Part shown: positions 1-64,000 of the stretch, one piece after another
Numbering within the stretch: the stretch's first letter is position 1
Layout of the letters: each line of letters starts with the position of its first letter
DNA from: Paralichthys olivaceus
Lineage: Eukaryota > Chordata > Actinopteri > Pleuronectiformes > Paralichthyidae
Direction: 5' to 3'
Length of the DNA stretch: 64,000 nucleotides
Assembly: GCF_024713975.1 (NCBI RefSeq)
Contig: NC_091099.1
Location: forward strand, 1,441,501 to 1,505,500
The notes under the pieces: generated by a model
Seen by the model: the letters and a program-made list of their open reading frames with translations, nothing else
Database searches by the model: none
What the model was told of the DNA's origin: nothing
Made by a program: the position numbers and the translations under genes

Positions 1-1669
1 ATATCGACAAACATGACACTTTATGGTTGGACGTAACTTTCAGTCCAGCCCCAGGTAGTGGGTCAGAAGTGAGGGTGTCAGAAGCACCCTTAGGCCCCAC
101 GATCACATTAAGCGTTCTCATCACGTGTTGTGCCACCGAATGAAAATGAAACTTGGTTTTCATTCCTTGAGAGTTCCCTGTGAGCTCAGTGTGGGCGAGC
201 ACTGGAACTCTCTGGAGCTGGTGCCATGAGTTTCTGGTGTGGGTGGGAGAATGTTGTCCTGCCTGCCTCTGGTTTGTAAACCAGGATAAAATTTGCAAAG
301 CAGATACAGTTTCCTCAAACAAAACTATTTCCAGACACATCCACATTTGCATATTTGGTGTCTGAGAGACACTGAAGGTTCATCCCACAGTCGTGCACTT
401 TGGGGCAATACTGTAGAGATTGTGTGTGTGAGTGCAGTGATAGGACGCAGCAGTAAAAACAATAACTCTAATTATTGGGTCAAGTTGAAGAGTGAAGCTG
501 AGCTGTAGATCTGTGGACTCAGAAGTTTATCTGCAATATTCAGCAGGAAACTTTTAAAACGGGAAGAATTCTAAACAGAGTTTGGTGGATTTGTTGTCGC
601 AGCAGCTCTTTGCACATCATCCACATTTCTAATTCTTACACGATATGATATACTAGTTAGTTTTGGACTCGAATGCTGTGGACATATGCTTCCATGTTTA
701 CAAATCAAACCTCATAAAGCAGCACCGTGCTGCCTCACAATGAAATAACAAATAAGCGTACTTGAAAGAGTCCTAAAGATTTCAGCTCACCTGTTCTATC
801 AGGTGCCATAAAGCAAAGGTGCCAGCCAAGACTCGTCTGTTCATCTCCAGCTTCCTGACAATAAATCAGTCTCGTGTGGTTGAGGGCTTGATATCTGAGC
901 CTGTTTGTAGATATGATGATGGGTTTAAGACGTCCGAGCATCAGAATGTCACAAGCATGAATAATGACAACGATGAATGAATTATGTTTAGTCGACACTT
1001 GAATGGAACAAGTCCAAATATGACCTGTTAGAAAGTTGTAGTCCGTCGCACTGAATGTAAATAAAGAGTCGGCATAAAGTTTGCATTCAGGGGAAAATGA
1101 GTCTGCAGGAGACACCGGGTTTTATCTGAGTTTTATCGGCTGCAGCTCCAAATCGGCAGCGATGGAAACAAGACACTTAAGTGATCGCGCTAATTTGACG
1201 AGAGAGCGCCTCAGTTTTTGGCGCGATCGTGACGCGGCACCGAGGAAGAACAAACTGAAATGCAAACGTCCATACTTGCAATGGGAAAAGGAGTCAGTTG
1301 CTTTTTTTACCTGCGTTTAAAAGACCTTGTTCTACCTGAGCAGCTCCACTGCCGCCGTGTCTGTGCCTTTTCCAGCGTCGGGGTTTGTCTGGCTCTGATT
1401 TCCACCATGTGGTTGAGCCAACATGATGAGTCAGCATTCCCTCACGAGGTTCATGGAGTCAGTTCCTCTGCTCTCAGCTGTTGAAGAGTCACTCTCTCCC
1501 TTTAGGCCGTGACATCGTCCACATTGATGGGACATTTATGTTCGAGGACAGTAGCAGGACAGTTGTATTTTTCTTTGGTACAGGTGTGATTCTGAACCAG
1601 GAGCTGGATGTTACACTTCGTTCTTAATATCGTGAAAAAACTCAGATCTGTCTCTCTCTGTCTCTTCAG
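1..1669 (+). other. Intron of zc3h18, no exon recognised
   Basis: This is the sequence upstream of the first recognisable zc3h18 exon (acceptor AG at 1668-1669). I found no earlier exon with family similarity here. The short ORFs on both strands have no recognisable domain or splice context, so the stretch is read as intron. Confidence 0.6.
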
Positions 1670-4600
1670 GCAAACTGTGAGTGGGAGTGTCAGTGGAAGT
1701 GGTAGCAGTTATACTGGCTCCAGCTCCAGATCCAGATCCTCCTCCAACTCGCTCTCACAATCCGGATCCAGAAAGTCCAGGTACGGACCCATGTGAACAC
1801 GGAAGTGATCGAATAAAATAAAAACATTTCAAGATAAGAAATGATGCTGGGGACGTCTTACCTGAATATTTATCAGCAAGCAAACGGATGCAGAAGAAGA
1901 TTCATACGTCTACTTGATAAATGTTCTCCCGTCCTATTCTCGTGAACGTGATATCTGAAGAACGCCTTGAGGGAATTCCTTCAAACTTGGTGCAAAGGTT
2001 CAGTTGGACTTGCAGATTAACTGATTTGATTTCGATGGTCAAAGCTCAAAGTGTGGCCTCGCAATTCCTGTCTTTGTCCTCTTGAACACGATTTCTCAAC
2101 TCTGCCTTCAGGTCATTTCTCTAGTTGTCACTTGGACATCGGTTACATTCGTTAATTCTGTATTCTTCTCTTTTGCTTTCATGCGCTGTGTCGAACCATC
2201 CAGGAAATCCAGGTACGGTCATTACAATTCACGCCCTGTGTGTTCATACCTGTGTGGTGTGTACAGGCAGTCAGCAGTGTTTGTTCGTCTCTTGCTACAG
2301 ATCACTGAGCGTGAGCAGCGTGTCGTCGGTGTCATCGGCGTCCTCCAGCAGCAGCTCCGTGCGCAGTGCGGACTCGGATGACATGTACGCCGACCTGGCA
2401 AGCCCGGTTTCATCGGCCAGCTCCCACTCGCCCGCACCCAACCACCCCCGCAAGGAGCGAGCAGCGGTGAGGGATCGGCCTCCGCACGGAAGAGACAAGA
2501 CCCGAGGTAAGTGAGGGCAATAAAGATCAGGCCGATACACGATGACAGTCAGGTCATAAATATAAGTTCAAGTCTGCGATAAAAAAATCAGATTAGGACA
2601 AACAAACACGTCTCCGTTGAAAATAATTAATATATGTCAGAAAAGAAGACTTTTCTCAAATCTATCGTCACCTCTGTGTCTCTTTAACACAAGTACTGAA
2701 AGATGATCATTCGATGTGTTGCTGTCCGGTCTACGATGAGTGTGAGGGTCGTCCGTTTTTTAAAATGTTCTCCAGAGTGAGATTTAAAATAAGCAGAACG
2801 TTAGGCAGTGTTTGACCACAGCAACGGTACTGTTTTATGTAAAGATTTTAATTTATAGGGAAATATAGAGCTGATGTTTTCTCGTCCTCGCCACAGAAAG
2901 ACCGTCAAAGAAAGACGAGCCCTTCAGGGATGATCGCCGGAAGCTGGACCCGTCTGGAGCCCCGCCCAGAGGAGGAAACCCTGTGCCCAAGTCAGGACCT
3001 GGTAGCCGGGGGGGCCACCCGGCACATCCCCCTCCAGGCAACATGGGCCCCCCTGGAAGCTATGGAGGTTCAGGTTCCCACAAAGACATCAAACTCACCC
3101 TTCTCAACAAGGTGACTGCTGCGTCTCGTTCTGTTGTTAAAGGAGAGAGATGAGGTTTCTTCAGGGTTTCATTTCCACCTTCAAGTGTTGGGACTGGGCT
3201 TCATGTATGAAACAGTGTGCGTATACCCTCCGAAAGGCACTGATGTGATTTGTATGTTGCGTTATTTAACAGCAGCAGGGTGATAAGGGCAACAGGAAGA
3301 GGTACCTGCCCTCAGACAAAGACAGGCTGGGGTCTCCCGTCAGCAAGAGAATGGCGATGTCTCCAGACAGAGGTGAGATTCACGAGGAGCCACATCCTCA
3401 CGTTTCACTCAGATACACACCGATGTTCTGACGAGTAGATTTTCGAGGTCAGAGGTCACCGGGAACACCTCAACTGTTTTTGATTGGCTGGTATTTTTAG
3501 ATCAGTTGAAGAAGATGAATGATTAACAACGATTACATCAACGATGATCACACTCACGTTATCAGCTGTTTGAAACGGCGATCGTCATTTTGAAACCCAC
3601 CGTCTTTTCCCTTCCTGCTCATTGAACAGCGTCACGTTTTACTTCTTCCACTGACATTAACTCTAGAGGAACAGTGTTCACTCAGAGAAAGTACAGTTTA
3701 TCCTTCAGGTCCTTAATGATGGTTGTCAGGGAGTTTTTAAATTCTTATCAGAAAAACTTAACAGCTCTTATCAGGGTGTTGTAAAAGGTAATCGACTTTT
3801 TTTTATCTGCTTCCTACTGAACCTTCTGAATCTGTCTCTTGACATTTTGCTCGGGCAGCAAAGATGATTTAATGTGTTTTTCCCACAAGTGTAAATTCTC
3901 TGTCTGGTATTTAATTTTTACATCCTGTAGCTCTGGTTATTCGAAAACAATCGCTTCCACTAAATCCACAGTTTCTCTCGTCCTGAGTCGTCTTCATTGC
4001 AGCTCGATGTTCAGAACATAAAGACCGTAAAGCACCTAAATGACTTCACCCAAACTTTATTCAACCTTTAAAAGAGACGACGCAGCAGTTTTCTTGAACC
4101 ACAGCGATGTTAAACTTTTTAACGATCGATCTCTTGGCCTCGTTTGTGAACCACTCATCCTCTTTAACTTTCACACTTCTGCTTTCAGTCCGTGATAAAA
4201 GGATACCGGGTCGACCCCCGCTCTCCCCTCGAATGGATCGACCCAGAGGCCAAGGGCCCCGACCCTTGCCCCCCCACGGAGACAGGTTGGTGCAAACCTC
4301 TTTGCTGACGTAGGACTGTGACATTTAACCTTTTAACTCACGACTAAAGAAGTTGAACGTGTTAGAAGCGGCGTTAAAGCTGGAAGTGTGAAGGTTGTGA
4401 AGTCGAGTGATAAGTCGTCTGTATCACCTGCACGGATCCGTTCTCACTCAGCAGAGTCACATCAGGGTTTTCAGAACGTGAAGTTTGTTTGACCACAAGT
4501 GTTTTGGCAAAATGAGGAAGGAGCCACAGAGAAGCATAGATTACATGTAGTTGCTCTGTTGACGCATCCATGACGCAGATTAAAGTCTTATCTGCTGAGG

Positions 4601-5029
4601 ATAAACAATAAAATACATAATTAATATATAATATTAACTCTGTCGGGTTTGTTTATCAGGTTCTGTGACAGCTGAGGTCGCCCTCGGGAGGAAATGTCAA
4701 AATCAAACCGTGGCTGGAGAAATTCTTTTCTTTCAGTTTTTCTTTCTGCTTGTTTCTGAGTAAAAACTGTGACCTCGTGTTTCTCTTGTGTCTCATTCAG
4801 AAAACGTCCTCTGTCACCTGCCCCGAAGTCATCCGGCAAAGCCCCCACGGTGCCGTCAGGCAAACCCGCCGCTCCGGGCTCTGCTTCGGCCACCGGCTCC
4901 GGCTCCGGCTCGGCGTCGGGCTCCAACAAACCCAGCAACACACTGTCGCGCCGCGAGGAGCTGCTGAAGCAGCTGAAGGCCGTGGAGGACGCCATCGCAC
5001 GGAAGCGAGCGAAGATCCCCGCCAAATAG
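1670..5029 (+). CDS. zc3h18: ZC3H18 (zinc finger CCCH-type containing 18), C-terminal part
   Basis: Only the 3' end of the gene lies here. Its CCCH finger and start are left of the window. Coding exons read from splice sites and frame: 1670-1780, a probable 9-nt microexon 2204-2212, 2301-2506, 2897-3111, 3273-3372, 4189-4285 and 4801-5029 (TAG stop). The protein is first Ser/Arg-rich (SGSGSSYTGSSSRSRS), then has the conserved blocks SADSDDMYADLASPVSS and HKDIKLTLLNK. It ends in a short basic coiled coil, SRREELLKQLKAVEDAIARK, followed by RAKIPAK. These blocks match the vertebrate ZC3H18/NHN1 C-terminus closely. From family knowledge, ZC3H18 is a nuclear protein that links the cap-binding complex/ARS2 to the RNA exosome (NEXT) and so steers transcripts to export or decay. 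The last exon carries a local SG-rich repeat (GSGSGSASGS). il17c follows on the same strand, the same neighbour as in human 16q24. Confidence 0.93.
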
Positions 5030-5955
5030 AAGGACGCCCGCTCCTCGCCTGTCTGCCTGAGCTCCTGCGCCGAGGCAACAGTGAGGATCACAGGGCGGAG
5101 CGTTCTTTCCCCCCCCCCCCCTCCGCTGTTAGTGGATTTGTAAAAATGTTGTTTGGTTCATGCTGCCACAGAAAACATCTCCTGCTCGTCTGCCTTCAGA
5201 GGTTTATCTCAGTTTCACTGGAGAGCGCCGCTCGCTCCCACACGTCGGACGTTTGCTCCCCCGTCAACGTCTCTGAACGTCCGGCTGCAGTTCTACGTCA
5301 TCGGCGAGAAACGGGAGGGAACGTGTGGGTGTGTGGTGAGGGAGGGGCGTCTCAGTGACGAAGCGTGCAGACGTCACAGAAACAGAAGGTCGTGAGCTCA
5401 TCTCGGATCCTCCAGTGAAAATGGAGCATCTTCCTGACGTGCTGTGGATCAAGCAGATTTATACATATTGATTCTACTTCTCTCGTCTTTTATTGTCTCG
5501 TCCTCTCACATCCTGTCTTTCCTCCGTGGAGCCGTGTGACCGACAGCCTCCCGGCTTCACAGCGCTTCTTTGTACAAAATCTTGAGTATCCGTATTCGGC
5601 CCCCGGAGCCCGCGCTGTGTTCACGGCGGGCTCCTCCTCAATCAGTGACTCATCCGTGTTCTGTGTTTTTTCGGGCAGCGTCCGCTGTCGCACCTTGTAC
5701 AATAATAGCAAGTCATCAAATTCTTTTAAGCGTATGATTATAGACAATAGTGATGTGAAATATTGCTTCTTCTTTTTTTAATCTGCAGCATTTTGTTTTT
5801 CTTCTTGGCTCCTCTCAAGTCATAAAGCCGAAGTTTTATTTGTGTCATGTTTTTAGTTGGAGGAGTGTGAGCGGTGGAACGGGGACATTTAGAGACCAAG
5901 ATATGTCTTGCTTTTGTGACAACAGCCTTCGAAATAAAACTATTTTGATAAAGAG
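5030..5955 (+). other. zc3h18: 3' UTR of zc3h18 with polyadenylation signal
   Basis: About 0.9 kb of non-coding sequence follows the TAG stop. A consensus AATAAA at 5932-5937 is the likely polyadenylation signal. It gives a transcript end near 5955. A C-tract at 5110-5121 lies early in the UTR. Confidence 0.65.
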
Positions 5956-8754
5956 GAGCTCGGCTGCCTGTACTTTTTTTCTCCGAGTGGAACGGAAGCA
6001 GCAGGTGTTTCGATAAATAATTATTTATATAATTAGATTTGAATGAACCAGTTTTCTCTCAGGGCTCAAGTCTCTCTTTTGGTACAAACCCGTCTCTCAG
6101 CCTCGTCACGGTTCATTGTTGTTTTCACTGTCGAGGGTTTTCTCTGTTGAAACTCGTCGACTTTCTTTCAAAGTCTTCCTCTGGTGCCGTTGTGTTTGTT
6201 TCAGACTCAGAGCTTTGAACCTGTGACCTTTCAGCTCAACCTCAGCTCGTGCGTTCCCTCACTGATGTTTGATCACGTTCAAACGTGAGCACGAAGCGAA
6301 GCTGCCGACTGTCAGTGAAGAATCTTTATAACTTCCATGTTTTCATCTGCGTTTGTCCGTCAGCCTGTTTTGTTTCTTGTTTTGTTGAGGACTGATATTT
6401 ATGTGTGTGAAATGTGCTCTGTGGGTTTTTAGTTTGTGGCCTCAGAGTTCTAGAGTTTCTCTAATGACAGATTCACTTTTAAAACTTATTCCAGGATGAG
6501 AGACTCACTGACAGCAGGTGAGTGAACAGTCGACTTATTTGCATGTTGGGTATTTTTGCATGCATGAGGTGTTTCACATTCAGGAATTCCTCTTTCGTGA
6601 GTTCCCTCTGAATTGTGTGACCTTTTTCTGAACCAGCTAATTTGTTTAGGTTTTCCACAACCTGAATAAACAGCCCATTGCCTGAGGTGAGAACAGGAAC
6701 CACAGCACCAACATGTAGAGTTTGTAACTTCACTAATGTGAACGTGTTGTGTCGTCAAAAAAAACATAATTGGCATTTGGGAAAAGTTTGAGTTTATCAC
6801 AGAGCAGAAAAAGAAAAACCCCAAAAATAAGTAAAAGACGACAATGTGTGACGGCTGAAGATGACTCGGGCAGATTCAATTCATAATAATAATTCATATT
6901 CATTCTTTTCACTCAGGAGTTCATCTTTAAGACGAAACGTTGCAGCATTGACTGAGTTCAGTGACGACGTCCTGCAGCGCGAAGCTGCAGAACAGCGGTG
7001 CGTTCACATGCTCCTCGAAAGGTCCCGTCTCCCGAGTTGTGAAGTCGTTGCTCTGACTTCTTTGTGTTCATGTGCTGCGAAGTCACAACGTGGAGGAAAA
7101 ACATGGACTCCTCTCTCCAGTGTTGACGAAGAGCGAACAAAAAGAATCAGATAAACGCACGCATCGACCAAAAAAGAGGCGATGGAGCTCGTTAGAGACC
7201 AAAAACACTTTCACTATCACATTTAAAATCTGTCGGTTGGTGTTAATGAATTATAAGAGATAAAAATCTGCAGCTGTCGCACGAGTTCCCAAGCTGCTGA
7301 CGTCGTCCTCGGCGTCTCCAGGGTTTTCCTGCTCTGTCAAAAATTGTTTGTTGACGTGTGAAGTGAACAATCGTCATTATTGAATAAGCGTCAGTCTGAA
7401 TGTGCTGAGAAAGAAAAAGAAACGCAACGTTGTTTGATGTGAAGCTGCCGTCTGTGTGTCTGTCTCTGTGTGTGTCTGTGTCTGTCTGTGTCTGTGTCCC
7501 AGTGAGGGGAATGTCCTCTTATCAACCTGAACTTGTTAAAGGGGAAATTCAGTTTTTTCAGCTCTGGTCAGTCCCTCAGAATGTGTTCGACCCTGTGAAG
7601 CCTCCACGGACAAACACGCCTCTGTGCAGAACAGGGACTTGTGGGAAAATATAGGTTCACATGCTGCAATATTCAGAATCACTGTCCTCAGACTGTCCAT
7701 CGCTGCAGCTCCTCTTTTCAGCCTCTGTCTCTTGAATCTGCCTCGTTAATCAAATCTGCTCCAAAACCTCAGACTGAAGAAAATCCAAACCGCGTGTGTG
7801 TTGTGATCCTGTGAGGTTGTTGTCACGTGGACGACACATCAACACATCAAACGATCCCTGAGACCTCGGAGTCGTTACACAACCTCAGCCTCCACACAAA
7901 GATTCTTTCTCGAGCCGTGAGCACAAAGGTTTTCCAACAATGGCCGTCACCTTATCTGCTTCACCCGAGTGCGGATCAAATAATCCTAATGAGTCGTGAT
8001 GTCCCATCAAACATCCTGTTTCCAAACAAATGACGTCATCAGAAATCACAGTGGTCCTGAAACTTCTCTGATTCTGTGAAGAGTCGTTTTGTTCTGCTTC
8101 AGGTTTGAACCTCACAGATCCGAGGTTCTTCCTCTTTTTTCTGTTGTGTGTAAATAAACCTAAAGGTTTCTCTTAGTCATCTTCTATTTCTGAGTGAAAT
8201 ATGTAAACACATCAATACGTGCACTTTATTTAACTTTTTACTTTTTACACGTACATCTAGTTTAAGTTTTTACGTTGCTGAATAAATAGAATAAAATTGA
8301 TCTCAAAGTTCTGAAGTAAACAGAAGAATTAGATTTTTGTTTTCAGTCTGATGTTATTTGTACATCGAGTTGAATCCAATCATGGATCTTAACAAATAAA
8401 TCTATAAATGAGGAATTAATAAATAAGAACAAACAATATTTGTCCTGCTCAAACAAATATGTGAAGAAATATATATACATATATACATGTATATTTCAGG
8501 CTTTACATATATTGTGTAAAGACTGTTTATCTTTATACAATATATATATATTCTAGTTTCCATCCTAAACAAGTACATCAAAGTTTGGCAAGTAGTAGAA
8601 GTGTTTGCGTGGGTGTGTGCGTGTGCGTTCACTTTCACTGAAGAAACTATAAACTCGTTTCCACTTCCTCGTGCCGCCGGTTTTTCCCAGATGAGCTCCA
8701 TAAATACTCACCGCACGAGCCTGGTGGTTAGTTACAACAGAGAGGATCAGCTCC
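5956..8754. other. Intergenic region between zc3h18 and il17c
   Basis: No gene is supported here. ORFs are short and have no domain. The only structure is a TG-rich simple stretch around 7450-7500 and AT-rich sequence around 8400-8560. A CATAAATA sequence at 8699-8706 could serve as the TATA-like element of il17c (see that gene), which would put its transcription start near 8730. Confidence 0.5.
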
Positions 8755-8761
8755 TGCACAA

Positions 8762-8932
8762 CACCTGCTCCTCACCTGCTCCTCACCTGTTTAACACCTG
8801 CTCCTCACCTGCTCCTCAGCTGCTCCTCACCTGCTCCTCAGCTGCTCCTCAGCTGCTCCTCACCTGTTTAACACCTGCTCCTCACCTGCTCCTCAGCTGC
8901 TCCTCACCTGTTTAACACCTGCTCCTCACCTG
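8762..8932 (+). repeat. 11-bp minisatellite carrying 16 E-box cores, directly upstream of the il17c ATG
   Basis: A tandem array of an 11-bp unit: CACCTG or CAGCTG followed by a 5-bp linker, CTCCT or TTTAA. Sixteen CANNTG cores start at 8762 and recur at exactly 11-bp steps to 8927-8932. Twelve are CACCTG and four are CAGCTG. The array ends 22 bp before the il17c start codon. It therefore lies in the core promoter or 5' leader. CACCTG is the core bound by Snail/Slug and ZEB repressors and by class I bHLH factors. Whether the array is bound is not known. Confidence 0.9.
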
Positions 8933-8954
8933 TCTTGACAGTCAGAGGCTCAGG

Positions 8955-10546
8955 ATGGACTTGACGCAGGTGAGTGTGAGACTCAGTTTTTTTTTCCTCC
9001 TCCATCACTTCACCTCTCCCCCTCCTCACCCTCCAATCTCTCCCCCTCCATCCCCAGCTGATGCTGATGCTCGGCCTCACCCTGCTGCTCTCCCCGGTGT
9101 GGAGCTGTAAGATGAACCGGTGCTTCGAGGAGCAGGACCTGGACGAGGCTGCGGAGAAGAAGCTGAGGACGCACTACCCGCGTCCTCTGGACGTGTCCCC
9201 TGCAGCGGCGGCGGCGGCGGACTCTCCCGCGTCCTGCCCGGTGGAGCTGTACCAGCAGCGGCCGGTGGAGCTCAGTGACCGGTCCGTGTCGCCCTGGAGA
9301 TACGTGTGAGTAAAGCTGTCCATCCACCCGCTGATTCATGAAGAAGAAACTTCAGGTTATAAAAAATCTCGTTGGTGCGAAGTCGAATGAGCAAATATGT
9401 GGGAATTACCAGATTAATATTTAACAGTGTTGTGGATTTTAAACTTGGGTCATTCAGGAGTTTTCTCTGTGAAAAGCTCGCCGCTGTTCGATTCCCTCTG
9501 AGCTTCAGGGGAATTAGTTTAAAATCTCATTTAACAGAAAGATGATGATTCTCCTCCTGCAGCATCAGTGTGATCTCTAACGATCCTTTACTATTTTCTT
9601 TATTATTTTAAATGTGAGAACGGATGTGTACATTAATGCATCCAGTGGAATAAAAGCTCGTGATGAGTCACACTGGAAAACACTGTTTTAAATTTCATGG
9701 TTGATGAAGATGAGGAAGATGAAGATGAGAAACTAAATCAAGTTCAATAAGTCTGAGTCTTATTTGCAAAGCTGACGTCACCGTGACATTAAACCGTGAA
9801 AACACTAATTCATAGATAATTAAATTAAAAGTTTAATTTCTTTATAATCATTTGAACTCTTCACGTGGTCACTTGTATCCGGGTAGAAACTCCGCGGGGA
9901 CGCGCAAAAATACCTGCGTGTGATGGAATTACGCCGCGCAAAAGTCTGACGTCATTCGGCTGAAGGGATGCGTGAGTGCGCGTGCACGCTCACCTGTTGC
10001 ATTTGGCGTGTCCTGCACATGCACGCGCCACACGCGATCGTGAATGTCTGTCACAGAGCTGCGGTGACGCGCAGGTGTGACCGCGCCCGTAGGGGAAGTC
10101 CCGTCTCCATCCATTACGTCACTCACTGCAAAGTGCTGCGTAAACTCTTATCAGTTTATATATTAACTGTTTATTTATTAACTGTTTATATATCTATTTA
10201 TTTATAATCTATTTATTTATAATCTATTTATATATTATCTGTTTATATATTAACTGTTTATAGATCTATTTATTTATAATCTATTTATATATTATCTGTT
10301 TATATATTATCTGTTTATTTATCTATTTATTTATAATCTATTTATATCTAAAAGTTTATATTATATCTATTTATATTATATTAAATCTATTAGTTTATAT
10401 ATAATCTGTATATTTATAGTCCATCCATCTGTTACAGGTATTCCTCTGATCTGTATCTGTGTATTTCTACATATTAATCTATTTATCTGTGAAACAGGAT
10501 TTCAATTAGAAATCTTTTTTTTTCATTAACTCGGCCACACAACAGA

Positions 10547-10579
<33 letters not shown>

Positions 10580-11001
10580 TATTGTCCCGTCTTTGATTCT
10601 ATATTATTATTATTATTATTTCTCGTCCTGTCTTTGATTCTAAATGAAGTTGTGTTCGTTTGCTTCGTGTTTTCGTCGTCTCTCTGAAGCTCATTTTAAA
10701 GGTTTGAAGTTGTTGTTATAATCAGCTGCTCACACTCGTCCTGTTGCTCTGCAGGACTAGAACCATGAAGGATCACTTCCCCGTCAGCTACTCTGAGGCT
10801 CAGTGTCTGTGTTCAGGATGCATCCTGATCCAGGGCAAGAATCCGCCCACAGAGAGTCACAACTACAACTCCGTCGCCGTGCTGCAGAGCCGAGTGTTCC
10901 TGAGGAGGGAGCTCTGCAGCGACGGTAAGAAATACTACCTGAGGCCCGTCACTGTGGAGGTCGCTGTGGGTTGTACCTGCATCAGATACAATTCCTCTTA
11001 G
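8955..11001 (+). CDS. il17c: Interleukin-17C
   Basis: Secreted IL-17-family cytokine. Three coding exons (8955-8969, 9058-9305, 10755-11001) give 169 residues. The start is the ATG at 8955, and five codons precede the first intron. The signal peptide is MDLTQLMLMLGLTLLLSPVW, cleaved near SC. The mature part has the family signatures: SVSPWRY, then SEAQCLCSGC, LRREL-C and the C-terminal VAVGCTC that completes the IL-17 cystine-knot-like fold. A short polyalanine run (six Ala) lies before SCPVELY. In mammals IL-17C is made by epithelia and signals through IL17RE/IL17RA to induce antimicrobial and inflammatory genes. The position next to zc3h18 is the same as in human and supports il17c over other IL-17 paralogues. 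The second intron carries a 270-bp AT-rich repeat. The 3' UTR has AU-rich instability elements. Confidence 0.93.
10146..10421 (+). repeat. AT-rich minisatellite in il17c intron 2
   Basis: About 270 bp of imperfect tandem repeats built from short phrases such as TCTATTTATTTATAA, TCTATTTATATATTA and TCTGTTTATATATTA. It lies inside the second intron of il17c. No coding potential. Confidence 0.85.
10548..10620 (+). repeat. (TTA)n microsatellites, duplicated with flank
   Basis: Two ATT/TTA runs (about 10548-10580 and 10600-10620) are each followed by a similar stretch, TCCYGTCTTTGATTCTA. The repeat plus its flank was therefore duplicated locally. It lies in il17c intron 2. Confidence 0.8.
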
Positions 11002-11065
11002 GAGCCACCGCTGCCACAGGGAAACACTACACTCTGCCCTGACCCTGAACACACCACTACTTTCT

Positions 11066-11498
11066 ATTTATTTATTTAAAGCCTCCAAGTTTTCTCTCAG
11101 GGGTCGGACGTCCTTCACGAGCAGCTGGAGGTCAAATACAAACCTTCACAAGTTCATCCACCTGTTTATTATTATCAATGACGTGATAATCGATGCCTGT
11201 GTGCTGTTGTTGGTCTTTGTGGACCCGTGTCCTCTGGTTTACTGCTCCTGTAAACTGGGTATTTTATCATGCACTTGTTTTCATATTGATGACCTTGTCA
11301 TCGAAGAAAGTGGCTATTGTATAGTTCTATAAAACTAATAATTTAACAGCTAATAATATTTGAATAATTATCTATTTGTTTTGCACTTGCTCATGAATGG
11401 ATGAGGAGGGTTTCTTATTTATTTATGTTTTGTCCCAGTGGGACTTTGAGTCTGTCACAGACGTAAACGTGGAGCTTCTTTGAAGCAGAATGAATAAA
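11066..11498 (+). promoter_or_regulatory. il17c: il17c 3' UTR: AU-rich elements and poly(A) signal
   Basis: Overlapping ATTTA pentamers occur at 11066-11078. A full TTATTTATT nonamer occurs at 11415-11423. Both are classic AU-rich decay elements of cytokine mRNAs. The AATAAA at 11493-11498 is the likely poly(A) signal. The utp4 poly(A) signal on the other strand is only about 110 bp further on. Confidence 0.75.
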
Positions 11499-11609
11499 GA
11501 TATCGATTATTTAAGAATATGTGGTCTCACTGTTTCTCTGTTATCACTGACGTCCGAGGGTTTTGTGACAAATTCAAAAGCCAAACGATAACGACAGTAA
11601 AATTGTCCA

Positions 11610-11615
11610 TTTATT
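11610..11615 (-). terminator. utp4: utp4 polyadenylation signal
   Basis: TTTATT on the plus strand (AATAAA on the minus strand) lies 114 bp beyond the utp4 stop. With the il17c signal at 11493-11498 it defines two convergent transcripts whose ends nearly touch. Confidence 0.6.
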
Positions 11616-11728
11616 ACTTAAGGAAACTTTTTTTTTTTACAAAGTGTTCACACGTTGAAACTTGTTGATTCTGGAGGTCGCGGTTAAAGTGGGTTTTTCT
11701 GGTCTGAGAAAAACCTGCTTGAGTTCAT

Positions 11729-12603
11729 TTATGTGGCAAACTTCTTCTGCCGGACGGGAGCAGGCAGCTGGGACACGATGTCCAGTAGAGGGCGCTCCAC
11801 TACCACCAGAGACAGGTCCTCCAGTAAACTCACACACAGGAGATGCTGTGAAACACGAGACAACGTGAAACATCAGCAGGATTTTAAACACGGTCTCTCA
11901 CAGATCATGTGAGATTAGATTTATTACAGTAAACATTTATATTCTGTAACGAATCGTCTTTGACTCATGAGAGAGGATCGATGCACGGACACAACTCGTC
12001 TCACAAACTCCCACCTGGAGACGTGTGCCGCCATCTCGTCACTGGTCGTGAGCGTAAGTCAGAATTAGCTGACGGAGATTTCCTGTGCGCTGACGTACCT
12101 TGAAGTTCTTACAGATCTTGAAGGCGTGACTGTGTCGGATCCTCTCGGCCTCGGGGAGACTCCTCAGCATCATCTGGTTGTAGAGCGGAGTCTTGGCTTC
12201 AGGGAGGGGCTAAAACCAGAACACAACATAATCGACATTCATTACAAACTGTCTTGGACTGTAACCGTCAAGACTTTTATTTAAATATGAAAGTTTACAA
12301 GTTTTTAATCCTGTGACTCGTTTGAGCCCCAGCCGGCTCAGGACTGACCTCCTGTGACAGAGGGAGGAACTGCACAGCGTTCCTAATAAAGTGCTCACGT
12401 ACCAGACTCTGGTCGATGATGCAGAACATGTAGGTGTCGTGCAGAATGATGTGATCCGGGTTTCTGGGGTTGAAGGTGACGTGGGTGACGGGCGTGTCTC
12501 GCTCCAGCCACAGAGAGTGAAGCCCTTGTTTCTGCAGCTTCCGGCTCCACTCGGTGTATTCCTTCTGCACCAGGGAGAACTCAAAGATCTGCACACACAC
12601 GAC

Positions 12604-12653
<50 letters not shown>

Positions 12654-13720
12654 GACACCGTCACGAGACCTGCGGAGTGTGTTTGACTTGAACTGTGACA
12701 GGTTATTACTGTTATTTAAACAACGTTGGACAAACCCTGACGGTGCGTTTACCTGCTGGTCAGCGTGCACGGTGACGAGGTTGCTGGTCACAGGATTGAC
12801 GGCTAAAGCAGTGGGACAGGAGCCGTACACTGGAACTGTGCAGTGAAGCTACAGACACACACACACACACACAGATGAGTTCCTCACTGAATCTTTATGG
12901 GTTAAATCGGACAGAGACGAGGACGTTAAGTTGTGACCGACCTTCAGCTTGCACAGGTTGTAGACGTGGACCTCACAGTCCGTGTTCGCTGTAGCGAGCC
13001 ACTTCCCGTCCTCGCTGGCAGACAGCAGGTGGACCGGCTGCCTGGAGCCTGCAGGTGAAACACAGGCAGTGACACACTGCAGGGACAGAGCTGCAGGGTT
13101 TAGCGAGTGTGTCATTGTGATCCACTCACCGGACTTGGGTTTGAGGGTAGAAAGGTATTTGCACTCCGACTGGTTGAGGGCGACAACGATGACGGAGGAG
13201 TGGCTGGAGGAGGCAAAGAGTTTGGAGGAGTCGGGGGAGAAGCAGAGCTGGTGCACAGAGCGAAGGCTCTTGGGTAATTTGGACACCTGGACAGAGACGG
13301 AGGAGTGAGATTACACTAAATATTTAACACATCAATAACACACACATCAACTACATTTATCTAATGATCTAAAACCGTTTTTCTGTTGAAACCATGGACA
13401 CAGAGAAGTTTACTAAAGTCAGAAATGTCACACACATGAACAAGTTATGAAATCAAGACTTTACAACTTCTTTACTTGATTAAAGTGAGTTTTCATGGTT
13501 CAGTGATTGTAAAGGACCTTGGTGACGCTGATGTTGTTGTTGTCGTCCTGAATTCTGTACAGACGGACACTGGAGACGGTGGAGTAGGCGATCCAGCCGC
13601 CGCACGGAGACAAAGCGCTGCAGCAGATCTGATCGTCTCCCTGCAGAGGTCACAGGACACAAGTCTCAATATCATCAACGAAAAAAGAAGAGTTGAGCTT
13701 CTGCACTGAAGTCAGGTTTC

Positions 13721-13758
<38 letters not shown>

Positions 13759-13918
13759 ACACACCTTCCTCTTCAGGTGGATCAGTTTCTCTGGTTTCCT
13801 CTTCACAGGCAAACTGTCCCCAACTCGTCCTGTAAACACACAGACACCAGAACAATAATTACACCACAACAACGAGTCAGTCAGATACACACGACTCGTT
13901 ACCTCTCGTTTATCAGAT

Positions 13919-14005
<87 letters not shown>

Positions 14006-16387
14006 TCACCGTGTCCGTCGCTCTCTCCTAATCTCCACAACTCTAAATGTTCAGGGAACTGGAAGAGCAGCCGTCCTGCTTTCTTAGCACAACAAACCAG
14101 ACTCCTCTACACGGAGGAGGAGAAGAAAATCAGTCTCACATATGTTTACATGATGATCTTTAAATAATAAGAAACTACAGGAGCTGGACTCACGTGTGGA
14201 AAAGCTATTTTGCGCAGTGACGACTCCGGGGTGTTCTTCTCCACCTTGTCCAGCAGGGGGCGCACTACCAGCTGGGTGTCCATGCCTGACAAACAAAAGA
14301 TCACCATCGTTATGACGACTAACTCGGATCGGTCACAGTTCTCACGGGTTCATTGTTTTAGTTACGATAACTAAGTTGAACAATTCTTCAAAGTCACGTT
14401 TCCGTTACAGACGAACGAAAATATTAACGGAACATTTGCAGATAGAAGAAAATAAACTTGGTGTAAAGTTTAATATTAACAAAATAACCAGCTTGTCCAG
14501 AATCATTATTACTCTAAATTACACATGAACATAAGTTTTTATATATCAAACAGAAAACAGGGGGTTCAACACCGACCTCCAGAAACCACCGCGGTCTCTG
14601 TGTGGACCAGCGCCCTCACGTCATGCGAGTGGTTTTTGAAGGTCCTGGTTCTGACCCACTCTTTGTCCTGCTGAGCCGCAGAGGAGATGAACTGGAACTG
14701 GGTGACGGTTCCCTCTGACGTCCCGGCGATGACGCTGCTCTCATCCTGTTGAGCAAAGTTTAACATCATTTCTTCTGTACTTGAAAAAAGTGTCTGGAAG
14801 TCGTGTCACAAACTTCAGTCACATGTTTACCTGTGAAACAGCGAGAGCCAGAACGTCCCACTTAGAAACCAGGTGAGTTCTGACCAGAGTTCCCGTGTGT
14901 CCGTCCCAGATCTGGACTTTTCCCGCAGAGTCGCCGCTGATGATTGTGTGATTGGACAAGAAGACGACGCTCCACACCACCACCTCCTGGCTCTTGGACG
15001 TCCCGACACCTCTGTCCACCAGGAGTCTGTGTGTGGCTCGTCCTGACGGCAGCAGAAGAGAGAGCAGAGACAGAATCTTATGATAAAGAGACGCACTTCT
15101 GGATTGTTTATTCTATTCAGAACAGGTCGTGAGCTCACATCACTTCGGGATCAAATCGACTCACCTGTTTCAGCATCAAAGATCCGGATCATGTCCATCA
15201 TGCCGGCAGCGATCAGAGAACCAGACAGATGCCAGGACAGAGATATAATACGTCCTGGAAGACCACATCCAGAGAAAAATGATAAAGGTGTTGGAAGACA
15301 CACAAATACAGAAGTGTAAACAAAATGATGGAGTGATGGATAGAAATCAGATGTTTCTCACCTTTCTGCCTGTCGAGGTTTCTCTGAAACTGGATCGTCT
15401 TCTCTAGAATCTCAAACATCTTCACTGTCCCGTCCTCACAACCGACCTGTCTCAGAAAACATTCGCTCGATTAAAACCGAGCAGACTTTGGTCCTTGTGT
15501 GGATGAATCTGAGCAAATCGAGTGTAAAATGCACAAGAACTCGACCGACCGCCAGCAGTGATCCCTGGCTGTTGGCGCTGATGGTCCAGACCGGTCCTCC
15601 GTACGCCTCCACTGTGTATCTGGGCCGCAGGTTCTCCAGGTCGTACTCTGTGATCTCTCCATTCAAACCAGCAGCGAACAGACGCCGACCCACCCAACAC
15701 AGAGCCTCCACCGTCCTGCCGTCCTGTCCTGGAATCACCTGGGCGCCAGATAAATAACAACACGAGCAAGTGAGGAGATGATCGGTCCAGTTCTGTGACC
15801 TGTTCACTTTGGTTGAACGGAGACGGAACGACTGAACGTCTGGAAGTTAACGATGATAAACAGCGAAACCAGTGACGTCTTTATCCCTCGTTCACAGATC
15901 AGGAAAAATAATGTGGCGTCACGAGTCTCCACCTCTGACTGTGATGTGGTGATTGTGACACAGGACGGGTGTTCGATGCCGGGCCTGAACAGGTCTAATC
16001 TCAAGGATTGGGTGATTTAATGGGTGGGAGACAGAGTTACACAAAACTCCATTAACAAATACAACAGTTTAAGGTTCCTTGGCTTCTCTGCATCAGTGCA
16101 CAGGAAGGAGAATGTTCCTGGGATTCTAAACAGTGACACCAAACCTCTCTCTGTAATACGGCGCACTGAAAAAGCCAGTTCGTGTGGAGTCCGAGCCTCT
16201 GTGTGTGTGTAGATCACGGGGCTCCTACCTTCTCCTGGAAGTAGTTGTCGGTGAAGTTGAACACCTCCACGGCTCCGTCGGCCCGGGCCAGGGCGAGCCG
16301 CTCCGAGCCGCTGTTAAAGGCCAGGGCCCGGATCGCAGCGGGCATGTGGTCGAAGAATCGAACACGATGAACCGTGAACTCCCCCAT
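11729..16387 (-). CDS. utp4: UTP4 / cirhin, WD40 protein of the small-subunit processome
   Basis: Sixteen coding exons, all with GT-AG ends and continuous frame: 16229-16387, 15550-15738, 15362-15446, 15165-15254, 14831-15042, 14577-14745, 14194-14285, 14010-14106, 13765-13829, 13518-13640, 13130-13286, 12942-13048, 12753-12848, 12403-12588, 12099-12209 and 11729-11845. The product is 684 residues, against 686 as I recall for human. It starts MGEFTVHRVRFF and is built of tandem WD40 repeats (VEALCWVGRRLFAAGLNGEI, IISGDSAGKVQIWD, VHQLCFSPDSSKLF, HVTFNPRNPDHIILHD). It ends in a basic PAPVRQKKFAT. UTP4 is a nucleolar t-UTP subunit needed for rRNA transcription and 18S pre-rRNA processing. The human gene CIRH1A is mutated in North American Indian childhood cirrhosis. 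It is head to head with chtf8 as in human 16q22. Confidence 0.96.
12607..12651. repeat. (AC)n microsatellite
   Basis: About 22 AC units in the utp4 intron just upstream (in gene sense) of the exon 12403-12588. On the transcribed strand it is a TG run close to the acceptor. Confidence 0.95.
13722..13755. repeat. (AC)n microsatellite
   Basis: About 17 AC units 10 bp beyond the donor of utp4 exon 13765-13829. On the minus strand it reads as GT repeats. Confidence 0.95.
13921..14004. repeat. (GT)n microsatellite at a utp4 splice donor
   Basis: Forty-two GT units, 84 bp. On the utp4 strand it is a CA run that begins 5 bp inside the intron after exon 14010-14106. Confidence 0.97.
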
Positions 16388-16831
16388 GTCTCACTGAGGG
16401 AGGAGGACACTGTTAAAACACATGTAAACATCTGTGAACACGTTTCTCCCCCATGTAAACACGCTGCTGCTCCCCCCCTCCCGGTGAACTCGCGGATCTT
16501 CTGACGTCACAGTTCATAAACTTCATCGACAGTGAAACTCTGAATAAAACGTCACGAACCGTGTTTTTCCTTCAGCTCCTCCACGAAGTTTATCCACAAA
16601 CCGGAGAAACTCCAGCAACCACGTTGAGCTGCTCCAACCCGGAACTGATCCACCGAGGACAGGAAACGGAAACGCGTCGTCGCGGTGACGCGGGAAACGC
16701 TGTTGACTAGTTGGCGCTCGAAGCTGCTGAATCAGTTTTTTTATGAACGAACAAGATTTTAACGTATTTTAGTTTAATATTAATGTGAACGTTGATATAA
16801 ACATTAAACGACGTCACGTTCCTCCGGGACA
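16388..16831. promoter_or_regulatory. Bidirectional promoter of utp4 (-) and chtf8 (+)
   Basis: The two start codons are 444 bp apart and face away from each other. The interval is CpG-rich for this window, has no TATA box near either ATG, and contains a perfect palindromic CRE/ATF site, TGACGTCA, at 16502-16509. A second ACGTCACGT sequence lies at 16811-16819, just upstream of chtf8. This fits a TATA-less housekeeping divergent promoter. The arrangement is the same as in human. Confidence 0.75.
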
Positions 16832-18128
16832 ATGGTTCAAATCGTCATCAGGTAAAAAACTGAACTAACTTCCACTTGAATCTGTTGAAACCTTAGACTG
16901 TAAATATATAAAGATATAAAGATATAAAGAGGTTGAAACCAGCAGCTCATTGAAATGTTGTGTTGTTACTTTTCATTCAGCGTGAAGAACAAACTCTGCA
17001 CGTGTCCGCGTTTTCTCTAAGTTTGAGCTTTTTTAAGACAGTAAATCTAAATCCTCATTTAATCACTGTGAAATAAAATCATGTAGAAAAGTGTCGGCAG
17101 ACTAAATACAAGAGAACACGTGGGAGCTACAGTCAAAACAGACGTTTTCAGGTTAAATTCAACTTTTTATCATATTGTTAAAACTGTGTGAGTCATCTGT
17201 ACGGAAGCGTTTTGTATTCACTTAAAAAAAAACCCCTCTTTCTGAATAATTAATTTTTTTGAATATTTTTTTTCTGTTTTTCTGACAATTTTTTTAGAAA
17301 AACAGAAAAAAATTATTCAAAAAAACAAACAAAAAAATTAATTACTCAGAAAGATTTTTTTTTTTCAAGTCAATGCAATCCGCTTCTGTAAATTTGCTCT
17401 CTGGATTAATTATCTTACATATGTTTTCATAATGTGAATATAATTAATTATATTCAATTAAGACAAACAATTACTCTTTCAGAGGCAGTGTGGATGGCAG
17501 CAGTTCTCCTGAGTGGCTGCTGGTGGAGCTTCAGGGAGAGGTGGTGTCCAGACACAACTCCGGCCTGGCAGGAAATGTGATGGGAGACCTGCTCTACACC
17601 AAAGAGGTCAAGGAAATAAGATTTACAATGTTTACAGACGCAAAACTGGACAAATTTCTGCTTCTAGCTTGAGGATTTTCTGAAATCTCGTTTCTCACAC
17701 GATAGATAAACCGATGGGAAATGAAAAGAATCGATTGCAGTAGTTCTACATGTCTGTGTTTGGTTTCCAACTCTTATGAAGTCTCAACATGTCGGAGTTT
17801 TTACCCCCTGATGGAACAGAATCATTTTACTCTAACAGTTCTGTGTTCCTCTCTCCACCAGGGGGTGCCAGTGCTGATTGTAGGACATCACATCCTGTAC
17901 GGGAAGCAGGTCAAACTGGAGAAACATTTTGCCGTCCTCACCAAGCGTTCCGACCACGAGCAGGACGCCCGAGACAGCAACGACGATGATGTCACACAGG
18001 TTCCTATGGAAACGGACCAGCCGGGCTCCACCTCCAAGTCTTACTACGTGTCGGCCATCATCAAACGGAAGCTGATCTTTAAGACTCGCCCCAAACCCAT
18101 CATCACGAATGTGCCCAAGAAGGTGTAG
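16832..18128 (+). CDS. chtf8: CHTF8 (CTF8, chromosome transmission fidelity factor 8)
   Basis: Three coding exons (16832-16851, 17483-17606, 17862-18128) encode 136 residues. It opens MVQIVI as in other CTF8 proteins. It then has [40 protein letters not shown] and the highly conserved end [18 protein letters not shown]8 pairs with DCC1 and CTF18 in the alternative RFC clamp loader, which loads PCNA and promotes sister-chromatid cohesion. Human CHTF8 is about 121 residues. The fish protein carries extra acidic sequence around residues 80-105 ([20 protein letters not shown]), between the ILYGK block and the C-terminal block. Intron 1 holds a palindromic MITE-like element. An AATAAA at 18337-18342 is the likely poly(A) signal. 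Confidence 0.95.
17200..17390. mobile_element. Palindromic MITE-like hairpin in chtf8 intron 1
   Basis: About 190 bp whose two halves are imperfect inverted copies. The outer arms are TACGGAAGCG / CGCTTCTGTA. The inner arms are CTTTCTGAATAATTAATT / AATTAATTACTCAGAAAG and CTGTTTTTCT / AGAAAAACAG around a small loop near 17285-17300. Each end abuts TA, which would fit a TA target-site duplication as in Tc1/mariner-type non-autonomous elements. No ORF. The family is not identified. Confidence 0.7.
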
Positions 18129-19083
18129 AGCGACTCACGGGGTCAGAGGTCAACAAACCCGACCCACTGAACCTTATGTTGATCACTGCTGTCGAATCTT
18201 TGACCTGATTCCAACGAGAGACAAAGAGACTCTCACAAGTTTTCCTGAGATTCTTCTGGAAAAACCTATGAACCAAATGCTGTTTCAAAGGTTTTTGCAA
18301 TTTGAAAAAAAAATATTTGGGATAAAATTGTAGTAAAATAAAGAATTCTGTGGAGGAATTGATATTTATCAGTTATTACTGATACTGAGGTTATATTTTC
18401 ATTTATTTTTTGTTTCATCCATTTGAACTTTTAGAATGGAAAAATATAAAAACAACAAAAAAACATAGAACCAGTGTGAACCTTCTTAAAGACACTATCG
18501 AGTCAGGAACATTCGTCTGTCTCACCTACAGATGCTGCTCACGCTCGTTTCTGCTGTTTCCAGAGAAGACGAGTGAAAGTTTCTGACGGTTGGATCGTTG
18601 GATCACTGCAGCACAGTGAGGGGAGGTAAACCTCAGGCTGCAGTGTGGACCACCGTCCCTCTACATTACGAGAGTCACTTAATAATAATAATAATGATGA
18701 TAATGTTCCATTCTGTCACTCAACAATATCTGAGGATTCAAACTATATTGTTGTGAGTGACGTCAAAGAAAACAAGATATGAATCTAATCGTCCTTCAAT
18801 TGAGTCTGAAAACATCCGAATCACCTTCCTGGTTTCTATCACCTGAAAATAAATCAGGTCTCAGAGCAGCACATTGTTCCCTTCAGGGTATTTAATGAGA
18901 CCGAACGGCTCAAAGAAGGTTTTGTTGGAAAGGTTTGAACAAACTGACGCAGTCTTGTTGCCTCCAGAAACTTTCACAGCGTGTGTGTTTTTGTTTGGAG
19001 GAGGGCGACGCCCACAGCGAGGTGAAACACTCGACGTGGGCAAGTTTTCTTGGAGAGTAAATGAAGTGATTCACTGAGCTGCT

Positions 19084-19086
<3 letters not shown>

Positions 19087-19115
<29 letters not shown>
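19087..19115. repeat. (CA)n microsatellite
   Basis: About 14 CA units in the chtf8-has3 intergenic region. Confidence 0.95.
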
Positions 19116-19119
<4 letters not shown>

Positions 19120-19424
19120 GAGCTGCCTACGTGTTTTTAAAGTCAAACCTAGAAGCACGTTGTTAAACGCTCAGTCATCACCGGTGGAACAGTGACTCGT
19201 GTGTTTCACTGACCTCGGTGACATAATGTTGGTTTTCATTCACAGCTTCTGTAAAGACGTCTTCACTCAGATCAAATAAAAGCACGTTCATGTTCCGCTG
19301 CTGGGAAACAAGAGTGTTTAAGTTCACCAGGCAGCAGAAGTGACACACGTTTCATCACACGTCCAAATATCTACACACATCACACAGACTTCACGCTGAG
19401 CCTCAGGTGGACGGTTGACTGGCG

Positions 19425-19520
19425 TGTGTGCGGTGGCCCAGTGGTTAAGATTCCCAGCATTTATTTATAACCGCCCAGGTTTGATTCCAGTCAGTAAAAC
19501 ACAAACCTCCGCTCAGGCCC
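19425..19520 (+). mobile_element. Decayed tRNA-derived SINE head (or tRNA pseudogene)
   Basis: An A-box-like TGGCCCAGTGGTTAAG near 19434 and a B-box-like GGTTTGATTCC near 19480 are spaced as in a tRNA promoter. The stems do not pair well enough for a functional tRNA. The simplest reading is the 5' head of an old SINE, and its body is not recognisable. Confidence 0.5.
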
Positions 19521-20860
19521 AACAGTCCCCTGACAGATTACATCAGCTCAGGTTTAACTGCCTCTTTAGAAAACATCATTCATTCTGTCAGATCCAGATT
19601 TTTTATTTTATTTTACGTCTTAATCTTGATTTTTATTTGGATCAGAAACTAATTGCACAAATTCACATTCTAGATATCGCTCCTCTAACCATGTTGGATG
19701 TTTTATTCCCTGGGAAAAGTAAAACACTGAAAAACTGCCTTATCTCACGAGTGATAAATAAATAAGTTCCTCTAAGTTTCCTGTAAAACTTTCAAAAGTT
19801 TCTTTATAACCTGCTGATAAACAAATCAACTAAGGGACAGAGGTGAAAACATGAACTAAATCCTCGGCCAAAAGAAGAGATTATTTTCAGTTTGGTATAA
19901 AAGTATTGTTTCACCGGTGAAAGATCTTGTTCTCGTGTCGTTCAGATTCATAGGAAGTACTTGTACAAGTACAAGGGGGATTTATTCCTGACAATCTGGC
20001 CTCAGCTGCACCAATGGTTGTAAAGAGAAAACAGAGAAAACTGTATTTCTGCTCAAATTAAATCTTGTAACAGTTTCGTCTTGTTCAAGCTTCTCACTTC
20101 GGTTCCTCAGCATCTTCACAACGGAAACTGATTCAAACCTGAAACTATTTTAAAATGGTGAAACACTGATGTTCTGGTCCCATTAACGTTTGAAAATGTA
20201 TTTCTGTAAATGAACTATGAAGTAGTGAACTTAAGATATCTTTAGCTTTAGGAGAAATGTCAATGCAGCCGTTGAAATTTAAATCAGTGTTTGGCATGAA
20301 TGGGCGGATTGTGTCTGAAACAGAATGCATTTTTAATGACTTAGGAAAATTCCAATATCCTGTGATACACAGAGAGAAAAGCAGGAAATCAAGACACGTG
20401 ATCTGTGGCTTCGCTGCTCGATGAACTTTTAATGCACAGTGTGTTTCCTCGAGAAGAGTTCAAGTTTAAACGTACACATCCCGCTCAAAGTCAAAGTTAT
20501 TTAATGGAACAAATTCAGGAAATGTCCACAGACGTTAACGCTGATGCTGCTCGCACGTTGGATTTTTTTAAAAACGGAGTTTGATGTAAAATCAGATAAA
20601 ACTCACAGACGTCATACAGACACGTGTCAGCAGGGGGTGCTGCAGCCCTACTTCCAGCGTCCTTGTGCACAAAGGCCTGGTCACACATACGTGAATTTTC
20701 GAGAGATGAACCTTCAGCTTCTCTTTGCTTCTGATCTGTGCGAGCGAGGAACAAAACTTCCTGTGGCGAGTTTCAGCTTCATGTGGAGTTTGGTGAACTT
20801 TGACCTGCGATCGATGCTTCACATTCATGTGTGTGTGACCGAGCCCTAATCCCGCCGAAG

Positions 20861-20887
20861 AACAAACAAACAAACAAACAAACAAAC
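20861..20887. repeat. (AAAC)n short tandem repeat
   Basis: Six AAAC/CAAA units in the chtf8-has3 intergenic region. Confidence 0.9.
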
Positions 20888-21406
20888 GCTGATGATAAAT
20901 AACTGGTTTGGTGAAGGTAAATAATAAAAACATCGTAAAAACAGTGGAATCAAATCTCTCGTCTTTGGTTTTCAGTCTTTACTCGTGTTGATGCGATGAA
21001 TGAACGAAGTCTGCTCGTACAAACGTCCAGCTGAGACGACAGAGTCCAGTAGTAAAACTTTACTGTCACAGAAACAGAATTTGGCAACTTTACAATATAT
21101 AAAACAACCATATACAGTTACGACAAATTCGCTAGAATGAAACTACGCCCCCCTCTGGTGAACTGAAAGATGACCACGCCTGAACGGCAATAAGTTACAG
21201 GTTTGACACTGCTCAACAGCACCAAAAATACCCCTGCAGGTCACATGGAAACGTTTCAGATTGTCTGGTCGGGTGAATCCCAGCTGCTCCACGAAAACAC
21301 GGTGATGATTGTGCTGTTCACGGCTGATGGAGGTTTTTACACGACGCCTCCAGGAAGTGACAGAACGTCTCACACTTACATGTCTGCATGTACGATAAAA
21401 TCACGG

Positions 21407-21672
21407 ACTGTAAATAAAGATGGCCGACACAACGGCTCCCAAAAGTGAAGCCGAACCATCTTGTTGTTAAAATAAAAAGTCGTACAAGATATTAACACGT
21501 GGTGATGCGTCATGATTGACAGCTGAGACTGACTCACGATTGGTCGAGCGCGCGTAACAACGCGACCTCTAAACCGTGGCCTCCGCTCCGGCACAGACAC
21601 TGGCTACAAATGACATCACTAGGGCAAAATGGCAGCGCCCATGTGTAAGATATTTTGGCTTCATTTTTTTTG
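21407..21672 (+). repeat. Dispersed teleost repeat, copy 1
   Basis: It starts ACTGTAAATAAAGATGG, then CTCCCAAAAGTGAAGCCG, then CGTCATGATTGACAGC. It ends near AGATATTTTGGCTT. The second half matches 25917-26075 in the same direction (CATGATTGACAGC, GATTGGTCGAG, CAAATGACATCA, AGATATTTTGGCTT). The first half matches 30446, 33545 and the reverse strand at 38570. Family name unknown to me; non-coding. Confidence 0.75.
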
Positions 21673-22450
21673 ACAGCAGCAGGAAGTGGAAACTGGATTC
21701 GACGGTGACGCAGAATGATGCGATTTATTTGAGCAGAAGATGAAAACTATCGATTGGCCGAGTATCGGCACAGACTCGGTTTTCAAATGATGCCTCCGGG
21801 GCTCGAATCCTGGATGTTCTGGCTCTGGGAGGAAGCGGAGGAGCATCGTTTTACATCTTTCTTTACAGTAACTGGTGAAAATGGGTTTCCGTCATCATTC
21901 CTCGTCACTTTCTGTTTCCAGACATGTGATATATATAAAGGAAGCCACATGTGAGATATGAAAGTGATGAGAAGTGTAACTCATTACTTTAGCTGCTGAG
22001 TAATTCCAACAGAACGCTCACCGCCTCTTTCAATGCAGAATATTGCTTTTATCAGTAAAAACCTGAACTCGATATTTGCCTTCAGTTCTTTCTTCTCTCC
22101 GATCATCTCTGTAGTTTTGTGAAGATTTGTCATGAAGTACATTTAATATGTTTTTAACTTAAACCAACACAAGTTTGCCTCGAGAGAAAAATCCACATCT
22201 ATTAATTTACGCTAAACCAGATCTCGGTTCCGCAGCGACTTTAAACTTTATCCTCTTTCCGGCTCTACGCCAACGCCTGAACGTTCCCTCATCCCATCTG
22301 GGAAAGAGCTGCTGGACTAATCTAAGAGAACTTATTGTGTTTATAATGTGGCTCTATTACATTTTATTCCATCTTCTCTAAAATGAAGAACATTAAAACT
22401 AGTAACTAAAACCTCTTTGTCTCTTATTTTGTCCGTTGTCCTGCTTTATA

Positions 22451-22456
22451 TTTATT
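22451..22456 (-). terminator. has3: Candidate has3 polyadenylation signal
   Basis: TTTATT on the plus strand (AATAAA on the minus strand) lies 378 bp beyond the has3 stop. Other AT-rich candidates exist further left, so the true transcript end is uncertain. Confidence 0.35.
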
Positions 22457-22833
22457 AAAAGCACCACGCTTCACACTTCGGTTGCTATCACAGGTAACCT
22501 GCACCCATACATGTTCTTCTGAGCATTGTATGATCACTTTATAACCTGGTTCAGGTCCGTTTGGTTTGTTTGTTTTTTTTAAAGTGAAGCACCATTGAGG
22601 ATGATATGAGTGGGAGCGCTCTGTGCATCATCTCCCCGCCTCCCACCAATCGATTCGATTCCTGCTGCTCAGATTTGAGATTCACACCTTTTTAGCACCA
22701 GTGATGAAGCTGTGACGGTGGCTGGTCCACAGCTCATCGCTCCAGCAGTGCACGGGGTCGACGTGACCTCACTGGGATCACACTGCAGTGAAATGTGGTG
22801 CGGAGGTCCCACCAGTCTCTCTGGGTAAAGGGT

Positions 22834-25800
22834 TTATGCCTCCGCGTACGGCAGGTGATACTGCTCCTCCCTCTTGTTGCAGCGTTTGGCTACGATGGCG
22901 AGGTAGAGCACCAGCAGAATGATCCAGTAGCAGGCGTAGAGTATCGTCCCTGTTATCAACAAGGCTTTCTCTGTCTCACTGAATGGCTCCTGTGTTTCGC
23001 AGTAGACGGTGTACACCACACCTCCGAGCAGCACCATCGCCCACACTGTGACGGGCACGGCGCCAATGAGATTGACAACGATCTTCCTGCGCCCTGAGGT
23101 GCCCCATCCCGCCTTGTTGATGGTGAGCAGGGCAAATATTTTGGCAGGGAGCAAGCTGGACATGTAGACCAGAGAGTAGAGCGACATGAAGATCATGACC
23201 AGGCTGCCGCGCAGGAAACAGGCGTAGGTGGCCTTCACCATCCCGACCAGCTGCACCGTCAATAAAAAGAGCAGGATGTTCCAGAGCCGTCCGCGGTAGA
23301 AGAGATGGATGACGGTGGCGACCAGGAAGAAGGGGAAGAACCCGGTGACCACAGACTCGTAGGTCATCCAGAGGCTGTGCTTGTGGAACCACAGGGCGTT
23401 GTAGAGCCACTCGCGGAAGTAGGACTTGCTCCATCGAGTCTGCTGGTTGAGCCAACGCAGATACTGTGTTGGCGTCTCAGTCTGGCACTGCGACCGCGCC
23501 GTGAATTTCGTCTTGTAGCCGAAGCTGAGCACCCGGTTGGTGAGGTGGCGGTCGTCGCCGAAGCTGCACTTGGAGCCGAGGAAGGTCTGGTGGTACCAGG
23601 GCTCCAGGAAGCGCTGGAGCAAAGAGTTCCTGTACATCCCCAGGGGGCCGCTGATGCACTGGACACATCCGAAGTAGGACTGGCAGGCTCGCTCTATGTT
23701 GAAGGCCATCCAGTAGCGCACGCTGCTGAGGAAGGAGATCCACGAGTCGTACTTGTTGAGGATCTGGAGAAAAGAAAGACAGAAAAAAGGTAAGAGGGCA
23801 TTTTTATTTTTCCTATTTTATTATATTGATTTCACATTTGTTAAAGCTTTCAATCTGCACTTGCACTCAAACAGCTTGTGCTTAGATGTGCTGTTGCTCA
23901 GACTGCGAGCTTACACTCAGATTTCATGCGCTAAAGCTTCAGATGTTCTTCTCGTGCTCATGCTGCTTCTTTGGAGTTACCTTCTCCTGGAAGACTGTCC
24001 AAAAGTAGAACCAAGGGTCTCAAGTAAAATCTTTATGTTATGAAAACACTGTCACTAGCAAAAAAAACCGAAGTTCTCTATCCTCTTTTATTGGAACAGC
24101 ACCAAAAGTAACCTTAACGAGGTCGGTACAATTTCATTTGTCAACACTACACCAGACATTCTGTTTTAATTTTGATGGACTTGTTTTTCGCAAAGAAATC
24201 CACGAGCAGATGTGTTACGTCTCCCCCTTGTGTCCGTGTGGTGTATGTGTGTTCGGTTCCTCTGTTTTCTCCCCAGGTGATCAGTCAATCAAGCCCACCT
24301 GTGTCCAATCATCCCACTGGCCCTGTCAGCCAATCAGAGGGCTCCACCGCCACCTATATATATGTGTGCTGTGTTCGTGCGAAGCCTCTTTTGAGAGAGG
24401 GAGGGAGAGAGGGAGGGAGAGAGGGAGGGAGAGAGGGAGGGAGAGAGGGGTACTGTTGTTGGTTATCTGTGTTTTCTGTGTTGTGTTTGAGTACAGAGTT
24501 GTGTTGTTTCTGTATTCCTTGTTTGGTGGTCTGTACTCGTGCAGTGTTTTTGTTCAGTTCTGTCTCACGCACAGGGGACAGGTGAACAGATAAGACACCC
24601 ATGGGTTTACATTTCCACCAAGTAGCCTTACACCTGTTAGCATTCACTCGGTAAGGAGTAGGTGCCACTCCATGTATTTATTACGTGTAGAGCAGCTTAG
24701 GATTCTGTTTCTGTGATAGCGTAGAGAGTTGCTGCACTAGCTTAGTACTGCACGTTGTGATTTATGATTTCTCTGCTTGGGCACCGCTCATAGTTCCCTT
24801 GTTCCCTGTGGCGTTTATTTTTGTATAATAAATTATCGTTCCTTTTACCGAAACCTTGGTTTGTTTACTTGCTGCCACACCACACACCCTGCGCTGCGCA
24901 GCGTTAGGCCCTTCAAACATCCCTCGACACTTTACCATCAAAAGGGTCATAACAAGATGTTTCACGTATAAACAGAAGCGAGAGTGAGAGCACAGGAGGA
25001 AAAATGCAGAAGCTTGAGCGCAGGAAAATCTAAGTGCAAGTGCACAGTTTCAAGTGTGAGCGCAGGGTTTAGAGTGAAAGCAATAAATATATATTTCACC
25101 TGCACGTCTCCACCAACTCCTCCCACCATCGCATCTTCCTCGAGGATCTTCAGCATTTCTATGGTACAGGCTGGATCCAAGACTGTGTCGGAGTCACACA
25201 CCTGGAAAACACACAACAACAAACACACAGGGTAACAATATTAACACACACACACACACACAGGCCTCGGTCACGTTCAGGCTGCAGGTGTGTCACTGCT
25301 GTAAATCCCTGAGAGAAATGAGCGGCTGCTGACAGAGATCCCAGCTGCTTCGTCGTAACCGTGCAGCCGGTCAGAGGTTTGGAAATGACCTTTGACCCAC
25401 AGAGTGCAGAGGTCGCCACAGCTGGAAGAACAAGAGGGTCGTCCAGAGCAGATCCATCAGTTCGGAATGATTCTACTTGTATTTAGTTTTTACTTATAGC
25501 GAGTAAAAGTTCAGTTTCCTGTCTTGAATCGATTTCATGCAGACGAATCTGAGCTCCAGCACGAAGCAGCACAGACACAGATTTAATTAGCGTGAGGATG
25601 AATGAAGATCAGTTTCCTCTCAGGACTTTGTGTAATGGGATTATTTTTGTCGACGTTAAGTTTTTACACAGATCACAGCCTTCGTGAAGTTTGCAACTAA
25701 TGTGAGTCTTGGAGTAATTTCAGTGGTGGTCACTAGGTGGTGCTGTGGGTAAACAAGGTGCCTACGCAAACATAGGAGTGATGAATGAAAATGTTCAGCT

Positions 25801-27547
25801 AGGTCTGAACTCGCTGATGTACAGATAAAAACTTTGACTCCCCCGGGTTAGCAGATGGGACACGGACCTGTCAGTTCAGGTTTGTTCAAGTGTTCATGTC
25901 TGTGATCAGTTTGGGCGAAACGTCATGATTGACAGCGGAGACTGACTCGTGATTGGTCGAGAACGTGAATCAACCTCGTTACCACGGCGCCTCGATCACT
26001 GCACAGACTCTGGCTGCAAATGACATCATCAGTGCAGAATGGCAACGCCCCCGCCCGAGATATTTTGGCTTAATTTTGTGGAACGTGGAGACGCATCGTT
26101 CTTCAGTCTGAGTCTGACTGTGAGAGATGATGTCTTTTATTTGTTTGATAATTAATTAATTGGCATATCTTTACGTTTTAATGGACAACAGACCCCACCC
26201 CCATGATAACTGAATTGTTTTAGACTATTATTTTGTTCATTCATGATCGTATTAACGTTAACCTGATATCATAATAGTACGTTCATTCAATTAAAGTTCA
26301 CGTTCGTGTCCGTGTTCGTCTGGATTCCAGAAACAAAGGGATCATTCCTCCTGCACGACGTCTCTCTGTTTCCAAGTGTGCAACATTTACAATCTCTACA
26401 CAGAATTCAAAGAGTCCACAATGGAACCACGCCATCGACAGCAGAGCCATTTATACGTTAGTGAACAAACAGGCAGACAGATGGTGCAGCACCAGTGGGT
26501 CTTCTCTCACTCTTTCATTGTTCGTCGTCTTTGTAGAACAAGAGTGGAGGAATGGTGAAGAGTATAGTTTGTCTGCTGACGTGAATCAGAACATTTGTTG
26601 AATTCATTGATGGATTTTTAATTTACCTCCGAGACAACAGATCTAATCAGAAATCACTGCATCTGTTGAATTTCTGTCTATCTATCCATCCATCCATCTA
26701 TACACCCATCTATACATCCATCCATCCATCCATCTATACATCCATCCATTCTTTCCAGTTTTCTGTAAATGCAGTCGTACAGTACGTGCTCTCTCTTTTC
26801 TCACCTGCACGTAGTCCACACTGTCTCCCAGGGCTTTAAAGGCCGTGTACATCACCTCTCGTTTCCCCCCCCACTCCTGCATGACGCAGGAGTATCGACA
26901 GCCTCTGACCAGCCGAGCGACTCGTGCCGCCTCCTCCATGTGCACCGTGCTCCTCCCTCCGCCGCTGACGCCTCCTCCTCCGCTCCCATCGCTGTGGTAG
27001 TTGCCCTTCCACACCAGACTGCCCGCCTGGTCGGCACCCCCCATCACCTCCTGGAAAATGTCCATCATGTAGCGGTCCTCGGGCCGGTTCCCATCCACCA
27101 CCAGCACCACCTTCAGGCCGGGGAAGGAGATCCGACGGATGCTGCGCAGGCACTTCCTCAGGTAGTCCGGGTCCTCCTGGAAGGCCGCGATGCAGAGGGC
27201 CACGGAGCGGCGGAGGTGCTGAGGCCGAGCGGGGCTCCTCATCCTCCGATGCTCCAGGAAGGCAAAGAGGCTCTGAAGGAAGAGGTGGAGGGAGAGGAAG
27301 GCACCGTAGAGGCCAAAGGAAAGGTGGTGCTGCTCAGTGTGGATGAACTGGTAGCCTTTGAATCAAAGACACACGGGGGGAAGCAAGTTTTAAAAAAACA
27401 TGAACTTCACTAGTTTTGATTCTCGTAAACATTCTCCTGAGGTCGGTGTTAACCTGTGACGTAGGCGAGCAGGATGGTGAAGAGGACCACCGCAGCGAAA
27501 AGGGTGGTCACCACGATGTTCAGCGTGTTCCTGCAGCGGGAGGGCAT
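22834..27547 (-). CDS. has3: Hyaluronan synthase 3
   Basis: Four coding exons: 27454-27547, 26805-27355, 25100-25201 and 22834-23763. They give 558 residues (human about 553). HAS3 is a plasma-membrane GT2-family enzyme that builds hyaluronan from UDP-GlcNAc and UDP-GlcA and extrudes it. Visible: an N-terminal membrane segment (about residues 10-30), a second one (about 47-65), VVDGN (D about 119), the metal-binding CDSDT (about 217-221), GDDRHL (about 318-323), the processive-synthase motif QQTRW (about 356-360) and a multi-span C-terminal membrane region. The ATG directly follows a splice acceptor, so the 5' UTR exon is further right. Odd points are a glycine-rich insert ([11 protein letters not shown]) after WKGNYH, and an intron between AYVTG and YQFIH. 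Paralogues HAS1/2 are less likely, given the sequence and the chtf8/tango6 neighbours. Confidence 0.96.
24213..24954 (+). mobile_element. Solo LTR (fossil), probably Ty3/Gypsy-like, in a has3 intron
   Basis: A 742-bp element begins TGTTACG and ends CATAACA, so it has the short inverted termini (TGTTA...TAACA) of retroelement LTRs. It is flanked by a perfect 5-bp target duplication, AGATG, at 24208-24212 and 24955-24959. A TATA-like run lies at about 24355-24362 and an AATAAA at 24827-24832, as expected for an LTR promoter and poly(A) signal. There is no internal coding region, so this is the single LTR left after recombination between the two ends. The exact target duplication suggests a fairly recent insertion. 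It is antisense to has3. The family is inferred only from the termini. Confidence 0.85.
24394..24450 (+). repeat. 12-bp GA-rich tandem repeat inside the solo LTR
   Basis: Nearly five copies of the 12-bp unit GAGAGAGGGAGG lie just downstream of the LTR's TATA-like element. Confidence 0.9.
25848..26080 (+). repeat. Dispersed teleost repeat, copy 2
   Basis: It includes TTAGCAGATGGGACACGGACC and a 150-bp part closely resembling copy 1 (CATGATTGACAGC ... AGATATTTTGGCTT). It lies in the has3 intron between exons 25100-25201 and 26805-27355. Confidence 0.7.
26676..26750. repeat. (ATCC/ATCT)n tetranucleotide repeat
   Basis: Mixed CATC/TATC units lie about 55 bp inside the has3 intron, after the donor of exon 26805-27355. 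Confidence 0.9.
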
Positions 27548-27550
27548 CTG

Positions 27551-27599
27551 CAGGAGGAGGAGGAGGAGGAGAAGGAGGAGGAGGAAGAGGAGGAGGAGG
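27551..27599. repeat. (GGA)n repeat forming the polypyrimidine tract of a has3 acceptor
   Basis: On the has3 strand this is a run of TCC/TTC units ending immediately before the CTGCAG acceptor of the first coding exon. It therefore serves as the polypyrimidine tract. Confidence 0.85.
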
Positions 27600-27679
27600 T
27601 TAGAGTCATCTGTGACACCAAAGACCATCACATACCATCCAAAACTTTTTTCAATCTTATTCATCACATCGGTTCCTCA

Positions 27680-27860
27680 AGTTCCTCACGTGGTTCCTCA
27701 AGGTTCTGTACTCGGCCCAATTCTATTCACCTCATTCATGATTCATTGGGAAATATCAGGACACATCACACATGTTCAGGAGAGGAGGCTGAGCTCGTTA
27801 TCCAGAACAGGAACGCTCCAGAATCAACAGACAGGTCATACATGCCTCTGGACTAAGAAA
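27680..27860 (+). mobile_element. LINE reverse-transcriptase fragment
   Basis: The plus strand encodes VPQGSVLGPILFT at about 27692-27730. This is the characteristic motif of non-LTR (LINE) reverse transcriptases, usually just before the YxDD block. Only a short piece of the domain is left. It sits in the 5' UTR intron of has3, antisense to it. The clade cannot be set from so little. Confidence 0.7.
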
Positions 27861-27929
27861 GCTTGTAACCCTTCAATAGTTGACCCAAGTGTCATTTCCT
27901 GTTTTTTTCCACTGTAACACTTTCATCAG

Positions 27930-27999
27930 CCTCTGACATCATGGAGAGCCTCTGACATCATGGAGAGCCTCTGACATCATGGAGAGCCTCTGACAGCAG
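27930..27999 (+). repeat. 19-bp tandem repeat, about 3.5 copies
   Basis: The unit CCTCTGACATCATGGAGAG is repeated three times and followed by a partial fourth copy. Confidence 0.9.
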
Positions 28000-28097
28000 C
28001 TCGAGAGGCGACAGAAAGGTTCGCTGCTGCTGCTGCTTTCAGGAGGAAGACGTCACATCGCTGCAGCTGATTCCAGCACGAGAACCATCATATACCT

Positions 28098-28100
<3 letters not shown>

Positions 28101-28148
<48 letters not shown>
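28101..28148. repeat. (AT)n microsatellite
   Basis: Twenty-four AT units in the region upstream of has3. Confidence 0.97.
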
Positions 28149-28150
<2 letters not shown>

Positions 28151-28245
28151 TAAACAGCCACATCCTGTCCAGAATAATATCTCGTCAAACTCTTTCAAAA
28201 ACGTTTATTGACGTTAAAACACTGAAGCTGCTTCCAGACATGTAG

Positions 28246-28730
28246 TTAAGTCCAGACATTTTCCTGAAGGGGCTGCATGTGAGGACGAGTCAGAGACTTT
28301 CCCACCCCCCTCCGGTAAAATGTGCATCTGAGTGAGCCCTCGAGAGGAAAACGAGGGGGCGTGTCCATGACGAGAACGAGACACCGACTAAAAACGTCAA
28401 CTTGCAAAGAAAACAACATTTGAGAGGTTTTGGTGACAAGGGCTGTGAGAGAGAGTTTATACGTCATGTGACCAGAGTTTGTCTTTCACTCAGCAGATTT
28501 CAAAATGTCTGAAACATTCAGGAAGGAGTTTTTATCTGCAGGACATCAACACCACCCTTATCACCAAAACCTCTCGAATCTCCTCGTCTTTCCAAGCGGA
28601 CGTCTTCGTCTTCATCCTGAGATATTTGGATTCTTCCGGTTTCATGTCCACTCGCTCTCTGTGAAGTTTCCTGCTGTGTTCTCACAGGGATTCACTCGCA
28701 CATGTTACTGGACCTCAGTGCAGCTTTAAT
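28246..28730. repeat. Inverted duplication (fold-back) upstream of has3 coding exons
   Basis: A segment on the minus strand (about 28452-28374) and one on the plus strand (about 28541-28625) share CTTRTCACCAAAACCTCTC, followed by a similar tail. The two copies point away from each other. The open frames in both give similar peptides (LVTKTSQ / LITKTSR), reflecting shared DNA rather than a gene. Family unknown. Confidence 0.55.
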
Positions 28731-30445
28731 TTGCTTTAGATGGAAGAACTCACAATCGAACACTTCCTGAACGTCTGTTCTCGTCTCTTTCCTCTCGTCT
28801 CCCTCCCTCAGCCCTCCCCTCCTCCTCTCCTCAGGTTAATAGCTCTAAATAAAGGCCCGTCAGGATTTGGCCGGTGCTCAGGAGCAGTTGAACCAGAGGA
28901 ACAATCCCGTCCTTTCATTAATGAAATTACCTCCTGCCTTCACCTGGCCAGGCCCAGGCGGCAGAGACAGACTGATGTTTATATCCGTACACTCAGATTT
29001 ATCCACCGCTCTGATGTGGACACACAAATGTGCATTTACTGGCACAGAGTCACTTTCTCCACGTATCTGTGCTCCGCACGAGGAACTCTCCTGTGATTCT
29101 CAAATTCTGACAGAAAAAGGATTTTGAAGAATTTAATTTTGTAAATCAATGTTTTGGGGATTTTTTTTTTGTTTTCATGTGTCATCACAACCATTACAGG
29201 TTTCCACTGGCAGTGTTTCATCACCTCCACCAAGGACGTTCCATTTTCACCCCGGTCCCTTTGTTTGATTTCACAAAAACTAGAGAAACATGGGCCAAGA
29301 AAGAACCGAGGCAGTTCAGGATATTTTTACCAATTTGATTTCAAAAAGAATCAGTTCAGGGACAGATTTGGTACAGACACGAATACAAATCTGGATCTCT
29401 TAAATATTCAACAGCTGCACAGACACATATGAGAAGTTCGTCATATTCTCTTCCATATTTGCTGTTTTCTATTCATTCTCTCCTCTCGTCGGTTTTGGAT
29501 TTGTTGAGTAATAACTGTGGCTTTATTCTGTAACTGTGTTCAGGCCTTAATTATATTTTAAATTAAATTATCGGGTTTTATTGGCTCTGGTTGTAAAAAG
29601 TTTCTCCTCTGCTTCAACCTCAACACAAAGGAGGAGACTGGAAATAGGACGAGATGGTGAATGTCCCTTTCTACTAGGACGGTCCTCCAAACTGGATTGA
29701 TGATGAGTTGCCAACCAGCAGCAGATGTTTGGTTCAGATGATGAGTTGTGTCCCTGTGAGCTTTAGATCACCGCCCCTGCTCCTCCTGACGATCTGATCA
29801 ACACACCGGCAGCAGTCGGGTCTATTTCTTTGTTAGAAAACATCATCATGGATGTTTTTGCTGTTTTTCCCTGTGGGGAATTGTGTATAAAACATATTTC
29901 TGCCACAGACAAAAGAGCCTCTGCTCAGAGTGACGTCTGCGGTGGATTCTGGCAGCGTGTTGAGGTGGAGTGGTCTGAAAGCCCCGAGGCCACAGAGCAG
30001 ATAACGAGCGGACAGTAACGTGGACTCTTTCATTAGAGGGCCACAGTCTCTTGAAGGGGTCGTTGTCATGATGGGAGCTGGGATTAGTGAGGGACGGGGA
30101 TGGGGGGGGGGGGGGGTGCAGGAGCAATTAGGCCCCAGGTTACATCTGCCATTCTGCACCACTGACTCCAGCAGAGTCGGACAAAGTATGTAACACCTTT
30201 AACCGAATACTCAAAGATTTATGATTTGTAAGAAACTGAGCTCGAGTGCGGCCGCATGTTCAACCAACATGATCACCTTAGTTTGGTGGAGGAAGACAGA
30301 GGACGAAGAGGACACGTAAGGAAACAGGACATGAAGGAGACATGGACTCATGCTTCCTTATATGTCATCACTTCTACTTCCTCCTACTGTCCAGAGATGA
30401 AGACAAAATGTCCTGGAAACAAGAACTCTGCCTTCTCAACCAATT

Positions 30446-30530
30446 AAAGTAAATAAAGACGGATGACATGTCGGATCCCAAAGGTGAAGCCACGTCATCT
30501 TGATCGCCTCCTGGTGGCTGACAGCGGCGC
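30446..30530 (+). repeat. Dispersed teleost repeat, copy 3 (partial)
   Basis: GTAAATAAAGACGG, GACATGTCGGATCCCAAAGG, TGAAGCC and CATCTTGATCGCC match the left half of copy 1. Confidence 0.65.
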
Positions 30531-31185
30531 AGAAACAAATGTTGCTTCAGAGTCGTTTTATCATATTCTTTAATATCGAGAGATATTGGCGGAAATTCTA
30601 AAACTTGTCATGTGATTTGTTTTTTCAGTAACTGATGATGTCATCTGAGCCCAATGGCGCCCAGTGTTTACAATGTCCACGAGGAGTCCGTACGAACACC
30701 GCCCTCTAGTGGCGACCTCACGACTCAAGAGATTCAGGAACGTTGGAGGCAAATCTAATTTTTAATTGGATCGTGAGTTAATAACTTTTAGCCGTATTTT
30801 TTTTTTTTTCATTGAATTTCCAGCAGTTGTGGAGAAAATCAAAGTTCAGACGGACGGAGCTAATGATTCGCTGATCTGAGAGCTGCCACGGAAGGACAGA
30901 GACGTAGGTTTAATCTTCATCGCTTCACCTGATGCAGCCTCACGAACCTCAGCAGGTTTACATGAAGGACACCAGACGTTCTCCTCTTCCTCAGCAGGTC
31001 CAGCACTGGACCTGTGATGGCAGTGATGCCACGGAAAAACCAGACAGGCCGAGCATTTTCCTCCAGAGACGCCAGCAGCCGACAAACAGTCGCAGCTGAG
31101 GCGTTCATTTCCCAACCGTTACCGTCCAAGAGCAGCACATGGAGAAGACGCCAGAGGCAACACAGGCACAAGTCACACACAGTCA

Positions 31186-31261
31186 CACACAGACACACAC
31201 AGACACACACAGACACACACAGACACACACAGACACACACAAGTCACACACACACACACAC
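31186..31261. repeat. (ACAC)/(ACACAG) simple repeat
   Basis: CACACACAGA and CACACAC units in the has3 upstream region. Confidence 0.85.
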
Positions 31262-31689
31262 TCTACAGGTTTTACAGCTTCCCTCAGCATTAGTAGAAAC
31301 AGCAGCAGTTTTCTTTAATTTCTTCAGGCTTGTTAAAGAGATGAATAAATCACATCTCTTAATTATTAACTCACTCAGAGTCAAGAATATAAAAACAAAT
31401 CCTTCTTCCTCTCACTCTCCTCTAACTCAGCTCTAAGGTCACTTGTCCCAAATTGACTCAAACTTTCCGCTCAGTCCCTCCTGAACACGTTCGTCTCTTT
31501 GAATAGTTTCATTCATTCTCTTTCCCCCAACCGTCACCTCCTGCTGCAGCTTGACTCACATTTTAACCTGATCTTCACTTCAGCTCATCAGATCTTAAGC
31601 CTCAACCTTCTTGTGTCTCTTATTCCAGTTGATTTTACATTGTAAGGAAATTGTCTCTCAGTGCAAAGCGTCTAATTAAAGGCTTTACC

Positions 31690-32803
31690 TTCCTGACCCA
31701 GTGGACCCTCCGTCTTCGTCTCCCCCTCAGATCTCAGTCAGCCTGGTGCGTCCGTCCAGCCCTCTCCCCTCCCCTCCTCAGCACAGCACGCTCCTTGTTC
31801 CGTCCCCCTCCTTCCACCAGCTCACACTACATCTTTATTCCAGCTTGCTTAATTCAGGAGATCCCACATACAAATATACAGCCGGCAGCTTAAACCACCA
31901 CCCTCCACCACTTCTCAGGGCCGGCCTCCCCGCCGCCTGCTCCTCCTCCTCCGCCGCTGCCTCCTCCCTCGGTCCACCAGGACTGTCCCAGGGCATGAAG
32001 CCCCCCCCGGCCTGTGATGTGATCAGAGGTGCTCAGCCTGCAGCTGATGCTGGAGAAGATTTACGTCTGTAGATTGCAGGTTGTGGGCAGCGGCTCGTCT
32101 GCTCTCTGCCTCCGGTGCTCTCTCCATCCCGGCTCCTGATTTCCACCATGCTCCCGGGGTCACTGTGGCAGCGAAGGAGAAGATGGAGGGCCGAATCGGC
32201 CTGAGTTTGATCCTCGTCCCTTAAGTGTGACTTCCTCTTTGTCCCCTGCAGTGAATGGTCCCCAGGTTCGGAGCAGCCTCTCCTCCTCCTGTCCTGTGCT
32301 GCAGTATCAGCAGCGCTCTGCATCCCATTTGCAGCTGAGTCGAAATCCTTCTCTCCCTCTCTCCTCGCTCGGCTGGCTGGCCGGCATATCCAACACTGCT
32401 GAGCTGCTCCTCCACACCTCCTCTCTCTGTCTCCTTTAACCCCCCCTTTCTCCTCGCTCCCCTCCTCTCCCCTCAGCACCCCACTTAGCTCCCTATCTCT
32501 CTGCAATGCAGCCAGCAGTCTCCCAACAAGCCCGGGGACTGTTTGACCGGAGCCCCCCTCTCCTCTCCTCCTCTCCGCCTGGCTCAAAGCATCCTTTATG
32601 GGCTTATTTACCTTCCCTCCCTCCCTCTCCTCCCTCTCTCCCCGGCTGAGCTGCTGACATCCTGCAGGTTCCACAGCCGAGCCGAGCTGGCAGCCTGAGA
32701 CGAATCGCAGAACGTCGCTGAGAATCGATACGCGGCTGCCAGAGCCACTCAAACACATTTCATTGAAGTCAGATAATAGAAAGCACGTTATTAAAAAACA
32801 CAA
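31690..32803 (-). promoter_or_regulatory. GC/purine-rich block, candidate has3 promoter and first exon
   Basis: This is the most GC-rich part of the gap between has3 and tango6. It has GGA/TCC runs and a long open frame on the minus strand (32803-32033), whose translation is low-complexity (EEREGG, RRRGEGG) and has no domain. Because the has3 coding start directly follows an acceptor, a non-coding first exon must lie upstream. This block is the best-placed candidate. The call is inference only. Confidence 0.3.
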
Positions 32804-33124
32804 AAACTCTCATGAGGAGACGAGGTTTGAAGACGCCCGTGGTCTCCTCCACCTCCTCCTCTGGCTCGCCGACGGACCGTGACCTCTCAGGGCTTCAGCA
32901 CACGTCCAGACTTTTTTACACCCCAGAGCAGGGAAAGATGCAAAAATGCCAGAACTGACATTTCCCATGATGCCACATGATATTTTAAAAAACATGGAAT
33001 TATGCTTCTCCTAAAATACACGTGAACGTCTTTGCAAGGTGAGGTCACAGAGGCCGACAGGAGGCAAAGCTCACGCCTCCCAAATCTCAACGATACGTTA
33101 CTGATAACGGAGAATTTCCAGAAT

Positions 33125-33560
33125 GACTTCATTCAGGGGCTGCATCCTTCTGAGGCTGCGTCTGAGTCACAGCGGCGCAACTCGACTCGACTGCAAGACT
33201 CCTTCACGTGTCTCAAGACGAAGGGCTCCAACAAGTGGACCCTCCCTGGCCCAACGTTTCCCAGGATTCATTGTGCTTTGACTTGTTTTTCAAAGCAGTA
33301 ACGGCGCCAGCAAGCGACGAGATTGCCAACGCTCGAGTATCAGACCTCAACTTGTCCGCTGATGCTACACATTTAAAATTCAAAGGGCGTTAACCCTTTC
33401 TTGTCGTTTCCCCACTTCAGCTCTGTTGCTAGGCGACAGCAACAAGGTCGAAACGAGCCGGCGACGCCGATCACAGAAAAAAACCTCTGTAGACGAGACG
33501 ATCTCAGTTCGTGGGCTGCGTCCTATGAAGGAGGCGGCCCCTGGTTTGGGGACTGTAAAA
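33125..33560 (+). repeat. Possible MITE-like interspersed repeat
   Basis: The left part reads GGGGCTGCATCCTTCTGAGG and the right part GGGCTGCGTCCTATGAAGGA. Between them lie phrases typical of short dispersed fish repeats, such as CAAGACGAAGGGCTCC and GTTGCTAGGCGACAGC. Ends and family are not established. Confidence 0.3.
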
Positions 33561-33664
33561 TGAAGATGGAGGACATCTGCAAAAGTGAAGCCCAGGGCTG
33601 TTGAGTGCCCCCTGGTGGTTGGCTGCAGCTTCCTCCATGTTAACAGATGGAACACAGACCAAAC
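33545..33664 (+). repeat. Dispersed teleost repeat, copy 4 (partial)
   Basis: GGGGACTGTAAAATGAAGATGG, AAAAGTGAAGCCC, CCTGGTGGTTGGCTGCAG and CATGTTAACAGATGGAACAC correspond to the left and middle parts of the family seen at 21407, 25848 and 38570. Confidence 0.65.
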
Positions 33665-34672
33665 AAAAAGGTGACCTTGATTCAGCAGCTCCAGAATCAA
33701 ACCTGCAAACGTGTGAGATGGCGTGTGAGTTCCTATCGGGGATGTTTCTGGAGCGTTAGTGGAGACACGTCTGTATTTACAGTCGAATGGATGAAACATA
33801 ATGAGGGAACTGTGACTTTTAAAATCACGGATCTGTCATTGAACTTTCTACACGATACAGATCCATCGACACTGAGCTTTTTAACCAGTTTCTACAGTTC
33901 CATAAATATAAATGTAAAGGAAACCTTAAAGTGTTGTGTTTAAAAAAAAAGTCCCTCCAGGTTATTTGAAGCTTCACTAACGGAAACACACACACACACA
34001 CACTCACAGCGTTCTGTGTAAACACAGGTGTGTTTTGGGATTCGGCTGCGTCGAAGCCTGAATCTGTCACCGTGATGAAGGAGCCTGCGTTGCTGACGTC
34101 CCGCCGCAGTGACTCCGTGACTCCGCGCCGGAGAAAATATTCATGGAGTGCAAAGAAGAATGAAGCTCCCTGTGTTTGCGTGTTCACACAGAGGCAACAG
34201 AGAAGGTCATGATTCATACACCGTGAGCCCATCGCATCCGATGGATGAGACAAAAGAAGGAATGTCTCTCGGCTCTGTTCAAACCTCGCTGGAGACCGTT
34301 TGACCTCGTGGACATAGAGACGCTCAACTCTTGCCTCATTTCTGCTTCACGTTAGCGTTCGTATAAAGCGAAGATCATCCACAGCTGGACACCATGTTTT
34401 TAAATTGTTCGACCTCTGTGACCACTCCCAGGCTCCGTCATGTGGATCGACGAAATGCCACCAAAATAAGACGTTTCATCGGAACTGAGTTATTGTGATT
34501 TACCTCAGACGACACTGCTCTTTACCTGTCGTCACTGTTTGAAACACAAAATACACATCGGAGGTGTGAAGGTGAGCATGAATGATTGATGGGCATACAA
34601 CCTATTATATATATACTAGTAACAACAACAACAACACCAATAATAATAAAGAGCAGATTATGTGTTCAACGC

Positions 34673-34678
34673 TTTAAT
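34673..34678 (-). terminator. tango6: Candidate tango6 polyadenylation signal
   Basis: TTTAAT on the plus strand (ATTAAA on the minus strand) lies about 180 bp beyond the tango6 stop. It is the nearest plausible signal. Confidence 0.35.
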
Positions 34679-34856
34679 GTGGGAGTTGAGTTCTGGTGGT
34701 ACAGTGGAACATGGGGGTGCAGAGTCAGATGTCAGTTGATACCGTGTCTGTAGGATTTAACTGCTGCTGTCAGTTGACTGCTGGTCTGTCATCGTGATGC
34801 AGAATCCTCTGTGGGGTCAAACTGTGGTTACAACAACCACGCTGACGTAAAAAGTT

Positions 34857-46078
<11,222 letters not shown>

Positions 46079-46280
46079 TTCTCCATCACACAAACAACGT
46101 CACAGTCTCCCACGAGTTTACAGCAATTATCAAAAATATATAAAATTAAATAAATCCAATTAAATGAGCCTCGTTAGACTGTGGGTGGGATGTAGCATCT
46201 AGCATTAGCTTCTGAAGTGACGCTGGAATTGCACGTCACGGCTCATCGTCGTCTGTGATTGGCTGAGGGCACGACCCGGT

Positions 46281-46680
46281 TTTTTTTTTTAAATCAACTT
46301 TATTAACAATGCGGAGATATTACAATACAGGTGAATAGAGAGAATGTGCAGGAAATTAAATTAAACAAACTCCAACAAGATGAAATAAATGTGCAGTGTG
46401 AAAATATACTTCTTACAAATACTAAGATTAAAAAAAAACTTTAGTGCATCTGTTTTTTGGGGGTGTTGGAGTGTTTTTAAAATAGTTTTTACATAACATT
46501 GATTATAAAATAATGTTTTAAAGATGAAATTGAAGAAATCTGGCTGATGATATATATTTGAGATTGCTGTTATAGTGCTTAGAGATGTAGGCATCCGGCA
46601 GCTGACAGAAGAATAAGGTGATTGAGGCCGAGTGTCGAAGCCAATACTGAGTTTTTTCACCTCACACTCGGACATTTAGG
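46281..46680 (-). mobile_element. Probable retroposed 3' fragment (LINE-like or processed)
   Basis: On the minus strand an AATAAA (plus-strand TTTATT at 46299-46304) is followed within about 15 bp by an A tract (plus-strand T run, about 46280-46290). This is the layout of a retroposed 3' end. A 104-codon open frame lies upstream on the same strand (46675-46361) and has no recognised domain. Target duplication not found. Confidence 0.35.
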
Positions 46681-46981
46681 TCATTCCCTTTGCAAAGTCA
46701 ATTGTATTCGTGAAACTGAAAAGTTAGAGTCAGACTAAGTTCAGATCAAACCCCACTACATCTAGATTTAAAGTTTAGGTGTAGTGGATCTATATCAATT
46801 ATCCCAGAGACTTTGCTGGCGACAGGACAGACTCCAGTTCTTTGACATCTTTGCACATTTAATGAATCCCATGGCTGTGTAACTGGCAATGTAGTGTCAT
46901 GTTTGTTTTAACGACTTACAATACTAGAACTGTCACCTTAACAATGAGTAACTAAATTAAACTAGTCAATAAATAGTTTTA

Positions 46982-46982
<1 letters not shown>

Positions 46983-47012
<30 letters not shown>
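46983..47012 (+). repeat. Poly(A) tract of about 30 bp
   Basis: An uninterrupted A run. On the minus strand it is a T run about 20-50 bp beyond the poly(A) signal of the secreted-protein gene to its right. Confidence 0.95.
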
Positions 47013-47015
<3 letters not shown>

Positions 47016-47033
47016 GCATGAAGCTTTAAATCA

Positions 47034-47039
47034 TTTATT
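47034..47039 (-). terminator. Polyadenylation signal of the left secreted-protein gene
   Basis: AATAAA on the minus strand lies 150 bp beyond the stop at 47189. Confidence 0.6.
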
Positions 47040-47188
47040 CATATCAGATCATGTGCAGCAAACACTGAGGTAAAGACAGGTTTAAGTCAGCTGTGAGACG
47101 GCAACATGGAGAATGTTGTGGTAAAGACAGAGTAAGTGTCCTGATAGACTGCAGGTAAGAGAACATAGATACTGAGACAGTGTCAGAT

Positions 47189-48007
47189 TTAGAAGCCACC
47201 CTTGGCTGGAGCGTCAGCAGGCCGGCTTTGCACTGACGGTCTCCGGACTCTGCTCATAGGCATGAGAGGAAAAAAGGGAGGCTCTCCTGGGGTGTAGCGG
47301 GTCTGAGAGAACACTGCTCTTCCTCGGTTGTATCTTGAACGAGAGCTGAAGGAGTAAACTGGCTCCAGATCTGACACGTCGCTGAAGACCGGCTCAGGGG
47401 CCTTAGCAGCGGAAGCCTCAGTGTAGTAACGGGCCACAGCTTCAGCGTTGGGGTCTTGACTCACGACAGGCTCACTTCCTGCAGCTTCACCACCATAATC
47501 GTTACCTGGAGCATACGCTGCAACAGAACCCCAATATTGACTTTCCTCAGGGCCACTGTCTTCTTCATTACCACGGTTAGTCTCATCCATGTTGGTGGTG
47601 GTGCTGTAAAAATCTTGCCTGCCACTGAAACTGCCATCATCTTGAGCAGGAACTTTTTTGGCAGTGCTTGGGTTGAGTTGACTTGGTAAAGGGGAGCTGC
47701 TACCACTGCCAGGATTCACCCCAACGCCACTGTACCAGAACCCAGAGAACGGCGGCTGCATGAATCTTGGGTCAACATTATCTGATCTATAGTCTGAACA
47801 GAAACGAGATTTGAGTTTAAAGCAGAATTAAGTTTGTCAGAAATATGTTATATTGATAATTAAAGAGGTTCTTACCTTTTCTCACAGGTCCACAGATAAC
47901 GTGTCCAATGAGAAGAAACGAAATCCAGATCATCCTGTAGAAACATCACAGTTTTAGATCACGTGTTCCCAACGTAATATTTTCAGACGGTATTTAACTT
48001 ACTTCAT
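47189..48007 (-). CDS. Small secreted, cysteine-free, Tyr/Ser/Pro-rich protein (tandem copy A)
   Basis: I do not recognise this family by name. Three coding exons (48003-48007, 47876-47934, 47189-47793) encode 222 residues. The first coding exon is only 5 nt, ATG AA. The leader MKMIWISFLLIGHVICG is a clear signal peptide, cleaved near CG-PVRK. The mature chain has no cysteine and is rich in Ser, Pro, Glu, Gly and Tyr, so it is probably disordered. The C-terminal third (APEPVFSDVSDLEPVYSFSS, then SRYNRGRAVFSQTRYTPGEP) is almost identical to the copy at 50202-51224. A furin-like SRVRR lies about 20 residues from the end, followed by PADAPAKGGF. A TATA box (TATAAAAG, 48217-48210), a non-coding exon (about 48187-48145) and the 5' part of the ATG exon (from 48066) are readable. 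A secreted structural or matrix role is a guess. Confidence 0.85.
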
Positions 48008-48209
48008 TCTGCTGCTGAGTAAATTCTTGACGTGTAACTGCTACAAGCTGATTTCTGCCCAAGACCCTGCACAAACACAACATGGGAAACATTTCAGTGA
48101 TGATACCAACAGATTTTAGAAGTAATAGAACAACCTTTGCTCACCTGCTGGCAGGTGAACAGCTTCCAAACAGGAACGTGTCTGTGACATCATCATGAGT
48201 TCAAAGCTG

Positions 48210-48217
48210 CTTTTATA
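48210..48217 (-). promoter_or_regulatory. TATA box of the left secreted-protein gene
   Basis: TATAAAAG on the minus strand. About 30 bp downstream would start the leader exon, which ends in a good donor (CAG|GTGAGC at 48145/48144). The next acceptor is at 48067-48068. A strong TATA suggests tissue-restricted high expression rather than housekeeping use. Confidence 0.6.
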
Positions 48218-48356
48218 CGTCAGCAGTGCAGCAGGGACTGATTGCTCAGTGGTAACAGCTGTAAACACCAGGGAGCCACTCATTAACCTCGTAACCTCTT
48301 CTCTCCTCGATAGATTGTCAGTGATTTCATCCAACTATTGATTTAAGGCACCACGT

Positions 48357-48420
48357 TGCACGGTGGCACGGTGGTACAGTGGTACAGTGGCCAGCAAGGA
48401 GGTTCATGGATTTGAAAAAG
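48357..48420 (+). mobile_element. Decayed tRNA-like SINE head
   Basis: CACGGTGGCACGGTGGTACAG, then CCAGCAAGGAGGTTCATGGA, resembles the tRNA-like 5' end of a common teleost SINE (CACGGTGGCGCAGTGGTTAG, then CAGCAAGAAGGT). It is too decayed to assign further. Confidence 0.45.
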
Positions 48421-50116
48421 AAATGAGGGACAGGATTTTATAATTTAAGAGTTTTCCCAGCCTCCCACTCAGCCCTGTGCTGTTGCTAATCTTAGACTGA
48501 GTTCACTTCACTTTTTTGTGAATACATTTGTATTTTTTTTACACAACACGATGCTGTTGTGGTTCTTGAGATTATTTGCTCAACAGTATGAGGCAGTGGG
48601 GTTTGGACCCGTTTGTTTTTCCGGATGGTAAACATAAAATTAAAAGCTTTAAATTTAAAAATAAGTGACTTACATTCCTCTTGATTTAATACAGTTTGAA
48701 CATTTGACAACAAATGTGAGTGTAAATAAAACCTCTATACGTTTGGCGTTATCTCACGTTACACTAATTTTAAAAATGGAAACCTGTTGAACTAAATAGA
48801 ATTAATGGTCCTTTCACACAACACACACATTTCCACCCAGTATTGTCAATATTAGATCCTGATGCAGAGAAACGCTCAGAGCGACGCTGCATCGAGGCTT
48901 AATGACTGAACGTATGTGCAGCACGTGTGTTTGAGCAGAGCAGATGTTTCACTTCCATGGAGCCTGATGAAGGAAAAAATCAAGACTAAAGAAGTTAAAA
49001 CTGCAGCAACAAATTTATTACACAAGAGTTTTGACGTCTCCAAAACTGTGTTTGTGTCCAAGTGGAAATAATCAAAGATTGTGTTAGTGGAGACACTTTT
49101 CCCTGTTTGGTTTTATCTTAGTGAAGTTGTATGTTTAGTTGCGTCCTGCTGGTATTTTCCAGAGTTATCTTACCTTCACCTTTTACCGACTCATCTCAGG
49201 AGATATTTTGTTGGATGTGAAATTAACGCCTCAGACACACAATCAAACCATCCACTCTGTGGAAACATGGAGGCAGACCTTGCTCCTGTTTAATGGGTCT
49301 GAACTAAAACCAGTAATTGCAACCATAACATTTTCAGGTTACGTAGTTTGAGGCTATAAAAAAAACCCTAATTGACAAATGCAATAGGTCAATAGTTTTT
49401 AAAAAAGCATTTAGATTTGACCATCGTTTCCTTTTGCTTCTATTCTTGTGTCTTCATTCTGTCATTACTTTTTGTGTGTATATCCGACTGTGTGGCTCCT
49501 GCTTCCGTAAACTCACCAGTGGTCAGAAGTGGTATTTGAACCTGCACACTGGAACCGTCAACCGGTCAGCTGGGCTCAAACCTTTCTTGCAAGAAACCTA
49601 GAATAAGTTTTCACTGGTTCTTTCAGCTTCAATCTTTGAGCTTATTGACAATTTTAAGGCTTCCAGTGTAAATATCCACTTCAAGAGCGTCTTCACAGTC
49701 CAATGAGTTTCTTTTCACAAGTGATCAATTGTGCTTCACCTCTTTTGACAGCGAGCGTCACAAACACCAAAATAAGATGTCTCAAATGGTGCAAGTTGCT
49801 TTTAATAACAGCCAACATGTGATGCTGGGCAGCAGGCGTGTCCTTCAAGTGTGGTCCCATTAACACCCCTGGGCTAAACTACGGTCAGTGGGGTTCCATA
49901 GCTCACCTGCCTGAGCAGGAGCCTCGTGTCTGGAAGCTCGAATCCTCTGCAGTGACCTCAGCTTTCATGACAACTCTTAAATCTGACAACTCACACACAA
50001 TATCATGTTCCTCGTCAGCATCCACATGAAGTTAAGACACACAACACGTCCACCCTGGAACCCAATTATACAAATTAGGACAGAACAATGGTCAAGACAT
50101 CTTTTTTAAAAGTCAC
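48421..50116. other. Spacer between the two secreted-protein genes
   Basis: About 1.7 kb with no supported gene. A tRNA-like stretch near 49888-49960 (TAGCTCACCTGCCTGAGCAG ... CTCGAATCC) could be another SINE head, but the match is weak. Confidence 0.4.
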
Positions 50117-50122
50117 TTTATT
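50117..50122 (-). terminator. Polyadenylation signal of the right secreted-protein gene
   Basis: AATAAA on the minus strand lies 80 bp beyond the stop at 50202. Confidence 0.6.
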
Positions 50123-50201
50123 GGCGTCAGGTTGGCAGCAGTGAGACGGACGACCGGAAGTTTAAGACATTTACAGAGCGAGCAGCATCTGATCAGAATA
50201 G

Positions 50202-51224
50202 TTACACCCCACCCTTGGCTGGAGCGTCAGCAGGCCGGCTTTGCGCTGACGGTCTCCGGACTCTGCTCAGTGGCATGGGAGGAGGAAGAGGAGGCTCTCC
50301 TGGGGTGTAGCGGGTCTGAGAGAACACTGCTCTTCCTCGGTTGTATCTTGAACGAGAGCTGAAGGAGTAAACTGGCTCCAGATCTGACACGTCGCTGAAG
50401 ACCGGCTCAGGGGCCTCAGCAGCGTAGTAGCGGGCCACAGCTTCAGATTCAGCATTGGGGTCTTCATCTTGAGTCGCAACAGGCTCCTCTTCTGCGTAGT
50501 TAACATATACGCCGCCATAGTTGTCAGCTGGAGCAGCAGCTTCATACGGAGAGGCTGCATAAGGATACCCAGTGTAAAAACCAGCACTGCCAAAGGGATC
50601 TTGAGCAGGGGCCTCTTTAACAAAGCTTGGGTCGGGTTGACTTCGCATCATGAAGCCATCATCGCTGCTGCTGCTGCTGCTGCTGCCCATGTCAGGACCC
50701 ATCCATGTCACCCAATAAGGGTAATCAGCTGCCTGTGGCCTGGAGTCTGCGGCTGCTGCAGGAGCAAACATGTTATAAAATCGAATTTAACTGCCAAATG
50801 CAGATTAGAGCAGAATGTGTCAGGTTACCATTTTTAACAGGAGCACAGGTGACGCTTCCAGTCATCAGACACAACAGCCAGAACATCCTGCAAAACAGTT
50901 TCAGTTTTAAACATTTTGGAGACTTAATTTAGCTCAGTAGCACATAAAATGATCTAATTTCTTAAAATTGAAGCTCTTGAGAAATAATTGTAATGTCGTC
51001 TCAGGCTTATTTAAAATGTAAAACACTTGATGGAGCACAGGGACGGTGATTGTTTTTTAACCTTCAAATTGTAGAATAATTTGTCTCAAATTTCTCTTGT
51101 TCCTCGTTTCTCCAGAAGAGGATTTAAAAGAAACAAACTTCAAACATGATGAAGCATTTTCAACGAGACAAAGAACTGAGTCCTCCGGGGATGTTAGTCA
51201 TGCTCAGTCCGTCACTTACATCAT
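50202..51224 (-). CDS. Small secreted, cysteine-free, Tyr/Ser/Pro-rich protein (tandem copy B)
   Basis: Paralogue of the gene at 47189-48007 with the same structure: coding exons 51220-51224 (5 nt), 50829-50887 (59 nt, the same length as in copy A) and 50202-50755, giving 205 residues. The signal peptide is MMMFWLLCLMTGSVTCA. The mature chain has no cysteine. Its N-terminal half is Ser/Tyr/Ala-rich (seven consecutive Ser codons; YPYAASPYEAAAPADNYGG) and differs strongly from copy A. The C-terminal third is nearly identical, with SRVRRPSAQSRPADAPAKGG at the end. A 126-bp block (50291-50416) is identical at every base to 47278-47403. The acceptor of the last exon is CTGCAGCAG, so one residue may be optional. 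A TATA-like TTTAAAAC lies at 51420-51413, with a leader exon ending at 51364. The function is unknown. Confidence 0.85.
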
Positions 51225-51412
51225 TTTCAATTCAGTGCGTTGATCAGTTCAGGATTTCTGCCCGGCAACGTCTCCCCAACAAACTGTGGAGGCAAAGCAC
51301 AGGACGACATTTGATCCAGGTGACGACGAACATCACGAGTTAAAACTATCAACCATTTCTCACCAGCACAGGAGTCGTCCACGGGCACAATGTCCTCCTG
51401 AGCCCGAGGCCG

Positions 51413-51420
51413 GTTTTAAA
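51413..51420 (-). promoter_or_regulatory. TATA-like element of the right secreted-protein gene
   Basis: TTTAAAAC on the minus strand sits at the same relative place as the TATA box of copy A. It is followed by a short non-coding exon with donor CTG|GTGAGA (51364/51363) and a second leader part 51257-51225 that leads into the ATG. Confidence 0.4.
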
Positions 51421-52079
51421 GGACTCTCACCTCATTGATGGATAATTAGCAGCAGCTGACAGACAACCAGGAAAACTGAATTGTGTTCAAGGAGAAGACG
51501 GTTTTTTTAACGTGTGTCATTCTTCTGGCCACACACTCCTCTCTCCCTTTGTGACACATGTCTGTACGAACCGACTAAGGCCAGAATACTCTAATGATCT
51601 AATTCAAATTAAGATAATCAGAAAATACTATACATGACAGTGCTATATCATATATCACATACAGTTCAGTTAATATATGGGTTCATGTATAAATAGTCAA
51701 TAATACTATTTAAAACATTTTATATCTGTTTGGAAAGGTTTGGCTGCAGATGGCTTGAATAAGGAATTTACATTTTGCAGTTGAAAATACATGGAGTTTA
51801 ATTTGTAGTTTGCTCACTGATGGATTTCTGGAGGTAGATGAATTGTGTACAGCCCATATCGATAACTATCACGATACATATTTGTTATTGAACGTTTAAA
51901 GATGGATTCTCTGGAGAGAAGCTCGTGGTTTTCCATGTGAATGATAAACTCTTTATAAACCACAGGAACATCTGACATAATGAGGAGCAGAGAGTTTTTA
52001 GACTTTAATATTCTGGTGAACTGACCCTTTAAAATTAAACAACAAGGAGGAGGAGCTGCGGGGCCCGTTGAGCCCCTCC
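51421..52079. other. Intergenic region upstream of the cryptochrome gene
   Basis: A divergent gap between the right secreted-protein gene (-) and cry (+). It is mostly AT-rich. Nothing specific is seen until the CpG-rich cry promoter begins near 52060. Confidence 0.5.
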
Positions 52080-52085
52080 CACGTG
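52080..52085 (+). promoter_or_regulatory. Canonical E-box in the cry promoter
   Basis: CACGTG lies 175 bp upstream of the cry ATG in a CpG-rich stretch. This is the site used by CLOCK:BMAL1 in clock-controlled promoters, and cry genes are classic targets. Three more CACGTG sequences lie in intron 1 (52684-52689, 52879-52884, 53113-53118). Confidence 0.6.
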
Positions 52086-52259
52086 ACTCCAGCCCCGCCC
52101 CCGCGTGGATACCGTCTGACAGCCTCCTGAAGTTTCCCGGGAGAAATCCCGCACCGCGCGAGCCCCCTTTGAACCGGAGCCTTCGTTCGGCCTCGTTCCC
52201 GCGGAACTCTCTGGGTCTGTGTCCCGGGATGGACTGAGGAGGAGGAGGAGGAGGGAGAC

Positions 52260-55200
52260 ATGGCGGTGAACTCGGTGCACTGGTTCCGCAAAGGTCTCCG
52301 TCTGCACGACAACCCGGCGCTGCAGGAGGCCCTGAGCGGAGCGGACACGGCGCGCTGTGTTTATATCCTGGACCCGTGGTTCGCAGGCGCCGCCAACGTG
52401 GGAATCAACCGATGGAGGTTCGTGAATTAACCGTAGCTCAGCGTCGAACCCACGTCGGTGTGAGCTCGTGTCGCGAACACCGGCTCCTCTTGTCTCCGCG
52501 GGTTCGAGTCAAACCCTCCGGGTCGCTTGTACTCGAGGCCCGGGCCTCCGCTCCACGTCAGCTAACAATGCTAGCTTACTGCGAGGGGCAAGCTAGCATT
52601 AGCCAGCGTCCGTGGGTGAAACTAATAATCTAGTGTTTTTACGTGGAGATTCGCGAAATATCTCCGCGTGGAAGGAGAAGAAACACGTGTGGTCGAATCT
52701 CGGTCGCTCCCCGGTGCGTTCGGCTTCCGTGTGGAACTGTTACACAACCGTCAAATCTCAAATTCAAGCCGAACAATGGAGAGAAAGAGGAGCTGCGCGG
52801 TGTTAACAACACGCGAATCAGCGCGTTAACGCGACACACTTTAAACAGAGGACTGGTTTTGAGTACTGGAGTGAAACACACGTGTGTGTGTGTCTGTGTG
52901 TGTGTGTGTGTGTTGGATAACAGGAGAAATTCAGGAAGCAAAGGAAAAAGAAGCGATAACGTCATGAGGTTTGGTGACGATGTAAATATTGAGGTTCACG
53001 GTTGAATACAAACAGATCCAGGAGTTAACGTCAGTAACACGAGTTCATCGTCATCACACTGTTTATCCAATGAAGACAACAAGGACACACTCATTCACAA
53101 ACATGGCTGACACACGTGACATAATGCCAGAAACAGATTCCCATGAAATTTAGAGGAAGGATGCGATTCACGCTACAAGAAGAATCCAGACTCTCATTAT
53201 CACGGGAAGATTTAAACATTTCTGTTAATTTCCTCAGAGAGTCGTTTATGAAACATAGCAAAGGGACCGATATGTTTGAGTGTGAGCAATTAGAATATTA
53301 TTAAATCTCTATATTTTGGTTTGAGTGAATCTCAACATGAACACCTGAGTGAATTAGTTTTTCGTCTTTGTCACAGCAGAGATGTAAACCAGGTCAGGGT
53401 GCAGTCAGGTTGGTTCAGGATTTCAAACCCAGAGTAGAAAGAAAAACCTCCCGGACTTCAACAATCCCACCTCTAAAATACAACTAACAATTAAAACAAG
53501 CAGAACGAAGTGTAGATACATTCAACATCACATCCACTCAGGTCCGTGTTTTTAATTCTAGGGTCGACGGAGTGCTTCAGTCCACTCACGTCGAATCACG
53601 GATCCTGTGAATCAATAAGCGGTTTGACCCTCGCGTCCTCTTTGATGCAATTTCCACATGCAGCAGTGCTGCTCAGTAACCGTCGATGACCTGAGAACTC
53701 AAACGACACAACCTTTAGAAACCTTTTGATGCCACCATCAGAAACGCCTCTGAAGCTGCTGCGGACGACGGGTTTGGCATCAGCGAGTACGTGAATGTAT
53801 TTACCGTCCGATACCACGGTTTTAAAGTAAATCAGTTCCTCAGTCCCGCTGTTGCGCTGTACTGCGGAAGAGGTGATCACCAGTAGTGTAGCCTTATCTG
53901 GAGCGAGCTAGATCTAGATCGTTAATCTAGAGATGTTTCACTCTGGGACGTCCAACAAGAAAGAGACAGATATTATCGATTCCCGGGAAGCTGCCATGTC
54001 ATCCATCTTTAATTGAAGTCAGTGGTCCCATCTTCTCAAACAGGATTCTTCGCCCTCATCATCCTTTGTGCTGAACATTTGATATAAACAGACATTCAGT
54101 TGTTTGCTCAAACTTGAACGTGTTGTGGTGTTCAGTGTCAGTGAGCTGCAGAAACAGGGAGTGGGTCTGTGAAGGTAGATCTCCGTCAGTACCGTCTCAG
54201 CGGCGCTGCCTCGTTTAGAGAGGCTGTATTTCTTACCAATGACGTGTCCCTCGTTGATGTGTGTGCAGGTTTCTGCTGGAGTCCCTGGAGGACCTGGACA
54301 ACAGTCTGAAGAAGCTCAACTCCAGATTGTTTGTAATCAGAGGGCAGCCCACGGACGTGTTCCCCAGGCTCTTTAAGGTCTGTATTCCTGAACTCTCTGT
54401 CCGTCACGGTCCAAAACTTTAACCACAGGTACCACAAAGGTCCCCGACTAAAGAAACTACACAAGACAAATCACTTGGTGTTAAACTGCTGTGTTCACTT
54501 GATACAGCTGCTGATATTTAACAAGGACTCCGTTCAGTGTGTATGTAGTTTAATCAACGTCACCTACATGGTTTTAAAATGGGTCTGAAAGTATACATTA
54601 AAAATATTAATGTTGGTATTTGTGATAAATTTACAGTAAAACTGTGACAGGCTCATTGAATCTCTTTAGATAGATACTTTGATTATTATTATTGATCTCC
54701 AGGGAAAGTGAAGTGGTCGGAGGTGTTAGGGTTAGACTCTGGAAAGAGCTTTAGGGACGCAGAATGGTGGTCCACCCACCGGTGTCCACTTACTCTGAGA
54801 CACGAGACGGCGTGAGAGCCCGCTGTATGTGTGTGTTCTGTGACTATGCTCCCTGTAAACTCACAACCACGTGAGATCATGCACATGAACATTGTAGATT
54901 TGTGCATCAGTGAATATTTTTTATAACCTTTCTTCTCTTTTTTTATTTTGAGTGGCCAAAACCCTCTCCCCTGCCGAGGCCGCAGTGACTCAGCTTTTGC
55001 TTTGTAATGTTATTAGCAGCTAAATGGATCACATAAGAGTAAAATGAAAAGTAAATGTCTGAACGTTTCCCAGGCACATGTTTCCTCTCTTCTTCTGCCA
55101 TTAAACTAAATCACAGAGACACGATGAAGGTGAAAATGTTGCGTCTTTATTCCGCCTGAAAAGAACAAACGAATCTAAAATCACGAACATGGGTGTAAAC

Positions 55201-56479
55201 GAGCAGAAGCAGCGTAACGCGGGGTTTCCTCAAAGTAAAACGTCTCGTTCTGCAGAAAGATTCTGTGATGGAGTTGTATTTTGACTTAAAAGTAAAAATA
55301 AAAGAGTTTTATAGTGAGAGCTTGAGCCAAGACAAATATCTGGAGATCACCTTTGTAACTTTGCCCTTCTTACTTTAATTGGAATAAAATCTGGCGCAGG
55401 TAACGTTGTGTGACGTAACGTTCAAGGTTTTAGGCTACGACTGATTTCATGCAGGATGTTCACGGAGAAACTTTTCAGGTGAACGTGAACTCTTAAATGT
55501 TTTTTGTGTTCCATCTTTATTTGCTTTGACCTGGTAGCAAGTGTACTGCAGCTGATACCACAGAGGAGTTTTACCTTTGCGTCGACCCTGGAGACAAACT
55601 CTGTTGAATGGCTCAGCCCGAGGACAGGGTCCGACTCCAACAGAACAACGGGATCTCTTGTGTAACGGGAGCTTTCCTGTCCTGTTGTCTGCGTTTGACC
55701 TGGTTTGACTTTGTTGCACAGAGGAGACGTGCTGAGAACCGTGTTGAATCCACAACGCTTTGTGTGACTCGCTCAAAGTGCTTTCAAGCTTAGACCGTTG
55801 CCTTGGTGATCAATGTTCACATCAGCGCGCAAACGCCGCATTTAAGGTGAAACGTGTCGGTGGGGGGGTGATGCTACAGTGCTTCACTGTGAAAACCTCG
55901 ATCAGGCAAAGAACTTTTTAGATATCGTTATAATGGGATTTCATAATGACGTCATCATGGACGTACAGAACGAAGAATAATTGGTTCACCTGAATTAGCA
56001 CAATATGACATCATGCTCTGACTTCGAGGTGACGTCATGATGATGTCATTCCTACCATATGATCTTACCACTTTGTTTTTTTAATGAATGTCTGATTCAC
56101 TTTACATTGTCCCTCTAGATCTACTGCTTACAGAGATATCTTGAAAAGTTTTGGACCATATATTTGTTTTACGTTGACCTTTGACTCCTCATCTCCTAAA
56201 ACCCAATCATCTGGAGATAAACTCCCAAGTTACACACAAAACCCAAATGACCTGGTGTGGCCACAGTGTTATTTAGAGTTTGGATCTGTCTCTCTCTAAG
56301 TTTCTGTTGGTCCTCCTCTGTTTTCGCTGCAGGAGTGGAACGTGACCAGGTTAACCTTTGAGTACGACCCAGAGCCTTATGGGAAGGAGAGAGATGCGGC
56401 CATCATCAAGATGGCGCAGGAGTTTGGAGTGGAGACCATCGTCAGGAAGTCACACACCCTCTACAACCTGGATCGGTTC

Positions 56480-56521
<42 letters not shown>

Positions 56522-57042
56522 TTTAACTAACGGTGGGATCTTAAGGGTTAAAATGTTACAAAACACTCACAAATATTGACGTTAGAATTTAAAACGGATA
56601 AATTGATTTTTATAAAACGTTTTAAGTTTGATTAAAAGTGGTGAAATTAAATAAAAGACATTTTCTCTAGACGTGACGAAGATTCAGTTCAACTCTCCCA
56701 GAATCATCCGTCCGCTCTTTGCTTTCCCTCAACGAGTGAGGAGGGTGTCATGTGACCCGTTATAGATGTAGGCTCTCTCTCCGCTTTTTAACGATTCGGA
56801 AAATAACATCATTCGAGACGATGCTGGAAAAGAACCCTGAACGGTCATGAGTCCTCTGGAACAGCGTCGCATGCGGAGCAGCCTCCAGGGGCGTTGTCAT
56901 GTTACTGCAGGTCACACCCCCAGACATGTGCCGAGGCCAGGTGGCAGAATGAGTAAGCGTGGAAGCTCAACGAGAACGACACTTGTTATGTCTTGCCTTC
57001 TACGTGGAGAGCGTTACAGCACTGCATTATGTAATGGGACAT

Positions 57043-57078
<36 letters not shown>

Positions 57079-60000
57079 ACTGTGTGAGGCAGGAGGGAGT
57101 GGAGCTTTGTGTGTGTGTGTGTGTGTGTGTGTGCGCGGGCTCAGCTGCAGGGTTTATATTGGTCGTACTGTGGACATGTGTGCAGCTCACTGGTCACAGT
57201 CTGTCGACCAATGGGAAGCTTCCCCGGTTGCAAATCCAGCGACTGACGATCCAGAGCGTCGTCACAGACAAGTTGTATAAGACAGCATCTATAAATACAG
57301 AGCTTCACCGTCAGCTGCTCCGACAAATACAACAAAATTAAGACATGAGGGTCACTTCACTAGTTACTCATGATGATGAGGTGGATAATACAGGGTTCAT
57401 TAATTCAACACTTTTTAATTCTTGAGCCTGTTGGTTACTGATGCTTGTCAATGATTCCTCGTTACGATAAAGAAATTTATTGAGGTTTGATATTTCACAG
57501 TTTAACTTATAAACATAAAGTAACTGTGAATGAAAATACAAATTTAAATCAAGAAAATAAAGATTATTTCTTAAATTCTAAACAGAAATGCTTTTCTGTG
57601 TTTTCATATCGTTTGTTTTTTCATCGCTCAACTCTTAAATCTGTCGGACTCAAATAAATTCATAACATAAGAGACATAAACAGTAAGATAACAGGAAACA
57701 CTCCTGCACCACGTGTTTGTCGTTGATGTATTTATTTGTTGAGCGTAATATAAGAAGGTTTGTCTCTTGTGTTGTCGTCACAGGATCATTGAGATGAACA
57801 ACAACAGTCCTCCTCTTACCTTCAAGCGGTTTCAGACCATTGTGAGTCGACTGGAGTTGCCCAGGAGACCTCTGCCTCCCGTCACCCAGCAGCAGATGGA
57901 CAAATGTCGCACCAAGATAACCAACAACCACGACCAGCTGTACAGCATACCCTCTCTGGAAGAGCTGGGTACGCACGACTGTTTTCATTATGTACAATAC
58001 GCTGAGATGAAGCACTGTGACGCGTTCTTTATATTGTGTTTTGAATTTCGGTATGAGAGAGTATGAATACGTCGTGAACGAGAGAGTAAAGGTTAAATAA
58101 AGAGAGAGAGAGATGGAAGAGGGGGAAGCAAACCACCCTTTAGGTCCAGCATCGTTAAAGGTTACTAACTATGGAAAACATGAGAGGACATGACAGGACA
58201 GGAGAGGACAGTTGGTGTCTGGGGACGGTTTAGTTCACTGTGTGACAGCTGCTTCGTGTTTCACCGTGTCTCCAGGCTTCAGGACGGTGGGTTTACCTTC
58301 AGCTGTGTGGACAGGAGGAGAATCGGAGGCTTTGGACCGGCTCAACAAACATCTTGACAAGAAGGTAAAGCAGAAACTGACGTTAAGGCCCCATGACTGG
58401 ACTAATCCAGACGAGTTTAATGTTAGTGTTCATTCTTTAATAAGTGTCACATGATGTAAACAAGCGGAATCAGATCGTCTCTGACGCTGACGGAGACGGA
58501 GACAGACGTGAGTTTCACATCTGAAGAAGCACAGGAGATTATCTGGGTCACACTTGTTCACAACAGCAGGATACGTTCGGCCCCTGAACAAAAATACACG
58601 AGTCTCTTTGTTGTGGTGGTAAATGAAGGCCACTGAAAAGAAGAACTGAACCTGACGTCTCAGGTGCGTCTCTCGAATGTCCTCTCTGTGTCTGTCTGTG
58701 CAGGTGTGGGTGGCTAACCTGGAGCACCCTCGGGTCAACACGTGCTCTCTGTACGCCAGTCCCACCGGCCTCAGCCCCTACCTGCGCTTCGGCTGTCTGT
58801 CCTGCAGGGTTTTGTACTACAACCTGCGAGAGCTCTACATGAAGGTACTGTGGATTTCTGTCTCTGCGTCCTCTGCGCTCTGACGTCTGCCGTAACCTAA
58901 TTCTTCCTCTTCCTCTCGCGTGTTTGTCCGTCAGCTCCGTAAGCGCTGCAGTCCTCCTCTGTCCCTGTTTGGTCAGTTGCTATGGAGAGAGTTCTTCTAC
59001 ACCGCTGCCACCAACAACCCCAACTTTGACCGCATGGATGCAAACCCCATCTGTGTCCAGGTGGGTCACATTCAAGAAACTCACCCTCATCAACAAAAAC
59101 TATTTACTTTAATAATTCATGAGCTGAAACCACTGAATGTTAGAAAAGTATTTGTTTCCTGTGGAGACAAGTGTTTTGTTCATATTTGTCTCCCTCTCGA
59201 TCGTCTCCAGATCCCGTGGGACCAGAATCCAGAGGCACTGGCGAAGTGGGCCGAGGGCCGGACTGGTTATCCCTGGATCGACGCCATCATGACCCAGCTG
59301 AGACAGGAGGGCTGGATCCACCACCTGGCCCGACACGCCGTGGCCTGTTTCCTGACCAGAGGAGACCTGTGGATCAGCTGGGAGAGCGGCATGAAGGTAT
59401 GAACTGAAACTCAAACACGTCAGCTCAGTTCACAGCAGGAGGAGATGATAGAAGACAGTTTACATGCATTGTGTGTGTGTGTGTGTTGCAGGTGTTTGAG
59501 GAGCTGCTCCTGGACGCAGACTGGAGTGTGAATGCTGGCAGCTGGATGTGGTTGTCCTGCAGTGCCTTCTTCCAGCAGTTCTTCCACTGCTACTGTCCCG
59601 TCGGCTTCGGAAGAAGAACTGACCCATCAGGAGATTATATCAGGTACCGATGCTCCGACAGTATCTCCTCTTCTTAACGTTGAAGCTTTTAAATTATGTT
59701 TTCAAACTGCCGCAGGATGAAAAGTCGCTTGTGTTAAATCTCCTGCAGGCGTTACATCCCCATCTTAAAGGACTATCCCAACCGTTACATCTACGAGCCG
59801 TGGAACGCACCGGAGTCCGTCCAGAAGGCGGCAAACTGCGTGGTGGGAGTGGATTATCCCAAACCCATGATCAACCACGCAGAGGGCAGCAGGCTCAACA
59901 TCGAGAGGATGAAACAAGTCTACCAGCAGCTGTCCCACTACAGAGGACTCAGTAAGTCGTGTGTGAGACACTGTGAGCGTCAGAGGCAGTTCAACAGATG

Positions 60001-61649
60001 TGACCGAAGAGTTTTGTGTGACACACGTCCTGTGTAGTGTAGAAGTGTCAGTCATTCTGGGACTCTGACGTTCGTCTCTCCGTCGCTCTTGACATAGTTG
60101 TTTCATGATGAATGTACGTGTGTGTGTGTGTGTGTGTGTGTGTCAGGTCTACTAGCATCAGTACCGACGATCCAGGAGGAGGCAGAACCACCGATGACCG
60201 ATGAGTCTCAGAACAGCAGCGGACCCGGTAGGAGGAAACGCAGAAGCATTAAGGATTTAGATTATTGATTGTTGACAGTTGGACGCTGCTCTTATTTCTA
60301 CCTCGTGTGTCGTAGACTCTCCTCCCAGAGATCCCGCCCACAGCGAAGCCGCTGGCTGCTCTGCGGCTCCTGACTCGTCCACAGTCTACGTGTCCTGCGC
60401 TCCACATCCAGAGCTGGATGACGCACAGAACCCTCGCCCCTCTCAGACGCCCTGCACCTCCTCAGGCTCGCACCCTCCACCCCCTGCAGCCGTGTCATGG
60501 ACATTTGTCGGCCACCCCCCGTCCACGGCGGCTCCTCCCTGCCCAGCATCGGCTCACAGTCCTCTGTCAAGGTCGAGACCCCCCTCCCCTTCCTCGTCAT
60601 GTCTCACCTCGTCCCCGGCTCCGAGTCCGGCCGTGACCCCGGTTCAGACTTTTCCCAAGAGGAAAGGCCTCGCCCGCAAGGTGCGCCGCAGCCAGAGGCA
60701 GCGAGGGCGACCGAGCTGCGCTACGTCAGGCAGGGAGGGAGAGAGGACGGAGGAGGAGGAGGAGGAGGAGGACACGGGAGAGGATGAGAGGATGGAGGAG
60801 GATGTTGATCAGGAGGAGGGGGAGAGAATGGAGGAGGAGACTTCAGAGGCAGTGAGACAAGGTACGAGAACAGATTCTGAATGAATAATGAGAAACGTCT
60901 GATGTTCTAAAGTTAAATCATTTCATTCTTCGTTCTCGAGGGTTAAAAATCACGATGTGAGTTCTGCGTTAAAATACTCAAAGCTGTTATTCAGTGTTGT
61001 ATAACATGACAAGTACGCCATCTAGTGGTGACATGAGAATCTACCACCGGAACTGTTCGATGGTGTGAAGACGCAGTGAAATCAACGACCATCAAGTTTA
61101 AACACGTTTCACAACGTTGAATTTTCCACATCAGGATGAAATGAGTTACTGCATTATCTCATTTATATAAACATTTTTGTTGGATCCCTCAGCCTTCAAA
61201 TTTTAAATACTTATCATTCATATAATTTCTTTGAAGACGAATGAAGGTTTAATTAGAACTTCACTCATGTTCATACTCAATGAAACCACATGAAATTCAC
61301 TCCCATCTGGATTTTAATTTCAATTATTACAACATTAATTTTAGTTAAAAAAGGAAAATGGGAAAAGGTTGCGTAGTTTATTATTAATAAACTATTAAAC
61401 AATCAGAACCACCTTGGCAGGTGTAATGTGGTTAGAATATTGATTTTATTCTTTTATTCTTTTACGGATCTGTAATTTATAAATCATTTCCTGGATTTAC
61501 ATCTGGTTCAAATCGTTTAAAGTGTTGAGTTGATCCTCTGAAGCCTCGTTGGTCCTGTGATCATATACAGACCTGCCTGTGTTAGAGAGACCTCGATAAA
61601 TAAACTGTTTCTGTTTCGTGCTCTCACGTCTCTTTCAGGTGGAGTTTGA
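52260..61649 (+). CDS. cry: Cryptochrome, CRY1/CRY2 class (circadian repressor), long-tailed
   Basis: Thirteen coding exons: 52260-52417, 54269-54377, 56333-56475, 57784-57968, 58276-58364, 58704-58844, 58935-59060, 59211-59396, 59492-59643, 59749-59951, 60147-60227, 60316-60861 and 61639-61649. They give 709 residues. The photolyase-homology region is complete: [16 protein letters not shown], the antenna-like domain, [67 protein letters not shown] and [20 protein letters not shown]. Vertebrate CRY1/2 proteins enter the nucleus with PER and inhibit CLOCK:BMAL1. The tail after YRGLSLLASVP is about 200 residues: Ser/Pro-rich, then a basic NLS-like [11 protein letters not shown], then an acidic run. 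It is much longer than the tails of mammalian CRY1/2. It is probably one of the teleost extra copies (cry1b/cry3 type), but I cannot fix the paralogue. Confidence 0.93.
53985..54025 (-). repeat. Dispersed teleost repeat, short remnant
   Basis: On the minus strand, TTCAATTAAAGATGGATGAC followed by ATGGCAGC matches the start of the family seen at 21407 and 30446. It lies in cry intron 1. Confidence 0.4.
55920..56080. repeat. Short dispersed repeat with GACGTCA motifs, second copy
   Basis: It shares GGTGACGTCAT and ATTCCTACCATATGAT with 35519-35660. It lies in cry intron 2. Confidence 0.45.
56482..56519. repeat. (AC)n microsatellite at a cry splice donor
   Basis: About 19 AC units starting 7 bp after the exon 56333-56475 boundary. 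Confidence 0.95.
57042..57134. repeat. Two (GT)n microsatellites
   Basis: Runs at about 57042-57074 and 57108-57134 are separated by about 35 bp, in a cry intron. Confidence 0.92.
60116..60143. repeat. (GT)n microsatellite at a cry splice acceptor
   Basis: Fourteen GT units ending 3 bp before the exon 60147-60227 boundary. They take the place of a normal polypyrimidine tract. Confidence 0.93.
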
Positions 61650-62827
61650 AGAGAATCGTCTTCAACACGTACAAGGAACAGCGTCACGCTAACATCACAC
61701 ACACACACACACACATTCAACACACACACACATTCAACACAAGTGGAATCAGTACAAAAGCATCTTACTCACATTTTCTCCCGTTAATTATCGACAACCA
61801 AAAGAATGAGAGTGAAGAGTAACCTTCTCTTGTACGTTTCCATCTGTGACGGCTAACGATGGGCTAACGATGGGCTAACGATGAGCATCCTGATGTCCTG
61901 ATTTCATCTTCACATCCGAGTTGAACCTGAGCTGTCGTACGCCTGCGCCGCTTCTTAACTTCAGGCTCTCTGCTCGGAGAATGAGAAACTCAGTGGTTTG
62001 ATAAAGCTGCATGTTTTGACATTTTGCAGTAATGATTTTGTATAAACGTTGTATAAGAGATTTAAAAAGACATCTCAAGTCTCGATGGACAAACCCAGAC
62101 CATCCTGGGCCAAACCCCCCCCCCCCCCCCCCACCCACCCTCAGCGACAGGCAGGGACACTGGCCTCAGATTTACTGACCTCCACTGACGTGTATAAACA
62201 TGAGTTTATGTTGTAGCGCCCCTCGCTGTGCAGTTGTTGACATGTTGGGCTTCGTTTATCGTCAGAACAGTGACGGACAATGTTTTTCGCTCACGTCTGT
62301 GGGATATTTCTGTTTGTGCGACCCTGATGATGTTGTTCAGGGTGTTTTCCTCATTTTGACCACGAATAAAGATGCCGTCTTTGTCTCCTCCCACTGTATC
62401 CGCCAGATATCACGTGGCGCCGGTGACGGACAAGAGTCTACGCAGTAGTGATCATGTTGTGGAGCAAATACACACACTCGTCCAATCAGGAGCTTTTCAG
62501 CTCGTTCTTACGTCTCCTGCATGTTCGCACTGCGACTGGCGTTCGTTGGTTCGTGGGATATTTTCTATTTCTGGATAGCGGGAGGAAGTGGAGATGCCAT
62601 CTTTATTTAAAGTCCATGAACACAAAACCCCGGAGAACACCATTGTTACATGTTGTTTCTGTGTTTGATTCACTTCTGATGTTTAGCAGCAGTGACGAGG
62701 TTCGATAGGGAACATTACGTTGTTATAGTCCGCCCTGTTTCATGAACGCCCGTCTGGTTTGAGGAGGGTCGCACGTCTGGGAGGTCGTAGCAGGTCCGTG
62801 ATTGAAACACTATTAATTAATAATAAA
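61650..62827 (+). other. Probable cry 3' UTR
   Basis: Non-coding sequence after the TGA at 61647-61649. It includes CA repeats near 61697-61735, a three-copy GGGCTAACGAT repeat (about 61855-61885) and a C tract (62115-62132). Possible poly(A) signals are AATAAA at 62364-62369 and 62822-62827. I cannot say which is used. Confidence 0.4.
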
Positions 62828-64000
62828 AGTGACAAATGAATTTAGACACTTTAGCTGCGGCACAGGGGGAAATGAAGGCGAGTCTTTGAGACCAAAAAGT
62901 TTTTAGCATTTGCCATATTTTTTCTGTCTGACAAATGAAAATGCTGCTTGTGTGGTTTAAAAACAAAAAGAATGTAGAGAGGAAAGAACGGCGTGTTGCT
63001 CTCCCTTTTATGTTAAACAGAGTTTGTATATAAAATATATATTAATCCATAACCTGTCTGTTTACTGATGGTCTGTTTAAGGGGGTTTCATAAAGACTTC
63101 ATTCTGTCTGGATCATAAATACAGCAGCAGAACAAAGACTCATCCATTATGTTTTTACCTGGTAATTATTTTCAGGATTCATTGAGGAATCATTTCTCTG
63201 TTAATTGTCACAAATTGGTGAAGATATTAATTTCACAGTCGTGTGAAAGAGAAGCAGTGAATCCTCAGAAGAGCTGACGTCAGCACTTTGGCTTGAAACT
63301 AAAGAACATTCAATTAATTGACGTCTTAATTGATTTCAAAATGATTAATACGGAAAACCTAATGTTTAATTAATGCTTTCATTAATTAACGAGCTAAAGT
63401 CCCTCAGAATCCAAGCTCTCGTTGAAGAGTTACTTGTGTCGTTAAGTATTAGATGTGACTGTTATTAGTTTAGTCACACAGAGAGAACAAGGATCTCGAG
63501 CGATCTCGTCAAATAATGGCTGATATTATTTATAAACCGAATAATATCATGTCCTAAAAGTTGGAGACAGAACTTAATACTGAATTCATGTTTTTTTTTT
63601 AACAATGACAAAGATATAAATTAATGTTTTTACCACTAAGATTCAGAACGTGGAATCAAACCAAGCACAGATGAAAGTTTTGAGTGTTTTTCTTTGAGAT
63701 AAACAGTTTTTCTAAATCCATTTGTTTCTGACTCTCCAACCAGAAGTGAACCAGAAATGATACGACTGTGATTTTATATCAGTGACTTTGTGAAACCCCC
63801 TTACTGTCGCCTGGATGGGTCAGAGTTCAAGTGATTGTTTTTTTTTTCTGTGAGACAGACCTCAGCTCCTGGAGGGTGTCGTTCTGTCGGTGTTCAGGAA
63901 AAGTGGGAGCTTGTGAAGTTTGCAAAAAAAAAAAAAAGGACAATCAGTGGGAACGCTCCCAGTTCAGTCTGCGAGCATAGAGAAACGCTCACAGTTCCCA
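62828..64000. other. Sequence downstream of cry, no gene seen
   Basis: AT-rich, with no supported exon. A cluster of TAATTA/TTAATTAA homeodomain-type sites lies at about 63310-63400. T and A runs lie near 63838 and 63924. Confidence 0.5.

Follow-up and report, generated by a model that had tools for sequence, protein, structure and literature searches.

The question raised by this locus is what kind of protein is encoded by two adjacent and similarly built genes, here designated A and B, in a window of 64,000 nt from the Paralichthys olivaceus genome (assembly GCF_024713975.1, contig NC_091099.1, positions 1,441,501 to 1,505,500). The first-pass annotation had described them as an unrecognised tandem pair of secreted, cysteine-free, Tyr/Ser-rich proteins that share a core of no named family, and had suggested a structural, matrix or egg-coat role, or else a pro-peptide cut at RVRR. 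The pair was confirmed on the minus strand, where gene A occupies about 47.03-48.19 kb and gene B about 50.12-51.39 kb, with TANGO6 on one side and a cryptochrome-like gene on the other. The proposed spacing of about 3 kb and the like architecture of the two genes are both borne out, as the identical tracts which they contain (described below) are 3,013 nt apart and their exon lengths match.

Both genes follow a common four-exon plan, in which all three introns of each model are of the GT-AG type and the introns of the coding part are in phases 2 and 1. In gene A, a TATA box, TATAAAAG, at 48210..48217 (this and all following features of the two genes being on the minus strand) precedes an untranslated exon 1 at 48145..48186 (donor GTGAGC), the 5' end of which was guessed at about 30 nt downstream of the TATA box. 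Exon 2 is located at 48003..48066, with the start codon at 48005-48007, exon 3 at 47876..47934 and the coding part of exon 4, including the stop codon, at 47189..47793, together specifying a precursor of 222 residues, and a polyadenylation signal, AATAAA, lies downstream of the stop codon at 47034..47039. The corresponding features of gene B are a TATA-like element, TTTAAAAC, at 51413..51420, exon 1 at 51364..51389 (untranslated, donor GTGAGA, 5' end guessed), exon 2 at 51220..51283, exon 3 at 50829..50887, the coding part of exon 4 with its stop codon at 50202..50755, and AATAAA, again downstream of the stop codon, at 50117..50122; the precursor comprises 205 residues. Of the TATA or TATA-like elements claimed earlier, that of gene A is a TATA box, while gene B possesses only a weak likeness. 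Exon 2 measures 64 nt in both genes, its first 59 nt being 5' untranslated and its coding end being ATGAA in A and ATGAT in B, and the separate 5-nt ATG exon that had been proposed was therefore rejected, these five nucleotides representing the end of exon 2. The proposed 59-nt signal-peptide exon was retained: exon 3 is 59 nt long in both genes and each copy, standing alone, is detected by the PF07117 profile (31.9 and 32.1 bits, above the curated cut-off of 28.9). The gene models now include the signal-peptide exons of both genes.

Nine neighbouring reading frames of the window were scanned against Pfam, two of which returned no family. A TANGO6_N match was found in the frame at 44537-45331 (-), while a photolyase FAD-binding match in the frame at 58896-59402 is read as a cryptochrome, whose first exon would, in our reading of the sequence, lie at about 52.26 kb; this 53-residue piece, scanned alone, matched no Pfam family. 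Further frames were read as HAS3 (22834-23817 (-), chitin-synthase/GT2 family), UTP4 (12849-13310 (-), WD40 propeller) and CHTF8 (17706-18128 (+), Ctf8). The neighbour set, read as HAS3, UTP4, CHTF8 and TANGO6, resembles that of human 16q22. A literature search pairing any two of TANGO6, HAS3 and cry1b returned no paper that concerned fish by its title.

The claim that the core belongs to no named family proved to be incorrect, and the pair can no longer be regarded as an unrecognised family. A Pfam scan of the spliced proteins returned PF07117 (DUF1373) with scores of 124.7 and 127.7 bits, the cut-off being 28.9, and the match extends in both proteins over profile positions 1-144 of 145, i.e., from the initiator methionine to TPGEPP. 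The 40-residue core alone scores 82.8 bits (E 7e-23), and the N-terminal parts alone score 43.2 and 38.6 bits. The last-exon frames by themselves yielded 89.3 and 86.5 bits; addition of the predicted upstream exons raised these to the full scores and moved the start of the match to profile position 1. As the signal peptide forms the first part of PF07117, this gain tests the splicing model independently. At E values up to 10, neither protein matched any further Pfam family, and PF07117 was returned for none of the four shuffled proteins that were scanned (of six made), one of which had three unrelated weak matches. The two last-exon proteins matched no family in NCBIfam, and the last-exon protein of gene B, the only one used as a query against PDB sequences, had no match there. 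On the strength of these profile matches, A and B are almost certainly a tandem pair of DUF1373 gene models.

When the PF07117 profile was searched against the 588-Mb genome in 25 contigs, four matches were obtained, all of them being the last and signal-peptide exons of these same two genes, so that the pair is more than a chance finding. A genome search with a 38-residue core likewise gave two matches. Genes A and B are consequently the only two DUF1373 genes found by the profile in this genome, in searches that read exon by exon and scored the best candidates, and which a strongly diverged copy could escape. The profile had no match in 14 control genomes, a result that carries little weight, and tblastn against pattern-selected stretches (594 from genome contigs and 25 from viral contigs) revealed no relative. 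A stretch of the window at 54735-54974 (-) gave weak tblastn matches (E 0.11 with B and 0.97 with A); its end recalls TPGEPP..SRV, the end of the core and tail, and its frame holds stops. This stretch appeared neither in a repeat tblastn at E up to 1 nor in the PF07117 genome search, and shuffled versions of B and A reached these E values in 3 of 100 and 33 of 100 cases, respectively, so that the resemblance is probably due to chance.

The family that has been reached in this way is catalogued, but unstudied and functionally blank. Its Pfam text presumably describes it as specific to Oryzias latipes (medaka), and its early entries are assumed, partly by guesswork, to derive from ovary cDNA screens. 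Literature searches for DUF1373 or PF07117 in main text, and for six short peptides, returned no paper, and DUF1373 is not mentioned in the available portions of PMC9330664, PMC2262088, PMC5875746, PMC1488847, PMC13079451, PMC2447462, PMC3478158, PMC3530452, PMC4591011, PMC10711633, PMC3305648, PMC10878419 and PMC9138882. A match to a well-described family, which according to the first-pass annotation would refute its reading, has therefore been found in part: a Pfam family is matched, but its name is that of a protein of unknown function and the literature searched is silent on it. What had appeared to be an orphan pair thus becomes two members of a catalogued but unstudied family.

Regarding the proteins themselves, the absence of cysteine from the mature chains was substantiated, as cysteines are confined to the first 16 residues (residue 16 in A; residues 8 and 16 in B). 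Both proteins are predicted to be secreted, judging from the hydrophobic N-terminus and the family profile that starts there. Their description as Tyr/Ser-rich is partly right: from residue 21 onwards, serine makes up 13.9 and 12.4 percent of A and B, tyrosine 5.4 and 7.6 percent and proline 11.4 and 13.5 percent, with alanine at 14.6 percent in B. The chains are acidic overall and consist of an acidic N-terminal part (net charge -9 and -14 in the two genes), a neutral core with five Arg, three Tyr and three Phe within 41 residues, and a basic tail (+4). A simple charge-hydropathy line places both on its disordered side, by small margins (0.405 versus 0.422 and 0.419 versus 0.432), and no N-glycosylation sequon is present from residue 21 onwards in either protein. 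A chain of this type would suit a matrix component better than an enzyme. The protein of gene B also contains a Ser-rich acidic stretch, SSSSSSSDDG; its poly-Ser is encoded at 50664-50686 by 7.7 perfect copies of a GCT/AGC triplet, a run which is absent from A and is the one coding tandem repeat listed at the DNA level for 47000-51500.

The shared core on which the first-pass annotation had relied lies in a stretch of 127 nt that is identical in DNA between the genes (47277..47403 in A, where it codes for the DUF1373 core, and 50290..50416 in B). Same-residue codons amount to 58 of 123 aligned before the core, as against 63 of 69 from the core to the end. The dS between A and B amounts to 1.24 in the part from the signal peptide to the core and to 0.12 in the tail (dN 0.13). 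Over the 41 codons of the core it is 0.033, with a single synonymous difference, in the last of them. Of the fourfold sites, 13 of 33 differ ahead of the core and 3 of 38 from the core to the end (Fisher p 0.0019); a second count over alignment columns 160-199, six of which overlap the 'before' set, gave 0 of 22 (p 0.0007). In the N-terminal part, dN/dS is about 0.4 (0.50/1.24), and there is thus no sign of positive selection. The blastn match around the tract stops inside the final two codons; of the 3' UTRs, a 14-nt piece is all that aligns, and blastn of introns and UTRs returned just short or weak pieces. Besides this tract, the only exact repeats of at least 40 nt left in the window by a low-complexity filter are local direct repeats at 8776-8932 and 27928-27995.

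These patterns indicate that core and tail have very probably been homogenised between A and B by gene conversion, a mechanism deduced from the distribution of differences. It could be argued instead that the core owes its identity to a recent duplication or to selection acting directly on DNA or RNA, in line with its near-zero dS and with the conservation of the protein core in the family. However, recently duplicated genes should resemble each other in introns and UTRs, whose alignment is here limited to short or weak pieces, indicating that A and B do not stem from a recent duplication, while selection on DNA would have to cover nearly every synonymous site of a single tract and then drop on both sides of it; either explanation is rather improbable. 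As the shared core is in part a product of conversion, its conservation at the protein level rests on the family-profile match, and the score of the core alone indicates that it is also conserved in DUF1373. These approximately 40 residues are likely to be the functional part of the protein. The conversion tract is new here, whereas the DUF1373 family was already in Pfam.

What, then, might such a pair do? The reading that best explains the whole, i.e., a DUF1373 pair with a conversion-homogenised core and a putative role in the egg, is in our estimation an even call, and the more specific proposal that the A and B products are oocyte-secreted, disordered components of the egg coat or perivitelline space falls slightly short of that. 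Put more generally, our best guess is a secreted, lineage-restricted and possibly egg-coat protein. Under this proposal, the oocyte would express A and B and release their products into the egg envelope or the perivitelline/cortical space. The disordered acidic N-terminal part would form a variable spacer there, and a conserved partner in the matrix of the egg would be bound by the Arg/Tyr/Phe core and the basic tail together.

The preference for the egg derives from the place where the family was first found, in part a guess, and from a CAGCTG E-box that precedes the TATA element of each gene. This motif, whose function is presumed, is located upstream at a distance of 38 nt from the TATA box in A (48256..48261) and of 32 nt from the TATA-like element in B (51453..51458). 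The window contains 246 oriented TATAAA/TTTAAA sites, of which 8, those of A and B among them, have CAGCTG within 60 nt; E-boxes are, however, common, and the position in these two genes was noticed after the fact. For the ovarian ZP genes of medaka, regulation by bHLH factors has been suggested from their gene structure (PMC9330664, a paper in which the word E-box does not occur). Against an egg role, the A and B proteins have neither a ZP domain nor an N-glycosylation sequon, and 'DUF' occurs zero times in the main text of PMC13079451, a proteome study of zebrafish chorion and perivitelline proteins. A broader generalisation, that DUF1373 represents a class of non-ZP egg-coat or perivitelline proteins of fish, in which the N-terminal part diverges while a partner-binding core is kept identical between tandem genes by conversion, is speculative and more doubtful still. 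If true, it would describe a modular egg protein, one half of which drifts apart while the other is held together. An egg role, if it holds, would give fish egg biology a further component that is free of cysteine and not of the ZP type, and little beyond an annotation would be lost if it were false.

Among the competing explanations, it is very improbable that one or both genes are decaying or unexpressed, given that both genes have open frames, intact splice sites, matching exon lengths, a TATA-like element and an AATAAA signal. The RVRR noticed near the end of the chains was verified, occurring once per precursor, at residue 203 in A (47240..47251) and residue 186 in B (50253..50264), coordinates derived from the residue numbers. 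This single site, together with a tail that is well kept between the genes, would fit prohormone-like precursors from which a furin-type convertase frees a short C-terminal peptide. The same conversion tract accounts for the similarity of the tails, however, and the part conserved in the family sits upstream of RVRR, the PF07117 match ending before this motif so that the tail lies past it in both proteins. Furthermore, the chains end in AKGGF and AKGGV, without a Gly-basic amidation signal, and RVRR is followed by Pro in A and B. Furin disfavours Pro at P1', which weakens the furin reading; cleavage after RVRR is unlikely on this sequence, and the prohormone explanation is an improbable one. 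Slightly more credit, if still little, is due to the view that these are matrix proteins, structural or mineral-associated, which belong to skin, bone or scale rather than to the egg. The mineral-matrix proteins of the SCPP group are acidic, disordered and secreted, and the A and B chains are likewise small, acidic, probably disordered, Ser/Pro-rich and, by the reading of their N-terminus, secreted, B having in addition its SSSSSSSDDG stretch. SCPP genes, on the other hand, have phase-0 introns and a neighbourhood formed by the SPARCL1 cluster, whereas the introns of A and B are in phases 2 and 1, their neighbours are TANGO6 and a photolyase/cryptochrome-type gene, and DUF1373 is the sole family matched. 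Membership of the SCPP group was rejected on the intron phases.

The putative egg component that is preferred here may finally be set against proteins of the fish egg. Hyosophorin-type cortical alveolus glycoproteins consist of tandem peptide repeats carrying N-glycans, and this type was rejected for A and B, which contain no sequon from residue 21 onwards and whose sole listed coding repeat is the triplet run of gene B. The medaka ovarian structure protein 1 (OSP1), an ovary protein according to the title of a 2015 paper, is no more than a lead, any tie between OSP1 and DUF1373 being a guess. Egg-coat proteins of the ZP type possess a ZP domain with conserved cysteines, and this identity was rejected for A and B, for which the Pfam scan at E up to 10 returned DUF1373 only and whose mature chains are devoid of cysteine. 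While A and B thus differ from the fish ZP proteins and choriogenins in the domain and in the cysteines, they would resemble them in being secreted and in carrying a basic site of the RxRR type near the end. A further likeness would be possible regulation by bHLH factors, as suggested for the medaka ovarian genes (PMC9330664).
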